IMG/VR virus record: IMGVR_UViG_3300048813_000087
Coordinates: 1 to 39,116 of that record
Direction: 5' to 3' (one strand)
Length of the DNA: 39,116 nucleotides
From: a virus
Each line of letters opens with the position of its first letter. The stretch's first letter is position 1. The notes below the pieces were generated by a model. That model was given only the letters and a program-made list of their open reading frames with translations, did not search any database and was not told where the DNA came from. Below are positions 1-39,116 of this stretch, piece after piece. The position numbers and the translations under genes were made by a program.

Positions 1-245
1 TTACAATAATCAGTCTTAGTTGGTATTGTTTTTGTACAATTTATTTTGTATGTGTTTTCGGTTTTGTAAACTTGAATGTACTTAAGAAGTGAGCAAAGGA
101 TTTTATTTGACGATAAAACCCTTAATCTTGTTTTTATGATTGGAACACCCTGATTATATCATGACTTTTAATGCTCTTCAATTTCTTCACGATTGGTTAA
201 TTTTATCAATTTAATCTTTTTACCTAATTTATTTTTCTACCTCAT

Positions 246-277
246 CCGTTAACCTAATTATTGGGTTAACGGTTTTT
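246..277 (+). terminator. Rho-independent terminator, rightward
   Basis: A 9-bp perfect stem (CCGTTAACC/GGTTAACGG) with a 9-nt loop is followed directly by five T on the + strand. No rightward gene precedes it in the window, so it would stop a transcript entering from the left, possibly the end of the late operon if the genome is circular or permuted. The rest of 1-340 is AT-rich and I see no gene in it. Confidence 0.7.
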
Positions 278-340
278 AATTCTTTGGCGTTATTGTCAAT
301 TGTGATTTATCTTATGTTTTTTAAATTTTCTTAATTCCAA

Positions 341-541
341 TTAATATGATTTTCCGGTTAAAATGGATTTGAATATTTTGATATGATCTTTAATCTTCTC
401 ACTTAAATCTTGATCGTCAGCATCTAAAACGAAAGAACAGTATCTATAATCATTATTATTATCTGGAAAAGTCCTTAAAACTACTTCACAAGTAATTTTA
501 TTCTGGATCCCATCAATCAACTCTTCATTGTCATCGTTCAT
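341..541 (-). CDS. Small acidic early protein, unknown function
   Basis: This 66-residue protein is the last gene of the leftward early operon. It is acidic at the N-terminus (MNDDNEEL) and has two cysteines; there is no signal peptide or membrane segment. A purine-rich AAGGAAG sits 6 nt before the ATG. Between it and the secreted-protein gene lies a small hairpin (557-572). I do not recognise the family. It resembles the many short MND-starting proteins elsewhere in this genome in style only. Confidence 0.6.
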   Translation of the reverse strand: MNDDNEELIDGIQNKITCEVVLRTFPDNNNDYRYCSFVLDADDQDLSEKIKDHIKIFKSILTGKSY

Positions 542-556
542 ATATCTTCCTTTAAA

Positions 557-572
557 CAGGAATCCATTCCTG
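557..572 (-). other. Intergenic hairpin
   Basis: CAGGAA-TGGA-TTCCTG read on the minus strand, followed by TTT. It could be a weak attenuator or an mRNA-stabilising hairpin between the secreted protein gene and the last gene of the operon. The T tract is too short to call a terminator. Confidence 0.35.
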
Positions 573-585
573 ATAAATTATTAAA

Positions 586-1080
586 TTAATTCCTAGAAAT
601 TGCAACACCGCCTTGACCTGAATTTTCACCAGATAATGCCCCAGTAACTCCAATTCTAGCGACTAATGGATGATCACCAATGGTATTAAAAGACTTTGTC
701 AATAAGCTTGTATTTGTAGCATTATACGTTCGATTTGGTGGCATATTTACGTTATAAGATGCTTTAAAGCAATATACTACATCGGCACATAATGATATTT
801 GTATTAAGTAATTTTCAGTTTGTTTTGTATCATTATGAAGATAATAATTGTGCTTCCCCTCCATTATAATATTTTGATATAAACGACCGCTATACCAGTT
901 TGTAGTCGCAGAAACCGTTCCATCTGATACTGTTTGATTTGAATTCATTATTAAATGACCCGTAACGCCTTCCCCGGTAGTTTCTTCATGATAATTTGTT
1001 ATTTTAATGTCATCTGAAGTAGCTGCATTAAGGCAAGATGACGCAATCATTAAAGATGAGATCAATAATTTATTTTTCAT
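586..1080 (-). CDS. Secreted protein A, tandem paralogue of next gene
   Basis: The 164-residue protein begins with a clear Sec signal peptide (lysines, a hydrophobic run, then LNA before ATSDD, cleavage near residue 20), so it should act in the periplasm or outside. The mature part looks like a beta-rich globular domain with no membrane segment. It shares with its neighbour a TTGxGxTG motif, a G-(R/K)-x-x-Q-x-x-x-x-x-G-x-H stretch, a C-x5-C pair and an SLL motif, so the two arose by duplication. The start is supported by AGGAAA upstream; the gap to the upstream gene is only 9 nt. I know no family for it. A role in superinfection exclusion or host-surface change is conjecture from its early position and export signal. 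Confidence 0.85.
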   Translation of the reverse strand: MKNKLLISSLMIASSCLNAATSDDIKITNYHEETTGEGVTGHLIMNSNQTVSDGTVSATTNWYSGRLYQNIIMEGKHNYYLHNDTKQTENYLIQISLCADVVYCFKASYNVNMPPNRTYNATNTSLLTKSFNTIGDHPLVARIGVTGALSGENSGQGGVAISRN

Positions 1081-1089
1081 TTTTATTTC

Positions 1090-1593
1090 CTATAATTCAA
1101 TATTTAAAGGCTTTGTATCATATGCAAAACCGTTTTCATAGCCAGCAGAACGACTACCTGCTTGAATAGAAAAGTTTCCGGGATTAACAGACATAAAATT
1201 CAATAATGAATTGGTTCTTATCTGATAAGAAGCCCCAGAATTCAAAGATATTGTATATGTATTGTTATAGCAGTTTATATTTAGAACGCATAGATAAAAT
1301 GTAATTGTATAACTACCTCTTTGGTTTGTCGTGTTTGATAGGGTTAGAGAGTGCTGACCCTGCAATGCAAGAGTTTGGTGTATTTTCCCGTAGTACGCTT
1401 TTGTTGCAGCAGTTAGATTGTAGCTTAAGTTTTTTTTTTCTCCTTTGGTAGGTTCAGTAATATATTCTTCGAGAATCTCCATGCTACCAGTCGCTCCTTG
1501 GCCTGTAGTCCATTCTTTAGCATTTAAATGCTCTACCGATGCATAAGAATTTATTGACATAACTGCCAATGCGCACAAGCTTAATTTTTTCAT
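1090..1593 (-). CDS. Secreted protein B, tandem paralogue
   Basis: This 167-residue protein has a Sec signal peptide (MKK, hydrophobic core, cleavage near SYA|SVEH). The mature chain repeats the landmarks of the downstream paralogue: TTGQGATG near residue 29, YYGKIHQ followed by QGQH, a C-x5-C pair likely to form a disulphide, and NSLL. AAGGA precedes the ATG at good spacing. It is co-transcribed with protein A near the end of the early operon, which is cargo-like territory. Function unknown. The conserved cysteine pair and export signal favour a small disulphide-stabilised beta domain in the envelope. Confidence 0.85.
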   Translation of the reverse strand: MKKLSLCALAVMSINSYASVEHLNAKEWTTGQGATGSMEILEEYITEPTKGEKKNLSYNLTAATKAYYGKIHQTLALQGQHSLTLSNTTNQRGSYTITFYLCVLNINCYNNTYTISLNSGASYQIRTNSLLNFMSVNPGNFSIQAGSRSAGYENGFAYDTKPLNIEL

Positions 1594-1612
1594 ATTTTCC
1601 TTATTTTTGTTG

Positions 1613-1777
1613 TTATAAAACTTTATATTGGAATAATTCTAGGTTTTCTTCATAAAAAATATTGTAACAATACTTACATAGACCGGTATATCCTTTTTCA
1701 TTTTCTGGCGGATAACATTCGGCCGTGTATTCATTGCACATATCGCAACTAGGAGGCTGTGTATATTCAATTTCCAT
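1613..1777 (-). CDS. Small zinc-ribbon-like protein (54 aa)
   Basis: A 54-codon frame with CDMC near residue 11 and CKYC near residue 34, the spacing of a treble-clef or zinc-ribbon fold, plus one cysteine between. The start overlaps the upstream HNH gene region, and AAGGTGA lies 7 nt before the ATG, so translation is well supported. No function can be assigned; phages carry many such small zinc proteins in early operons. Confidence 0.65.
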   Translation of the reverse strand: MEIEYTQPPSCDMCNEYTAECYPPENEKGYTGLCKYCYNIFYEENLELFQYKVL

Positions 1778-1779
1778 TA

Positions 1780-2478
1780 CTAGATCACCTTAAGTTCTTC
1801 GGATTGCTGGTTGTTAATATGTTTCCAAGTATGTTGGCTCCATATTTTTCTAATAGTGACTTCTGTTACATCGAATTGCTTTGCTAATTCATGCTTCGAT
1901 ACAAGTTTTTTCATGTTAAAAATATACCGAACATTTTCTTCTGTTAATTTGGCTTTAGAATTCATAATACCCTTTTGATTTGCCTTTAATCCTACAGAAG
2001 ATAAGCTAATCATGGATGAGGTAACGGATTTCCATGAGCCATGATTCAGTATGTTGGTTATTAATCCTTGCGTGACACTGAATTTTTTGGCTAATTCTCT
2101 TTGAGATAAAGTTCCTGACAGATTAAATATTTCCTTCACTTCTGTTTCGGTCAGTTTGGCGCATGGATGATGTCTTCCTCTTCTCAATGACCCGCGTTCT
2201 TTTTTCATCATATCTTCGGTGTTGTCTTTTGGTGTTCCTAAGAACAAGTGCTCTGGATTAACGCACGATGGATTGTCACATTTGTGGCACACAAACATTT
2301 TTTCAGGGATTTCACCTTTATGAATTAAGTAACTAACCCTATGTGCTCCAACCGTCTTACCATCAATACACATGCGACCGTAGCCACAACCCTCTATGCT
2401 TTTAAGATAAATCCAGCATGAATCAGTTTTTTGCATATTGGCATAGAATTTATCCTTGTGGGTTTCACTGATTATCAT
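1780..2478 (-). CDS. HNH homing endonuclease with repeated HTH modules
   Basis: A 232-residue free-standing HNH endonuclease. The catalytic His-Me finger covers about residues 45-80: AHR at 45-47, CHKC at 64-67, then C-x-N-x-x-H ending at H77 and HLFLGT. Two similar C-terminal helix-turn-helix units follow (about 108-150 and 176-220), each with AKLTE, a (R/H)ELAKKF-like helix and W-K at the end, as in NUMOD-type DNA-recognition modules. The start overlaps the stop of the upstream gene as ATGA. Such enzymes cut a target gene allele and spread by recombination. It lies between two small genes and does not visibly split either. Confidence 0.9.
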   Translation of the reverse strand: MIISETHKDKFYANMQKTDSCWIYLKSIEGCGYGRMCIDGKTVGAHRVSYLIHKGEIPEKMFVCHKCDNPSCVNPEHLFLGTPKDNTEDMMKKERGSLRRGRHHPCAKLTETEVKEIFNLSGTLSQRELAKKFSVTQGLITNILNHGSWKSVTSSMISLSSVGLKANQKGIMNSKAKLTEENVRYIFNMKKLVSKHELAKQFDVTEVTIRKIWSQHTWKHINNQQSEELKVI

Positions 2479-2684
2479 TTTTTACACTCACACTGACGCC
2501 ATTCTTCATTGCATTTGCTACAAACACAGGAGTCTATGAATGGAGGATTTACCTCGCAGTAGTTATCAATCATTGATTGTATTTTGTTAGCTAATGGAGC
2601 ATATCTATGCTGAGTATATTCATCAATTGACAAATGAATGCCATGAATTAACATTTGTAGCTCTTCTTTCGTGAAATCATTCAT
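2475..2684 (-). CDS. MNDFTKEEL-family small protein, copy 1
   Basis: This 69-residue protein has an N-terminal alpha-helical part starting MNDFTKEEL, a central IQSMIDNYC, and a cysteine-rich tail (CVCSKC, CEC) that may bind zinc. Two paralogues with the same first nine residues sit at 12191-12427 and 12420-12623. It overlaps the genes on both sides by ATGA. Proteins of this type recur in phage early regions; no function is known to me. Confidence 0.8.
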   Translation of the reverse strand: MNDFTKEELQMLIHGIHLSIDEYTQHRYAPLANKIQSMIDNYCEVNPPFIDSCVCSKCNEEWRQCECKK

Positions 2685-2782
2685 GATTCAATCTTAATTT
2701 TTATTACACTAATCCCCAAGGCTAACCAAAAGCAACACCATTCAGCTGCATTGCATATTGATACTATATCTTCGTGCGTCAT
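2681..2782 (-). CDS. 33-residue putative membrane peptide
   Basis: A short frame with a hydrophobic centre (WCCFWLALGISVI) that could span a membrane. AAAGGGG lies upstream, and its stop overlaps the next start as ATGA, so it fits the coupled operon. It is too short for family assignment; it may also serve to couple translation. Confidence 0.45.
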   Translation of the reverse strand: MTHEDIVSICNAAEWCCFWLALGISVIKIKIES

Positions 2783-2867
2783 TAATTAACCCCTTTCTCT
2801 TTAAATATTCCTTAGCGTACGTTTTCGTACCATTGGACTTCAAACCCCAATACCATGTCTATCTAAT

Positions 2868-4490
2868 TCATTCAAAAACTTTCTTTTTGATTTTAATGTG
2901 TTTACCTTCCATTGCAATAAATAAAGAGCTGGGCGTTTCAATTTCAGCCAGCATTAATTCTACTTTATTTCTATTATTTAAATGCATATACCATTTACTT
3001 GAATCTTTGCAATGTTTTCTAACAAATTGTCCATAGAATATATTTGTAGATTTATTGGATTGAGGTGAATAACTTTCATATACTTTTTTTTGTGAACCGT
3101 TTTTATCTATACAAGTATAAATACAGTTTAATCGAAAGCCTCTATTTGGCCCTGTAATATTATAATTTGCTCTTAAAACCTTGAGTTCAGTTTGTATTGA
3201 TTTTATTTTAAGCAGTGAAAGTTTCGCATTAGGATCGATAATTTCTTTTCCGCACGCATGACAATTCCTTGCTGCAATATCATTTTTTGCCTCACATTCT
3301 GTATTTAAACATTCTTTGAATTCAAAATAATAATCGCAGCGTGCTTCTTTAAATTGTCCTAAGCAACGTCTTGCGTGCTCTGTATTCATAGTGATACATT
3401 GAGGGCATTGAATAACCAGTGGTTTGTCTTTATCGATTGTTTGTTTTAGGGCGTTCATCAATATTGGATCGTCCCAATCACTATGACGCTCTATATTTCC
3501 TGCAAAATCTAAGACAAGTGCTTCTTTTTTTCCACTGGAAGGTGACAGGCGCAATACCCTCCCCATTGTTTGAACCATGAGAACCAAGCTTTCGGTTGGT
3601 CTAAGATAGGCAAGAGTATCGTAGGCTGGTATGTCAACCCCAACACTAATAATAGCAATATTAACCAAATACCGAATTTGACCTTTTCTTGCCTTATCCA
3701 ATGTTTTAGAGCGCTCATCTTGTGGCGTATTTCCTAATATTAAGGCCGTTTGGGAAACTGGCAAATAACCAACAATTTCTCTAGCATGCGCGGTTGTTGA
3801 AGCAAATATAAAGATTCCGAATCTATTTTGAGATTCCATAATATGAATTATTTGTTTGCAAATTAATTTTGTTAATCTGCAATTATTATTAATCACCTCT
3901 GTTAATTGTTGATGATCGAATAGTCCGTTATTTTTGACCTTAACTTTTGAAAAATCAATAATATAATTTTCATTAATGTTAAATGTTGGCTCTATCAAAT
4001 ACTTTTCTTGTATCAGTTGACTTGTAGTGATGTTTCCGACTCGTCGTCTGAATAAACATCCTTCTCCGACGATAGTGCATCCTCTAAATCTGAAATCTGT
4101 TCCAGTAGCACCGAGTAATCGCATTGAGGGGTATTGTTGTTTGTAATGCCTAAGTATCCGCATAAAGCAAGAACTGTCATTAGTGTAATTAATAGTATGG
4201 GCCTCATCAACAATGATGATATTAAACTTAATTTCTGCAATTTTTCCATTTTTATTAATTCCATTTAAAATTGATTGAGGGGTTCCAAATATTACTGATT
4301 CAGATATTTCTTTTTTGCCCAACGCGGCACTATAGATTGATGATTTTCCGCCTTGTTCATTAAATGTCTGACTATTATTTTCTACTAAATCAGCGCTATG
4401 AACAATGCATAATGCTGATTTTCCTGCTTTTTGTATTGTGAGCAATATATCGGACATCATGAGGCTCTTGCCACTTCCAACAGATGCCAT
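2868..4490 (-). CDS. SF2 DEAH-box helicase (ATG-started part)
   Basis: A superfamily 2 DNA/RNA helicase. Counting from the ATG at 4490, the Walker A GSGKS is at residues 6-10, the Walker B DEAH at 95-98, a GATGT motif III follows, and QTMGRVLR is motif VI. The C-terminal third carries zinc-binding cysteine clusters (CPQC, then C-x4-C and CHAC). The ATG lies inside the fold: the same frame stays open upstream to 4604 and encodes a Q-motif-like LRPYQQQAV before the P-loop. The true protein is therefore about 30-38 residues longer and must start at a non-ATG codon. It follows the endonuclease VII-like fragment and belongs to the replication/recombination module. Confidence 0.93.
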   Translation of the reverse strand: MASVGSGKSLMMSDILLTIQKAGKSALCIVHSADLVENNSQTFNEQGGKSSIYSAALGKKEISESVIFGTPQSILNGINKNGKIAEIKFNIIIVDEAHTINYTNDSSCFMRILRHYKQQYPSMRLLGATGTDFRFRGCTIVGEGCLFRRRVGNITTSQLIQEKYLIEPTFNINENYIIDFSKVKVKNNGLFDHQQLTEVINNNCRLTKLICKQIIHIMESQNRFGIFIFASTTAHAREIVGYLPVSQTALILGNTPQDERSKTLDKARKGQIRYLVNIAIISVGVDIPAYDTLAYLRPTESLVLMVQTMGRVLRLSPSSGKKEALVLDFAGNIERHSDWDDPILMNALKQTIDKDKPLVIQCPQCITMNTEHARRCLGQFKEARCDYYFEFKECLNTECEAKNDIAARNCHACGKEIIDPNAKLSLLKIKSIQTELKVLRANYNITGPNRGFRLNCIYTCIDKNGSQKKVYESYSPQSNKSTNIFYGQFVRKHCKDSSKWYMHLNNRNKVELMLAEIETPSSLFIAMEGKHIKIKKKVFE

Positions 4491-4604
4491 AAGAAGAATA
4501 GGATCATCATTGGCTTTGAGGGCTTTCCAGCATTCATTTACTGCTTGTTGTTGATATGGTCTTAATTTTTTGATTTTATTGCTCCAAATACTGGGCAGCT
4601 TTCC
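4491..4604 (-). other. 5' extension of the helicase frame without ATG
   Basis: The helicase frame is open from 4604 to 4491 and encodes LRPYQQQAVNECW then PILL, the expected Q-motif and beta strand leading into motif I. No ATG, GTG or TTG is in a good place. CTG or ATT codons follow an AAGGAAAG, either of which would be unusual. The segment overlaps the end of the endonuclease VII-like frame (stop 4576-4578). Confidence 0.75.
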
Positions 4605-4740
4605 TTAAGATTTCAGGACTATCTTTAAATCTACCAAGTCCAGCATTGCATTGTCCGCATAAAAGTCCTCGAACTACCGTTTCTCCTGTCTGCTCTTGTA
4701 TTTTATGACAATGATCGGCAGATAAGCGCACAGAATTCAT
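4576..4740 (-). pseudogene. Endonuclease VII-like HNH fragment
   Basis: Fifty-four codons match the C-terminal half of recombination endonuclease VII-type His-Me finger proteins: the D-H-C-H catalytic motif (residues 9-12), VRGLLCGQCNAGLG with the second zinc CxxC (C30, C33), and a helix ending AAQYLE. The N-terminal CxxC that completes the zinc site is absent, and the frame has a stop six codons upstream of the ATG. It is either a truncated remnant or a minimal protein needing a partner. Intact relatives resolve or cut branched DNA during phage replication. Confidence 0.6.
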
Positions 4741-4790
4741 TTCTATAAAAAAGTCCTACAGCCCATGAGTGGAAAGGGTTATAGCTCGTT

Positions 4791-5261
4791 TTAAAAATGA
4801 AGTGACCCATTTGCACACGTATCCTGACTTACCCCGTTATGCTGGAATTCTTCATGCAACTGCTTTTGCCAATATTCAATCTGTCCTTCTATTAATTCTT
4901 GCTTTGATGCATACATATGCCTACCAAACGCTCGAGGATGCGTTTCATCGCAGCACTGATAACATTCTTTATTATGAACTTTTGTGACGTCTATTTTACC
5001 TTCGAACATATACCATGCCTCTTTATATTTTTCTTTTTTATCTTCAGGCTTCGTGAGTTCTTGGAGTTTTTCGATAAGCGAATCTATATCAGTAAAACAT
5101 TCCTCTTTCATAGAATTAAAATTAATTTTTAAAGTATAATAAGTGCTTTCCAATCCATCTTCTGAACAAGTCAGAGAAGATGTAAATCTTACATGATTAT
5201 TTTTTTTACAGAATAAAATTAACAAATCATGTGCAATCATAAACTTCTCGTAGTCAATCAT
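4791..5261 (-). CDS. Conserved early protein, unknown function
   Basis: A 156-residue soluble protein, mixed alpha/beta, with a CYQCC cluster near residue 100 and an amphipathic helix SKQELIEGQIEYW, a pattern common in small phage early proteins. It overlaps the upstream gene by 8 nt. No signal peptide or membrane segment is visible. Family not recognised. Confidence 0.75.
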   Translation of the reverse strand: MIDYEKFMIAHDLLILFCKKNNHVRFTSSLTCSEDGLESTYYTLKINFNSMKEECFTDIDSLIEKLQELTKPEDKKEKYKEAWYMFEGKIDVTKVHNKECYQCCDETHPRAFGRHMYASKQELIEGQIEYWQKQLHEEFQHNGVSQDTCANGSLHF

Positions 5262-5601
5262 CGTTTATACATCCATCTTTCACCCATTGAACAGCTCTCT
5301 TATGACCTTCTTCAGCTGCATTCCAAGTTGAATATCTATCCATATAAATCTCTGAATTATCATTTCCTACAAAAATCATAGTTTCAAATAATAATGGCTC
5401 TCCATCTTCATCAAAGCTATGGTCTAAACCTAGCCATACTGTAGATATTCTTTTTCCATTTAGTCTATCAAGAGCGACATGCTTAGTATCATTTTGTATC
5501 ATTTCCTTTATCTGTTTACTCATTTCAAGAACGCTACATTTTATATATATTTTATCTTCATTCAAATAATAGCTACCGCAGAAATCATCTAATTCAGTCA
5601 T
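5254..5601 (-). CDS. Conserved phage protein with LGLDHSF motif
   Basis: This 115-residue protein has the block STVWLGLDHSFDEDGEPLLF then ETM, and YSTWNAAEEGH near the C-terminus. I recognise this pattern from a very common phage protein of unknown function that replicates in early or structural-adjacent clusters. Overlaps: ATGA with the 50-residue gene upstream and 8 nt with the next gene. It is cytosolic; function unknown. Confidence 0.8.
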   Translation of the reverse strand: MTELDDFCGSYYLNEDKIYIKCSVLEMSKQIKEMIQNDTKHVALDRLNGKRISTVWLGLDHSFDEDGEPLLFETMIFVGNDNSEIYMDRYSTWNAAEEGHKRAVQWVKDGCINDD

Positions 5602-5750
5602 TTATTCAAATCCTCATCTTTAACCTTCTTTTCTACCTCAATAACTTTATCCGTAATATGACTTATCAATGAAGCTAATTGAGCAATGTTATTTATTAAA
5701 CATTCAGTTCTTTCGTATAGTTCATTTATCTTTTCTTCAATCTCGCTCAT
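5598..5750 (-). CDS. 50-residue coiled-coil protein
   Basis: A short charged protein (MSEIEEKINELYERT...) that looks like one continuous helix with heptad hydrophobics, likely an oligomeric coiled coil. Its start and stop each overlap a neighbour as ATGA, which strongly supports translation in the operon. No function inferred. Confidence 0.65.
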   Translation of the reverse strand: MSEIEEKINELYERTECLINNIAQLASLISHITDKVIEVEKKVKDEDLNK

Positions 5751-6028
5751 GATTCACTACTCTGTATTATGGCCTGCCTTTGTATTTCTGATAAAATTCC
5801 AGCAATAAAGAATTGTGGATTTTCCATGCCTTTACAAAAGGTTACTAGCGATTCTCTGCAAAACATGATAAACGCAGAAACAATAATATCTGTTTGTGCC
5901 CGTTCATCATATTCTCTGATTTTCATATATAATTCTTTGTTAAACATGGTATGTAAAAGGTCTGTGGTAACTTTTGCTTTTAACTTTTTCTGTTCTTCAT
6001 TTAAAAAATGACCTTTTTCAAACTTCAT
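5747..6028 (-). CDS. Small helical early protein
   Basis: I start this 93-residue protein at the ATG at 6028. It overlaps the stop of the Cas4-like gene as ATGA and is preceded by AGGAAGGAG at 8 nt; a GTG nine bases upstream would leave no spacing. It is mostly helical with a few cysteines. Unknown family. Tight coupling suggests it works with, or is dosed with, the nuclease-like protein. Confidence 0.75.
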   Translation of the reverse strand: MKFEKGHFLNEEQKKLKAKVTTDLLHTMFNKELYMKIREYDERAQTDIIVSAFIMFCRESLVTFCKGMENPQFFIAGILSEIQRQAIIQSSES

Positions 6029-6597
6029 CTGTGACACTCCTTCCTAAACTGGCATTTCTTACATTGAAACCACACTGGAGATTCATTAATTCGTTGAGGC
6101 GGTTCTTTCATCATCATGATTGCCTCTCCTTTGGCCTTAAGTAAATCATAATGCACAGCATCGAATTTGACGATTTCACCCCACAACTCGCCCGTATCCA
6201 TATTAAGCATAAAAATTGGAAGCTCTTTTAATTTCTTATCACCCATTAAATACTGAGATTGATCGAAATTTTTATAACTGTATGCTCGCATTCCATTTTT
6301 TTTGAATTTGTTAAACAATAAGTCTTTTTCTGCTAAACATGAACAAACAACTTTGTAAAAAGGTGAATGGGAAACAGCGTCATAAACTAATTTTTCAGCA
6401 TGATATTTAAATTCTTGTAAACGTGCTTGTTCTAGACTAAACGGTAATCCTTCATACTCATGGCTTGAATACCATATCTTTCTTGAGCAGTCATGACCAA
6501 TCATAGAAGGTGTAATATAATCTCTAGTTCTTGGCTTAAGTTCATTCCTGTATGTTTCTTGTAAGTTTTTCTCTATTTCTTTAAGTATTTTTTTCAT
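6025..6597 (-). CDS. Cas4/RecB-like Fe-S nuclease-family protein
   Basis: A 190-residue member of the PD-(D/E)XK Cas4/RecB-like group by its frame: SMIGHDCSRKIWY with C37 near the N-terminus and a C-terminal FQCKKCQFRKEC (C179, C182, C188), the four cysteines that hold a 4Fe-4S cluster in this group. The part FDQSQYLMG...DTGELWGE resembles the region after the catalytic core. The expected aspartate and E-x-K motif between are not evident, and the chain is shorter than typical relatives, so it may be catalytically dead or very divergent. In phages such proteins act as 5' exonucleases beside an annealase/ATPase and SSB, as here. Confidence 0.75.
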   Translation of the reverse strand: MKKILKEIEKNLQETYRNELKPRTRDYITPSMIGHDCSRKIWYSSHEYEGLPFSLEQARLQEFKYHAEKLVYDAVSHSPFYKVVCSCLAEKDLLFNKFKKNGMRAYSYKNFDQSQYLMGDKKLKELPIFMLNMDTGELWGEIVKFDAVHYDLLKAKGEAIMMMKEPPQRINESPVWFQCKKCQFRKECHR

Positions 6598-6864
6598 TTA
6601 ATGCGCCTCTTGTGCGATATCATGTAATAAAATATCTTGAGGACTTCCTCCTTGCTTAATCACTTCGTCAACCAAGCAAATAAAACAAAATATCTTTGCA
6701 TTTTTATTTTTGCGTAATTCTATCTTTTTCTCGCTAACCCAAATGAGGGTCTTGCATAACTGGCAACCTTCAATAATGCACGGGCTTTGATCTGTAGGTG
6801 CAGACGATAAATGCTCAACAGGAATGCACCCTATTATTAAATCTTTTTCAAAATCTATTTTCAT
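6598..6864 (-). CDS. Small zinc-binding early protein
   Basis: An 88-residue protein with CQLC near residue 34 and CFIC near residue 60, the two knuckles of a zinc ribbon. AAGGATGTT precedes the ATG. It is the first gene after the structured RNA at 6881-7127 on the same strand and abuts the Cas4-like gene. Function unknown. Confidence 0.75.
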   Translation of the reverse strand: MKIDFEKDLIIGCIPVEHLSSAPTDQSPCIIEGCQLCKTLIWVSEKKIELRKNKNAKIFCFICLVDEVIKQGGSPQDILLHDIAQEAH

Positions 6865-6880
6865 AACATCCTTAAAAAAG

Positions 6881-7127
6881 TGACATGCTCCACGAATTGC
6901 ACGTGGTATGAGTCAACTTGACTTGTAGGCGTTGCTTGGACGCCTCGTTATCTAGTTTTATTCGTCGGGCTATCCGAACTCTATAAATTTCTAAAATAAA
7001 AACCAAGCTAGTTTTTATTAATTAAATTCAGAGCACGTAACGCAACACTAGCCATTAGACCCTTTCGCAGCTAACGGACTCAATCTCTGCTGTCGACTGC
7101 GCTTCACTGTCAGCGCCGAGCATGTCA
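6881..7127 (-). ncRNA. Structured RNA candidate (HEARO-like?)
   Basis: A gene-free stretch, visibly richer in G+C than its flanks, is closed by a perfect 10-bp inverted repeat (6881-6890 with 7118-7127). Nested inside are hairpins at 6927-6945 (6 bp), 6995-7019 (9 bp) and 7099-7116 (GCGCU/AGCGC), a UCGG/CCGA hairpin near 6965-6976, a CACG/CGTG hairpin at 6891-6905, and a long-range 6-bp pairing of about 7079-7084 with 6909-6914. Read on the minus strand, ATGA stands at the 5' border and an AGGCGUCC-containing hairpin near the 3' end; both recall HEARO/omega RNAs of HNH transposon systems. That family call is tentative. Strand is chosen from operon direction and these features. Confidence 0.6.
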
Positions 7128-7136
7128 TAAATTGTT

Positions 7137-7155
7137 TAATGGCTTACGGCCATTA
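7137..7155 (-). other. Hairpin after the SSB gene
   Basis: A 7-bp perfect stem (TAATGGC/GCCATTA) with a 5-nt loop lies just past the stop of the DUF669 gene and just before the structured RNA. No T tract follows on either strand, so it is more likely an RNA-stability or processing element than a terminator. Confidence 0.5.
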
Positions 7156-7170
7156 CTCGCACATATTGTA

Positions 7171-7725
7171 TTAAAACGGAACATCATCCACCAGACTCTC
7201 ATCTACAGGCGCAGGATTCCTTGTAAATGCGCTGTCTGTACTCTTTCTCTCATGAGTTACGGTAATTTTAACGCCAGTCTCAGACTTGAACCCTTGTGAT
7301 GTATGAACCTCCGACACCCAATTGTATTGTTTACCTTCATCATTCGGCTCTGTTTCACGGATAACAATACCCGCAATCTTTCCTTTAAATACAATCAAAT
7401 CTTGGTCTGTAGGCATGTTGCTATGTTTTGGCTTGATGTTAAACATATCAAATATAAGTTTCAACATGTTTAATGCACGATGTCTTTTTTTTGCATCTTC
7501 ATCGTGAACTCTTATTTTTTGACTTACTTTTTGATCTTTAAAATCCCCATCAATCAACATCCAGTCAATGTTTATATAATTCATTCCGTTATACAAAACG
7601 CTCATAAATGATTCTATTCTTGCGATGGCTTTGGTATTATCGGGTATCTGCTTAAATGTTTTCGCAAATGCGTCTTCCATGGTTCCCGTTACCTCTCCGA
7701 TTTCGCTTGTCCAGAAATTAGACAT
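7171..7725 (-). CDS. DUF669-type single-strand DNA-binding protein
   Basis: This 184-residue protein begins with a short acidic/polar segment, follows with a beta-rich core (NYINIDWMLIDGDFKDQKVSQ...) and ends with an acidic tail DESLVDDVPF, the hallmark of phage and bacterial SSBs whose C-terminal D-D-(V/I)-P-F peptide recruits partners. The layout fits the DUF669 family, commonly found next to Sak4-type ATPases and RecB-like exonucleases. Its job would be to coat ssDNA in phage recombination and replication. An HNH gene separates it from the ATPase. Confidence 0.85.
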   Translation of the reverse strand: MSNFWTSEIGEVTGTMEDAFAKTFKQIPDNTKAIARIESFMSVLYNGMNYINIDWMLIDGDFKDQKVSQKIRVHDEDAKKRHRALNMLKLIFDMFNIKPKHSNMPTDQDLIVFKGKIAGIVIRETEPNDEGKQYNWVSEVHTSQGFKSETGVKITVTHERKSTDSAFTRNPAPVDESLVDDVPF

Positions 7726-7743
7726 ATTGAATACCTCTTATTA

Positions 7744-8427
7744 TTAAACATGTTTCCATGTTTTGTTATATTTTATGCTCTCTACAAAATGTACAGGAAG
7801 ATTTAAACTTCTTGCAATTAATGTAGGGCTGCTAATATTTTTAAGTAGTTTTTTTACTAATATGACAACTTCTTCTTTAACTTTAGTTCTAAAATGATCC
7901 TCTCCCTTTGGCAAGTTATCCCGTCCTTTTTTTATTTTATCTAAATTATTATCTAGTGCAGTTCCTAAAAACAAATGATCTACATTTACACATTTTGGAT
8001 TATCACAATGATGACAAATCAACATGCCTTTAGGTATTTTTCCATTTTTTAATTCATAAGCATAACGGTGCGCCTTTACTTGTATTGATTTTTTCAAGCT
8101 AAACATTCCATAACCCCATACGCATAACTTATCAGTCCATTCATGACATCCATTTTGGATATTTATTTTTATTTTTGAATTAAATCTATCAATTTCAGAC
8201 ATATCTCTAATTGTTTTTTTGGGATAACCATATCTTTTAAGATGACGATAATGTTTATCGCAGTATCCTTTTGATACATGATCTCTATTGCATCCTTCAA
8301 AAGTACATAAATCTGGATATATTTTTTTCAAAATTATATTTTCTGATATCATTTTGTTATAATGGGATATACAGAATCCTTGCGCCCTATGCTTGTTAAT
8401 GCATCCTTGCATAGAACAAAAGTTCAT
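7744..8427 (-). CDS. HNH homing endonuclease with N-terminal zinc fingers
   Basis: A 227-residue protein. Two N-terminal repeats of a C-x4-C-x(n)-G-(F/Y)-C-x2-H-Y finger cover residues 4-60, with the HNH core at about 118-155 (AHR at 119-121, CHHC 138-141, C-x-N-x-D-H ending at H151, then LFLGT). A C-terminal helix-turn-helix-like tail ends in TWKHV. The same WKH ending is seen in the HNH protein at 1780-2478. It sits between the ATPase and SSB genes and overlaps the former as ATGA, the usual placement of a free-standing homing endonuclease in an essential module. Confidence 0.9.
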   Translation of the reverse strand: MNFCSMQGCINKHRAQGFCISHYNKMISENIILKKIYPDLCTFEGCNRDHVSKGYCDKHYRHLKRYGYPKKTIRDMSEIDRFNSKIKINIQNGCHEWTDKLCVWGYGMFSLKKSIQVKAHRYAYELKNGKIPKGMLICHHCDNPKCVNVDHLFLGTALDNNLDKIKKGRDNLPKGEDHFRTKVKEEVVILVKKLLKNISSPTLIARSLNLPVHFVESIKYNKTWKHV

Positions 8428-9107
8428 GCTGCTTTCTCCTTTTTGTTAACTTCCTGTAAATTTGGGCCATTATAATATTCATCGATAATATTTCTTACCT
8501 TCTGTAAATCATTATCGATATACACTTCTTCAAACATTCCCATTGGGGTTTTTGCAACATGCAAACCATCATTTTGAGTTAGAAAAGAATAGTGACCATC
8601 AACAATCTGGGTGTGTAAGACAATCGTAGACCTCTCAGCCAGACCCACGTAGTCAGCAGTCATCTTTCCAACAGTCTTTGGCTTAATCATACCCGCGTGG
8701 TCTTTCTCCGTATGGCACAAGAGATAACAGTACAAGTCATCCCTGAAGTTTTGGCATATATCCATAATGTTAAAAACATTCGAACCCATATCCGTAAACT
8801 TGTCGTAGCCTTTTTCTCGGCAACGATGCATGAATTCATTGTTCATCAAAAATGAAAAGTCATCGATTACAATGCTTTTAATATCCGGCCTACGTTCATT
8901 AATAGCCTTTAAATAAGGCATTATTCGCCTATAATCATCCGTATCAAGAAAGTTTTTATTTTCTTCGTTATACATCTTTTTATAGCCCCTAAAAGGTAGG
9001 GGCTTATTCAGAACATTAATGATAAATGTTTCATCAGGATTTAGATTGCGAAGTGAAGTGGATTTTCCAGTGCCACTTTCACCAAGAATTACTACAACAT
9101 TACTCAT
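8424..9107 (-). CDS. AAA_24 / Sak4-like recombination ATPase
   Basis: This 227-residue RecA-fold NTPase has Walker A GESGTGKST at 9-17 and Walker B SIVIDDF at about 78-84, followed by a sensor-like LLCHTEKD. Family AAA_24 includes phage Sak4-type single-strand annealing proteins. Next to a DUF669 SSB and a RecB-like protein, it probably drives annealing of ssDNA during replication and recombination. It starts 2 nt after the upstream gene. The C-terminal lysine/glutamate tail is typical. Confidence 0.88.
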   Translation of the reverse strand: MSNVVVILGESGTGKSTSLRNLNPDETFIINVLNKPLPFRGYKKMYNEENKNFLDTDDYRRIMPYLKAINERRPDIKSIVIDDFSFLMNNEFMHRCREKGYDKFTDMGSNVFNIMDICQNFRDDLYCYLLCHTEKDHAGMIKPKTVGKMTADYVGLAERSTIVLHTQIVDGHYSFLTQNDGLHVAKTPMGMFEEVYIDNDLQKVRNIIDEYYNGPNLQEVNKKEKAA

Positions 9108-9108
9108 G

Positions 9109-9570
9109 TTAAACTCTCCCTTTAATATTTACGCTTGCTTTCCCTGCTTTCTTATCAATCAAATCAATTAATTGCTCACGAACCTCTTGTGGAGCTTCAT
9201 TAAATTTTGACTCGAAAAGTTTTTTATCTATTGTGTATGATACTGATTTCTTAATAGGATTAAACTTTTTCGGTATATTGTATTCACCTGTCTCATAAAG
9301 CTTTTTGTTAAGCGAATAAATGCATGGCGTACGTACTTCAATCTTCCATGTATGGAAGTCATATGTCGATTGACCTTCCTTCTGATGACCAAACGCTGAA
9401 ATAATATTTTCAGTTAATTCTTCTTTCTTAACTAGAAGTTTTGATATCTTTTTGTTAACACTTTCAAGCTCTTGTATATTGCAAGTTAGGAAGTGATCGT
9501 GATCGTCTTGTTGTTGCATCCATGCTCCATCATTAAAATCTTGTTCCATTGAATCTGTATAATGTTGCAT
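9109..9570 (-). CDS. First gene of leftward operon, conserved early protein
   Basis: A 153-residue protein with a coiled-coil-like middle (about residues 25-55) and a basic C-terminus. I place the start at 9570 because GAGG lies 6 nt upstream; a longer frame to 9630 would run through the leftward promoter. Phages with a Sak4-type ATPase often have a protein of this size and character just upstream. It may be an accessory DNA-binding factor, but I have no firm family. Confidence 0.8.
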   Translation of the reverse strand: MQHYTDSMEQDFNDGAWMQQQDDHDHFLTCNIQELESVNKKISKLLVKKEELTENIISAFGHQKEGQSTYDFHTWKIEVRTPCIYSLNKKLYETGEYNIPKKFNPIKKSVSYTIDKKLFESKFNEAPQEVREQLIDLIDKKAGKASVNIKGRV

Positions 9571-9621
9571 AATAACCTCATTTACTATATTTAGTCTACG
9601 TTCGTTATTGAACGTGAATAC

Positions 9622-9651
9622 ATAATACATTATTCAATTGACGTAAGTCAA
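9622..9651 (-). promoter_or_regulatory. Leftward early promoter
   Basis: TTGACT (9646-9651 read on the minus strand), an 18-nt spacer and TATTAT (9622-9627). The -35 box is one arm of the palindrome at 9637-9652, so a bound repressor or Cro would block it. It would drive the whole left arm. Confidence 0.6.
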
Positions 9652-9652
9652 T
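9637..9652. promoter_or_regulatory. Operator palindrome shared by divergent promoters
   Basis: ATTGAC-GTAA-GTCAAT. Each arm contains the -35 TTGAC of one of two back-to-back promoters, so one bound dimer would shut both. The nearest candidate binder is the Cro-like protein encoded at 9695. Confidence 0.6.
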
Positions 9653-9667
9653 AGATTGATGTAATAT
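9639..9667 (+). promoter_or_regulatory. Rightward early promoter
   Basis: TTGACG (9639-9644), exactly 17 nt, TAATAT (9662-9667). Close to the sigma70 consensus. The start of the Cro-like gene follows 28 nt later with GAGG as its ribosome site. Confidence 0.7.
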
Positions 9668-9694
9668 TATTTAAAATAAATGATGAGGTTTTTT

Positions 9695-9895
9695 ATGACA
9701 CCAGATGAAGTTTTAAATTTATTTAAAACAAAGTATAAGTTTTCTAAAGTATGTAAGATGTCTTCGAGTAGCTTATTAAATTGGGTTAATAAAGGCTCGG
9801 TTCCTTTTGTGTCTCAAAAAAAAATAGAACTTGCAACGCATGGTTTACTTAAAGCAACATGGGAAGACAGTTATGAAGCGCGAACTAAGGGATGA
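9695..9895 (+). CDS. Cro-like HTH regulator
   Basis: A 66-residue protein, mainly a helix-turn-helix: VCKMSSSSLLNWVNKG as the turn and recognition helix, then VPFVSQKKIELAT, the pattern of Cro/YdaS-type phage repressors. The start at 9695 follows GAGG at 7 nt; an ATG five codons upstream would include the ribosome site. It is the first rightward gene after the divergent promoter and probably binds the 9637-9652 palindrome to tune both operons. No CI-like partner is in the window. Confidence 0.85.
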   Translation: MTPDEVLNLFKTKYKFSKVCKMSSSSLLNWVNKGSVPFVSQKKIELATHGLLKATWEDSYEARTKG

Positions 9896-10049
9896 TTTAA
9901 TGATATTAGAGGGAATGATGAGGGCGTTTGGGTTTTTCTTGGAACAGCCTCAGTTTGACTGCTTTGATAATATGCATGAAATATTTTCTTCACTTTCAGA
10001 AGAACTATTAAAAAAGGAACTTTATGAATCTTGCGGAAAAAGCAATTGA
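9873..10049 (+). CDS. Small protein after the Cro-like gene
   Basis: 58 residues from the ATG at 9873 (GGGAAG upstream). An in-frame ATG at 9900, 4 nt past the cro stop and preceded by AAGGG, is an equally good start giving 49 residues. Helical, with aromatic FGFF and QPQFDCFDN segments. Family not recognised; its place suggests a role in early regulation or replication. Confidence 0.65.
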   Translation: MKRELRDDLMILEGMMRAFGFFLEQPQFDCFDNMHEIFSSLSEELLKKELYESCGKSN

Positions 10050-10182
10050 ACTTGCTAGCAAATTAGCCAATTCATTTTATGATCGTGAGCCGGAAAGACC
10101 TGTTTTCTTCACGGCCACAGAGCTAGACTTAATTGAGAAATGGTTGATGGATATGGTTGTGTATGAATTAATGAAAGATTGA
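10024..10182 (+). CDS. 52-residue helical protein
   Basis: Starts with MNLAEKAIELASKLA after AAGGAAC, overlapping the end of the previous gene. Predominantly helical and acidic, with no known motif. It ends just before the leader of the initiator gene. Confidence 0.65.
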   Translation: MNLAEKAIELASKLANSFYDREPERPVFFTATELDLIEKWLMDMVVYELMKD

Positions 10183-10200
10183 ACTATAATCTAGAAAGCG

Positions 10201-10219
10201 TGAAGGCATCCTGCCTTCA
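10201..10219 (+). other. Hairpin in the initiator leader
   Basis: A perfect 8-bp stem TGAAGGCA/TGCCTTCA with a TCC loop stands about 100 nt before the initiator start. A TATAAT lies just upstream (10185-10190) without a convincing -35. No T tract follows, so this is not a terminator. It could be an attenuator, a protein site or an RNA-stability element. Confidence 0.5.
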
Positions 10220-10322
10220 GTCACAAATGAATACCCACCGACCAAAGTTGTTATTCATTTATTTTAAATACATCACAACACGCCATAAGGTCGCATTGGC
10301 TGATTCACACAGGAAGTATATC

Positions 10323-11135
10323 ATGTCTCAACATCATTTCAATATTAAAATTGCTCAATTGTATAGTGTTGAAGAAGCAATATTTTTAAATAACCTTGAA
10401 TTTTGGACAAGACACAATCAAGCAAACCACACGAATTTTCATAAAGGCCGCTATTGGACTTACAATTCTCGCGAAGCTTACACAAAATTGTTCCCTTATT
10501 GGTCTGCTGATCAAATCAAAAGAATCATTCAAAAATGTATATCAAATAAACTTATAGAAAAAGATTGTTTCAACAAAAACCCATACGATCGAACGAGTTG
10601 GTACTCACTTACAAATGAGGCAATTTTGTTGCTTGGAATGGAGTCAAATACCTTTCAATCCCTTGTAGAATCGACTGGGCGAAATCGCCCAATCGACTGG
10701 GCGACCCAATCCGCCTCATTGGGCGAAATCGCCCAACCTATACCATATATAAAACCAGATGAAAAACCAATTATTAATACTACCCCCCTACCCCCCAAGC
10801 CCGAAGATCCTAAAAAAGTCGAGGCGGTAAAAAAAGTAACCTCTCTTTCTCTTGAAGATCTAAAAGCCTCCAACCCTCATGACATCCCAGATGAGCATCT
10901 TTTAGATTGGCTCAGTTATCGAAAAAAGCCTATAACCCTATTATTTTGGGAGGAAATGAATAAAACGTTATCAACGTTAGCTTCTAAAGGAATATATCCA
11001 GAGGAAGCTTTTACGGCAATGCTGAAAAACAGATGGGGCGGAATTGAAGAGCGATATTTTGAGAAAGATATCGAATATAAAAACAAAAAACGTTCTGCGT
11101 ATAAAAACACAGTTGAATCAGTAATGAGGGCGTAA
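10323..11135 (+). CDS. Lambda O-like replication initiator
   Basis: A 270-residue protein. I start at the ATG at 10323, behind AGGA, rather than an upstream TTG. Residues 1-105 look like a winged-helix DNA-binding domain (AQLYSVEEAIFLNNLEFW; YWTYNSREAYTKLFPYWS, then a helix and a hairpin). A proline-rich flexible linker (about 120-170) and a C-terminal helical domain (LEDLKASNPHDIPDEHL) follow. The linker-coding DNA carries the iteron/palindrome cluster at 10669-10736, as the lambda origin lies within O. The protein would bind its own gene, melt the origin and pass it to the helicase loader encoded next. Confidence 0.85.
   Translation: MSQHHFNIKIAQLYSVEEAIFLNNLEFWTRHNQANHTNFHKGRYWTYNSREAYTKLFPYWSADQIKRIIQKCISNKLIEKDCFNKNPYDRTSWYSLTNEAILLLGMESNTFQSLVESTGRNRPIDWATQSASLGEIAQPIPYIKPDEKPIINTTPLPPKPEDPKKVEAVKKVTSLSLEDLKASNPHDIPDEHLLDWLSYRKKPITLLFWEEMNKTLSTLASKGIYPEEAFTAMLKNRWGGIEERYFEKDIEYKNKKRSAYKNTVESVMRA
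10669..10736. other. Predicted replication origin (iterons)
   Basis: Two direct repeats AATCGACTGGGCGA (10669-10682, 10691-10704) are 22 bp apart, about two helical turns. Two palindromes TGGGCGA-AA-TCGCCCA (10676-10691, 10720-10735) overlap or follow them. An AT-rich tract (10737-10785) comes next as a possible unwinding element. Its position inside the initiator gene matches lambdoid origins. Confidence 0.7.
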
Positions 11136-11137
11136 GC

Positions 11138-11812
11138 ATGAAATCTTTCAAAGAAATTTACAGCCCTCATGTTTTTGAATCAAGAAGCGAAGAGAAGTCA
11201 AAGGAATATGAAGACAATCCTCAAGTAGTTAATTTGATTAATAAGTTATTTATTTTTTTCTTCTCAATATTTCCAGCGTTCGATCAACAATATTCTGAAG
11301 AATCAAAGTTAAGACTTGCTAAAACCCAATGGGTAAAGGCTTTTGTTGATGCTGGGATATTGGCAAGAGATCAAGTCGAATACGGTGTTAAAAAATGCAG
11401 AGAATCAAAATATCCAAATGTTCCCATGATTGCGCAATTTATCGAATGGTGCAAGCCAACTCCCGAACAACTTAACCTTAAGTCTGCGCGTGATGCCTAC
11501 AAGGAAGCTTGCGAAAACTCACACCCAAGCGCGGAAAAGAAGTGGAGCCATGAAACAGTTGTCTATGCGTGGAATAAATGCGGTTCTTATTTTTTGACAC
11601 ATGAACCTGAAAAACTGTCTTACCCATACTTCAAACAATTTTATGACGAAGCAATAAGCCTTTTCATTAACAAGAAAATGCCAAAGACAATTGCAGAAGA
11701 CAATAAAATTGAAAACAGAGGCGATATATCATCAATTCAAATAAAAGATGAGTTTAAAAAAATTAGTGGTCGTGAAGAAGCAATGAAGATAATGCGCCAA
11801 TATTTAAAATAA
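11138..11812 (+). CDS. Lambda P-like helicase loader
   Basis: This 224-residue protein has the pattern of phage replication protein P: FPAFDQQY, then a WVKAFVDAGI helix, YPNVPMIAQFIEWC near the middle, and WSHETVVYAWNKCGSYFL followed by SYPYFKQFYDEA. It would bring the host DnaB helicase to the initiator-melted origin. It follows the initiator by 2 nt with GAGGG as its ribosome site, so the two are one unit. It is the last rightward gene before the opposing small-gene operon. Confidence 0.85.
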   Translation: MKSFKEIYSPHVFESRSEEKSKEYEDNPQVVNLINKLFIFFFSIFPAFDQQYSEESKLRLAKTQWVKAFVDAGILARDQVEYGVKKCRESKYPNVPMIAQFIEWCKPTPEQLNLKSARDAYKEACENSHPSAEKKWSHETVVYAWNKCGSYFLTHEPEKLSYPYFKQFYDEAISLFINKKMPKTIAEDNKIENRGDISSIQIKDEFKKISGREEAMKIMRQYLK

Positions 11813-11813
11813 A

Positions 11814-11846
11814 TCCCATGCAGTCAATTTTATTTGATATATGGGA
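11814..11846 (-). terminator. Possible leftward terminator
   Basis: TCCCAT/ATGGGA outer and TCAA/TTGA inner pairings form an interrupted hairpin. On the minus strand it is followed by TTTATTTT. It lies between convergent operons and could end the small-gene operon. Confidence 0.4.
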
Positions 11847-11907
11847 AATGACATAAGCTTAATATTATCGTGCAACCATCGAAGGATTTAATGGGTAGGA
11901 TTTGAAG

Positions 11908-12078
11908 TTAACGTCCTAGAAGGTAAAGGATTGAGATTGATGCGGCAAATCCAAGCATGAAACTTTCGATGACGTTCAATCCAAGATGGGGGCAAATTAT
12001 AGTTGATATAAGAATGTTAGCTACGAAAAACGGCATGATAAGCCTTGTATTTTGGTGTTTGGCTGGTATTATACGCAT
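11908..12078 (-). CDS. 56-residue two-helix membrane protein
   Basis: Starting at the ATG at 12078, the protein has a basic N-terminus (MRIIPAKHQNTR) and two hydrophobic stretches (IMPFFVANILISTII; ESFMLGFAASISILYLL) separated by a short polar turn: a two-pass inner-membrane protein with the N-terminus inside. The ribosome site GGAGG overlaps an 11-bp inverted repeat (12075-12085/12132-12142), suggesting translational control. An opposing 49-codon + frame at 11957-12106 is less likely. Function unknown. Confidence 0.6.
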   Translation of the reverse strand: MRIIPAKHQNTRLIMPFFVANILISTIICPHLGLNVIESFMLGFAASISILYLLGR

Positions 12079-12164
12079 GCCTCCATACCTTTTTAACTAT
12101 GTTTAGTCGACAATATTCCAATTGGTAAGCGTGGAGGCATGCCGGAATCCTTGAGTTCCGGCAT
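12075..12164 (-). promoter_or_regulatory. RBS-sequestering mRNA helices
   Basis: The arm at 12075-12085 covers the GGAGG and ATG of the membrane-protein gene and pairs perfectly over 11 bp with 12132-12142. A second hairpin (12139-12147/12156-12164, 9 bp) shares four bases with the masking arm. The layout suggests a translation switch. Confidence 0.5.
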
Positions 12165-12190
12165 TAATACTAAAAATGTACTACTGAAGA

Positions 12191-12427
12191 CTAAATTAGT
12201 ATTTTGTTACAGTCGCAACATTCAGCTTCCACGCACGACTCTTCAATCTCTCCATCGATTGAAATTTCATACTTTTTTGTGTCATGATCGCAGTAGTTTT
12301 CGATCATCGAACGAAGTTTCTTATTTACTGAAATAGTAAAACATGAGTAGGGAGTTACGTCGCCAGAAATCATATGCTTTACACAACGCTTAATTTCCTG
12401 AAGCTCTTCTTTAGTGAAGTCATTCAT
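12191..12427 (-). CDS. MNDFTKEEL-family small protein, copy 2
   Basis: This 78-residue protein shares MNDFTKEEL, then a helical region ending RSMIENYC, and a cysteine-rich tail (C-x4-CCDC) with the copies at 2475 and 12420. It joins its upstream paralogue by the 8-bp ATGAATGA stop/start overlap, so the two arose by duplication in place or by cassette gain. Possible zinc site in the tail; function unknown. Confidence 0.8.
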   Translation of the reverse strand: MNDFTKEELQEIKRCVKHMISGDVTPYSCFTISVNKKLRSMIENYCDHDTKKYEISIDGEIEESCVEAECCDCNKILI

Positions 12428-12623
12428 AATACATCGCCCCGCAAGATTTACATTTTTTAGGAGGATTTGAACGCGGATATGCGCCTGTTACAATCTTCTG
12501 ATGTTGACATTCTGAATAGCGGTCGATTAGGGATTCTACCTTTTCAAGTAATTCATTATCCCACCCGCTTTCCTGAAGACAGCCATAAATCTCTTTTAGC
12601 TCTTCTTTAGTAAAGTCATTCAT
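12420..12623 (-). CDS. MNDFTKEEL-family small protein, copy 3
   Basis: I start at 12623 because the paralogues begin MNDFTKEEL there and the frame upstream adds only five unrelated residues. It has 67 residues: a helical N-terminal half (VESLIDRYSEC) and a C-terminal CKSCG knuckle. It overlaps both neighbours by ATGAATGA. Function unknown. Confidence 0.8.
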   Translation of the reverse strand: MNDFTKEELKEIYGCLQESGWDNELLEKVESLIDRYSECQHQKIVTGAYPRSNPPKKCKSCGAMYYE

Positions 12624-12792
12624 TTTTATCCAACCCATCCCTTAAAAATTTTATTTTATATTGAAGATTTCTATCTGACTGTAACTGTTTACCTCCTTGT
12701 TCTTCTAGATTTAAAAAATAACAATCTATATAAAATAAAATCATGTCTAATTCATGAACGCTAAAGTAATTAATGTTTTCTTCGTCATTCAT
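12616..12792 (-). CDS. 58-residue small protein (MNDEEN)
   Basis: A frame of 58 codons bridging what would otherwise be a gene gap. Acidic and helical with an aromatic middle (MILFYIDCYFLNLEEQ). Both ends form the ATGAATGA overlap with the neighbours, which strongly argues that it is translated. Confidence 0.75.
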   Translation of the reverse strand: MNDEENINYFSVHELDMILFYIDCYFLNLEEQGGKQLQSDRNLQYKIKFLRDGLDKNE

Positions 12793-12973
12793 CTTTCGTA
12801 TGCCCTACATAATGTTTTATTCCCTTCTCCGCAAGATTTAAACTGTAATGCATTTGATCAAATCCTATATCTGCAAGAATCATTTCAATATTATCTCCAA
12901 TTTTAAGAACGCCACCACGTACAAGACATTTAAAATCCTCTTCGTCTAACTTGATATATTTTTTGTCATTCAT
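12785..12973 (-). CDS. 62-residue small protein (MNDKKY)
   Basis: A 62-residue soluble protein (LDEEDFKCLVRGGVL...). It is linked on both sides by ATGAATGA. No motif recognised; similar short proteins with a central LVRGG segment occur in phage early regions. Confidence 0.75.
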   Translation of the reverse strand: MNDKKYIKLDEEDFKCLVRGGVLKIGDNIEMILADIGFDQMHYSLNLAEKGIKHYVGHTKDE

Positions 12974-13337
12974 CTTTTACCGCCTCATCAAATGAAAATG
13001 CGTTAAATATTTTACCATCATCGAACAATACTGGGACAGGGTTTAACTTAAAAAGTCCATATCCTGTATAATCGCAAGGTGTGCCTTGTATCATTTTCTT
13101 ACATTCAAATGCTTTTTGAGATTGTTTTTTTGGTATAAAACGTCCAATGCATTCGACAGCGATTGATGTTTTGGCTGTTTCTTCTAAAACTCCAACGTCA
13201 ATAAAGTCTTGTGCTGTTTGCACAGTCTTACATATCGGACAAACAAAACGCCAATTCTTCGCTTCTTTGCCAAATAATTTAGATGCTTTTTCATGCCACT
13301 CGTGCAGAGGGATGGCTTGTAATTTTTCTTTACTCAC
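12966..13337 (-). CDS. VVA0879-family protein
   Basis: A 123-residue protein beginning at the GTG at 13337 (GGAG ten bases upstream, 8-nt overlap with the previous stop). It has HEWHEKASKLFG, NWRFVCPICKTVQ with a CPIC knuckle, a conserved VECIGR, PCDYTGYGLFKLNP, and FSFDEA at the end. These match the phage VVA0879 family, a zinc-containing protein of unknown role found in many phage small-gene operons. Confidence 0.8.
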   Translation of the reverse strand: MSKEKLQAIPLHEWHEKASKLFGKEAKNWRFVCPICKTVQTAQDFIDVGVLEETAKTSIAVECIGRFIPKKQSQKAFECKKMIQGTPCDYTGYGLFKLNPVPVLFDDGKIFNAFSFDEAVKDE

Positions 13338-13542
13338 TCTTAACCCACTCCCCAAATGTTGTGTTTATGTGTTGCTGCATGCGGTGATAGGCTGCAAGTT
13401 GTCCTTCATATTCTTGTTTGTCTTGGCATGTTCTGTATTTTTCTCCATTACAAACATCTTCCCAATAGTCAATCCTATGCTGAACCCAGTCTTTAAGGTC
13501 TTGTATTTTTTCATCTTGCAACCCGTGTATTTTCTTATCCAC
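13330..13542 (-). CDS. 70-residue helical protein
   Basis: Begins with GTG at 13542 behind GAGGAG at 7 nt. Highly helical and charged (LQDEKIQDLKDWVQHRIDYW), likely a coiled coil or a small DNA-associated protein. Unknown family. Confidence 0.75.
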   Translation of the reverse strand: MDKKIHGLQDEKIQDLKDWVQHRIDYWEDVCNGEKYRTCQDKQEYEGQLAAYHRMQQHINTTFGEWVKSE

Positions 13543-13543
13543 G

Positions 13544-13750
13544 TTAACTCCTCATATTTTCAAGTAAATCATTAATCGCTTCTTTTTCAGTACAACCTTC
13601 TCCGGTCGGATTATAAGAAGGCGTCTCATAATCTATCGGGGTAGGATCGTAATCTTCGAGTGTTGCAATCCAAGGGCAACATCCCCAGAAGGCGCGTTCT
13701 GTATCGTACTGAACGTGGATCGTTTCACCGTTTATTTTGTGTATATTCAT
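13544..13750 (-). CDS. HicB-like small protein
   Basis: This 68-residue protein has the layout of a HicB-type fold: strands around IHVQYD and GCCPWIATLEDYD, then NPTGEGCTEKEAINDLL, the G-x-G-x-T-x-x-E-A helix of HicB-like antitoxins. No HicA partner is adjacent, so it is more likely an orphan phage HicB-like protein than a toxin-antitoxin system. GGAGAG precedes the ATG. Confidence 0.75.
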   Translation of the reverse strand: MNIHKINGETIHVQYDTERAFWGCCPWIATLEDYDPTPIDYETPSYNPTGEGCTEKEAINDLLENMRS

Positions 13751-13751
13751 G

Positions 13752-13955
13752 TTAACGCTCTCCGTTTTGCATCTTGTCTGTTATGTATTCAATGGCTGCT
13801 TCGCGTGCTTGTTGTTCGGTGCCATACCAACTATCGCTTTGATAATATGTTTTGTGTTTTATTATCGTATAACCAAATATTAAAATATTTTTACCTTCTC
13901 TCATTGTTATTGCTTTATCTATATAAAACTCAATATCTTCATATTTTTCTTTCAT
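13752..13955 (-). CDS. 67-residue small phage protein
   Basis: Contains SDSWYGTEQQAREAAIEYI, a pattern of short alpha/beta phage proteins with a final helix. Overlaps the upstream gene as ATGA; the ribosome site is weak, so translation is probably coupled. Function unknown. Confidence 0.75.
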   Translation of the reverse strand: MKEKYEDIEFYIDKAITMREGKNILIFGYTIIKHKTYYQSDSWYGTEQQAREAAIEYITDKMQNGER

Positions 13956-14167
13956 ATTTGATAACCTTCTGGGTAAACAGTGCTCATTGGTTTATACTCA
14001 CTATCTTCTATTTTTCCACAACTACCACATTTTATTTTAGGAATAACTTTTCTATGAAAATATTCATCATCGTAACCTTTCAATGCTTCCTCATGAGTAC
14101 AATGAGGGCAAACAAAAATAGCCCAAAAATCGCGTCTATTTTGTGATAATTTCTCTTTAATTCTCAT
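13952..14167 (-). CDS. Zinc-ribbon small phage protein
   Basis: A 71-residue protein with FVCPHC near residue 19, EYFHRKVIPKIKCGSCGK and a C-terminal SEYKPMSTVYPEGYQ: two CxxC knuckles of a zinc ribbon. This arrangement recurs widely in phage accessory regions, with function unknown. ATGA overlaps at both sides. Confidence 0.8.
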   Translation of the reverse strand: MRIKEKLSQNRRDFWAIFVCPHCTHEEALKGYDDEYFHRKVIPKIKCGSCGKIEDSEYKPMSTVYPEGYQI

Positions 14168-14460
14168 GCTGCCTCACCCTTTCTAATCTGATTGTAATGC
14201 ATTATAAATCTTGTACAAAAACGAGCCATGTTCTCGATTGCTGCCGGATTAATTCCCTTTGTTATAATTTCCTTGTTGTTTTCACCTTCAAGACTTAGCT
14301 CATAAAATCGATACCCTATTTCACTGCGCTTAATGCTTAAATAAAACTCTTCGCCCATTAAATCGTAAACGCTCAGAGATTCTAAGGTTCTTTCATCTAA
14401 ATTGGAATCGTCTTCATCCCATGGATTTTCAACTTGTTCTTCTGTTATCCTGCACTGCAT
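14164..14460 (-). CDS. Small early protein, unknown
   Basis: I take 98 residues from the ATG at 14460, which has AAGGAG at 6 nt; the frame upstream overlaps the previous gene. It is acidic at the N-terminus and alpha/beta (FYLSIKRSEIGYRFYEL), with a C-terminal helix. No family recognised. Confidence 0.75.
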   Translation of the reverse strand: MQCRITEEQVENPWDEDDSNLDERTLESLSVYDLMGEEFYLSIKRSEIGYRFYELSLEGENNKEIITKGINPAAIENMARFCTRFIMHYNQIRKGEAA

Positions 14461-14461
14461 G

Positions 14462-14644
14462 TTACTCTCCTTGTAAGTTGTCGATAAATTCCTGGGCATG
14501 AGCACCGGCCCACATGAACGTTTCAAAGTAATTCCATCCTTTTATGAATTTTTCACCTGCATATATTCTAACGTCAAATCCAAATGTCGACTTTTCTATT
14601 GTAATATCATAACCTTTGTAGTTATACTCTGTAGTGTTATTCAT
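14462..14644 (-). CDS. 60-residue small phage protein
   Basis: A compact beta-rich protein (YKGYDITIEKSTFGFDVRIY) followed by a helix (AQEFIDNL). AAGGAG precedes the ATG. This is a common type of phage protein of unknown role. The + strand terminator at 14665-14688 lies just upstream of its start. Confidence 0.75.
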   Translation of the reverse strand: MNNTTEYNYKGYDITIEKSTFGFDVRIYAGEKFIKGWNYFETFMWAGAHAQEFIDNLQGE

Positions 14645-14664
14645 GATTCACTCCTTAAGTTGGG

Positions 14665-14688
14665 AGCCCGTTCGTAGCGGGCTTTTTT
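14665..14688 (+). terminator. Rho-independent terminator, rightward
   Basis: AGCCCG-TTCGTAG-CGGGCT followed by five more T. It points rightward although every gene from 11.9 to 15.15 kb is leftward, so it would stop antisense transcription running through from the replication operon. Confidence 0.8.
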
Positions 14689-14690
14689 AA

Positions 14691-14963
14691 TTATAAACTT
14701 TTATTTTTAGCTACTATTAAAGCATTCGCATATAAAGGATGGTCTGCAAATAATGTGACGCCGCGCCCTTGATCAAAATAATCTGTCATAGTTTCTGTTT
14801 CATTCACATAGATGTCTTTGAAAATCTTACCTAATGACCTGTCCAAGTCTTTAGCATAAATATTCACACATTCACGACCGTCTATTCGATTGCCTATCAT
14901 GTATGACACGCGATATTTAGTCTCGCCATTTGTTACGTAATATTTTTTAAATTTAATATTCAT
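14691..14963 (-). CDS. Conserved small phage protein
   Basis: This 90-residue protein has KYRVSYMIGNRIDGRECVNIYAKD and TDYFDQGRGVTLF then DHPLY, a recognisable widespread phage protein of unknown function. It is soluble. Second gene of the leftward small-gene operon. Confidence 0.8.
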   Translation of the reverse strand: MNIKFKKYYVTNGETKYRVSYMIGNRIDGRECVNIYAKDLDRSLGKIFKDIYVNETETMTDYFDQGRGVTLFADHPLYANALIVAKNKSL

Positions 14964-14981
14964 TTTATTCTCTCTTTGTTT

Positions 14982-15152
14982 TTACCAAGTGCCGCGATAA
15001 ATAGCGTCTTCAATACCATGCTTGTCTTCATATCCAAAAAATTCATCTTGAAAGAATCCATTGCAATGATACAAAGCGTATAAATCTTTTTTAACTCTTT
15101 TAACTTTATAAGTTTTAATCCCTACCGTTATGAACTTTGGCATTCTTTTCAT
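14982..15152 (-). CDS. 56-residue basic protein, first gene of operon
   Basis: MKRMPKFITVGIKTYKVKRV with many lysines, then an aromatic/acidic C-terminus. A purine-rich AGAGAGAAAAG precedes the start. It fills the gap between the operon promoter and the 90-residue gene. A second in-frame ATG lies three codons in. No family known. Confidence 0.65.
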   Translation of the reverse strand: MKRMPKFITVGIKTYKVKRVKKDLYALYHCNGFFQDEFFGYEDKHGIEDAIYRGTW

Positions 15153-15193
15153 TTTCTTTTCTCTCTGTTGTTATCGTTTGGTATGATGCTATT

Positions 15194-15219
15194 GTATCAA
15201 CATTATATTGATACGTCAA
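15194..15219 (-). promoter_or_regulatory. Leftward promoter with operator
   Basis: On the minus strand TTGACG (15214-15219), 17 nt, then TACAAT (15191-15196). The inverted repeat GTATCAA-N7-TTGATAC (15194-15214) fills the spacer and touches both boxes: a classic repressor site. It drives the small-gene operon. Confidence 0.65.
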
Positions 15220-15278
15220 TCAAATGATGTATTTATTTTCATTTATTTACTTATCCCCATACTTATTAACTGAAAATG

Positions 15279-15306
15279 TTGATAACAATACTTAATTTAT
15301 GATAAT
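15279..15306 (+). promoter_or_regulatory. Possible late promoter
   Basis: TTGATA (15279-15284), a 16-nt spacer and GATAAT (15301-15306) lie 34 nt before the first gene of the late block. Confidence 0.45.
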
Positions 15307-15339
15307 GTTGCATTATAGCTTATCTTTTTAATGTAAATT

Positions 15340-15570
15340 ATGACTGTATGTACGGCTTGTTATGGCTCCGGTGAACTTTTGGGCGTTGGTATGATTAATA
15401 TTGATTGCCATCATTGCGATGGGAAAGGCAAAAAAGAAAAGATTGAGATTGATAAGCAAAGCAAAAGTTATAAAACAGCAGTTAAAAAGATTAAAGCATT
15501 AAATAGTGATATCTCTGATGACAAAGCGCATGAGATATTTGAAGATGAATTTAATAAAATAGCGAGTTGA
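15340..15570 (+). CDS. DnaJ-type zinc-finger small protein
   Basis: A 76-residue protein with two C-x2-C-x-G-x-G knuckles (CTACYGSG near residue 4 and CHHCDGKG near residue 23), as in the DnaJ cysteine-rich domain, and a lysine-rich helical tail. Single-hairpin versions of this fold are frequent in phages just before the terminase genes. There is no good ribosome site. Its stop overlaps the terminase small-subunit start. A role in packaging or protein folding is conjecture. Confidence 0.8.
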   Translation: MTVCTACYGSGELLGVGMINIDCHHCDGKGKKEKIEIDKQSKSYKTAVKKIKALNSDISDDKAHEIFEDEFNKIAS

Positions 15571-16034
15571 GCGTGGCTGGCGGAAGACCTACAATATACA
15601 GCTCTGAATTAGCAAATAAAATATGCGAAATAATCGCTACTCATCCGTTCGGGATTAGAAAATTATGTAGCATGTTTTCAGAATTTCCCGAGTATACAAC
15701 TATCTTCGCATGGAAGCATAAATTTGATGAGTTTTCCAACCTGTACACTAAAGCTAAGCAATCACAAGTCGAGCTTTTAGTTGACGAAACCCTTGATATT
15801 GCTGACGAAACTTCAAATGACACGATAATAAATGCATCGGGAAATGAGGTTTGCAATAGCGAATATGTCAATCGCTCTCGACTCAGAATTGAGACAAGAA
15901 AATGGATCGCTTGCAAGCTTGCACCAAAAATATATGGCGATAGAGTCATTAACGAAGTTATTGACAACACAATTTCCGAACAAGCAAAAGCCCAAAAATC
16001 TGCATTAGACGAGGCAAACAAAAAGGACTTTTAA
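15567..16034 (+). CDS. terS: Terminase small subunit
   Basis: A 155-residue protein with GGRPTIYSSELANKICE at the start, a helix-turn-helix (IRKLCSMF...YTTIFAWKHK), DETLDIADE, and SRLRIETRKWIACKLAPKIYG at the end, the standard pattern of phage small terminases that recognise packaging sites and oligomerise into a ring. The start is TTG overlapping the previous stop (TTGA), or the GTG two codons on (15573). It is separated from the large subunit by four small genes. Confidence 0.9.
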   Translation: MSVAGGRPTIYSSELANKICEIIATHPFGIRKLCSMFSEFPEYTTIFAWKHKFDEFSNLYTKAKQSQVELLVDETLDIADETSNDTIINASGNEVCNSEYVNRSRLRIETRKWIACKLAPKIYGDRVINEVIDNTISEQAKAQKSALDEANKKDF

Positions 16035-16237
16035 TGATTTTACAACTCAATCCAGCTATCCCTGTTACAACACCAAAAGGCTCAGCTCTTGCACATTTTT
16101 TAATTGATTACGGTCAAGAATCTCATTTATATTGGGTATGTTTTCAGGACGATACGGGCGAATGTTGGACATATGCAAACCCTGAAGTACGAGCACAGAA
16201 AAATATAAGCTTGGGAAGATTAATAAATGCAAATTGA
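16034..16237 (+). CDS. Conserved small protein in the packaging region
   Basis: The 67 residues contain PVTTPKGSALAHFLIDYG, then WVCFQDDTGECWTYANPEVRAQKN, a pattern that I recognise from many phage genomes near the terminase. Beta-rich; function unknown. TAATG overlap with the terminase small subunit. Confidence 0.85.
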   Translation: MILQLNPAIPVTTPKGSALAHFLIDYGQESHLYWVCFQDDTGECWTYANPEVRAQKNISLGRLINAN

Positions 16238-16400
16238 ATTACCTGATGCAAAGAAAATACTTGCCTCGAATCATATTACTTTAGATAAAAATATGACAGA
16301 AGAACGTCTCTCCACTCTTATCGAAGCTCTTGTAAATACAGATGTTGCGCAATCTGAAAAACAACTTGCTATTTATATTATAATTGCAGAGATTGAATGA
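16227..16400 (+). CDS. 57-residue helical protein
   Basis: MQIELPDAKKILASNHITLD then helices. Overlaps the previous gene by 11 nt; GGGAAG lies upstream, and its stop directly abuts the next ATG. No motif recognised. Confidence 0.7.
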   Translation: MQIELPDAKKILASNHITLDKNMTEERLSTLIEALVNTDVAQSEKQLAIYIIIAEIE

Positions 16401-16619
16401 ATGATATTATTTGAAGATAAATTTATTTCTATTAAAGTTCAAAAAAATCATGAATATAGATTGGAAAATGGGCTGCCAACCGAAGAATATTTGCGTTTAT
16501 TAAAATTACAAATTGATGCTCATTGTCAATCTATAAATAATAGATTATTTTCTATTTTATCTTCTTTGCCTGAAAATGATGTTAAATTTTATTACAAATT
16601 AGAGCGATCAGATGAATGA
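16401..16619 (+). CDS. 72-residue small protein
   Basis: A charged alpha-helical protein (PTEEYLRLLKLQIDAHCQSIN). ATGA overlap with the next gene. Unknown family; very AT-rich codon choice compared with the structural genes. Confidence 0.7.
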   Translation: MILFEDKFISIKVQKNHEYRLENGLPTEEYLRLLKLQIDAHCQSINNRLFSILSSLPENDVKFYYKLERSDE

Positions 16620-16888
16620 ATAATACAGGCAAAAATTTTATAGATGATTTAATATTTTTTTCGTTAAGATTTATTATTGACTCACCAAAACACTCTGATG
16701 TTATGAGAGTTTTTCACGGTGCATTAGTATATTATGCTCCGAAATTAAGTAAAAAAACTTTAGATCATTTAAGACTTAATATTACATCTCATCTATGTAT
16801 TTATAATGGATATGATTATAATTTGAATTTATTTTGGAACTTTGTTGAATTAATTGACGAGCAATTAAAAAAGTTTGAAAATGAATGA
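16616..16888 (+). CDS. 90-residue small protein
   Basis: An alpha-helical protein with hydrophobic patches (FIDDLIFFSLRFII) but no clear membrane anchor. Joined to the terminase by the ATGAATGA overlap also seen in the small-gene operon. Unknown function; AT-rich, possibly acquired. Confidence 0.7.
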   Translation: MNNTGKNFIDDLIFFSLRFIIDSPKHSDVMRVFHGALVYYAPKLSKKTLDHLRLNITSHLCIYNGYDYNLNLFWNFVELIDEQLKKFENE

Positions 16889-18416
16889 CAAGGATATCAT
16901 AGCCTCTCAACTTCGCGGTTCAATGCTTGATTTCACACGTTTTTTTTATCCATTATTAACTGGAAGGGATTTTATTATATCTCACCCTTTGGGTCGCGAA
17001 TCTCATCATATCACTGTAGCTCGCTCCCTTACCCAAGCCTCAAGACTTGAAATACCTAATCATCGTTTACTCATTAATATAAGCCCCGGTAGTGGAAAAT
17101 CTACCTTACTTAGTATGTGGGTTGCATGGTGTCTCGCATCTTATCCTGATTCACGATTTCTGTACTTATCTTATAGCAAAGTACTCGCAGCAAAACACAC
17201 TGAAACTATTAAACGCTTACTGCAATTGCCGATGTATAAGTATTTGTTTGACGTGCATATAAGGCATGACTCTAAAGCAAAGGACTCTTGGCAAACGACT
17301 GCTGGCGGACAATGCAGTGCCCATGGTTCAAGCGGAAGTATCACAGGGTTTGATGCAGGCTTACCGGGAGAGAATCGCATGTCTGGGGCTTTAATCATGG
17401 ATGACATGCATAAACCCGATGAGGTGCATTCGGACACGATTAGAACATCAGTTATTGAAAACTATAGAGAAACAATACAACAACGTGCGCGTGGGTTGAA
17501 TGTGCCGATGATATTTCTTGGCCAGCGATTACATGAGGACGATTTAGCTGCTTATTTGATAGCTGGTCAAGATGGGTATCAATGGCATAAGGTCATTTTG
17601 AAGAGTCTTGACGAAGCTGGGAATGCAATGTATCCCGAGGTTAACAGTCTTGAGTCACTGCGCATCAAGCAAGAGCGCGACCCTTATGTGTTTGCGTCTC
17701 AGTATCAACAAAATCCAATACCTGCTGGTGGTGCATTATTCAAACCTGAATGGTTTGTAATGCTCGATGAAGAACCTGAAATCTTATTTAGTTTTATTGT
17801 TGGAGACACTGCGGAGACTGCAAAAAGTTATAACGATGCTACTGTATTTAGCTTTTTCGGGATTTATGAAATTGAATCTTATGGTATTAAAACTGGTCAA
17901 TATGGAATACATTGGATTGATTGCCATGAATGCCGAGTAGAGCCTAAGGATTTAAAGCCTACATTTTTGGAGTTTTGGCAATCTTGTATGAGATATAAAA
18001 AGCCTCCGCAATTGGTGGCGATTGAAAAAAAGTCTACAGGCGGAACATTGTTAAGTTTGCTTGATGAGATACGCACGGCTAAACTTTTAGATATTCCGCG
18101 CAATGCATCGACTGGCAACAAAACAAAACGTTTTCTTGATACACAACCTTACATTGCCGAAAGACGCGTTTCTTTTCCCTCTATGGGAAGACATGTTAAG
18201 TTATGTTTAGATCATATGTCCAAGATCACCGCGAATGATACGCACCGCTGGGATGATATTGCGGATACATGTGCGGATGCTGTTAAGCTTGCATTAATTG
18301 ACAAAACACTTGTGAGTATGCTGAATATAAACGACCAACAATATGTGGATATCGCTAAGTCTGTATTTGGTGATAATGCTAGGATAGCAAGATTGCGTAA
18401 AGCTGCATACAAATAA
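16881..18416 (+). CDS. terL: Terminase large subunit
   Basis: A 511-residue packaging motor. Walker A SPGSGKST at 68-75, Walker B ALIMDDMH with D174-D175, then a coupling region. The C-terminal RNase H-like nuclease has D309 (VGDTAET), IEKKSTGG and a final RWDDIADT acid pair (D458-D459). It translocates DNA into the prohead through the portal and makes the packaging cuts. The ATG at 16881 is used: it forms the 8-nt overlap with the upstream gene. Confidence 0.97.
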   Translation: MNDKDIIASQLRGSMLDFTRFFYPLLTGRDFIISHPLGRESHHITVARSLTQASRLEIPNHRLLINISPGSGKSTLLSMWVAWCLASYPDSRFLYLSYSKVLAAKHTETIKRLLQLPMYKYLFDVHIRHDSKAKDSWQTTAGGQCSAHGSSGSITGFDAGLPGENRMSGALIMDDMHKPDEVHSDTIRTSVIENYRETIQQRARGLNVPMIFLGQRLHEDDLAAYLIAGQDGYQWHKVILKSLDEAGNAMYPEVNSLESLRIKQERDPYVFASQYQQNPIPAGGALFKPEWFVMLDEEPEILFSFIVGDTAETAKSYNDATVFSFFGIYEIESYGIKTGQYGIHWIDCHECRVEPKDLKPTFLEFWQSCMRYKKPPQLVAIEKKSTGGTLLSLLDEIRTAKLLDIPRNASTGNKTKRFLDTQPYIAERRVSFPSMGRHVKLCLDHMSKITANDTHRWDDIADTCADAVKLALIDKTLVSMLNINDQQYVDIAKSVFGDNARIARLRKAAYK

Positions 18417-18548
18417 TACATGAGTTGTTTACAACATAAAATAACGTACAATTAAATGATTTTTAAAGTAAAATATAAAGTATAAACAGATTTTTGCTTA
18501 TATAATAACAATTATAAGCTTTATATATTAATATATTATTATTATAGC

Positions 18549-18570
18549 GTAACAAGGATGTTACACAATG
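18549..18570 (+). promoter_or_regulatory. Ribosome site in a hairpin loop (portal)
   Basis: GTAAC-AAGGAT-GTTAC places the ribosome site exactly in the loop of a 5-bp stem 3 nt before the portal ATG. The same arrangement stands before the gp7-like gene (29511-29526). The rest of 18417-18548 is AT-rich without a gene. Confidence 0.55.
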
Positions 18571-20664
18571 CGGACTTATCCAAAACCAAGTACCGAACTC
18601 GATCTAATAAAAAAAAATATTCGCGTATCTCATGAATATTTCAAGCCCAACTATGACAGATACAACGAATTTCGAAAGTTCATATTTGATACATCATTAT
18701 CGAGTGATGATGTAACGCTTTTAGAAACTCTTGGTAAACCTCAACTTGAATTCAACGTCATCGAAGCATATATGTCACGTCTACTCGGGGAATTTAGTAA
18801 ACAAGAGCCTGATATTGAGGTTAATAGTGATGACGAAAAGGCCATTGATGCACTCACTGTTAAAGTAGTTCAGCAACATCTTCGTCATGTACTGCTAGAC
18901 ACAAAAAATCAACACACACGCTATGAGGTTTATAAAGACTTATTATCTGGTGGATTTAGCGTGCTTGAAGTTAAGACAGATTATCAAAATTCAATGTCAA
19001 TGAAGCAAGAAATCACAATTACTCGATGTTTTGATCCAACACTTTGCGGATTCGATAGCCTAGCGCGCATGTCACACAAAGGTGATGGGCGTTTTTGTTA
19101 TGCGCTTTCTCCCATGGCTAAAGAAGATTTCATGGAGGCTTATCCTGATATCCCTGTCGGTGACATATCTTTTAGACGCGATTTTGCAGGATTTAACTGG
19201 TCATATCTAAATGACAATACAGAAATAATTTTGGTTGCTGATTATTATAAAAAAGTTAAAAAAGAAAAAATGATTTGCGAACTTGCGGATGGTCGCGTTA
19301 TGACTACAAAACAATATCGTAAATTAGTTAATGAGTGGGATGATATTACGATGCCCCCGGCAATTGTTGGTAAACCACGCAAAACCATGATTGAACAGAT
19401 TGAGAGATATCGAATGATTGAGAATCAAATTCTTGAGCATGAGGTAACGGACTATACACATTTGCCATTGATTTTTGTGGATGGAAATAGTGCTATGATT
19501 AAAACGCCTAAGAATGGCAATGTCAGACAAGTAACGCGACCTTATTTCTATCATGCAAAATCTGCGCAACGCCTGAAAAACTTTGCTGGTATCTGCTGGG
19601 CTAATGAGATAGAGAATACCGTTCAACATAAGTTCATGGTTGCTAAAGAAGCATTACCTAAAGAAGAATTATATTTAGAGGCGTATAAAGACGTCCAGAA
19701 AGCGTCTGTGCTTGTCTACAACTCAATGTATGAGGGAAATCCAGACCAACCCATCAATAACCCTTTGCGTGAAGTACAGCGCGTTCCAATGCCTCCTGAG
19801 ATATCAGGGGCATTTACTGCATGTGATTCTTTAATGCAAAATATACTTGGAAGTTATGATGCATCTTTAGGAATAAATAATAATCAATTATCAGGGATTG
19901 CTATGATTGAAGGAGCGACGCAATCCAATGCTGCTGCAATGCCTTATGTAGTTGGGTTTTGTCAGGGTTTAAGTCGCGCTGCGGAAATCTATGTTGATTT
20001 GATGCCTAAGTACTTTAAAACACCTCGTACACTCCCAATTTTGGATGATGAAGGTAAAAGGCAATATGTGATGATTAACCAGCCTGAAGGTATGGAGATG
20101 GACTTTAACACGAATGCTTTAAATGTTGTGGTTAAAGCTGGGGCAAGCTTCCAAGTTCAAAAATCTCGTACTATTATGATGGTTAAAGAGATGATGGGAA
20201 TGTCACCGATATTTGCACAGTTCATTGCTGAAAAGGGTTTGAATTTTGTTCTTGATAATATGGAAGGCAAAGGAATTGAAGAGCTTAAAGGATTAGTTGA
20301 AGAATGGACTAAAGAGATGGAAGAGCAGAAAAAGCAAGCTCAACAACAGCAACAGCAAAATCCCGCAGCGATTAAAGCGCAAATTGATATGGCTAAATTG
20401 GAGCATCAAAAACAAAAAGATAGCGCAATGATTCAATTAGACATGAAGAAGTTGGAGGCCGATCAACAAAAACTAATGGTTGATATGCGCATAAGTCAAG
20501 ACCAGTCTGCGGTAGGGTTAGTAAAAGCTCAAACAGAGCGCTTTGCAAAACAGGTTGATTTAGAAATTAAGAAGCATGACATGCGACATAGACATCTTAA
20601 AGAAGCTTTAGAAACACACCATAAAATTAAACAAGGACATAAAGAACATGCTGGAAGACATTGA
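18568..20664 (+). CDS. P22-type portal protein
   Basis: A 698-residue protein, close in length to P22 gp1 (725). It has an N-terminal core, a GVGDISFRRDF-like wing region, LGSYDASLGINNNQLSG around residue 430, and a long C-terminal helical barrel segment rich in Q, K and E (about 575-698, with a run of glutamines). It forms the dodecameric portal ring through which DNA enters and leaves, contacting TerL and gp4. A long coiled barrel is a P22 trait. Confidence 0.95.
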   Translation: MRTYPKPSTELDLIKKNIRVSHEYFKPNYDRYNEFRKFIFDTSLSSDDVTLLETLGKPQLEFNVIEAYMSRLLGEFSKQEPDIEVNSDDEKAIDALTVKVVQQHLRHVLLDTKNQHTRYEVYKDLLSGGFSVLEVKTDYQNSMSMKQEITITRCFDPTLCGFDSLARMSHKGDGRFCYALSPMAKEDFMEAYPDIPVGDISFRRDFAGFNWSYLNDNTEIILVADYYKKVKKEKMICELADGRVMTTKQYRKLVNEWDDITMPPAIVGKPRKTMIEQIERYRMIENQILEHEVTDYTHLPLIFVDGNSAMIKTPKNGNVRQVTRPYFYHAKSAQRLKNFAGICWANEIENTVQHKFMVAKEALPKEELYLEAYKDVQKASVLVYNSMYEGNPDQPINNPLREVQRVPMPPEISGAFTACDSLMQNILGSYDASLGINNNQLSGIAMIEGATQSNAAAMPYVVGFCQGLSRAAEIYVDLMPKYFKTPRTLPILDDEGKRQYVMINQPEGMEMDFNTNALNVVVKAGASFQVQKSRTIMMVKEMMGMSPIFAQFIAEKGLNFVLDNMEGKGIEELKGLVEEWTKEMEEQKKQAQQQQQQNPAAIKAQIDMAKLEHQKQKDSAMIQLDMKKLEADQQKLMVDMRISQDQSAVGLVKAQTERFAKQVDLEIKKHDMRHRHLKEALETHHKIKQGHKEHAGRH

Positions 20665-20824
20665 TTTTATTGATAGAGAAATTGATTTTTCAATTGATAA
20701 ATTTCTACAAGGATTTGCCCATGATGAACCAAGAGATTTAGATAGTTATATAACGGGCGGTGGAAAGGAGTATTGTAAACTTGGATTGATTAAGCGTAAT
20801 TTAGAGATTAAGGATAAAAAATGA
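20648..20824 (+). CDS. 58-residue acidic protein after portal
   Basis: Starts inside the portal's 3' end (17-nt overlap). It has IDFIDREIDFSIDKFLQGFA, then a GGGKEYC stretch. Small proteins in this position are common in podoviruses; function unknown. The stop overlaps the next ATG as ATGA. Confidence 0.7.
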   Translation: MLEDIDFIDREIDFSIDKFLQGFAHDEPRDLDSYITGGGKEYCKLGLIKRNLEIKDKK

Positions 20825-21000
20825 ATAAAAAAGTAACATGGAATGATTTATTCAGTGCGACAAGTCAAGAGCTTAAAAAGACGTATAAATTAAATGATGG
20901 TCAACTTGAGATGCAAGTGCGTAAACATTGGGATGGTGCGAATACGGCAGAGCGGAGAAAGTTGTATGAAGACGTTTATAGCAGTAAAAACAAAAAATAA
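20821..21000 (+). CDS. 59-residue small protein
   Basis: MNKKVTWNDLFSATSQELKKTY, helical and basic with a tryptophan pair. ATGA-coupled to the preceding gene. Family not recognised. Confidence 0.7.
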   Translation: MNKKVTWNDLFSATSQELKKTYKLNDGQLEMQVRKHWDGANTAERRKLYEDVYSSKNKK

Positions 21001-21009
21001 TAAAATCAA

Positions 21010-21037
21010 TTGCACAACACTTTGTATGTGCTAAAAT
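21010..21037 (+). promoter_or_regulatory. Possible internal late promoter
   Basis: TTGCAC, 16 nt, TAAAAT. A GCACA/TGTGC inverted repeat overlaps the spacer. It stands 35 nt before the basic-protein gene. Confidence 0.4.
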
Positions 21038-21071
21038 TTTCTTGTAGCATGAATTAACATGGAAGATACCA

Positions 21072-21284
21072 ATGCGAGCTGCTCCATACGATAACAGGGA
21101 AGAAAAAACAACCAAGAAAGCTATTGCTGGAACAGAAAAAGGCGTTAAGCCTGTGGCAAAAGATACCAATAAAACAAGACGTAAAGAAACACGAAAACGC
21201 AAAGTAGGTGAAACAGTTGCGAGCGTTAAGCCTAAGTCAAATTTGAAAAAAGATATGAAGAAATCTATGCGTGGCGACTGCTAA
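21072..21284 (+). CDS. Highly basic 70-residue protein
   Basis: Almost one third lysine/arginine, with repeats of G-x-x-VKP(V/K) and TRRKETRKRK; probably disordered and nucleic-acid-binding, possibly virion-associated. GGAAGA upstream. It shares a TAATG overlap with the ten-codon stub of the next gene. Confidence 0.75.
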   Translation: MRAAPYDNREEKTTKKAIAGTEKGVKPVAKDTNKTRRKETRKRKVGETVASVKPKSNLKKDMKKSMRGDC

Positions 21285-21316
21285 TGGCTGAAAAATGGAT
21301 TGCTGGAGCAACTTAA
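21284..21316 (+). pseudogene. Interrupted 5' end of the MAxxWI gene
   Basis: Ten codons, MAEKWIAGAT, start at a TAATG overlap and end at TAA. They match the N-terminus of the gene at 21851 (MATNWIQKAI). This is the original gene start, left behind when the HNH endonuclease gene was inserted. Confidence 0.7.
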
Positions 21317-21342
21317 GATATACTTATCATTTTGGATGATTT

Positions 21343-21885
21343 ATGTATATCGGGCGTGGAAACGGTAAAGTTAAAAAAATTTGTTTGCAATGCAATAAAG
21401 AATTTGAATCTAGACATGATAGGCCTGGTAAATTTTGTTCGAGAATTTGTGGCGGTAAAAATAAAATTCAACCATCCTTTAAGAAATTAATGATTTGTCA
21501 GGAATGTTCTAAAGAATATTTAGTCAAACGTTATATGTTGGATACTACCAAATATTGCTCTAGAGTTTGCAGGCAAAAAAATATGCCGAGTGGAGAGTCT
21601 CATCCTAGATGGAATGGCGGAATTTCCGAAAGACCTCACTCGGCTAGAAAAGGAATTTTGCAATTATTGAAAACTATCAAGGCATGTCAAAAATGCGGTA
21701 GCAGTATTCGATTGCAAGGCCACCATATTATTGGATATGCTGAAAGACCTGATCTGGCAAATGAACTTTCAAATATAGTTATTTTGTGTCAGTTATGTCA
21801 TTCTCAAGAACATCCTAAATATGCTAATTTAATTTTAAAAGGCGGTGTTTATGGCAACAAATTGGATACAGAAAGCAATTCCTGA
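21343..21885 (+). CDS. HNH homing endonuclease with zinc ribbons and NUMOD3
   Basis: A 180-residue protein. Two zinc knuckle units (C14-C17 with C32-C36; C52-C55 with C72-C76) lead to SGESHPRWNGG (83-93), a NUMOD3-like DNA-binding motif. The HNH nuclease follows, with CQKCG at 115-119, H127-H128, and CQLCHSQEHP from 149. It lies inside the small conserved gene whose stub is at 21284-21316 and whose restarted copy begins within its 3' end at 21851. It would cleave the uninterrupted allele in co-infecting phages. Confidence 0.9.
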   Translation: MYIGRGNGKVKKICLQCNKEFESRHDRPGKFCSRICGGKNKIQPSFKKLMICQECSKEYLVKRYMLDTTKYCSRVCRQKNMPSGESHPRWNGGISERPHSARKGILQLLKTIKACQKCGSSIRLQGHHIIGYAERPDLANELSNIVILCQLCHSQEHPKYANLILKGGVYGNKLDTESNS

Positions 21886-22039
21886 ATCTTCTAGGGGAGC
21901 GCTACATCGAAAACTTGGTGTTCCTGCGGGAGAAAAGATACCAGCTAAGAAAATGGCAAAAGCAGCGCATAGCAAATCACCCAAAATCCGTAAAGAAGTA
22001 GCTCTTGCAAAGACATTATCGAAACTCAGAAAAAAATAA
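21851..22039 (+). CDS. MATNWI-family small conserved protein
   Basis: A 62-residue basic protein: MATNWIQKAI, RGALHRKLGVPAGEKIPAKK, then an AKTLSKLRKK tail. I recognise this as a frequent small protein of phage head regions (WI...GALH..LGVP.G..IP), perhaps virion- or DNA-associated. The start at 21851 follows AGGCGG and overlaps the HNH gene. The ten-codon stub at 21284 is the displaced older start. Confidence 0.85.
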   Translation: MATNWIQKAIPESSRGALHRKLGVPAGEKIPAKKMAKAAHSKSPKIRKEVALAKTLSKLRKK

Positions 22040-22048
22040 GGGAATATT

Positions 22049-22216
22049 ATGTCATTATCTACAATTATATCAAGTAAATTAATCACAATACTCGAAGAAG
22101 AAATTATTAAATATGCGCCTGAAATACAAGATGCAGCTCTTGCGGAATTAAAAGTTTTGCTTGGCAAGCTTATAGAAAAAGTAGAATCAATTGGAACATC
22201 TAAAACTGGAGCTTAG
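22049..22216 (+). CDS. 55-residue helical protein
   Basis: A short amphipathic helical protein (LITILEEEIIKYAPEIQDAALAEL), likely oligomeric. AAGGGAA is 7 nt upstream. Lies between two small virion-region genes; function unknown. Confidence 0.7.
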   Translation: MSLSTIISSKLITILEEEIIKYAPEIQDAALAELKVLLGKLIEKVESIGTSKTGA

Positions 22217-22217
22217 T

Positions 22218-22397
22218 ATGAAAAAGGGATTTATTGACAATAGAATGGTTAAAGACAGTCATCAAGAAGGTATCAGCAGAGTTATGCAGCGCGATCGTAA
22301 GAAGGCGGAAGGTTATGATGGAAAAATGCATGGCCATACTGGAAGTGATAAAGGATTTAAACGCTCAGGCGATAGTTTAACGCCCCGTAAAGCATAA
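22218..22397 (+). CDS. 59-residue basic protein
   Basis: MKKGFIDNRMVKDSHQEGIS then a glycine/histidine-rich basic tail with DSLTPRKA at the end. The start at 22218 sits 2 nt after the previous stop and has GGAG upstream. Small virion-region protein of unknown role. Confidence 0.7.
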   Translation: MKKGFIDNRMVKDSHQEGISRVMQRDRKKAEGYDGKMHGHTGSDKGFKRSGDSLTPRKA

Positions 22398-22411
22398 TAT
22401 AAGGAAGTGTC

Positions 22412-23092
22412 ATGCCATTAATACAATTGCCTTTGCAGTTGCCAGCAACTGTTGGAGTAAACCCCAATATTCGTTATATGGTAACAACGGATCCTTTGGC
22501 GACAATAACTGCATCATCCTATTTAAACGCTGGAAATCTTGAAGGTTATACAGTCTCGACAAATGATATATTGTTTGTTCTTTATTCTTATAGCACAAAT
22601 ACTAAAACGGGTTCTTTTGGTATTTTTACAGTCGGTATTACCAATGGCGTGATTACTCTTTCAGCGTGGGCTGATACAACTAATATTACTTTGCCCACTA
22701 TTGCAAATGATTTGATGGTATCAACCAATACTGCTGGACAACTTGCCAGTCTGTCAGGAACCGCGACACTCCCTGCTGGTAGCAATATTGTTTTACCGAA
22801 AGTGAATGCTACAGAAGCAGCCAATGCCGTTACGGCTAGCGGAATGTCTGGGGTCATTACTACGTCTTCATTGACCACTGCGGGCGCTGGAAGTTATGCA
22901 ATTACGTGGACAAATACCAAAATTGCGACAACATCTGTTATACAGTTAACATTGATGGGTGGAACAAATACAACCCAAAATATTACTATTGCAGCAACAG
23001 CAGGAGCAGGAACTTCAACATTGACAATTTATAATAATACCGCAGCTACCGCGCTTAATGGTACGATTTTAATCGGTTATACTATTTTCTAG
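22412..23092 (+). CDS. Putative capsid decoration or fibre protein
   Basis: This 226-residue protein is very rich in T, S, A, G, N and V with no long helices, as in beta-structured virion surface proteins. The first 75 residues look like an attachment domain, and the rest repeats short TTTSxL/TAATAGAG-like segments. Its place between packaging genes and the scaffold suggests a decoration or head-fibre protein. A strong terminator follows. No specific family recognised. Confidence 0.75.
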   Translation: MPLIQLPLQLPATVGVNPNIRYMVTTDPLATITASSYLNAGNLEGYTVSTNDILFVLYSYSTNTKTGSFGIFTVGITNGVITLSAWADTTNITLPTIANDLMVSTNTAGQLASLSGTATLPAGSNIVLPKVNATEAANAVTASGMSGVITTSSLTTAGAGSYAITWTNTKIATTSVIQLTLMGGTNTTQNITIAATAGAGTSTLTIYNNTAATALNGTILIGYTIF

Positions 23093-23104
23093 GTGTCTCC
23101 TTTT

Positions 23105-23136
23105 CCATCCCTGTTCTCTAAACAGGGATGGTTTTT
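23105..23136 (+). terminator. Strong rightward terminator
   Basis: An 11-bp perfect stem (CCATCCCTGTT/AACAGGGATGG), a 5-nt loop and five T. It separates the portal-decoration block from the scaffold-coat block, with the leftward HTH gene immediately beyond. Confidence 0.9.
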
Positions 23137-23140
23137 AATA

Positions 23141-23344
23141 TTAATATTCATACCTTCTTAAATTAGCCTGAAACCATTTATCAATTTCATCAACATCATA
23201 TAAAACTCGTCCTCGAACATCAAACTTAATATAGCAAGGTGGCTTTTTCTCATTTCTACGTTTCTTAAACCATTCCTGTGAATAACCATATTTCTTTGAG
23301 GCTTCTTTGTCATTGATATATTGCTTTCCGTTGATATTTATCAT
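23141..23344 (-). CDS. AlpA/excisionase-like HTH protein
   Basis: A 67-residue leftward protein with INDKEASKKYGYSQEWFKKRR as a winged helix-turn-helix, then YDVDEIDKWFQ, the pattern of AlpA/MerR-like excisionase-type DNA-binding proteins. It carries its own sigma70 promoter (23377-23405) and AAGGA. It is the only leftward gene between 15.3 and 33.8 kb. It could regulate late transcription or excision. There is no integrase in the window. Confidence 0.85.
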   Translation of the reverse strand: MININGKQYINDKEASKKYGYSQEWFKKRRNEKKPPCYIKFDVRGRVLYDVDEIDKWFQANLRRYEY

Positions 23345-23376
23345 CCCAGTCCTTGGAGTATTTTAGGATACAAAAG

Positions 23377-23405
23377 ACTATATCAGGATAAATTCAAGTA
23401 AACAA
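23377..23405 (-). promoter_or_regulatory. Promoter of the HTH gene
   Basis: On the minus strand TTGTTT (23400-23405), 17 nt, TATAGT (23377-23382), followed by AAGGA and the ATG at 23344. Confidence 0.7.
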
Positions 23406-23442
23406 GATTGTTTAATTCTTATACTACATACACAATCAACTT

Positions 23443-23459
23443 GTTAATCATTGATTAAC
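23443..23459. promoter_or_regulatory. Operator-like palindrome
   Basis: GTTAATCA-T-TGATTAAC, perfect 8-bp arms about a single base, between the HTH gene's promoter and the scaffold leader. A plausible binding site for that HTH protein. Confidence 0.5.
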
Positions 23460-23567
23460 CGTCACTCACGATACGAGGCTGATTACCTAGGGCTGGGGTT
23501 AAAGCTCAGTGGACTAACACTTTAAACATAGGCAACACCGTTGCGGGGTTAAAAGCAGGAGAAATAG
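23460..23567 (+). other. G+C-richer leader before scaffold gene
   Basis: No ORF here. It contains a GCAAC/GTTGC hairpin (around 23532-23544), a TTAAAG/CTTTAA pairing (23499-23504 with 23520-23525) and two copies of GGGGTTAAA 50 nt apart, and ends in the ribosome site AGGAGA. It may be a structured 5' leader of the scaffold-coat mRNA. Confidence 0.4.
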
Positions 23568-24272
23568 ATGGATGATGTGGCTCAAGGAGCGGGTCAGAGT
23601 CAGGATGACTCGTCTTTAAGACAAGAACAAGTTCCACAACAGCAAGAGCGTTTGTTCAAGCAGGCTGATGTGAATGATATTGTAGGGCGTGCGAAAGCTG
23701 ATGCGGTTGAATCTTATAAGAGGAAACAGGCGCAAGCGCAGCAAGAAAATCAAAGTTATCAAGCTCCAAAACAGCAAGGTAATTATGATGAAGATTCATT
23801 TCGAAAACTTGCGGCTGAAGAAGCACAGCGTTTACGGGATGAATGGATTGCTGATGCTGATGCAAAGCGTCAATCTGAAGAAGCAAATCGCATTGTTCAA
23901 CAATTTTGGAACAAGGTTAATGTTGGTAAGACGAAATTTGATGACTTTGAAAAAACAATAGGTGATATAGAATATCAACGTTTTCCAAATACTGTACAGT
24001 TATTAGCAGATCATATCGATAATGCCGATGAAGTCCTATACAGTTTTGGAAAAAATAGAATGAAAATGGCTCAAATAGAGCAATTATCATATATGTCACC
24101 TAAAGATGCGATTATTGAAATCAAGCGTTTATCTGAATCAATTAAAGATAATGCGCAAGCATCTAAAGTTAAATCGCCAAATGAGCCGCTTTCTTCATTG
24201 AAATCTTCAAGTGCTGGAATGGATGGCGGTGTACTATCTTTTAATGATTTGAAGCGTAAATATCGCGGATAA
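23568..24272 (+). CDS. Scaffold protein
   Basis: A 234-residue, highly charged, helical protein with a Q/E-rich N-terminus, long helices (DEDSFRKLAAEEAQRLRDEW) and a short basic C-terminus (LKRKYRG), like P22 gp8 and other scaffolds whose basic tail binds coat subunits. Position directly before the coat gene is diagnostic. It would template the prohead and leave before or during packaging. Confidence 0.9.
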   Translation: MDDVAQGAGQSQDDSSLRQEQVPQQQERLFKQADVNDIVGRAKADAVESYKRKQAQAQQENQSYQAPKQQGNYDEDSFRKLAAEEAQRLRDEWIADADAKRQSEEANRIVQQFWNKVNVGKTKFDDFEKTIGDIEYQRFPNTVQLLADHIDNADEVLYSFGKNRMKMAQIEQLSYMSPKDAIIEIKRLSESIKDNAQASKVKSPNEPLSSLKSSSAGMDGGVLSFNDLKRKYRG

Positions 24273-24280
24273 TATCTAAA

Positions 24281-24331
24281 AGGCTGCCATTCAGAATTTC
24301 ATAAACTCTGGAGAATTTAACATGGCAGTCT
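24281..24331 (+). promoter_or_regulatory. Helix covering the coat-protein start codon
   Basis: AGGCTGCCAT (24281-24290) pairs with ATGGCAGTCT (24322-24331) over 10 bp with one G-U. The ribosome site GGAG lies in the 31-nt loop. Translation of the scaffold gene ends 9 nt before the helix, so coat translation may be coupled or metered. Confidence 0.55.
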
Positions 24332-25638
24332 TTCCTAATAACATTTTAGAAACCGTACAAACCTACCAACGTTCATCACTAGCGCTTTTATATAACTTAT
24401 GTTGTCATATTAGGACAGCTAATACAAAATTTAAAGATTTTGATAAGATTCAAGCAAATCTTGGCTCAAGCGTTACGTTCGACCTGCCTCCACGAGCAAC
24501 TACAACAGCCGGTCTTGTCGCTGCATTCCAGCCAGCAGTTCAGCGCTTACAAAATCTCGTTTGTGACCAAGCCAATAACAGCGCTTTTGCTGTTACTGCT
24601 CAACAACGTATCTTCAACTTGGAAAAAGGTGAAGAAGATTACATGCGCGTGTTTGGTAAATCATTTATTGCAGAACTTGCGAATTTAGTTGAAGGTAATA
24701 TTGCACAAAACTGGGATTCAGGCGTTGTTAGTCAATTAAATGGAACGATGAATACTTTCTCAGGCCCTTATCGATTCTTTGGCAATGGAACAACTCAATT
24801 AACTTCTTATCAGCAACTTGCGCAATCTGTAATGTTATTCAAAAACTATGGTGCGGTTGCAGAGGGTATGAAGATTTACTTGCCTGATACTGTTGTCCCT
24901 GCAATCGTAGGCAATGGGTTAAATCAGTTTGTACCGCATCGTAATGATGATATAGCCATGTCATGGGAAATTGGTGATTTCGGTACTCCCCGTGTTGATT
25001 ATTATCAATCAAACTTGATGCCGATACATGTATCGGGTACAACAGGTGTTGGATCTCAAGTGTTGACTGTTGTTTCGACTAACGATCCAACAGGTCAAAA
25101 CGTAACTCAAATTACTTTCTCAGGCGCTACTGCTAACGATGTAAACGCGATTTTATCCGGCGATGTATTTGCATTCCAAGATGGTGTAGCTGGTCAGCCG
25201 AATATGCGTTATTTAACATTCATAGGCCATTATCCAAGTGCTAATCAAGTACAATTCAGGGCAACTGCAAACGCTGTTGCAAATCCCGGTGGTATTGTTA
25301 GTGTTAGCATAACACCTGCACTTAACTGGGCTGGTGGACAAAATCAAAATGTGAATAATCCAATCGTTGCGGGTATGCAAGTTTTAGGCGTTCCGTCGCA
25401 TCGTTGTGGTGGTATCTTAGGTGGTGATGCTTTCTATTTGGCAATGCCTCAGTTGCCTGAACAAGACCCCTACGCAACAGCAAATGAATTCGATCCCGAA
25501 ACTGGATGTTCATTACGATTGACTTATGGTTCACTATTCGGACAAAACCAAACTGGTATGATTTACGATGAAACACATGGTTCTGTCATTGTTCCTGAAT
25601 ATTCAATGCGCTATATTATTCCATTGTCACAGGGCTAG
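24322..25638 (+). CDS. Major capsid (coat) protein, P22-like
   Basis: A 438-residue protein, almost the size of P22 gp5 (430), with the family opening (ILETVQTYQRSSLALLYNL), FDLPPRATTT, VCDQANNSAFAVTAQQRIFN and a mid insertion. It would adopt the HK97 fold and make the T=7 shell. The position between scaffold and gp4-like genes is as in P22. It has the most G+C-balanced, host-like codon use of the window, as expected for a highly expressed gene. Confidence 0.93.
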   Translation: MAVFPNNILETVQTYQRSSLALLYNLCCHIRTANTKFKDFDKIQANLGSSVTFDLPPRATTTAGLVAAFQPAVQRLQNLVCDQANNSAFAVTAQQRIFNLEKGEEDYMRVFGKSFIAELANLVEGNIAQNWDSGVVSQLNGTMNTFSGPYRFFGNGTTQLTSYQQLAQSVMLFKNYGAVAEGMKIYLPDTVVPAIVGNGLNQFVPHRNDDIAMSWEIGDFGTPRVDYYQSNLMPIHVSGTTGVGSQVLTVVSTNDPTGQNVTQITFSGATANDVNAILSGDVFAFQDGVAGQPNMRYLTFIGHYPSANQVQFRATANAVANPGGIVSVSITPALNWAGGQNQNVNNPIVAGMQVLGVPSHRCGGILGGDAFYLAMPQLPEQDPYATANEFDPETGCSLRLTYGSLFGQNQTGMIYDETHGSVIVPEYSMRYIIPLSQG

Positions 25639-25645
25639 TTAAGGC

Positions 25646-25672
25646 GAGTTGTTGTAAAAATTGCAGCAACTC
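25646..25672 (+). other. Hairpin downstream of the coat gene
   Basis: GAGTTGTTG/CAGCAACTC pair over 9 bp (one G-U) with a 9-nt loop, right after the coat stop, without a T tract. Likely an mRNA-stabilising or partial-attenuation element that keeps coat expression above that of later genes. Confidence 0.5.
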
Positions 25673-25700
25673 AATACTTTCAGATATTAAGGACAATACA

Positions 25701-26552
25701 ATGCAACAAATTCAAAATGAAACTATCTATTCGTTACCGAGATTATATACCCAAGGATTACAACTATCAGCTGCATCTACCACAGTTATGGCCGTTTCTC
25801 CGGGAGCTGCGCGTGATTCCACAAACAGCATTGACATGGTTGTTGGGCTGCAAAACTATTTTGGGATTGATAATCCCGCAGTGCAATTTCAAAATTATCA
25901 ACCCGGATTGTTGATTAACTCTACGGTAAATGGAGTTAATGGACTTGATACAGGAACAATTGCAGCTAGTACACAATATGCCGTGTATTTAATTGGTGAT
26001 TCAAGAAATTATCTTAACACCGCTGCTGTTTTAAGCCTTACAAGTAATACAGCGCCTACGTTGCCTTCAGGCTATGACTCTTATCGCTTGATTGGGTTTT
26101 GGGAAACTGATGGTTCAAGTCATTGGGTATATGCGACACATAAACCACAAAATATCGCAGGATTGTTGACATATTTTAATGTACCTGCAATTTCTGTTTT
26201 ATCGGGTGGAAATGCAACTACTTTCACAGCAATCGACTTGACTACCAATAGTGCAATTCCTACAACTACATTACCAAATGTAATTGTTACTCTATTGGTT
26301 ACTTTTACGCCTGCTGCGGTTGGCGATATTGTGCAGTTTAGACCAACCGGATCTGCCGCCACTGGAAATCTTCCTACGATTACAGGCGTTTCTGCGGGTA
26401 TTGCTCAGAGTCAATATATCCAAGTTATTGCGGGTGTGGGTTCTTCTAAACCTGAAATTGATTATCTGGTTTCATCAACCTCTGATGCCGTCAGTGTATT
26501 AGTTATTGAATGGTCTGGAGTATCTAATAGCGCTTATCCTGCGCTAGTCTAA
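25701..26552 (+). CDS. Putative structural protein after coat
   Basis: A 283-residue beta-rich protein with a small N-terminal segment, a middle block YAVYLIGDSRNYLN, then LPSGYDSYRLIGFWETDGSSHW, and a T/V/S-rich C-terminus. The central block resembles virion proteins found in several phages. Possible head decoration, minor head or fibre-base protein. AAGGACAATAC upstream. Confidence 0.8.
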   Translation: MQQIQNETIYSLPRLYTQGLQLSAASTTVMAVSPGAARDSTNSIDMVVGLQNYFGIDNPAVQFQNYQPGLLINSTVNGVNGLDTGTIAASTQYAVYLIGDSRNYLNTAAVLSLTSNTAPTLPSGYDSYRLIGFWETDGSSHWVYATHKPQNIAGLLTYFNVPAISVLSGGNATTFTAIDLTTNSAIPTTTLPNVIVTLLVTFTPAAVGDIVQFRPTGSAATGNLPTITGVSAGIAQSQYIQVIAGVGSSKPEIDYLVSSTSDAVSVLVIEWSGVSNSAYPALV

Positions 26553-26570
26553 TGATAAGGAGCGTGTATC

Positions 26571-27326
26571 ATGGCTTATACAGCACAGGACTTGATCACG
26601 CGCTCCTTATACCTCTCTGGTATTCTTGCGCGTAATTTACAAACACCTACATTCGATCAAATCAATAATGGGCTTCAAATGCTCAATTCTATGCTTGATT
26701 TCAAGCAAATTGAATTGGATTTGATTCCCTATTACACATACATTGAAATGCCGCTTATAGCAGGACAAGAAAATTATTTCTTACCCTTTGTAGGGCTTGT
26801 TGAGTCCGCAACCTTTAATATAAATGTTGTTCGCTATCCCATGGATTCGGTATCACGCAGGAATTATTATGGCTCTGCTCGCGTGGATAACATTTCTTCT
26901 CTTCCTTTCAGCTGGAATTACAACAGAGCTTTAGGAGGAGGCTATTTTGCAACATATTTTCTACCTGAATCAAACTATCCGCTTAAGATGATGGTTAAAA
27001 TATTTTTAGTCGATGTTGCCCTTAATACAGATTTAACCAATATCTCTGTTACAGGATTGCCTTATACATTTATCAATTCAGCCAATCAAGGACTTGATAC
27101 CAGCTATATTGAATACTTGCGCTATGAACTGGCGGCTTATTTTTGCAGTGAGTATGGAATTCAATTCAATCCAGATTCAATGAATATATTAAAATCCTAC
27201 AAACGTAAATTAATGTACATAGAACCACCCGATTTATCGATGAAAAAAGTTTCAATATTAGCAGGAGATGGACAGCAGGGGTATAATTACGGTGACGTTA
27301 ATATCGGTAAAGGGTGGCGCCCCTGA
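26571..27326 (+). CDS. P22 gp4-like tail accessory (connector) protein
   Basis: A 251-residue protein with the family start TAQDLITRSLYLSGILA, INNGLQMLNSMLDF, a P22_Tail-4 pattern, and a C-terminal extended segment (KVSILAGDGQQGYNYGDVN) that would reach into the portal. In P22, gp4 binds the portal after packaging and carries the tail machine. Longer than P22 gp4 (166) because of a middle insertion. Followed by a 98-nt AT-rich gap with no visible gene. Confidence 0.88.
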   Translation: MAYTAQDLITRSLYLSGILARNLQTPTFDQINNGLQMLNSMLDFKQIELDLIPYYTYIEMPLIAGQENYFLPFVGLVESATFNINVVRYPMDSVSRRNYYGSARVDNISSLPFSWNYNRALGGGYFATYFLPESNYPLKMMVKIFLVDVALNTDLTNISVTGLPYTFINSANQGLDTSYIEYLRYELAAYFCSEYGIQFNPDSMNILKSYKRKLMYIEPPDLSMKKVSILAGDGQQGYNYGDVNIGKGWRP

Positions 27327-27424
27327 TCAATTTGATCAAATATTTATCTTTATTAAATAAACATAATCTAATAATATGTCGATATTTTTTAAGTTTTTAG
27401 ACATGACAATGCCAAGGAAGGCAA

Positions 27425-29149
27425 ATGACACAAAGAGGCGCGAACTTTAAACAAGTTGAAGTTAATATTGTTGGCTCTTCTACTTTCGGAAGATATCCAA
27501 AAATATCGAATGAAAAAACATATAATATGTTTCAAAGCGATACATTCATGGTGTCTTATGCTGGTTATTATCCTGCAATGCGTTCATCTACATTTTACAA
27601 TAATGGAGTACAGGGAAGAGGTTGTTTTACCAGTACCAAATTCAATTCTATTGTAACGGTAATCGATGCTAATGTTTACTTAACACGCATAAATTTTAAT
27701 CAGCAAAATATTTCTTTTGATTTCATGCAAGCGACTTTGATTGGTCAGCTTTTGACATCAACAGGCGTTGTTTACATTGCTGAAAATAATAATCCCCAGA
27801 TTGCTATTTCAGATGGAACAGCGATTTATATTTACGATCCATCACAAACAATTCATTTCCAACAGGCTATTATTAACTTTGTACCGGGCTATATCACCTT
27901 TCATGATGCGCGTTTCATATGTGCAGCCAAACAAGATGATACAAGCGGTACGATTGTTACAAATAATTGGCGCTTATCCAGCACGACATCAAGTGGCGCT
28001 CTGGCTGGTGGTTTGACATGGCCTTCAACAGCAGCATTCGTTGGCTCCCTGCAAACAAAGCCGGATAACATTCAAGCGGTCGTACGATTTCCTTCACAAG
28101 GCAATATGATTTGGGTTATGGGTTCAATTGTGAGCGAGTCATGGTTTGATACCGGTGCACAATTATTCCCTTACCAGCGTAATAATCAATATAACATCGA
28201 TTACGGCTGTCTTTCTCCTGCAACAGTAGCCTATATGGATGAAATTGTTGTATGGCTTGCACAGAATGAAAAATCTGGCGCAGTCATCATGTATTCAAGC
28301 GGTGGCGCCCCTCAAAAAATAACAACAGATGGAATTGATTATTTGCTTTCTACGCTTCAAACACCTTCAGATTCACAAGGATATTTATATAGACAAGATG
28401 GCCACTTATTTTACCACATTAATTTTTATAGTGATAATTTGTCGTTGTTTTATGACTTTAATACACAGAAGTTTTATCACGCCTGCGATCAAAACCAAAA
28501 TTATTTCATTGCTTCACAAGTCGCTTTTTACAACAATCAGTATTATTTTACTAGTACAAATTCTGGTAATTTATATGCTTTTGACACTGTTTATACAACT
28601 TTCACCGATATCGATTCCAATGGGAATATGATAATTAATGAAATTCCTAGATTTCGCGTTTGTAAAAATATAAGACAGGCATCCCAAGATTATTTTATAG
28701 CAAATGATGTTGGATTTACGATTGAATCAGGTGAGACGTCTCCCCAGCAAGAAATAATAGGTGATATTCGATTAATAACGCAAAATGGTTCTTTATTGAT
28801 ATCGCAAGGTAATATCATTCAATTGGTAACGCAAGATGGTAATTATTTATCGACTCAATTAGGTCAAAATCTTATTACAGAGCAGAAAGATAATACTGAT
28901 TTTAGTTATCTTATCACTAATCAAAAAGCTTATGTTTATATTCAACCACGGGTTGATTTATCGATATCCATAGATGGTGGGGCTACATTTAGCTCAGATA
29001 TGCCTTATGTATTGCCTCCTTTGGGTTATCGTAAGAATAGAATGATGTGGTGGCAATTGGGTATTGCAAATGACATGGTTTGCCAGTTTAAATTTTGGGG
29101 CCTTGGGCGTTTTGTTATCACTAATGGTGTCATGAATACGAGGTTATAA
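27425..29149 (+). CDS. P22 gp10-like packaged-DNA stabilisation protein
   Basis: This 574-residue protein starts with NIVGSSTFGRYPKISNEKTYNMF, GYYPAMRSS and GRGCFTS, the pattern of phage stabilisation proteins (P22 gp10 has 472 residues). Beta-rich. It closes the portal channel with gp4 and carries the tail needle or fibres. Longer than P22 gp10 by a C-terminal region (QEIIGDIRLITQNGSLL...). TAATG overlap with the next gene; AAGGAAGG before the start. Confidence 0.88.
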   Translation: MTQRGANFKQVEVNIVGSSTFGRYPKISNEKTYNMFQSDTFMVSYAGYYPAMRSSTFYNNGVQGRGCFTSTKFNSIVTVIDANVYLTRINFNQQNISFDFMQATLIGQLLTSTGVVYIAENNNPQIAISDGTAIYIYDPSQTIHFQQAIINFVPGYITFHDARFICAAKQDDTSGTIVTNNWRLSSTTSSGALAGGLTWPSTAAFVGSLQTKPDNIQAVVRFPSQGNMIWVMGSIVSESWFDTGAQLFPYQRNNQYNIDYGCLSPATVAYMDEIVVWLAQNEKSGAVIMYSSGGAPQKITTDGIDYLLSTLQTPSDSQGYLYRQDGHLFYHINFYSDNLSLFYDFNTQKFYHACDQNQNYFIASQVAFYNNQYYFTSTNSGNLYAFDTVYTTFTDIDSNGNMIINEIPRFRVCKNIRQASQDYFIANDVGFTIESGETSPQQEIIGDIRLITQNGSLLISQGNIIQLVTQDGNYLSTQLGQNLITEQKDNTDFSYLITNQKAYVYIQPRVDLSISIDGGATFSSDMPYVLPPLGYRKNRMMWWQLGIANDMVCQFKFWGLGRFVITNGVMNTRL

Positions 29150-29511
29150 TGTCATCAACTTTACAATCAATTTTCCCTGATTATCCTCGTGATAGACCAG
29201 CCATTGATAAAGATGGGAATTTAACATCGCAATGGGATTTGGGATTAAGCGCATTATTTCAAGCATTGCAAAAGAATTATAAGAATGAAGGGTTGCTGAT
29301 ACCAACATTAGATGCATCAAATATCGCCATTATTCAAAGTTTATATACGCCTTATGTGAGTGGCTCTTACGATGCATTGACTGCAAATTTGCCTGATATT
29401 TCAGGTCAAATGGTATATGATACTACTAATAATGTGCCAAAAATTTTTGTTATTGTTAATACAGGCGGCACTGTAACATCAGCATCATGGAAAACATTTA
29501 CAATTACATAA
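29149..29511 (+). CDS. Small conserved virion protein
   Basis: A 120-residue protein with PDYPRDRPAIDKDGNLTSQWDLGLSALFQALQ-like residues, a segment often found at the start of phage tail or virion proteins, and a small beta C-terminus. In P22 the tail-needle gene follows gp10 at this place; this protein is too short and not coiled for a needle. Structural role likely, exact role unclear. Confidence 0.8.
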   Translation: MSSTLQSIFPDYPRDRPAIDKDGNLTSQWDLGLSALFQALQKNYKNEGLLIPTLDASNIAIIQSLYTPYVSGSYDALTANLPDISGQMVYDTTNNVPKIFVIVNTGGTVTSASWKTFTIT

Positions 29512-29529
29512 TAACAAGGATGTTATATG
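29511..29529 (+). promoter_or_regulatory. Ribosome site in a hairpin loop (gp7-like gene)
   Basis: ATAAC-AAGGAT-GTTAT: the ribosome site is the loop of a 5-bp stem immediately before the ATG at 29527, as before the portal gene. Confidence 0.5.
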
Positions 29530-30150
29530 GGACAGGAAAGGAGTTGGGGTAGTTATTTGCCTGGTATAGGTGGAATTGCTTCTGGAATAGCAGGTTTGTT
29601 TGGCGGGAAAAATCCTGCTGATGCTGCAATGCCCTATTATCAACAAATTCCGGGGGCAACGCAGGGTTATTATGACCCTTATATACAGGGTGGGCAGCAT
29701 GCTGGACAACAACTTCAAGGTCAGTACGATCAGCTCTTAAATGATCCGGGCGGCAAATACAATCAAATAGGGCAATCATTTCACGAATCTCCCGGATTTA
29801 AATTTGCATTGCAACAAGCTCTTCAAGGCTCGGGTAATCGGTCTGCTGCTGGTGGTATGACAGGTTCTCCACAACATACACAACAAGATATGACGCTTGC
29901 CAACGATATTGCTAATCAGGATTATTACAATTACATGGGTGGCGCTACTCATATGTATGATCAAGGATTGCAAGGTTCCCAAGGTATGTATAATACTGGA
30001 TTTAATGCGAGTAATGCTCAGGCGAATAATGTCTCTCAAGCATTAGCACAGCAAGGAAATTTAGCCTATCAAGGACAGGCCGAAAAAAATAAAAGCAGAA
30101 GCGATGCTTTTGGCAATATCATTGGCGGCTTAGGTAGTATGTTTTTTTGA
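29527..30150 (+). CDS. gp7-like DNA ejection (injection) protein
   Basis: A 207-residue protein that is G, Q, N and Y-rich, starting with GIGGIASGIAGLFGG, a hydrophobic glycine segment, then many Q-G-Y repeats and ending LGSMFF. This matches small ejection proteins such as P22 gp7, packed in the capsid and released into the cell envelope to help DNA cross. It is followed by two larger genes with ejection-protein character, as in P22 (7-20-16). Confidence 0.75.
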   Translation: MGQERSWGSYLPGIGGIASGIAGLFGGKNPADAAMPYYQQIPGATQGYYDPYIQGGQHAGQQLQGQYDQLLNDPGGKYNQIGQSFHESPGFKFALQQALQGSGNRSAAGGMTGSPQHTQQDMTLANDIANQDYYNYMGGATHMYDQGLQGSQGMYNTGFNASNAQANNVSQALAQQGNLAYQGQAEKNKSRSDAFGNIIGGLGSMFF

Positions 30151-30158
30151 GGTGAATA

Positions 30159-31685
30159 ATGACTTTTTCAATGACTAATTTTATTCATCCAGTTCGTTCT
30201 GATGAAGTTAATCCATGGAATGGCGTGATGCAAAAAGCGCTGTCTTCCTATAAGGAATTATCACAAGCACCTTATATCAAGCCTATGCTGCAAGAAGCAC
30301 TTACTAAACAGCAACTCTACAACAAGTATTATGGCAAAGAGAAAGAGTCTGAAATTGGGCTTAGAGGAGCTCAAGCTGGGCATTTGGGTTCTATGACAAG
30401 AGGGCAAGATATAACGAATCAATGGCTGCCGGATAAATTACGTCTTGAAAATGAGAAAGCACAATTTTTAGCAAATAATCCATTATTGTCACAAACAGGG
30501 GTGGTTGGGCAAGTTGGTGCTTCGCTTTATCTTCAACAACATCCTGAATTAAGGCGAAGACAAGCACAACAACAAGGGCAGCTACAAGAAGGACAATCCA
30601 GTATTGCATCTATTTATCCGCAGCAACAAGGACAAATGCAAGACGGACAATCCGGTGAATTCGATCCAATTGCAGCATTGCAAGAATCTATAAAGAATTC
30701 GTTTAAACCTAAAGGAAGTCAAGCAGTATTAACACCGTTAGAAAAAGCAAAGATTTATCGTGATCATTTGGCATCTACAGGTGCCTCTGAAAAAGATATT
30801 GCAGATGCAAATAAGCAAATTACAAATTTAACTGATAAAAATAAGTCTAATCCTGATTTAAAGGATTATCGTGAAAAAATGCTTTTACGTAAACATTGGG
30901 ATTCTTTACCATCTGATACCAAGGCCAATTTGATAGCGACTGGTCAAGGCATGGGAATGACAGCCGATGAGGTAGAAAAATCACTTACAAGTGGCCAATC
31001 AATCCAAGATTTAATGTTTTCTCGCGGCTATGATTTAGAGCATCCACCAGAGCCTATTTATCAATTAACTAATAAAAATATAACTGATTTAAACCAGCGT
31101 GAATATGCGAGTCGTGAAGTTAAGTATTTATCTGATTTCGTTACCAGAGCAACTGGTGATTATTCTAGAACTGTAGCTGGCTATAGTTTTAAACAGATTA
31201 AAGATGGATTGACAGGAAGAAACGAAGATCAACAGGCAAAATATTTAGCGGCAAGAATGGTATCTCAAGAACTTGTCAATTTACGATTACTGCTCGGAGG
31301 TGCTAAAAGTACAGTTGCTGCACAAAAACATTTACTTTCATCTTCAATGCAAAATAATAAAGTTTTTGAATCACTTGTTAAGCCTAGCGTATGGGAAAAA
31401 ATGCAAAAAATAGCTGATAAAGAACTTCAAAATGCATTTCAAGAAAGTAAAAAAGGATATGGTCAGCCATCTTCTGGTCAAAAAACCGAATCTAAAATAG
31501 ATGATTCTAGCGATAAATTATTATTGCACATTCAAAAATCAGGAAAATCTACGCCTGAAGCAATGAGTATTTTAAATAAATTGGATAAAGTAGGAACGAA
31601 AGAAGATTGGGAGCATACAGCAAAAGAAGAGAAAATTTCTATTGCTGAAGCTAAAAAACGTTATTATGAAAAACATTTTAAGTAA
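30159..31685 (+). CDS. Ejection protein (gp20-like position)
   Basis: A 508-residue protein: low-complexity Q-rich stretch at about 125-165 (repeats of QQQGQ(L/M)Q(E/D)GQS), then long helices and a charged C-terminus (WEHTAKEEKISIAEAKKRYYEKH). It is in the middle of the ejection cassette. Helical, Q-rich proteins of this size are typical of internal virion proteins delivered with the DNA. No enzyme motif found; identity is from position and composition. Confidence 0.75.
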   Translation: MTFSMTNFIHPVRSDEVNPWNGVMQKALSSYKELSQAPYIKPMLQEALTKQQLYNKYYGKEKESEIGLRGAQAGHLGSMTRGQDITNQWLPDKLRLENEKAQFLANNPLLSQTGVVGQVGASLYLQQHPELRRRQAQQQGQLQEGQSSIASIYPQQQGQMQDGQSGEFDPIAALQESIKNSFKPKGSQAVLTPLEKAKIYRDHLASTGASEKDIADANKQITNLTDKNKSNPDLKDYREKMLLRKHWDSLPSDTKANLIATGQGMGMTADEVEKSLTSGQSIQDLMFSRGYDLEHPPEPIYQLTNKNITDLNQREYASREVKYLSDFVTRATGDYSRTVAGYSFKQIKDGLTGRNEDQQAKYLAARMVSQELVNLRLLLGGAKSTVAAQKHLLSSSMQNNKVFESLVKPSVWEKMQKIADKELQNAFQESKKGYGQPSSGQKTESKIDDSSDKLLLHIQKSGKSTPEAMSILNKLDKVGTKEDWEHTAKEEKISIAEAKKRYYEKHFK

Positions 31686-31694
31686 GGCTATATC

Positions 31695-33881
31695 ATGGCT
31701 AGAAATCTCCTTGCTGATGAAGTTGAAGATAATAAACCTCGCAATCTTCTTGCAGAAAAGTCATCAATAAAATCGAAACCAAAACAATCAGCTTTTGAAA
31801 AAGCTGCATTGAATTGGAATCCTATAGAAGAACTGCATAAGCCTAATCCATTTCTTGGGAATGTTGCTAATGCTGCAATCGGATTTGGTGAAGAAGCGAT
31901 AGGATTAGGTGGACAAGCTTTAAGATTTCCATTTGAAGCTGCTGGTTACGCTGGATCTGGATTTAAAAAATCAGAAGTTCCACGCTTAACTCAAAATGTT
32001 TATCAAGGATTTGAAAATCTTGCTAATACTCCTTCGAGTATTGCAAAATATTTAGGGTCAGAAAAATATGCTAAAAAACTTCATTTAAATTTAAATCCTT
32101 TTGGTAAGCCAGAAGAAGAAGAAAGTGGTGATGTTTTGGCACAATCTTTGCCTTCATTAGTTCCTTTTGGAATGCTTGGCGAGGCTGGTGCATTAACGGG
32201 TACTGCGCGAACAGCCGCGCGCATGGGCGCTGGGGGTTTATTTGGTGTTTCACAAAATCAAGATCCATTAATATCGGCTTTATTAGCAGGGGCATTACCG
32301 CCAGCAGCTCAAAAGGTTGAACAATTTGGAGAATTTATAGGGAGTAAAGGACGTGGCAAAATTCATGAATTTAAAGAATTTGTTAAAGAACCTCGTGTAA
32401 AAGAGTTAAATGCTAAAGAACGTCTTGAGCAAGCTATTGCGGAACATGAAGAAGCAAAACAACTTCAAAAATCTGCTGAAATACAAGCTGCGCAACATGG
32501 ATTAAAAACTAATCCAGAAGCGCTTGAGCTTGAAACATCTAATAAACGTAGTGCACTACAACAAGCAATAAAGAAATATGAGGAAATTCCTGAGCAAAAT
32601 TTACATAAAATGCTTCCGGTTTTAGCAAATCCAGCACTTGTTCCGCAGGCTGAAAACAATTTAGCGCAAACTCAGCAAAATTTACGCACCAGACTTGGTG
32701 AGGGTGACGTTCACGGAGAAAATGTTTCACAAAATATTGTTAGACATTTTGAAGGAACAAAAAATCCTGTAACTGGTAAATATAAAGGTGGTGTGCGTGG
32801 AGAGATTGGAAAATCTTATAATAAAATTAATAAAGATTTAAAACCTCATGAAATATCATTGCCAGCCCCAATTGAGGATTCTGATATTCAACAGGTCGAT
32901 CAATATTTAAAAAAATCAATTAGCGGGAAGGCCGAGATTAAACCTGATCAGCTTGAACGATTAAAGCAGCAAATGTTGATGCAAATACAGCAATCAAAAC
33001 CACCTCAAGTCGTAAATGCATCAGATTATTTTACTGAATATCGTTCGGCTCTTAAAAAGGCAAAAAATGCCTATAAAGCCGCATATCAGAAAGCATCTGA
33101 TATAACTCCAGAACAACGTGAATCCTATATTCAACAAGCTGAAAACTTTAATCGTCAAGCGAAGGGTATGTCTCAAATTATTGAACAGCAAATCGGCGGA
33201 GAGCCAGCTAAATTATTAGCTGAAACAAATAAACGCTATGCTACTGAATATGCTCCTTTGCATCAAAATCCAACTTATCAACAAATGCTGAAACATGGAA
33301 AATATGACAGCAGTCTTATGAAAGCATTGCGGGGAACAACATCAGGTAATGATATTTTAAATCGTTATATAGCTCAACAACCCGAATTAGCGCGTAATAT
33401 TTTGGGTCAAGAATTTGCTCATAGACCGCAGGAATTATTAAATCCTAACAGAAGAGCAGAGCCATATATTAATCAATTACCAGATATACAAGAAATGATT
33501 GCGCAGCAAATGATAGAAACACGCGCAGTGCAAGAAGCACATTCACAATCAGCCGATCTGGAACAAGAAGCAAAACGTATACGTGAAAGCACAAAAGAAC
33601 TAATTGCACAGCAAAAAGTACGAAAATCATTAGAAAATGAAACTATTCCAAAGTTGCAATATGAAATACAACAATCTGAAAAACATTTGCCAATACTTAA
33701 AAAAAGAGCCGAACGCACATCCGGCACAAAACAAGAAATAGAAAAACGCAAAGAAGAATATAAAATAGCTCAAGAAAATAATAAAAATTTAAAAAATAAA
33801 TTAGCGATTGTTGGTTCAGCTATTGCGGGTGTTACACTAGGAAGACCATTGGCGAATAAAATATCAAAACTTTTTAAATGA
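31695..33881 (+). CDS. Large ejection protein (gp16-like position)
   Basis: A 728-residue protein. The N-terminal region has glycine-rich hydrophobic segments (AAIGFGEEAIGLGGQALRFP; LPSLVPFGMLGEAGALTG) that could insert in a membrane. It is followed by about 400 residues of charged coiled coil (ALQQAIKKYEEIPEQN...) and a final KLAIVGSAIAGVTLG. In P22, gp16 is needed to move DNA across the inner membrane; this is its positional match. No lytic transglycosylase motif seen. Confidence 0.78.
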   Translation: MARNLLADEVEDNKPRNLLAEKSSIKSKPKQSAFEKAALNWNPIEELHKPNPFLGNVANAAIGFGEEAIGLGGQALRFPFEAAGYAGSGFKKSEVPRLTQNVYQGFENLANTPSSIAKYLGSEKYAKKLHLNLNPFGKPEEEESGDVLAQSLPSLVPFGMLGEAGALTGTARTAARMGAGGLFGVSQNQDPLISALLAGALPPAAQKVEQFGEFIGSKGRGKIHEFKEFVKEPRVKELNAKERLEQAIAEHEEAKQLQKSAEIQAAQHGLKTNPEALELETSNKRSALQQAIKKYEEIPEQNLHKMLPVLANPALVPQAENNLAQTQQNLRTRLGEGDVHGENVSQNIVRHFEGTKNPVTGKYKGGVRGEIGKSYNKINKDLKPHEISLPAPIEDSDIQQVDQYLKKSISGKAEIKPDQLERLKQQMLMQIQQSKPPQVVNASDYFTEYRSALKKAKNAYKAAYQKASDITPEQRESYIQQAENFNRQAKGMSQIIEQQIGGEPAKLLAETNKRYATEYAPLHQNPTYQQMLKHGKYDSSLMKALRGTTSGNDILNRYIAQQPELARNILGQEFAHRPQELLNPNRRAEPYINQLPDIQEMIAQQMIETRAVQEAHSQSADLEQEAKRIRESTKELIAQQKVRKSLENETIPKLQYEIQQSEKHLPILKKRAERTSGTKQEIEKRKEEYKIAQENNKNLKNKLAIVGSAIAGVTLGRPLANKISKLFK

Positions 33882-33953
33882 TTATTCAATAATAGCATAT
33901 ACAACACGAGCAATAATGCAACTAATAACACAAAATAATATAAAATGTAACAT
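33882..33953 (-). CDS. 23-residue membrane peptide
   Basis: MLHFILFCVISCIIARVVYA, almost one transmembrane helix, with AAGGGGAAAG upstream. It is the second gene of a leftward pair with the coiled-coil membrane protein. Very small, so uncertain; short hydrophobic phage peptides are known in exclusion and lysis control. Confidence 0.45.
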   Translation of the reverse strand: MLHFILFCVISCIIARVVYAIIE

Positions 33954-33976
33954 AATCTTTCCCCTTAAATTTAATA

Positions 33977-34189
33977 TTAAACCAACTTTAATGAATGAAG
34001 AACGACCGGAAGAATTATCGAAGTAATAATTAAACCGATAAGCAGTAAAAATCTGGATTCAATTTTTTCTTCCACTCTTTTAATTTGTTCTGAAAGCCCT
34101 AAAAATCTCTCATCATTTATTTCTTTCATAACACGAAGTTTAACTTCGTGTTCAATGTATTGCTCGCTTGGGATATGCACGTTACTCAT
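33977..34189 (-). CDS. XhlA-like coiled-coil membrane protein
   Basis: This 70-residue protein starts at 34189 (a longer frame has a poorer start). It has an N-terminal charged helix with heptads (EINDERFLGLSEQIKRVEEK) followed by one C-terminal transmembrane helix (FLLLIGLIITSIILPVVL): the plan of XhlA-type haemolysin/holin-associated proteins. It has a strong promoter of its own and lies between the ejection and tail genes, where P22 holds immI/sieA. It may act in superinfection exclusion or lysis; I cannot tell which. Confidence 0.75.
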   Translation of the reverse strand: MSNVHIPSEQYIEHEVKLRVMKEINDERFLGLSEQIKRVEEKIESRFLLLIGLIITSIILPVVLHSLKLV

Positions 34190-34217
34190 AATAAAGTTCT
34201 CTGAACTAATTATGAGC

Positions 34218-34245
34218 ATTATAACATAGAATGGACAAAAAACAA
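34218..34245 (-). promoter_or_regulatory. Strong leftward promoter
   Basis: On the minus strand TTGTTT (34240-34245), 16 nt, TATAAT (34218-34223). It drives the two small membrane-protein genes independently of the late operon. Confidence 0.75.
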
Positions 34246-34280
34246 GCATTAATGACTTGTTACTGGTTTTAATTAATTTA

Positions 34281-34289
34281 TGCTATAGT
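34281..34289 (+). promoter_or_regulatory. Extended -10 rightward promoter
   Basis: TGC-TATAGT, an extended -10 element, about 50 nt before the tail gene. No clear -35. It is divergent from the leftward promoter. Confidence 0.5.
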
Positions 34290-34337
34290 ATATGAATAGC
34301 TTTAGATGAATAACGCTGCTAAATCAAAGGACATGGA

Positions 34338-36311
34338 ATGTCTATAGTTCCCACATTACTGGTTGGATCGACCGTACTTCAACAATATCTTGTCGATAAA
34401 TCGACCGGTCTTCCTTTGGCTGGTGGTGTAATTACTCTCTATCAAGATAATAACCGAACAACTTTGAAAAACTGGTATTATCAAACTGGCTCTCCCCCTA
34501 ATTATTCTTATCTGCCTTTGCCTAATCCTCTTACACTAAGCGCTGTTGGTACAATACAAGATCCTAATGGTAATGATACTTTACCCTTCTATTATCCTTT
34601 TAGTGAACAAGATAGCACTGTTGTTCAAACATATTATATAACGGTAGATAATTCATTAGGAACACGTCAATTCACAAGACAAAATTTTCCATATACGCCG
34701 GGCGGCCAAAATGGCGCCACTGGAGTTTTGACTGAACAAAATTATGTATTTAATAATCAGTTTTGGAGAAATATTGGAAGCGTTGTTTATAGTTCTGCAA
34801 ATCATCCTCCTAATCAGATAACCATTAACTCTATAAATTATTTTTATGGAACTCTTGCCCCAAGTCAGCATGAAGGCTTAACTATGCCTGATTTGATTTT
34901 CATGAAGAATAATAATCTGGCTACGGATACAATATCATTCACTAAATTTGTTCAAGGAACACAGTTAACTGGCGATATTTGTCCAGAATATTATATTAAT
35001 CATGTTTCAACGGCAACCACGGGTGAGACATTAAAAGTTTATCAGTTCCCAATATCCTTGCACGTGAAGACTTTAGATTTAGTTAATGCAACTTTTACGA
35101 TTCAAGCACAAAATGTACCCGGAGCGGCAAACGGTCAATTATTTATTTATGCATATCAGTATCTTGGGTCAGGCGTAACATCCATGTCGCCAATTTTATT
35201 GAATAATGGACAGCCTATTACGCTTTCCAACGTGTGGCAAAAATATATAATTCCTTTTACATTTTTAACTTCTGCGAATGAAGTTTTAAGTAGCGCAGGT
35301 GATGACGCATGGTATATACAGATTGGCATTCCATTGAATGCAGCATGTAATATTAATTTTACATTACCGTCTTTATTTTTATGTGAACCAGCACAAATTC
35401 CATCGAATTGGTTTACTACATATGATCAGGTTAGCTCTATTGTTAACACGCCCCGAACTGGTGATGTAAGAACTTCTATGAATTCATTCTATCCTTTTGG
35501 ATGGGTTCCTATGAATGATGGAACGATAGGAGATCCTTCTTCCAATGCAACAGATCGCGCAAATCAAGATACATGGCAACTTTTTAATCTATTGTGGAAT
35601 GCATTCAGTCCTTATGGTTCTTCAATGTTTCCGATTTACGATGATATGGGCGTAATTTCAACATATAGTATAAGCGCTATAGCCGATTGGAACTTGAATA
35701 AGGCACTTGCATTAACCAAGTTAATGGGCAAAGTTATTCTGGGTACGGTTCCAGTTTCAGCGTTACTCCCAGCGCTTCCAGCAATTGCAGGTTATACTTC
35801 AACGGTAACTGGTTCGACATCCTCAGGAACCTTACTGATTACCTCTGCATCTTCTAATCTTTTATCGTTGTTCTTGGGAGCGCCCATTTCGTTTACAAAT
35901 ACGGGAGGTGCGTTACCCGGAGGACTGGCGGTAAATACCGCTTATTACGCAGTTCCACAATCAGCGACAACTTTATTCGTAGCAACTTCATTCGCTAATG
36001 CATTAGCGGGCACATATGTTGCATGGTCTACGAATGGAACAGGTACAACGACTTTAAATTATGCCATGGCCGCATCTGGCGAAGGTGAGTATAGCCATCT
36101 TCAGTTAAATTCTGAAGTTGCAACTCATACGCATAACCCTTTGGTCGGCACGGGATTCTGGATGAACGGAACAAATCAAAGTATTGCTGGTACTAATAGC
36201 TTCGCCATACAGAGCGCCGCTACAACAGGCGGTATTACCCGAACTGGTTCACAGACTGCTGGAAACGTCACTCAGCCCGGAACATTTTTCAATATTTTCA
36301 TTAAGTTATAA
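34338..36311 (+). CDS. Tail fibre/spike protein with collar-type domain
   Basis: A 657-residue protein. The N-terminus (SIVPTLLVGSTVLQQYLVDK, then PLAGGVITLYQDNN) has the look of a virion-binding domain. A beta-rich middle is followed by a tail-collar-like segment at about 384-470 (FGWVPMNDGTIG... FPIYDDMGV). A threonine/serine-rich insertion (about 475-580) splits it from HTHN at 597-600 and the terminal FFNIFIKL. The latter is the metal-binding, IKL-ending half of collar fibres. Probably the main receptor-binding protein. AAAGGACATGGA precedes the ATG. Confidence 0.85.
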   Translation: MSIVPTLLVGSTVLQQYLVDKSTGLPLAGGVITLYQDNNRTTLKNWYYQTGSPPNYSYLPLPNPLTLSAVGTIQDPNGNDTLPFYYPFSEQDSTVVQTYYITVDNSLGTRQFTRQNFPYTPGGQNGATGVLTEQNYVFNNQFWRNIGSVVYSSANHPPNQITINSINYFYGTLAPSQHEGLTMPDLIFMKNNNLATDTISFTKFVQGTQLTGDICPEYYINHVSTATTGETLKVYQFPISLHVKTLDLVNATFTIQAQNVPGAANGQLFIYAYQYLGSGVTSMSPILLNNGQPITLSNVWQKYIIPFTFLTSANEVLSSAGDDAWYIQIGIPLNAACNINFTLPSLFLCEPAQIPSNWFTTYDQVSSIVNTPRTGDVRTSMNSFYPFGWVPMNDGTIGDPSSNATDRANQDTWQLFNLLWNAFSPYGSSMFPIYDDMGVISTYSISAIADWNLNKALALTKLMGKVILGTVPVSALLPALPAIAGYTSTVTGSTSSGTLLITSASSNLLSLFLGAPISFTNTGGALPGGLAVNTAYYAVPQSATTLFVATSFANALAGTYVAWSTNGTGTTTLNYAMAASGEGEYSHLQLNSEVATHTHNPLVGTGFWMNGTNQSIAGTNSFAIQSAATTGGITRTGSQTAGNVTQPGTFFNIFIKL

Positions 36312-36320
36312 GGATTTAAC

Positions 36321-37088
36321 ATGGCAAATGAAAAGCAGTTCACGCAGTTGCCTAGCGTGTCTAATGCATCAATGACTGATATTATTTGTGCAGTTCAAGG
36401 TTTCGTATCTTCTTCAAACCCGGGGCTTTCTGTACAAGAAACATTGGCTCAAATATACAGTCTTTTTTCATCAGAAATTATTTTAACGTATGCAGGAAAT
36501 CCAAACGGCTCTGTTGCTGGAACCACCTATCAATTGCTTTGGGATAGTAACAATAAATTGACATGGATTTGCACGCAAACAGGGACAACCAGCTCTGCTG
36601 TTTGGCAGCCAGTTATGGGGCCGTTAACGAATGGTGAGCTTTATGTGGGCTCCTCTGGAAATGCCCCAGTAGCGACAACATTGACAGCAGGAACAAATAT
36701 AAATATTACGAATGCGCCGGGCTCTATTACGATTGCGGCCGGAGGCATTCCGGGTATTTCGTGGACAACAGTAACTGGTGTTTCTGCATCGATGTCAGCG
36801 GATAGTGGATATGTCACTAATAATGCGGGACTTGTAACACTTACATTGCCAACCGTAGCAGGCTTGGGAACAGTGCTTTATATTGCAGGTCTTGGCGCTG
36901 GCGGATGGTCAATCGCTCAAAACTCAGGACAGAATATTAATGTTGGCTCTGTTTCTACAACAGTGGGGGTAAGCGGATCTCTATCTTCCACTAATCAATA
37001 TGATACAATTACCTTAGTGTGTATTGTCGCCAATACAACTTGGTCAGCGTTAGGCGCACCCCAATCATTAGGACTCACGATTGTTTAA
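36321..37088 (+). CDS. Tail fibre-like protein
   Basis: This 255-residue protein begins MANEKQFTQLPSVSNASMTD, a frequent start of phage tail-fibre proteins, followed by an LYVGSSGNAPVATTLTAGTN stalk block seen in short-tail fibres. The C-terminus is a beta domain (GLGTVLYIAGLGAGGWSIAQ) like those of host-binding tips. Lies in an array of fibre modules; GGATTTAAC ribosome site. Confidence 0.85.
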   Translation: MANEKQFTQLPSVSNASMTDIICAVQGFVSSSNPGLSVQETLAQIYSLFSSEIILTYAGNPNGSVAGTTYQLLWDSNNKLTWICTQTGTTSSAVWQPVMGPLTNGELYVGSSGNAPVATTLTAGTNINITNAPGSITIAAGGIPGISWTTVTGVSASMSADSGYVTNNAGLVTLTLPTVAGLGTVLYIAGLGAGGWSIAQNSGQNINVGSVSTTVGVSGSLSSTNQYDTITLVCIVANTTWSALGAPQSLGLTIV

Positions 37089-37097
37089 GGATTAAAC

Positions 37098-37661
37098 ATG
37101 ACTACCCAAAACGGACTTAATCTTATTCTATCAGGCTCTACTGGAACCGGAAATTTTGTTGGCGCAAATACGCCAACTCTGATAACGCCCAATTTAGGTG
37201 TTGCCAATGCTACCAGTTTGGCATTTAGCCCCAGTACTAATGGAATTATAGGAACCACGACAAATAATAATGCAGCCTCTGGAAATGTTGGAGAATTCTT
37301 CGAAAGTATCATCTCAGGCGCAAGCTCTATTTCTTTAACTACGGCTACTCCTGCTAATATTACAAGCTTTAGTCTCCCTGCCGGCGACTGGGACATTCAT
37401 GGCACTATATCTATAACTTCCAGTGGAAATTTATTAACAATAGCCGCAGGATGGACGAGCTTATCAAGCGCTACTGTCCCTGATATCTCTCTTTATAACT
37501 TTTTAACAGATTCAACACCATTTACTCACTGGGGAAGCAACGCGCCTTATTTGCGCGTATCAATAGCAACTTCAACAACTGTTTATTTATCATGCAGCGC
37601 AACTTTTGGAAGTGGCACAGTAACTGCCTGCGGTGGAATTTTTGCAAGGCGTGTACGTTAA
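37098..37661 (+). CDS. Short fibre protein with duplicated module
   Basis: A 187-residue protein: a short N-terminus, then GVANATSLAFSPSTNGIIGT and TTNNNAASGNVGEFF, followed by a beta-sandwich (ITSFSLPAGDWDIHGTISI) and a C-terminal RRVR. The block around NGIIGT is repeated in the fibre encoded at 38208, so the two share a module. Probably a fibre tip or an adaptor. Confidence 0.8.
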   Translation: MTTQNGLNLILSGSTGTGNFVGANTPTLITPNLGVANATSLAFSPSTNGIIGTTTNNNAASGNVGEFFESIISGASSISLTTATPANITSFSLPAGDWDIHGTISITSSGNLLTIAAGWTSLSSATVPDISLYNFLTDSTPFTHWGSNAPYLRVSIATSTTVYLSCSATFGSGTVTACGGIFARRVR

Positions 37662-37675
37662 TATAAGGATATAAA

Positions 37676-38023
37676 ATGACAACACTTCTGGAATTTGGTA
37701 GAGATGTACAAGGATACAATGCATTTGCCCCACGCACTGCCGATAATAAATATTCCGCAACATTGGCTAATGGTGGAGAAAGCCATATTAGCACGCCAAG
37801 CAATTATACAAATTGGATTGTTGCTTTTAGTTATCAACCTGGAACATCCGTATGGGTGGATTTAACGGGCGCAACTGCGGCCGTTCCTGCGGGTGGTACA
37901 TTAGCAGCGACAACGGCTGAATTAAATCCCGGCCAGCGTATGGTTACAGCCGGTACAAAAGTTAGCATCATTACAGATTCTACCACTGCGGATGTAGGAG
38001 TAATGTTCTATGCAGTTTCCTGA
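37676..38023 (+). CDS. Small beta-rich tail-region protein
   Basis: This 115-residue protein has LEFGRDVQGYNAFAPRTADNKYS, WVDLTGATAAVPAGGTLAATT, and LNPGQRMVTAGTKVS. I recognise this as a conserved virion protein found with fibre genes, probably a beta sandwich. AAGGATATAAA precedes the ATG; the next gene overlaps its end by 14 nt. Confidence 0.85.
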   Translation: MTTLLEFGRDVQGYNAFAPRTADNKYSATLANGGESHISTPSNYTNWIVAFSYQPGTSVWVDLTGATAAVPAGGTLAATTAELNPGQRMVTAGTKVSIITDSTTADVGVMFYAVS

Positions 38024-38195
38024 TTGCACAAACTTATTAACTCAAGATAATTCATTTGCGCTGGGCTCTGGAAGTATTTTCGTCCAACAAAATCAAACTC
38101 AAGGTGCGCCATTTCCACCTGCTCCCGGTGATTTTTTGTTGCTTGATGGAACGGATTTCCTTCTTTTGGATAATACGAATCTGCTATTACTTTAG
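38010..38195 (+). CDS. LLLD-repeat small protein
   Basis: The 61 residues end in an unusual repeat GDFLLLDGTDFLLLDNTNLLLL-like (in three units). Such LLLDGT repeats are found at the end of some tail or fibre proteins, so this may be a small structural adaptor. It overlaps the previous gene and is followed 12 nt later by the next fibre gene. Confidence 0.75.
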   Translation: MQFPDCTNLLTQDNSFALGSGSIFVQQNQTQGAPFPPAPGDFLLLDGTDFLLLDNTNLLLL

Positions 38196-38207
38196 TCAAG
38201 GAATGAC

Positions 38208-39116
38208 ATGTCAAAGAATATTAATCAAGTTTTTCAAACTAAACCCATAACATCTAATGTATCTACGGACCTGATGTATTTTGGACAGTCTCCATATGGC
38301 GCAACGAATGATGCAGCTATGACATATGCGAATTTTGCAGCACAGTTTGTTGGAGCAGGTGGGGCGGTTACAAGTATCTCGGGAACTCCCAATCAAGTCA
38401 TAGCATCTGCATCAACTGGAGCAGTGACATTGAGTTTGCCGCAGAGTATCGCGACAACGAGTTCTCCCACATTTTCAATTATTACTGCTTCCAATAAATT
38501 TCTAGCTGGAGCGACGACATTTCCACTCCCCGTTATTCAAAACTCTACAGTTGGGCCTATTGGCGGTTCTGGAATTAACGCAGTTTTTACATATAATAAC
38601 GCAACTGATTTTTCTAATTTTTTTGGATACAAATCTGCAAGTAATACGATTGGAGTATATTCTGCAATTAGTAATCCAGAGCCAATTTTATCATTAACTG
38701 GTTTGGGTGATGACGGCACGCAATTTACAGTTAGTGGTGCAATTAAACTTTTTTCTTCAGGAGCGGTATCTACCGGTATTGTGCCTTCTTCATGGATATT
38801 TCAAACCGCCAATACGTCCGGTGTCTTAACGACAGGAATGACTTTAAGCAATGCGCAGGTTCTTACCCTTGCGAATGCTCTTCCTATAGGTAGTGGAGGA
38901 ACTGGAATCACATCATTTGGCACAGGGGTTGCTACTGCTTTGGGACAAAACGTAAATGGATCTGGGGCAATATCATTGACTACAAGTCCGACATTTGTGA
39001 CACCTACTTTAGGGGCTGCATCTGCTACAAGCATCAATTTTAGCTCTACATCCGGCATAATCGGAACGACCACCAATAATAGTGCAGCGGCTGGAAGTGT
39101 TGGAGAATTAATATTT
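38208..39116 (+). CDS. Tail fibre protein, truncated by window end
   Basis: An open frame from an ATG behind AAGGA (38208) runs to the end of the window, 303 codons so far. It has a virion-end segment MSKNINQVFQTKPITSNVST then DLMYFGQSPYGATNDAAMTYANF, a T/S/G-rich stalk with SGGTGITSFGTGVATALGQN, and a module of STSGIIGTTTNN type shared with the gene at 37098. The C-terminal tip is not in the window. Confidence 0.85.
   Translation, partial: MSKNINQVFQTKPITSNVSTDLMYFGQSPYGATNDAAMTYANFAAQFVGAGGAVTSISGTPNQVIASASTGAVTLSLPQSIATTSSPTFSIITASNKFLAGATTFPLPVIQNSTVGPIGGSGINAVFTYNNATDFSNFFGYKSASNTIGVYSAISNPEPILSLTGLGDDGTQFTVSGAIKLFSSGAVSTGIVPSSWIFQTANTSGVLTTGMTLSNAQVLTLANALPIGSGGTGITSFGTGVATALGQNVNGSGAISLTTSPTFVTPTLGAASATSINFSSTSGIIGTTTNNSAAAGSVGELIF

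What the first reader, a model, noticed from the sequence alone, without database searches (positions are those of the whole stretch)
6881..7127. Structured non-coding RNA candidate inside the recombination operon
About 250 nt lack any ORF, are clearly richer in G+C than both flanks, and are closed by a perfect 10-bp helix (6881-6890/7118-7127). At least five nested hairpins and a long-range 6-bp pairing fill it. Seen on the minus strand, ATGA at the 5' border and a hairpin with GGCGUCC near the 3' border recall HEARO/omega RNAs, which accompany HNH/IscB-type transposon proteins. Here no such ORF is adjacent; the nearest HNH genes are homing enzymes. It could be a stand-alone element, a regulatory RNA of the SSB/nuclease genes, or a new phage RNA class.
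Basis: partly seen in the sequence, partly recalled or inferred. Interest (0 to 1): 0.78.

Follow-up and report, generated by a model that had tools for sequence, protein, structure and literature searches.

The report
New tRNA-mimicking phage RNA family
The stretch encodes one member of a previously uncatalogued family of virus-encoded RNAs that copy the ends of a transfer RNA but carry a different, exchangeable folded module in the middle; they are common in uncultured bacterial viruses and may help them deceive their hosts.

Summary
It lies on the minus strand (7127→6881). It is not HEARO/omega RNA: Rfam HEARO gives no match, and no Rfam family matches it. Fold energy and the 10-bp helix alone are weak evidence (z about -2.4; 3% of local shuffles contain such a helix).

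Homologues settle it. A relative phage with the same gene order (SSB, gap, CxxC protein, Cas4) has the same RNA with compensatory changes. Patterns from its constant loops recovered 87 distinct members. They share a 7-bp acceptor-like stem (99.7% paired, 32 extra pair types), a 2-nt linker, a D-arm-like hairpin (loop GACAGUGA) and a T-arm abutting the acceptor stem (loop mostly UGCAAUU, in one distinct member canonical UUCGACU). This is tRNA connectivity with the anticodon region replaced by a variable payload of about 30-250 nt. A covariance model trained without the window finds it at E=2.9e-11.

Some members sit in tRNA arrays; none has a fixed protein partner; BLAST finds none in 50,697 deposited phage records. 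A Legionellaceae prophage related to this phage has one.

Most likely: a tRNA-mimic frame presenting exchangeable payloads. tRNA-type maturation is plausible; a decoy or adaptor role is inferred and untested.

The parts
6881..7127 (-). Whole tRNA-mimic RNA
   Evidence: Covariance model trained without the window or its nearest homologue: 46.6 bits, E=2.9e-11, full-length
7119..7127 (-). P1 5' strand (UGACAUGCU), acceptor-like stem; the inner 7 pairs are the conserved core
   Evidence: inner 7 pairs 99.7% paired in 82 distinct end pairs, 32 extra pair types
7117..7118 (-). 2-nt linker CG
   Evidence: C 82/82, G 80/82
7099..7116 (-). D-arm-like hairpin GCGCU-GACAGUGA-AGCGC
   Evidence: loop conserved in the independently found homologue L096, stem covaries
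6907..7098 (-). Variable payload (192 nt), replacing the anticodon and variable arms
   Evidence: no conserved sequence across members
7068..7092 (-). Tentative pseudoknot, 5' part: S1 CAGC 7092-7089 / GCUG 7071-7068, S2 5' strand UGAGUC 7082-7077
   Evidence: sequence; group-level support in other members only, window's own not significant
6909..6914 (-).
   Evidence: sequence; matches the position of S2' and the A/UA/AUA tail in many other members
6981..7033 (-). AU-rich long hairpin inside the payload
6890..6906 (-). T-arm CCACG-UGCAAUU-CGUGG
   Evidence: 99% paired, 15 extra pair types; 74 of 87 members have loop UGCAAUU
6881..6889 (-). P1 3' strand (AGCAUGUCA); then C and U6
7138..7154 (-). 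Small hairpin AATGGC-CGTAA-GCCATT between SSB and the RNA, shared with kin phage L098, where a T-run follows it
7171..7725 (-). Upstream gene: SSB-like protein
   Evidence: phrog_9002 E=8e-20
6598..6864 (-). Downstream gene: 88-aa CxxC protein, homologue after the RNA in L096
   Evidence: 41% identity over 75 aa

Best explanation
It is a stand-alone phage RNA with a tRNA-like frame: acceptor-like stem, 2-nt linker, D-arm-like hairpin and T-arm, connected as in tRNA, in which the anticodon and variable arms are replaced by a variable folded payload. It is probably transcribed with the phage operon and cut out and protected like a phage tRNA, because an acceptor stem stacked on a T-arm is the shape that RNase P and other tRNA enzymes recognise. 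The frame would stabilise the payload and bring it to tRNA-binding partners (tRNA enzymes, the ribosome, or tRNA-attacking defence nucleases), with the payload deciding the effect: a decoy or inhibitor. SHOWN: the frame, the family, the exchangeable payload, the association with tRNA arrays. INFERRED: maturation as a tRNA (about 0.6) and decoy/inhibitor action (about 0.3). That the window holds a real RNA of this family: about 0.98. The confidence given is for a tRNA-mimic frame whose payload acts in trans.
For: Compensatory changes in three helices in the independently found homologue L096; 87 distinct members; P1 core 99.7% paired against 54.7% in column shuffles, T-arm 99% against 77%, slid pairings far lower; window found at E=2.9e-11 by a model that excluded it. 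tRNA-like: 7-bp core directly abutting a 5-bp/7-nt T-arm, 2-nt linker before the D-type arm; canonical T-loops UUCGACU and UUCAAUU in some members; a D-type loop with GG in L250; 11 of 87 members within 300 nt of a tRNA, five of them 2-8 nt away; a real tRNA at the same SSB-downstream site in L108; CCA directly after P1 in 8 of 82 against about 1.3 expected. Modular: related payloads on different acceptor stems. In trans: neighbours diverse; kin phages carry it at other genome positions; flanking ORFs mostly on the same strand.
Against: No expression data. Most members, the window included, encode no CCA. The Rfam tRNA model does not match even the shortest member, position 55 of the T-loop is usually G, and P1 is often 8-9 bp, so tRNA enzymes may not accept it. 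Most members are not beside tRNAs. The payload pseudoknot is not significant in the window itself. No direct evidence bears on decoy action.
Confidence: 0.55

Rival explanations
1. Cis-acting element: the fold controls expression or processing of the mRNA of the downstream CxxC/Cas4 genes or of SSB.
For: It lies within an operon, 17 nt before the next start codon; three phages have it right after SSB (window, L096, and L153).
Against: Across members the neighbouring genes are diverse; kin phages have the RNA elsewhere and SSB-Cas4 without it; payload varies while the ends stay constant.
Confidence: 0.15
2. Mobile DNA element (MITE-like) whose P1 strands are terminal inverted repeats; the RNA fold is incidental.
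For: Terminal inverted repeats; scattered genome positions; tandem copies in L127, L137 and L208.
Against: P1 sequence differs widely while pairing is kept, and G-U pairs occur; unpaired loops are the most conserved part; T-loop variants follow the tRNA rule; flanking ORFs are mostly co-directional. No target-site duplication was seen in the window by eye (not tested systematically).
Confidence: 0.06
3. An aberrant tRNA or tmRNA: a tRNA gene with an insertion or intron, or a divergent tmRNA, still acting in translation.
For: tRNA connectivity, tRNA-array location, some CCA ends; kin locus L108 holds a tRNA with a long insertion; a tRNA match overlaps member L141.
Against: No Rfam tRNA or tmRNA match to the window or L192, no ARAGORN hit in the window; no constant anticodon arm was seen in the short members printed; no common sequence in payloads. 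tmRNA has no D stem and charges alanine through G3-U70, which was not seen in the members inspected (established knowledge plus sequence).
Confidence: 0.15
4. HEARO / IscB-type omega RNA, stand-alone copy.
For: ATGA at the 5' border; HNH genes nearby.
Against: Rfam HEARO gives no match at E<=10. The nearby HNH proteins are of the HNH_3 homing type. No nuclease partner is common among the neighbours of members.
Confidence: 0.01
5. Chance structure in a non-coding gap.
For: Fold z only about -2.4, helix common in shuffles.
Against: Family-level covariation and a model hit at E=2.9e-11.
Confidence: 0.005

Closest known systems
tRNA (Rfam RF00005)
   Same: acceptor-type 7-bp core abutting a 5-bp/7-nt T-arm; 2-nt linker; D-type arm; occurs in tRNA arrays; sometimes CCA
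   Different: no anticodon arm; large variable payload; usual T-loop UGCAAUU and constant D-type loop GACAGUGA; no Rfam tRNA match to the shortest member
tmRNA (RF00023 and relatives)
   Same: tRNA-like ends carrying a non-tRNA module, probably with pseudoknot
   Different: no Rfam match; here a stable D-type stem; no constant tag frame; no G3-U70 in the members inspected
GOLLD and ROOL phage RNAs
   Same: structured phage RNAs of unknown function near tRNA islands; GOLLD also has a constant and a less conserved part (PMC12286853)
   Different: no Rfam match; much smaller (84-309 nt here, many GOLLD over 800 nt); tRNA-like ends
Bacterial Y RNA (YrlA)
   Same: a small RNA said to carry a tRNA-like module (from general knowledge)
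   Different: no Rfam match; no Rsr/Ro60 partner was seen; constant loops differ
HEARO / IscB omega RNA (RF02033)
   Same: similar length; ATGA at the border
   Different: no covariance-model match; no nuclease partner

Membership tests
The new phage tRNA-mimic RNA family (this report) | P1 + linker + D-type hairpin + payload + T-arm, by covariance model | tested here: met
   46.6 bits, E=2.9e-11, model trained without the window
HEARO RNA | match to the Rfam HEARO model | tested here: not met
   no match at E<=10
HEARO RNA | adjacent IscB/HNH transposon-type ORF | tested here: not met
   adjacent genes are SSB-like and an 88-aa CxxC protein; nearest HNH protein is of the HNH_3 homing type
tRNA | match to the tRNA covariance model or ARAGORN | tested here: not met
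   none in the window nor in the shortest member L192
tRNA | 7-bp acceptor stem directly stacked on a 5-bp/7-nt T-arm | tested here: met
   the window has 9 pairs, inner 7 constant across the family
tRNA | anticodon arm | tested here: inconclusive
   no constant arm seen by eye and no common payload sequence
tRNA | 3' CCA end, CCA addition, aminoacylation | tested here: inconclusive
   CCA encoded directly after P1 in 8 of 82, absent in the window; enzymatic steps not testable
tmRNA | match to Rfam tmRNA models or ARAGORN | tested here: not met
tmRNA | G3-U70 and tag reading frame | not tested
   G3-U70 not seen in the members inspected by eye; tag frames not searched for
GOLLD / ROOL | match to Rfam models | tested here: not met
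   full Rfam scans of window and members
Group I intron | match to Rfam Intron_gpI | tested here: not met
   no match at E<=10
Bacterial Y RNA | match to Rfam models | tested here: not met
Bacterial Y RNA | Rsr/Ro60 binding | not testable with these tools
   needs biochemistry

The most novel reading that the evidence does not exclude
A modular anti-host RNA device: a tRNA-mimicking chassis, matured by the host's own tRNA machinery, onto which phages of uncultured bacteria swap different folded payloads, each acting on a different tRNA-dependent host or defence factor.
Probability: 0.3. Interest if true: 0.95.

Novelty: categorically new. Interest (0 to 1): 0.86.

Why it matters
It is an abundant structured RNA family (113 contig stretches from one strict pattern) that is missing from Rfam and, by BLAST, from deposited phage genomes, with an architecture that I found nowhere described: tRNA ends plus an exchangeable module. 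Phage tRNAs are now reported to evade tRNA-targeting defences (PMC10264068, PMC11555353; [quoted passage not shown] A natural RNA that presents that shape with a separate payload makes the decoy idea directly testable. The frame could also serve as a natural scaffold for displaying RNA modules.

Tried and rejected
BLAST of the element against phages and plasmids: nothing real. Paralogues inside the window suggested by similar repeat spacing: no similarity. Pattern on the exact P1 arms: one chance coding hit (L092), because P1 is not conserved in sequence. Protein-coding or decayed gene: no support. Payload as antisense guide to DNA of its own locus: longest matches equal shuffles (9.4 against 9.5 nt). 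Fixed partner gene: none. In some searches eleven hits are one unrelated conserved phage sequence, and L133/L135 and L144 lack the stems, L146, L148 and L149 are chance. Alignments A4-A7 are not the basis of the model (A7 had a wrong first row). Payload pseudoknot: significant as a group (z about 6), but the mirrored control is also raised (z about 3.6) and the window's own is not significant, so it stays tentative. SSB-profile scan of bacterial genomes: no confirmed relative.

Full report
WHAT WAS CHECKED. The stretch 6865-7170 between an SSB-like gene (7171-7725, phrog_9002) and an 88-aa CxxC protein gene (6598-6864) has no sizeable ORF and no frame with phage-like codon usage. The 10-bp inverted repeat is real. 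Judged on this one sequence the case is weak: fold-energy z is about -2.4 on both strands, and perfect 10-bp repeats are common (28 in the window against 19.5 in shuffles; 3.3% of local shuffles). G+C is 0.441 against 0.352 and 0.375 in the neighbouring genes, but the near end of SSB is 0.413.

KNOWN FAMILIES. Rfam 15 has no match in the window at gathering thresholds and only noise in a permissive scan. HEARO and group I intron models give nothing at E<=10. ARAGORN finds no tRNA or tmRNA in the window.

FIRST HOMOLOGUE. Relatives of the SSB gene were collected. In most of them SSB is followed closely by a Cas4-like gene. One, L096, has the window's order: SSB, 232-nt gap, a homologue of the 88-aa protein (41% identity), Cas4. 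Its gap folds the same way with different stems and the same loops: P1 UGGCAAUC/GAUUGCCA against UGACAUGC/GCAUGUCA; GUGUG-GACAGUGA-CACAC against GCGCU-GACAGUGA-AGCGC; GCCGG-UGCAAUU-CCGGC against CCACG-UGCAAUU-CGUGG. These are compensatory changes in three helices, found through the neighbouring gene and not through any RNA pattern.

THE FAMILY. The two loops gave a pattern that returned 31 viral stretches, about half of them true members. A second pattern on the first hairpin alone returned 113 stretches. Of 100 matches examined, 88 have at least 7 of 9 P1 pairs plus at least 4 of 5 T-arm pairs downstream; the position was chosen as the best of many offsets, so the weaker ones are less sure, but 33 have a perfect 9 + 5 pairs with the exact loop UGCAAUU, which chance cannot give. 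P1, the T-arm and its loop were not in that pattern and are independent evidence. After requiring at least 6 inner P1 pairs, 4 T-arm pairs and a T-type loop, 87 distinct members remain, 84-309 nt long. In 82 distinct end pairs the inner seven P1 pairs are 99.7% paired against 54.7% (maximum 58.5%) after column shuffling, with 32 pair types beyond the first; slid pairings fall to 24-42%. The T-arm is 99% paired against 77%, with 15 extra types. Pairing percentages are raised by the inclusion rule; the number of pair types is not. The D-type stem is 100% paired but was partly constrained by the pattern. A covariance model built from 33 members without the window or L096 finds the window at 6881-7127 minus, 46.6 bits, E=2.9e-11, and L096 at E=1.3e-17.

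ANATOMY. The inner seven P1 pairs are followed by 2 nt (CG), a 5-bp hairpin with loop GACAGUGA, a variable region, and a 5-bp/7-nt T-arm directly abutting P1. This is tRNA connectivity with the anticodon and variable arms replaced. The usual T-loop is UGCAAUU; variants include UUCGACU (L181 and its near-copy L193), the canonical tRNA form, and UUCAAUU (L249). A Legionellaceae prophage member has a D-type loop GUUUAGGGA with GG. CCA follows the 9-bp P1 directly in 8 of 82, against about 1.3 expected; most members have none. In the window one C and U6 follow the stem.

PAYLOAD. Most payloads share no sequence. A few classes exist, and in one (L173, L184, L207, L208) related payloads sit on different acceptor stems. 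Within classes some payload helices show compensatory changes (L157/L216, L119/L147, read by eye). As a group, payloads are enriched for a pseudoknot ending next to the T-arm (mean score 26.6 against 21.2, sd 0.85), but the mirrored control is also raised (25.0 against 21.7) and the window's own pseudoknot is not significant. Payloads show no unusual antisense match to the DNA of their own loci.

CONTEXT. Eleven of 87 members lie within 300 nt of a tRNA, five of them 2-8 nt away, although only 18 have any tRNA in the DNA held. A tRNA match overlaps member L141. The SSB-downstream site is itself a tRNA site in kin phages: L108 has a tRNA there (31.6 bits), and L098 has T-arm-like pieces plus a hairpin shared with window 7138-7154. 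Members occur in tandem in L127, L137 and L208. Neighbouring genes are diverse and mostly co-directional, on crude ORF calls, and kin phages carry the RNA at other genome positions. The consensus ends have only weak partial BLAST matches (E 0.4 and above) in deposited phages, and none in plasmids or E. coli. In bacterial genomes the RNA is rare: 2 of 143 genomes in the family of a Legionella MAG, 2 of 369 in a class sample, 1 of 398 in a phylum sample (strict filters). One of them (G159, a 3.3-Mb contig) has it in a prophage whose terminase is 73% identical to the window's. The host of the window phage is therefore probably in or near the Legionellaceae; this is an inference.

MECHANISM. Shown: a conserved tRNA-like frame, exchangeable payloads, association with tRNA arrays, no fixed protein partner. 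From established knowledge of tRNA maturation: an acceptor stem stacked on a T-arm is what RNase P recognises, so tRNA-type maturation is plausible (about 0.6). Inferred: the frame takes the payload to tRNA-binding host or defence factors as decoy or inhibitor (about 0.3). The published setting is that phage tRNAs evade tRNA-targeting defences (PMC10264068, PMC11555353; [quoted passage not shown] The closest analogues in habit, GOLLD and ROOL, also lie near phage tRNA islands and have unknown function (PMC12286853), but no Rfam model of either matches.

NOVELTY. No Rfam family matches, and seven literature searches found no description (preprints and most subscription journals are not held). 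I rate it categorically new, with the caveats that a description outside the held library cannot be excluded and that tRNA-like RNAs as such are known.

Noticed in passing
window 6025-6597 (-): The Cas4-family protein (190 aa) lacks the stretch that in kin phages holds GH(V/I)DA and E(I/V)K(T/S), the likely catalytic motifs; it may be an inactive nuclease.
   Followed up: partly
window 7744-8427 (-): An HNH_3 endonuclease gene sits between Sak4 and SSB, which are directly adjacent in kin phages such as L003: a likely homing insertion.
   Followed up: no
L253 (G159 C1:1726000-1745900): Prophage in a Legionellaceae genome with a terminase 73% identical to the window's, a Ku-like protein, and a member of the RNA family beside the small terminase gene.
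   Followed up: partly
L098 4560-4730: The SSB-Cas4 gap holds two tRNA T-arm-like pieces and a hairpin with T-run that shares 22 nt with window 7138-7154 surroundings.
   Followed up: partly
L108 3035-3148: tRNA with a long insertion in the D-arm region, missed by ARAGORN, at the site where the window has the tRNA-mimic RNA.
   Followed up: partly
L141 3055-3250: A tRNA match (36 bits, 3104-3222) lies inside a member of the family, within a tRNA array.
   Followed up: partly
L256 about 960-1130: A member whose D-type loop has an inserted small hairpin.
   Followed up: no
window 10501-10930 and 26521-26830: Minus-strand folds stand out from the window's GC trend inside the O-like gene (possible origin region) and at the start of the 26571 gene.
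   Followed up: no
L118, L120, L122, L124, L126, L128, L129, L132, L138, L142, L145: One unrelated sequence conserved across these contigs happens to match the first RNA pattern; not examined.
   Followed up: no
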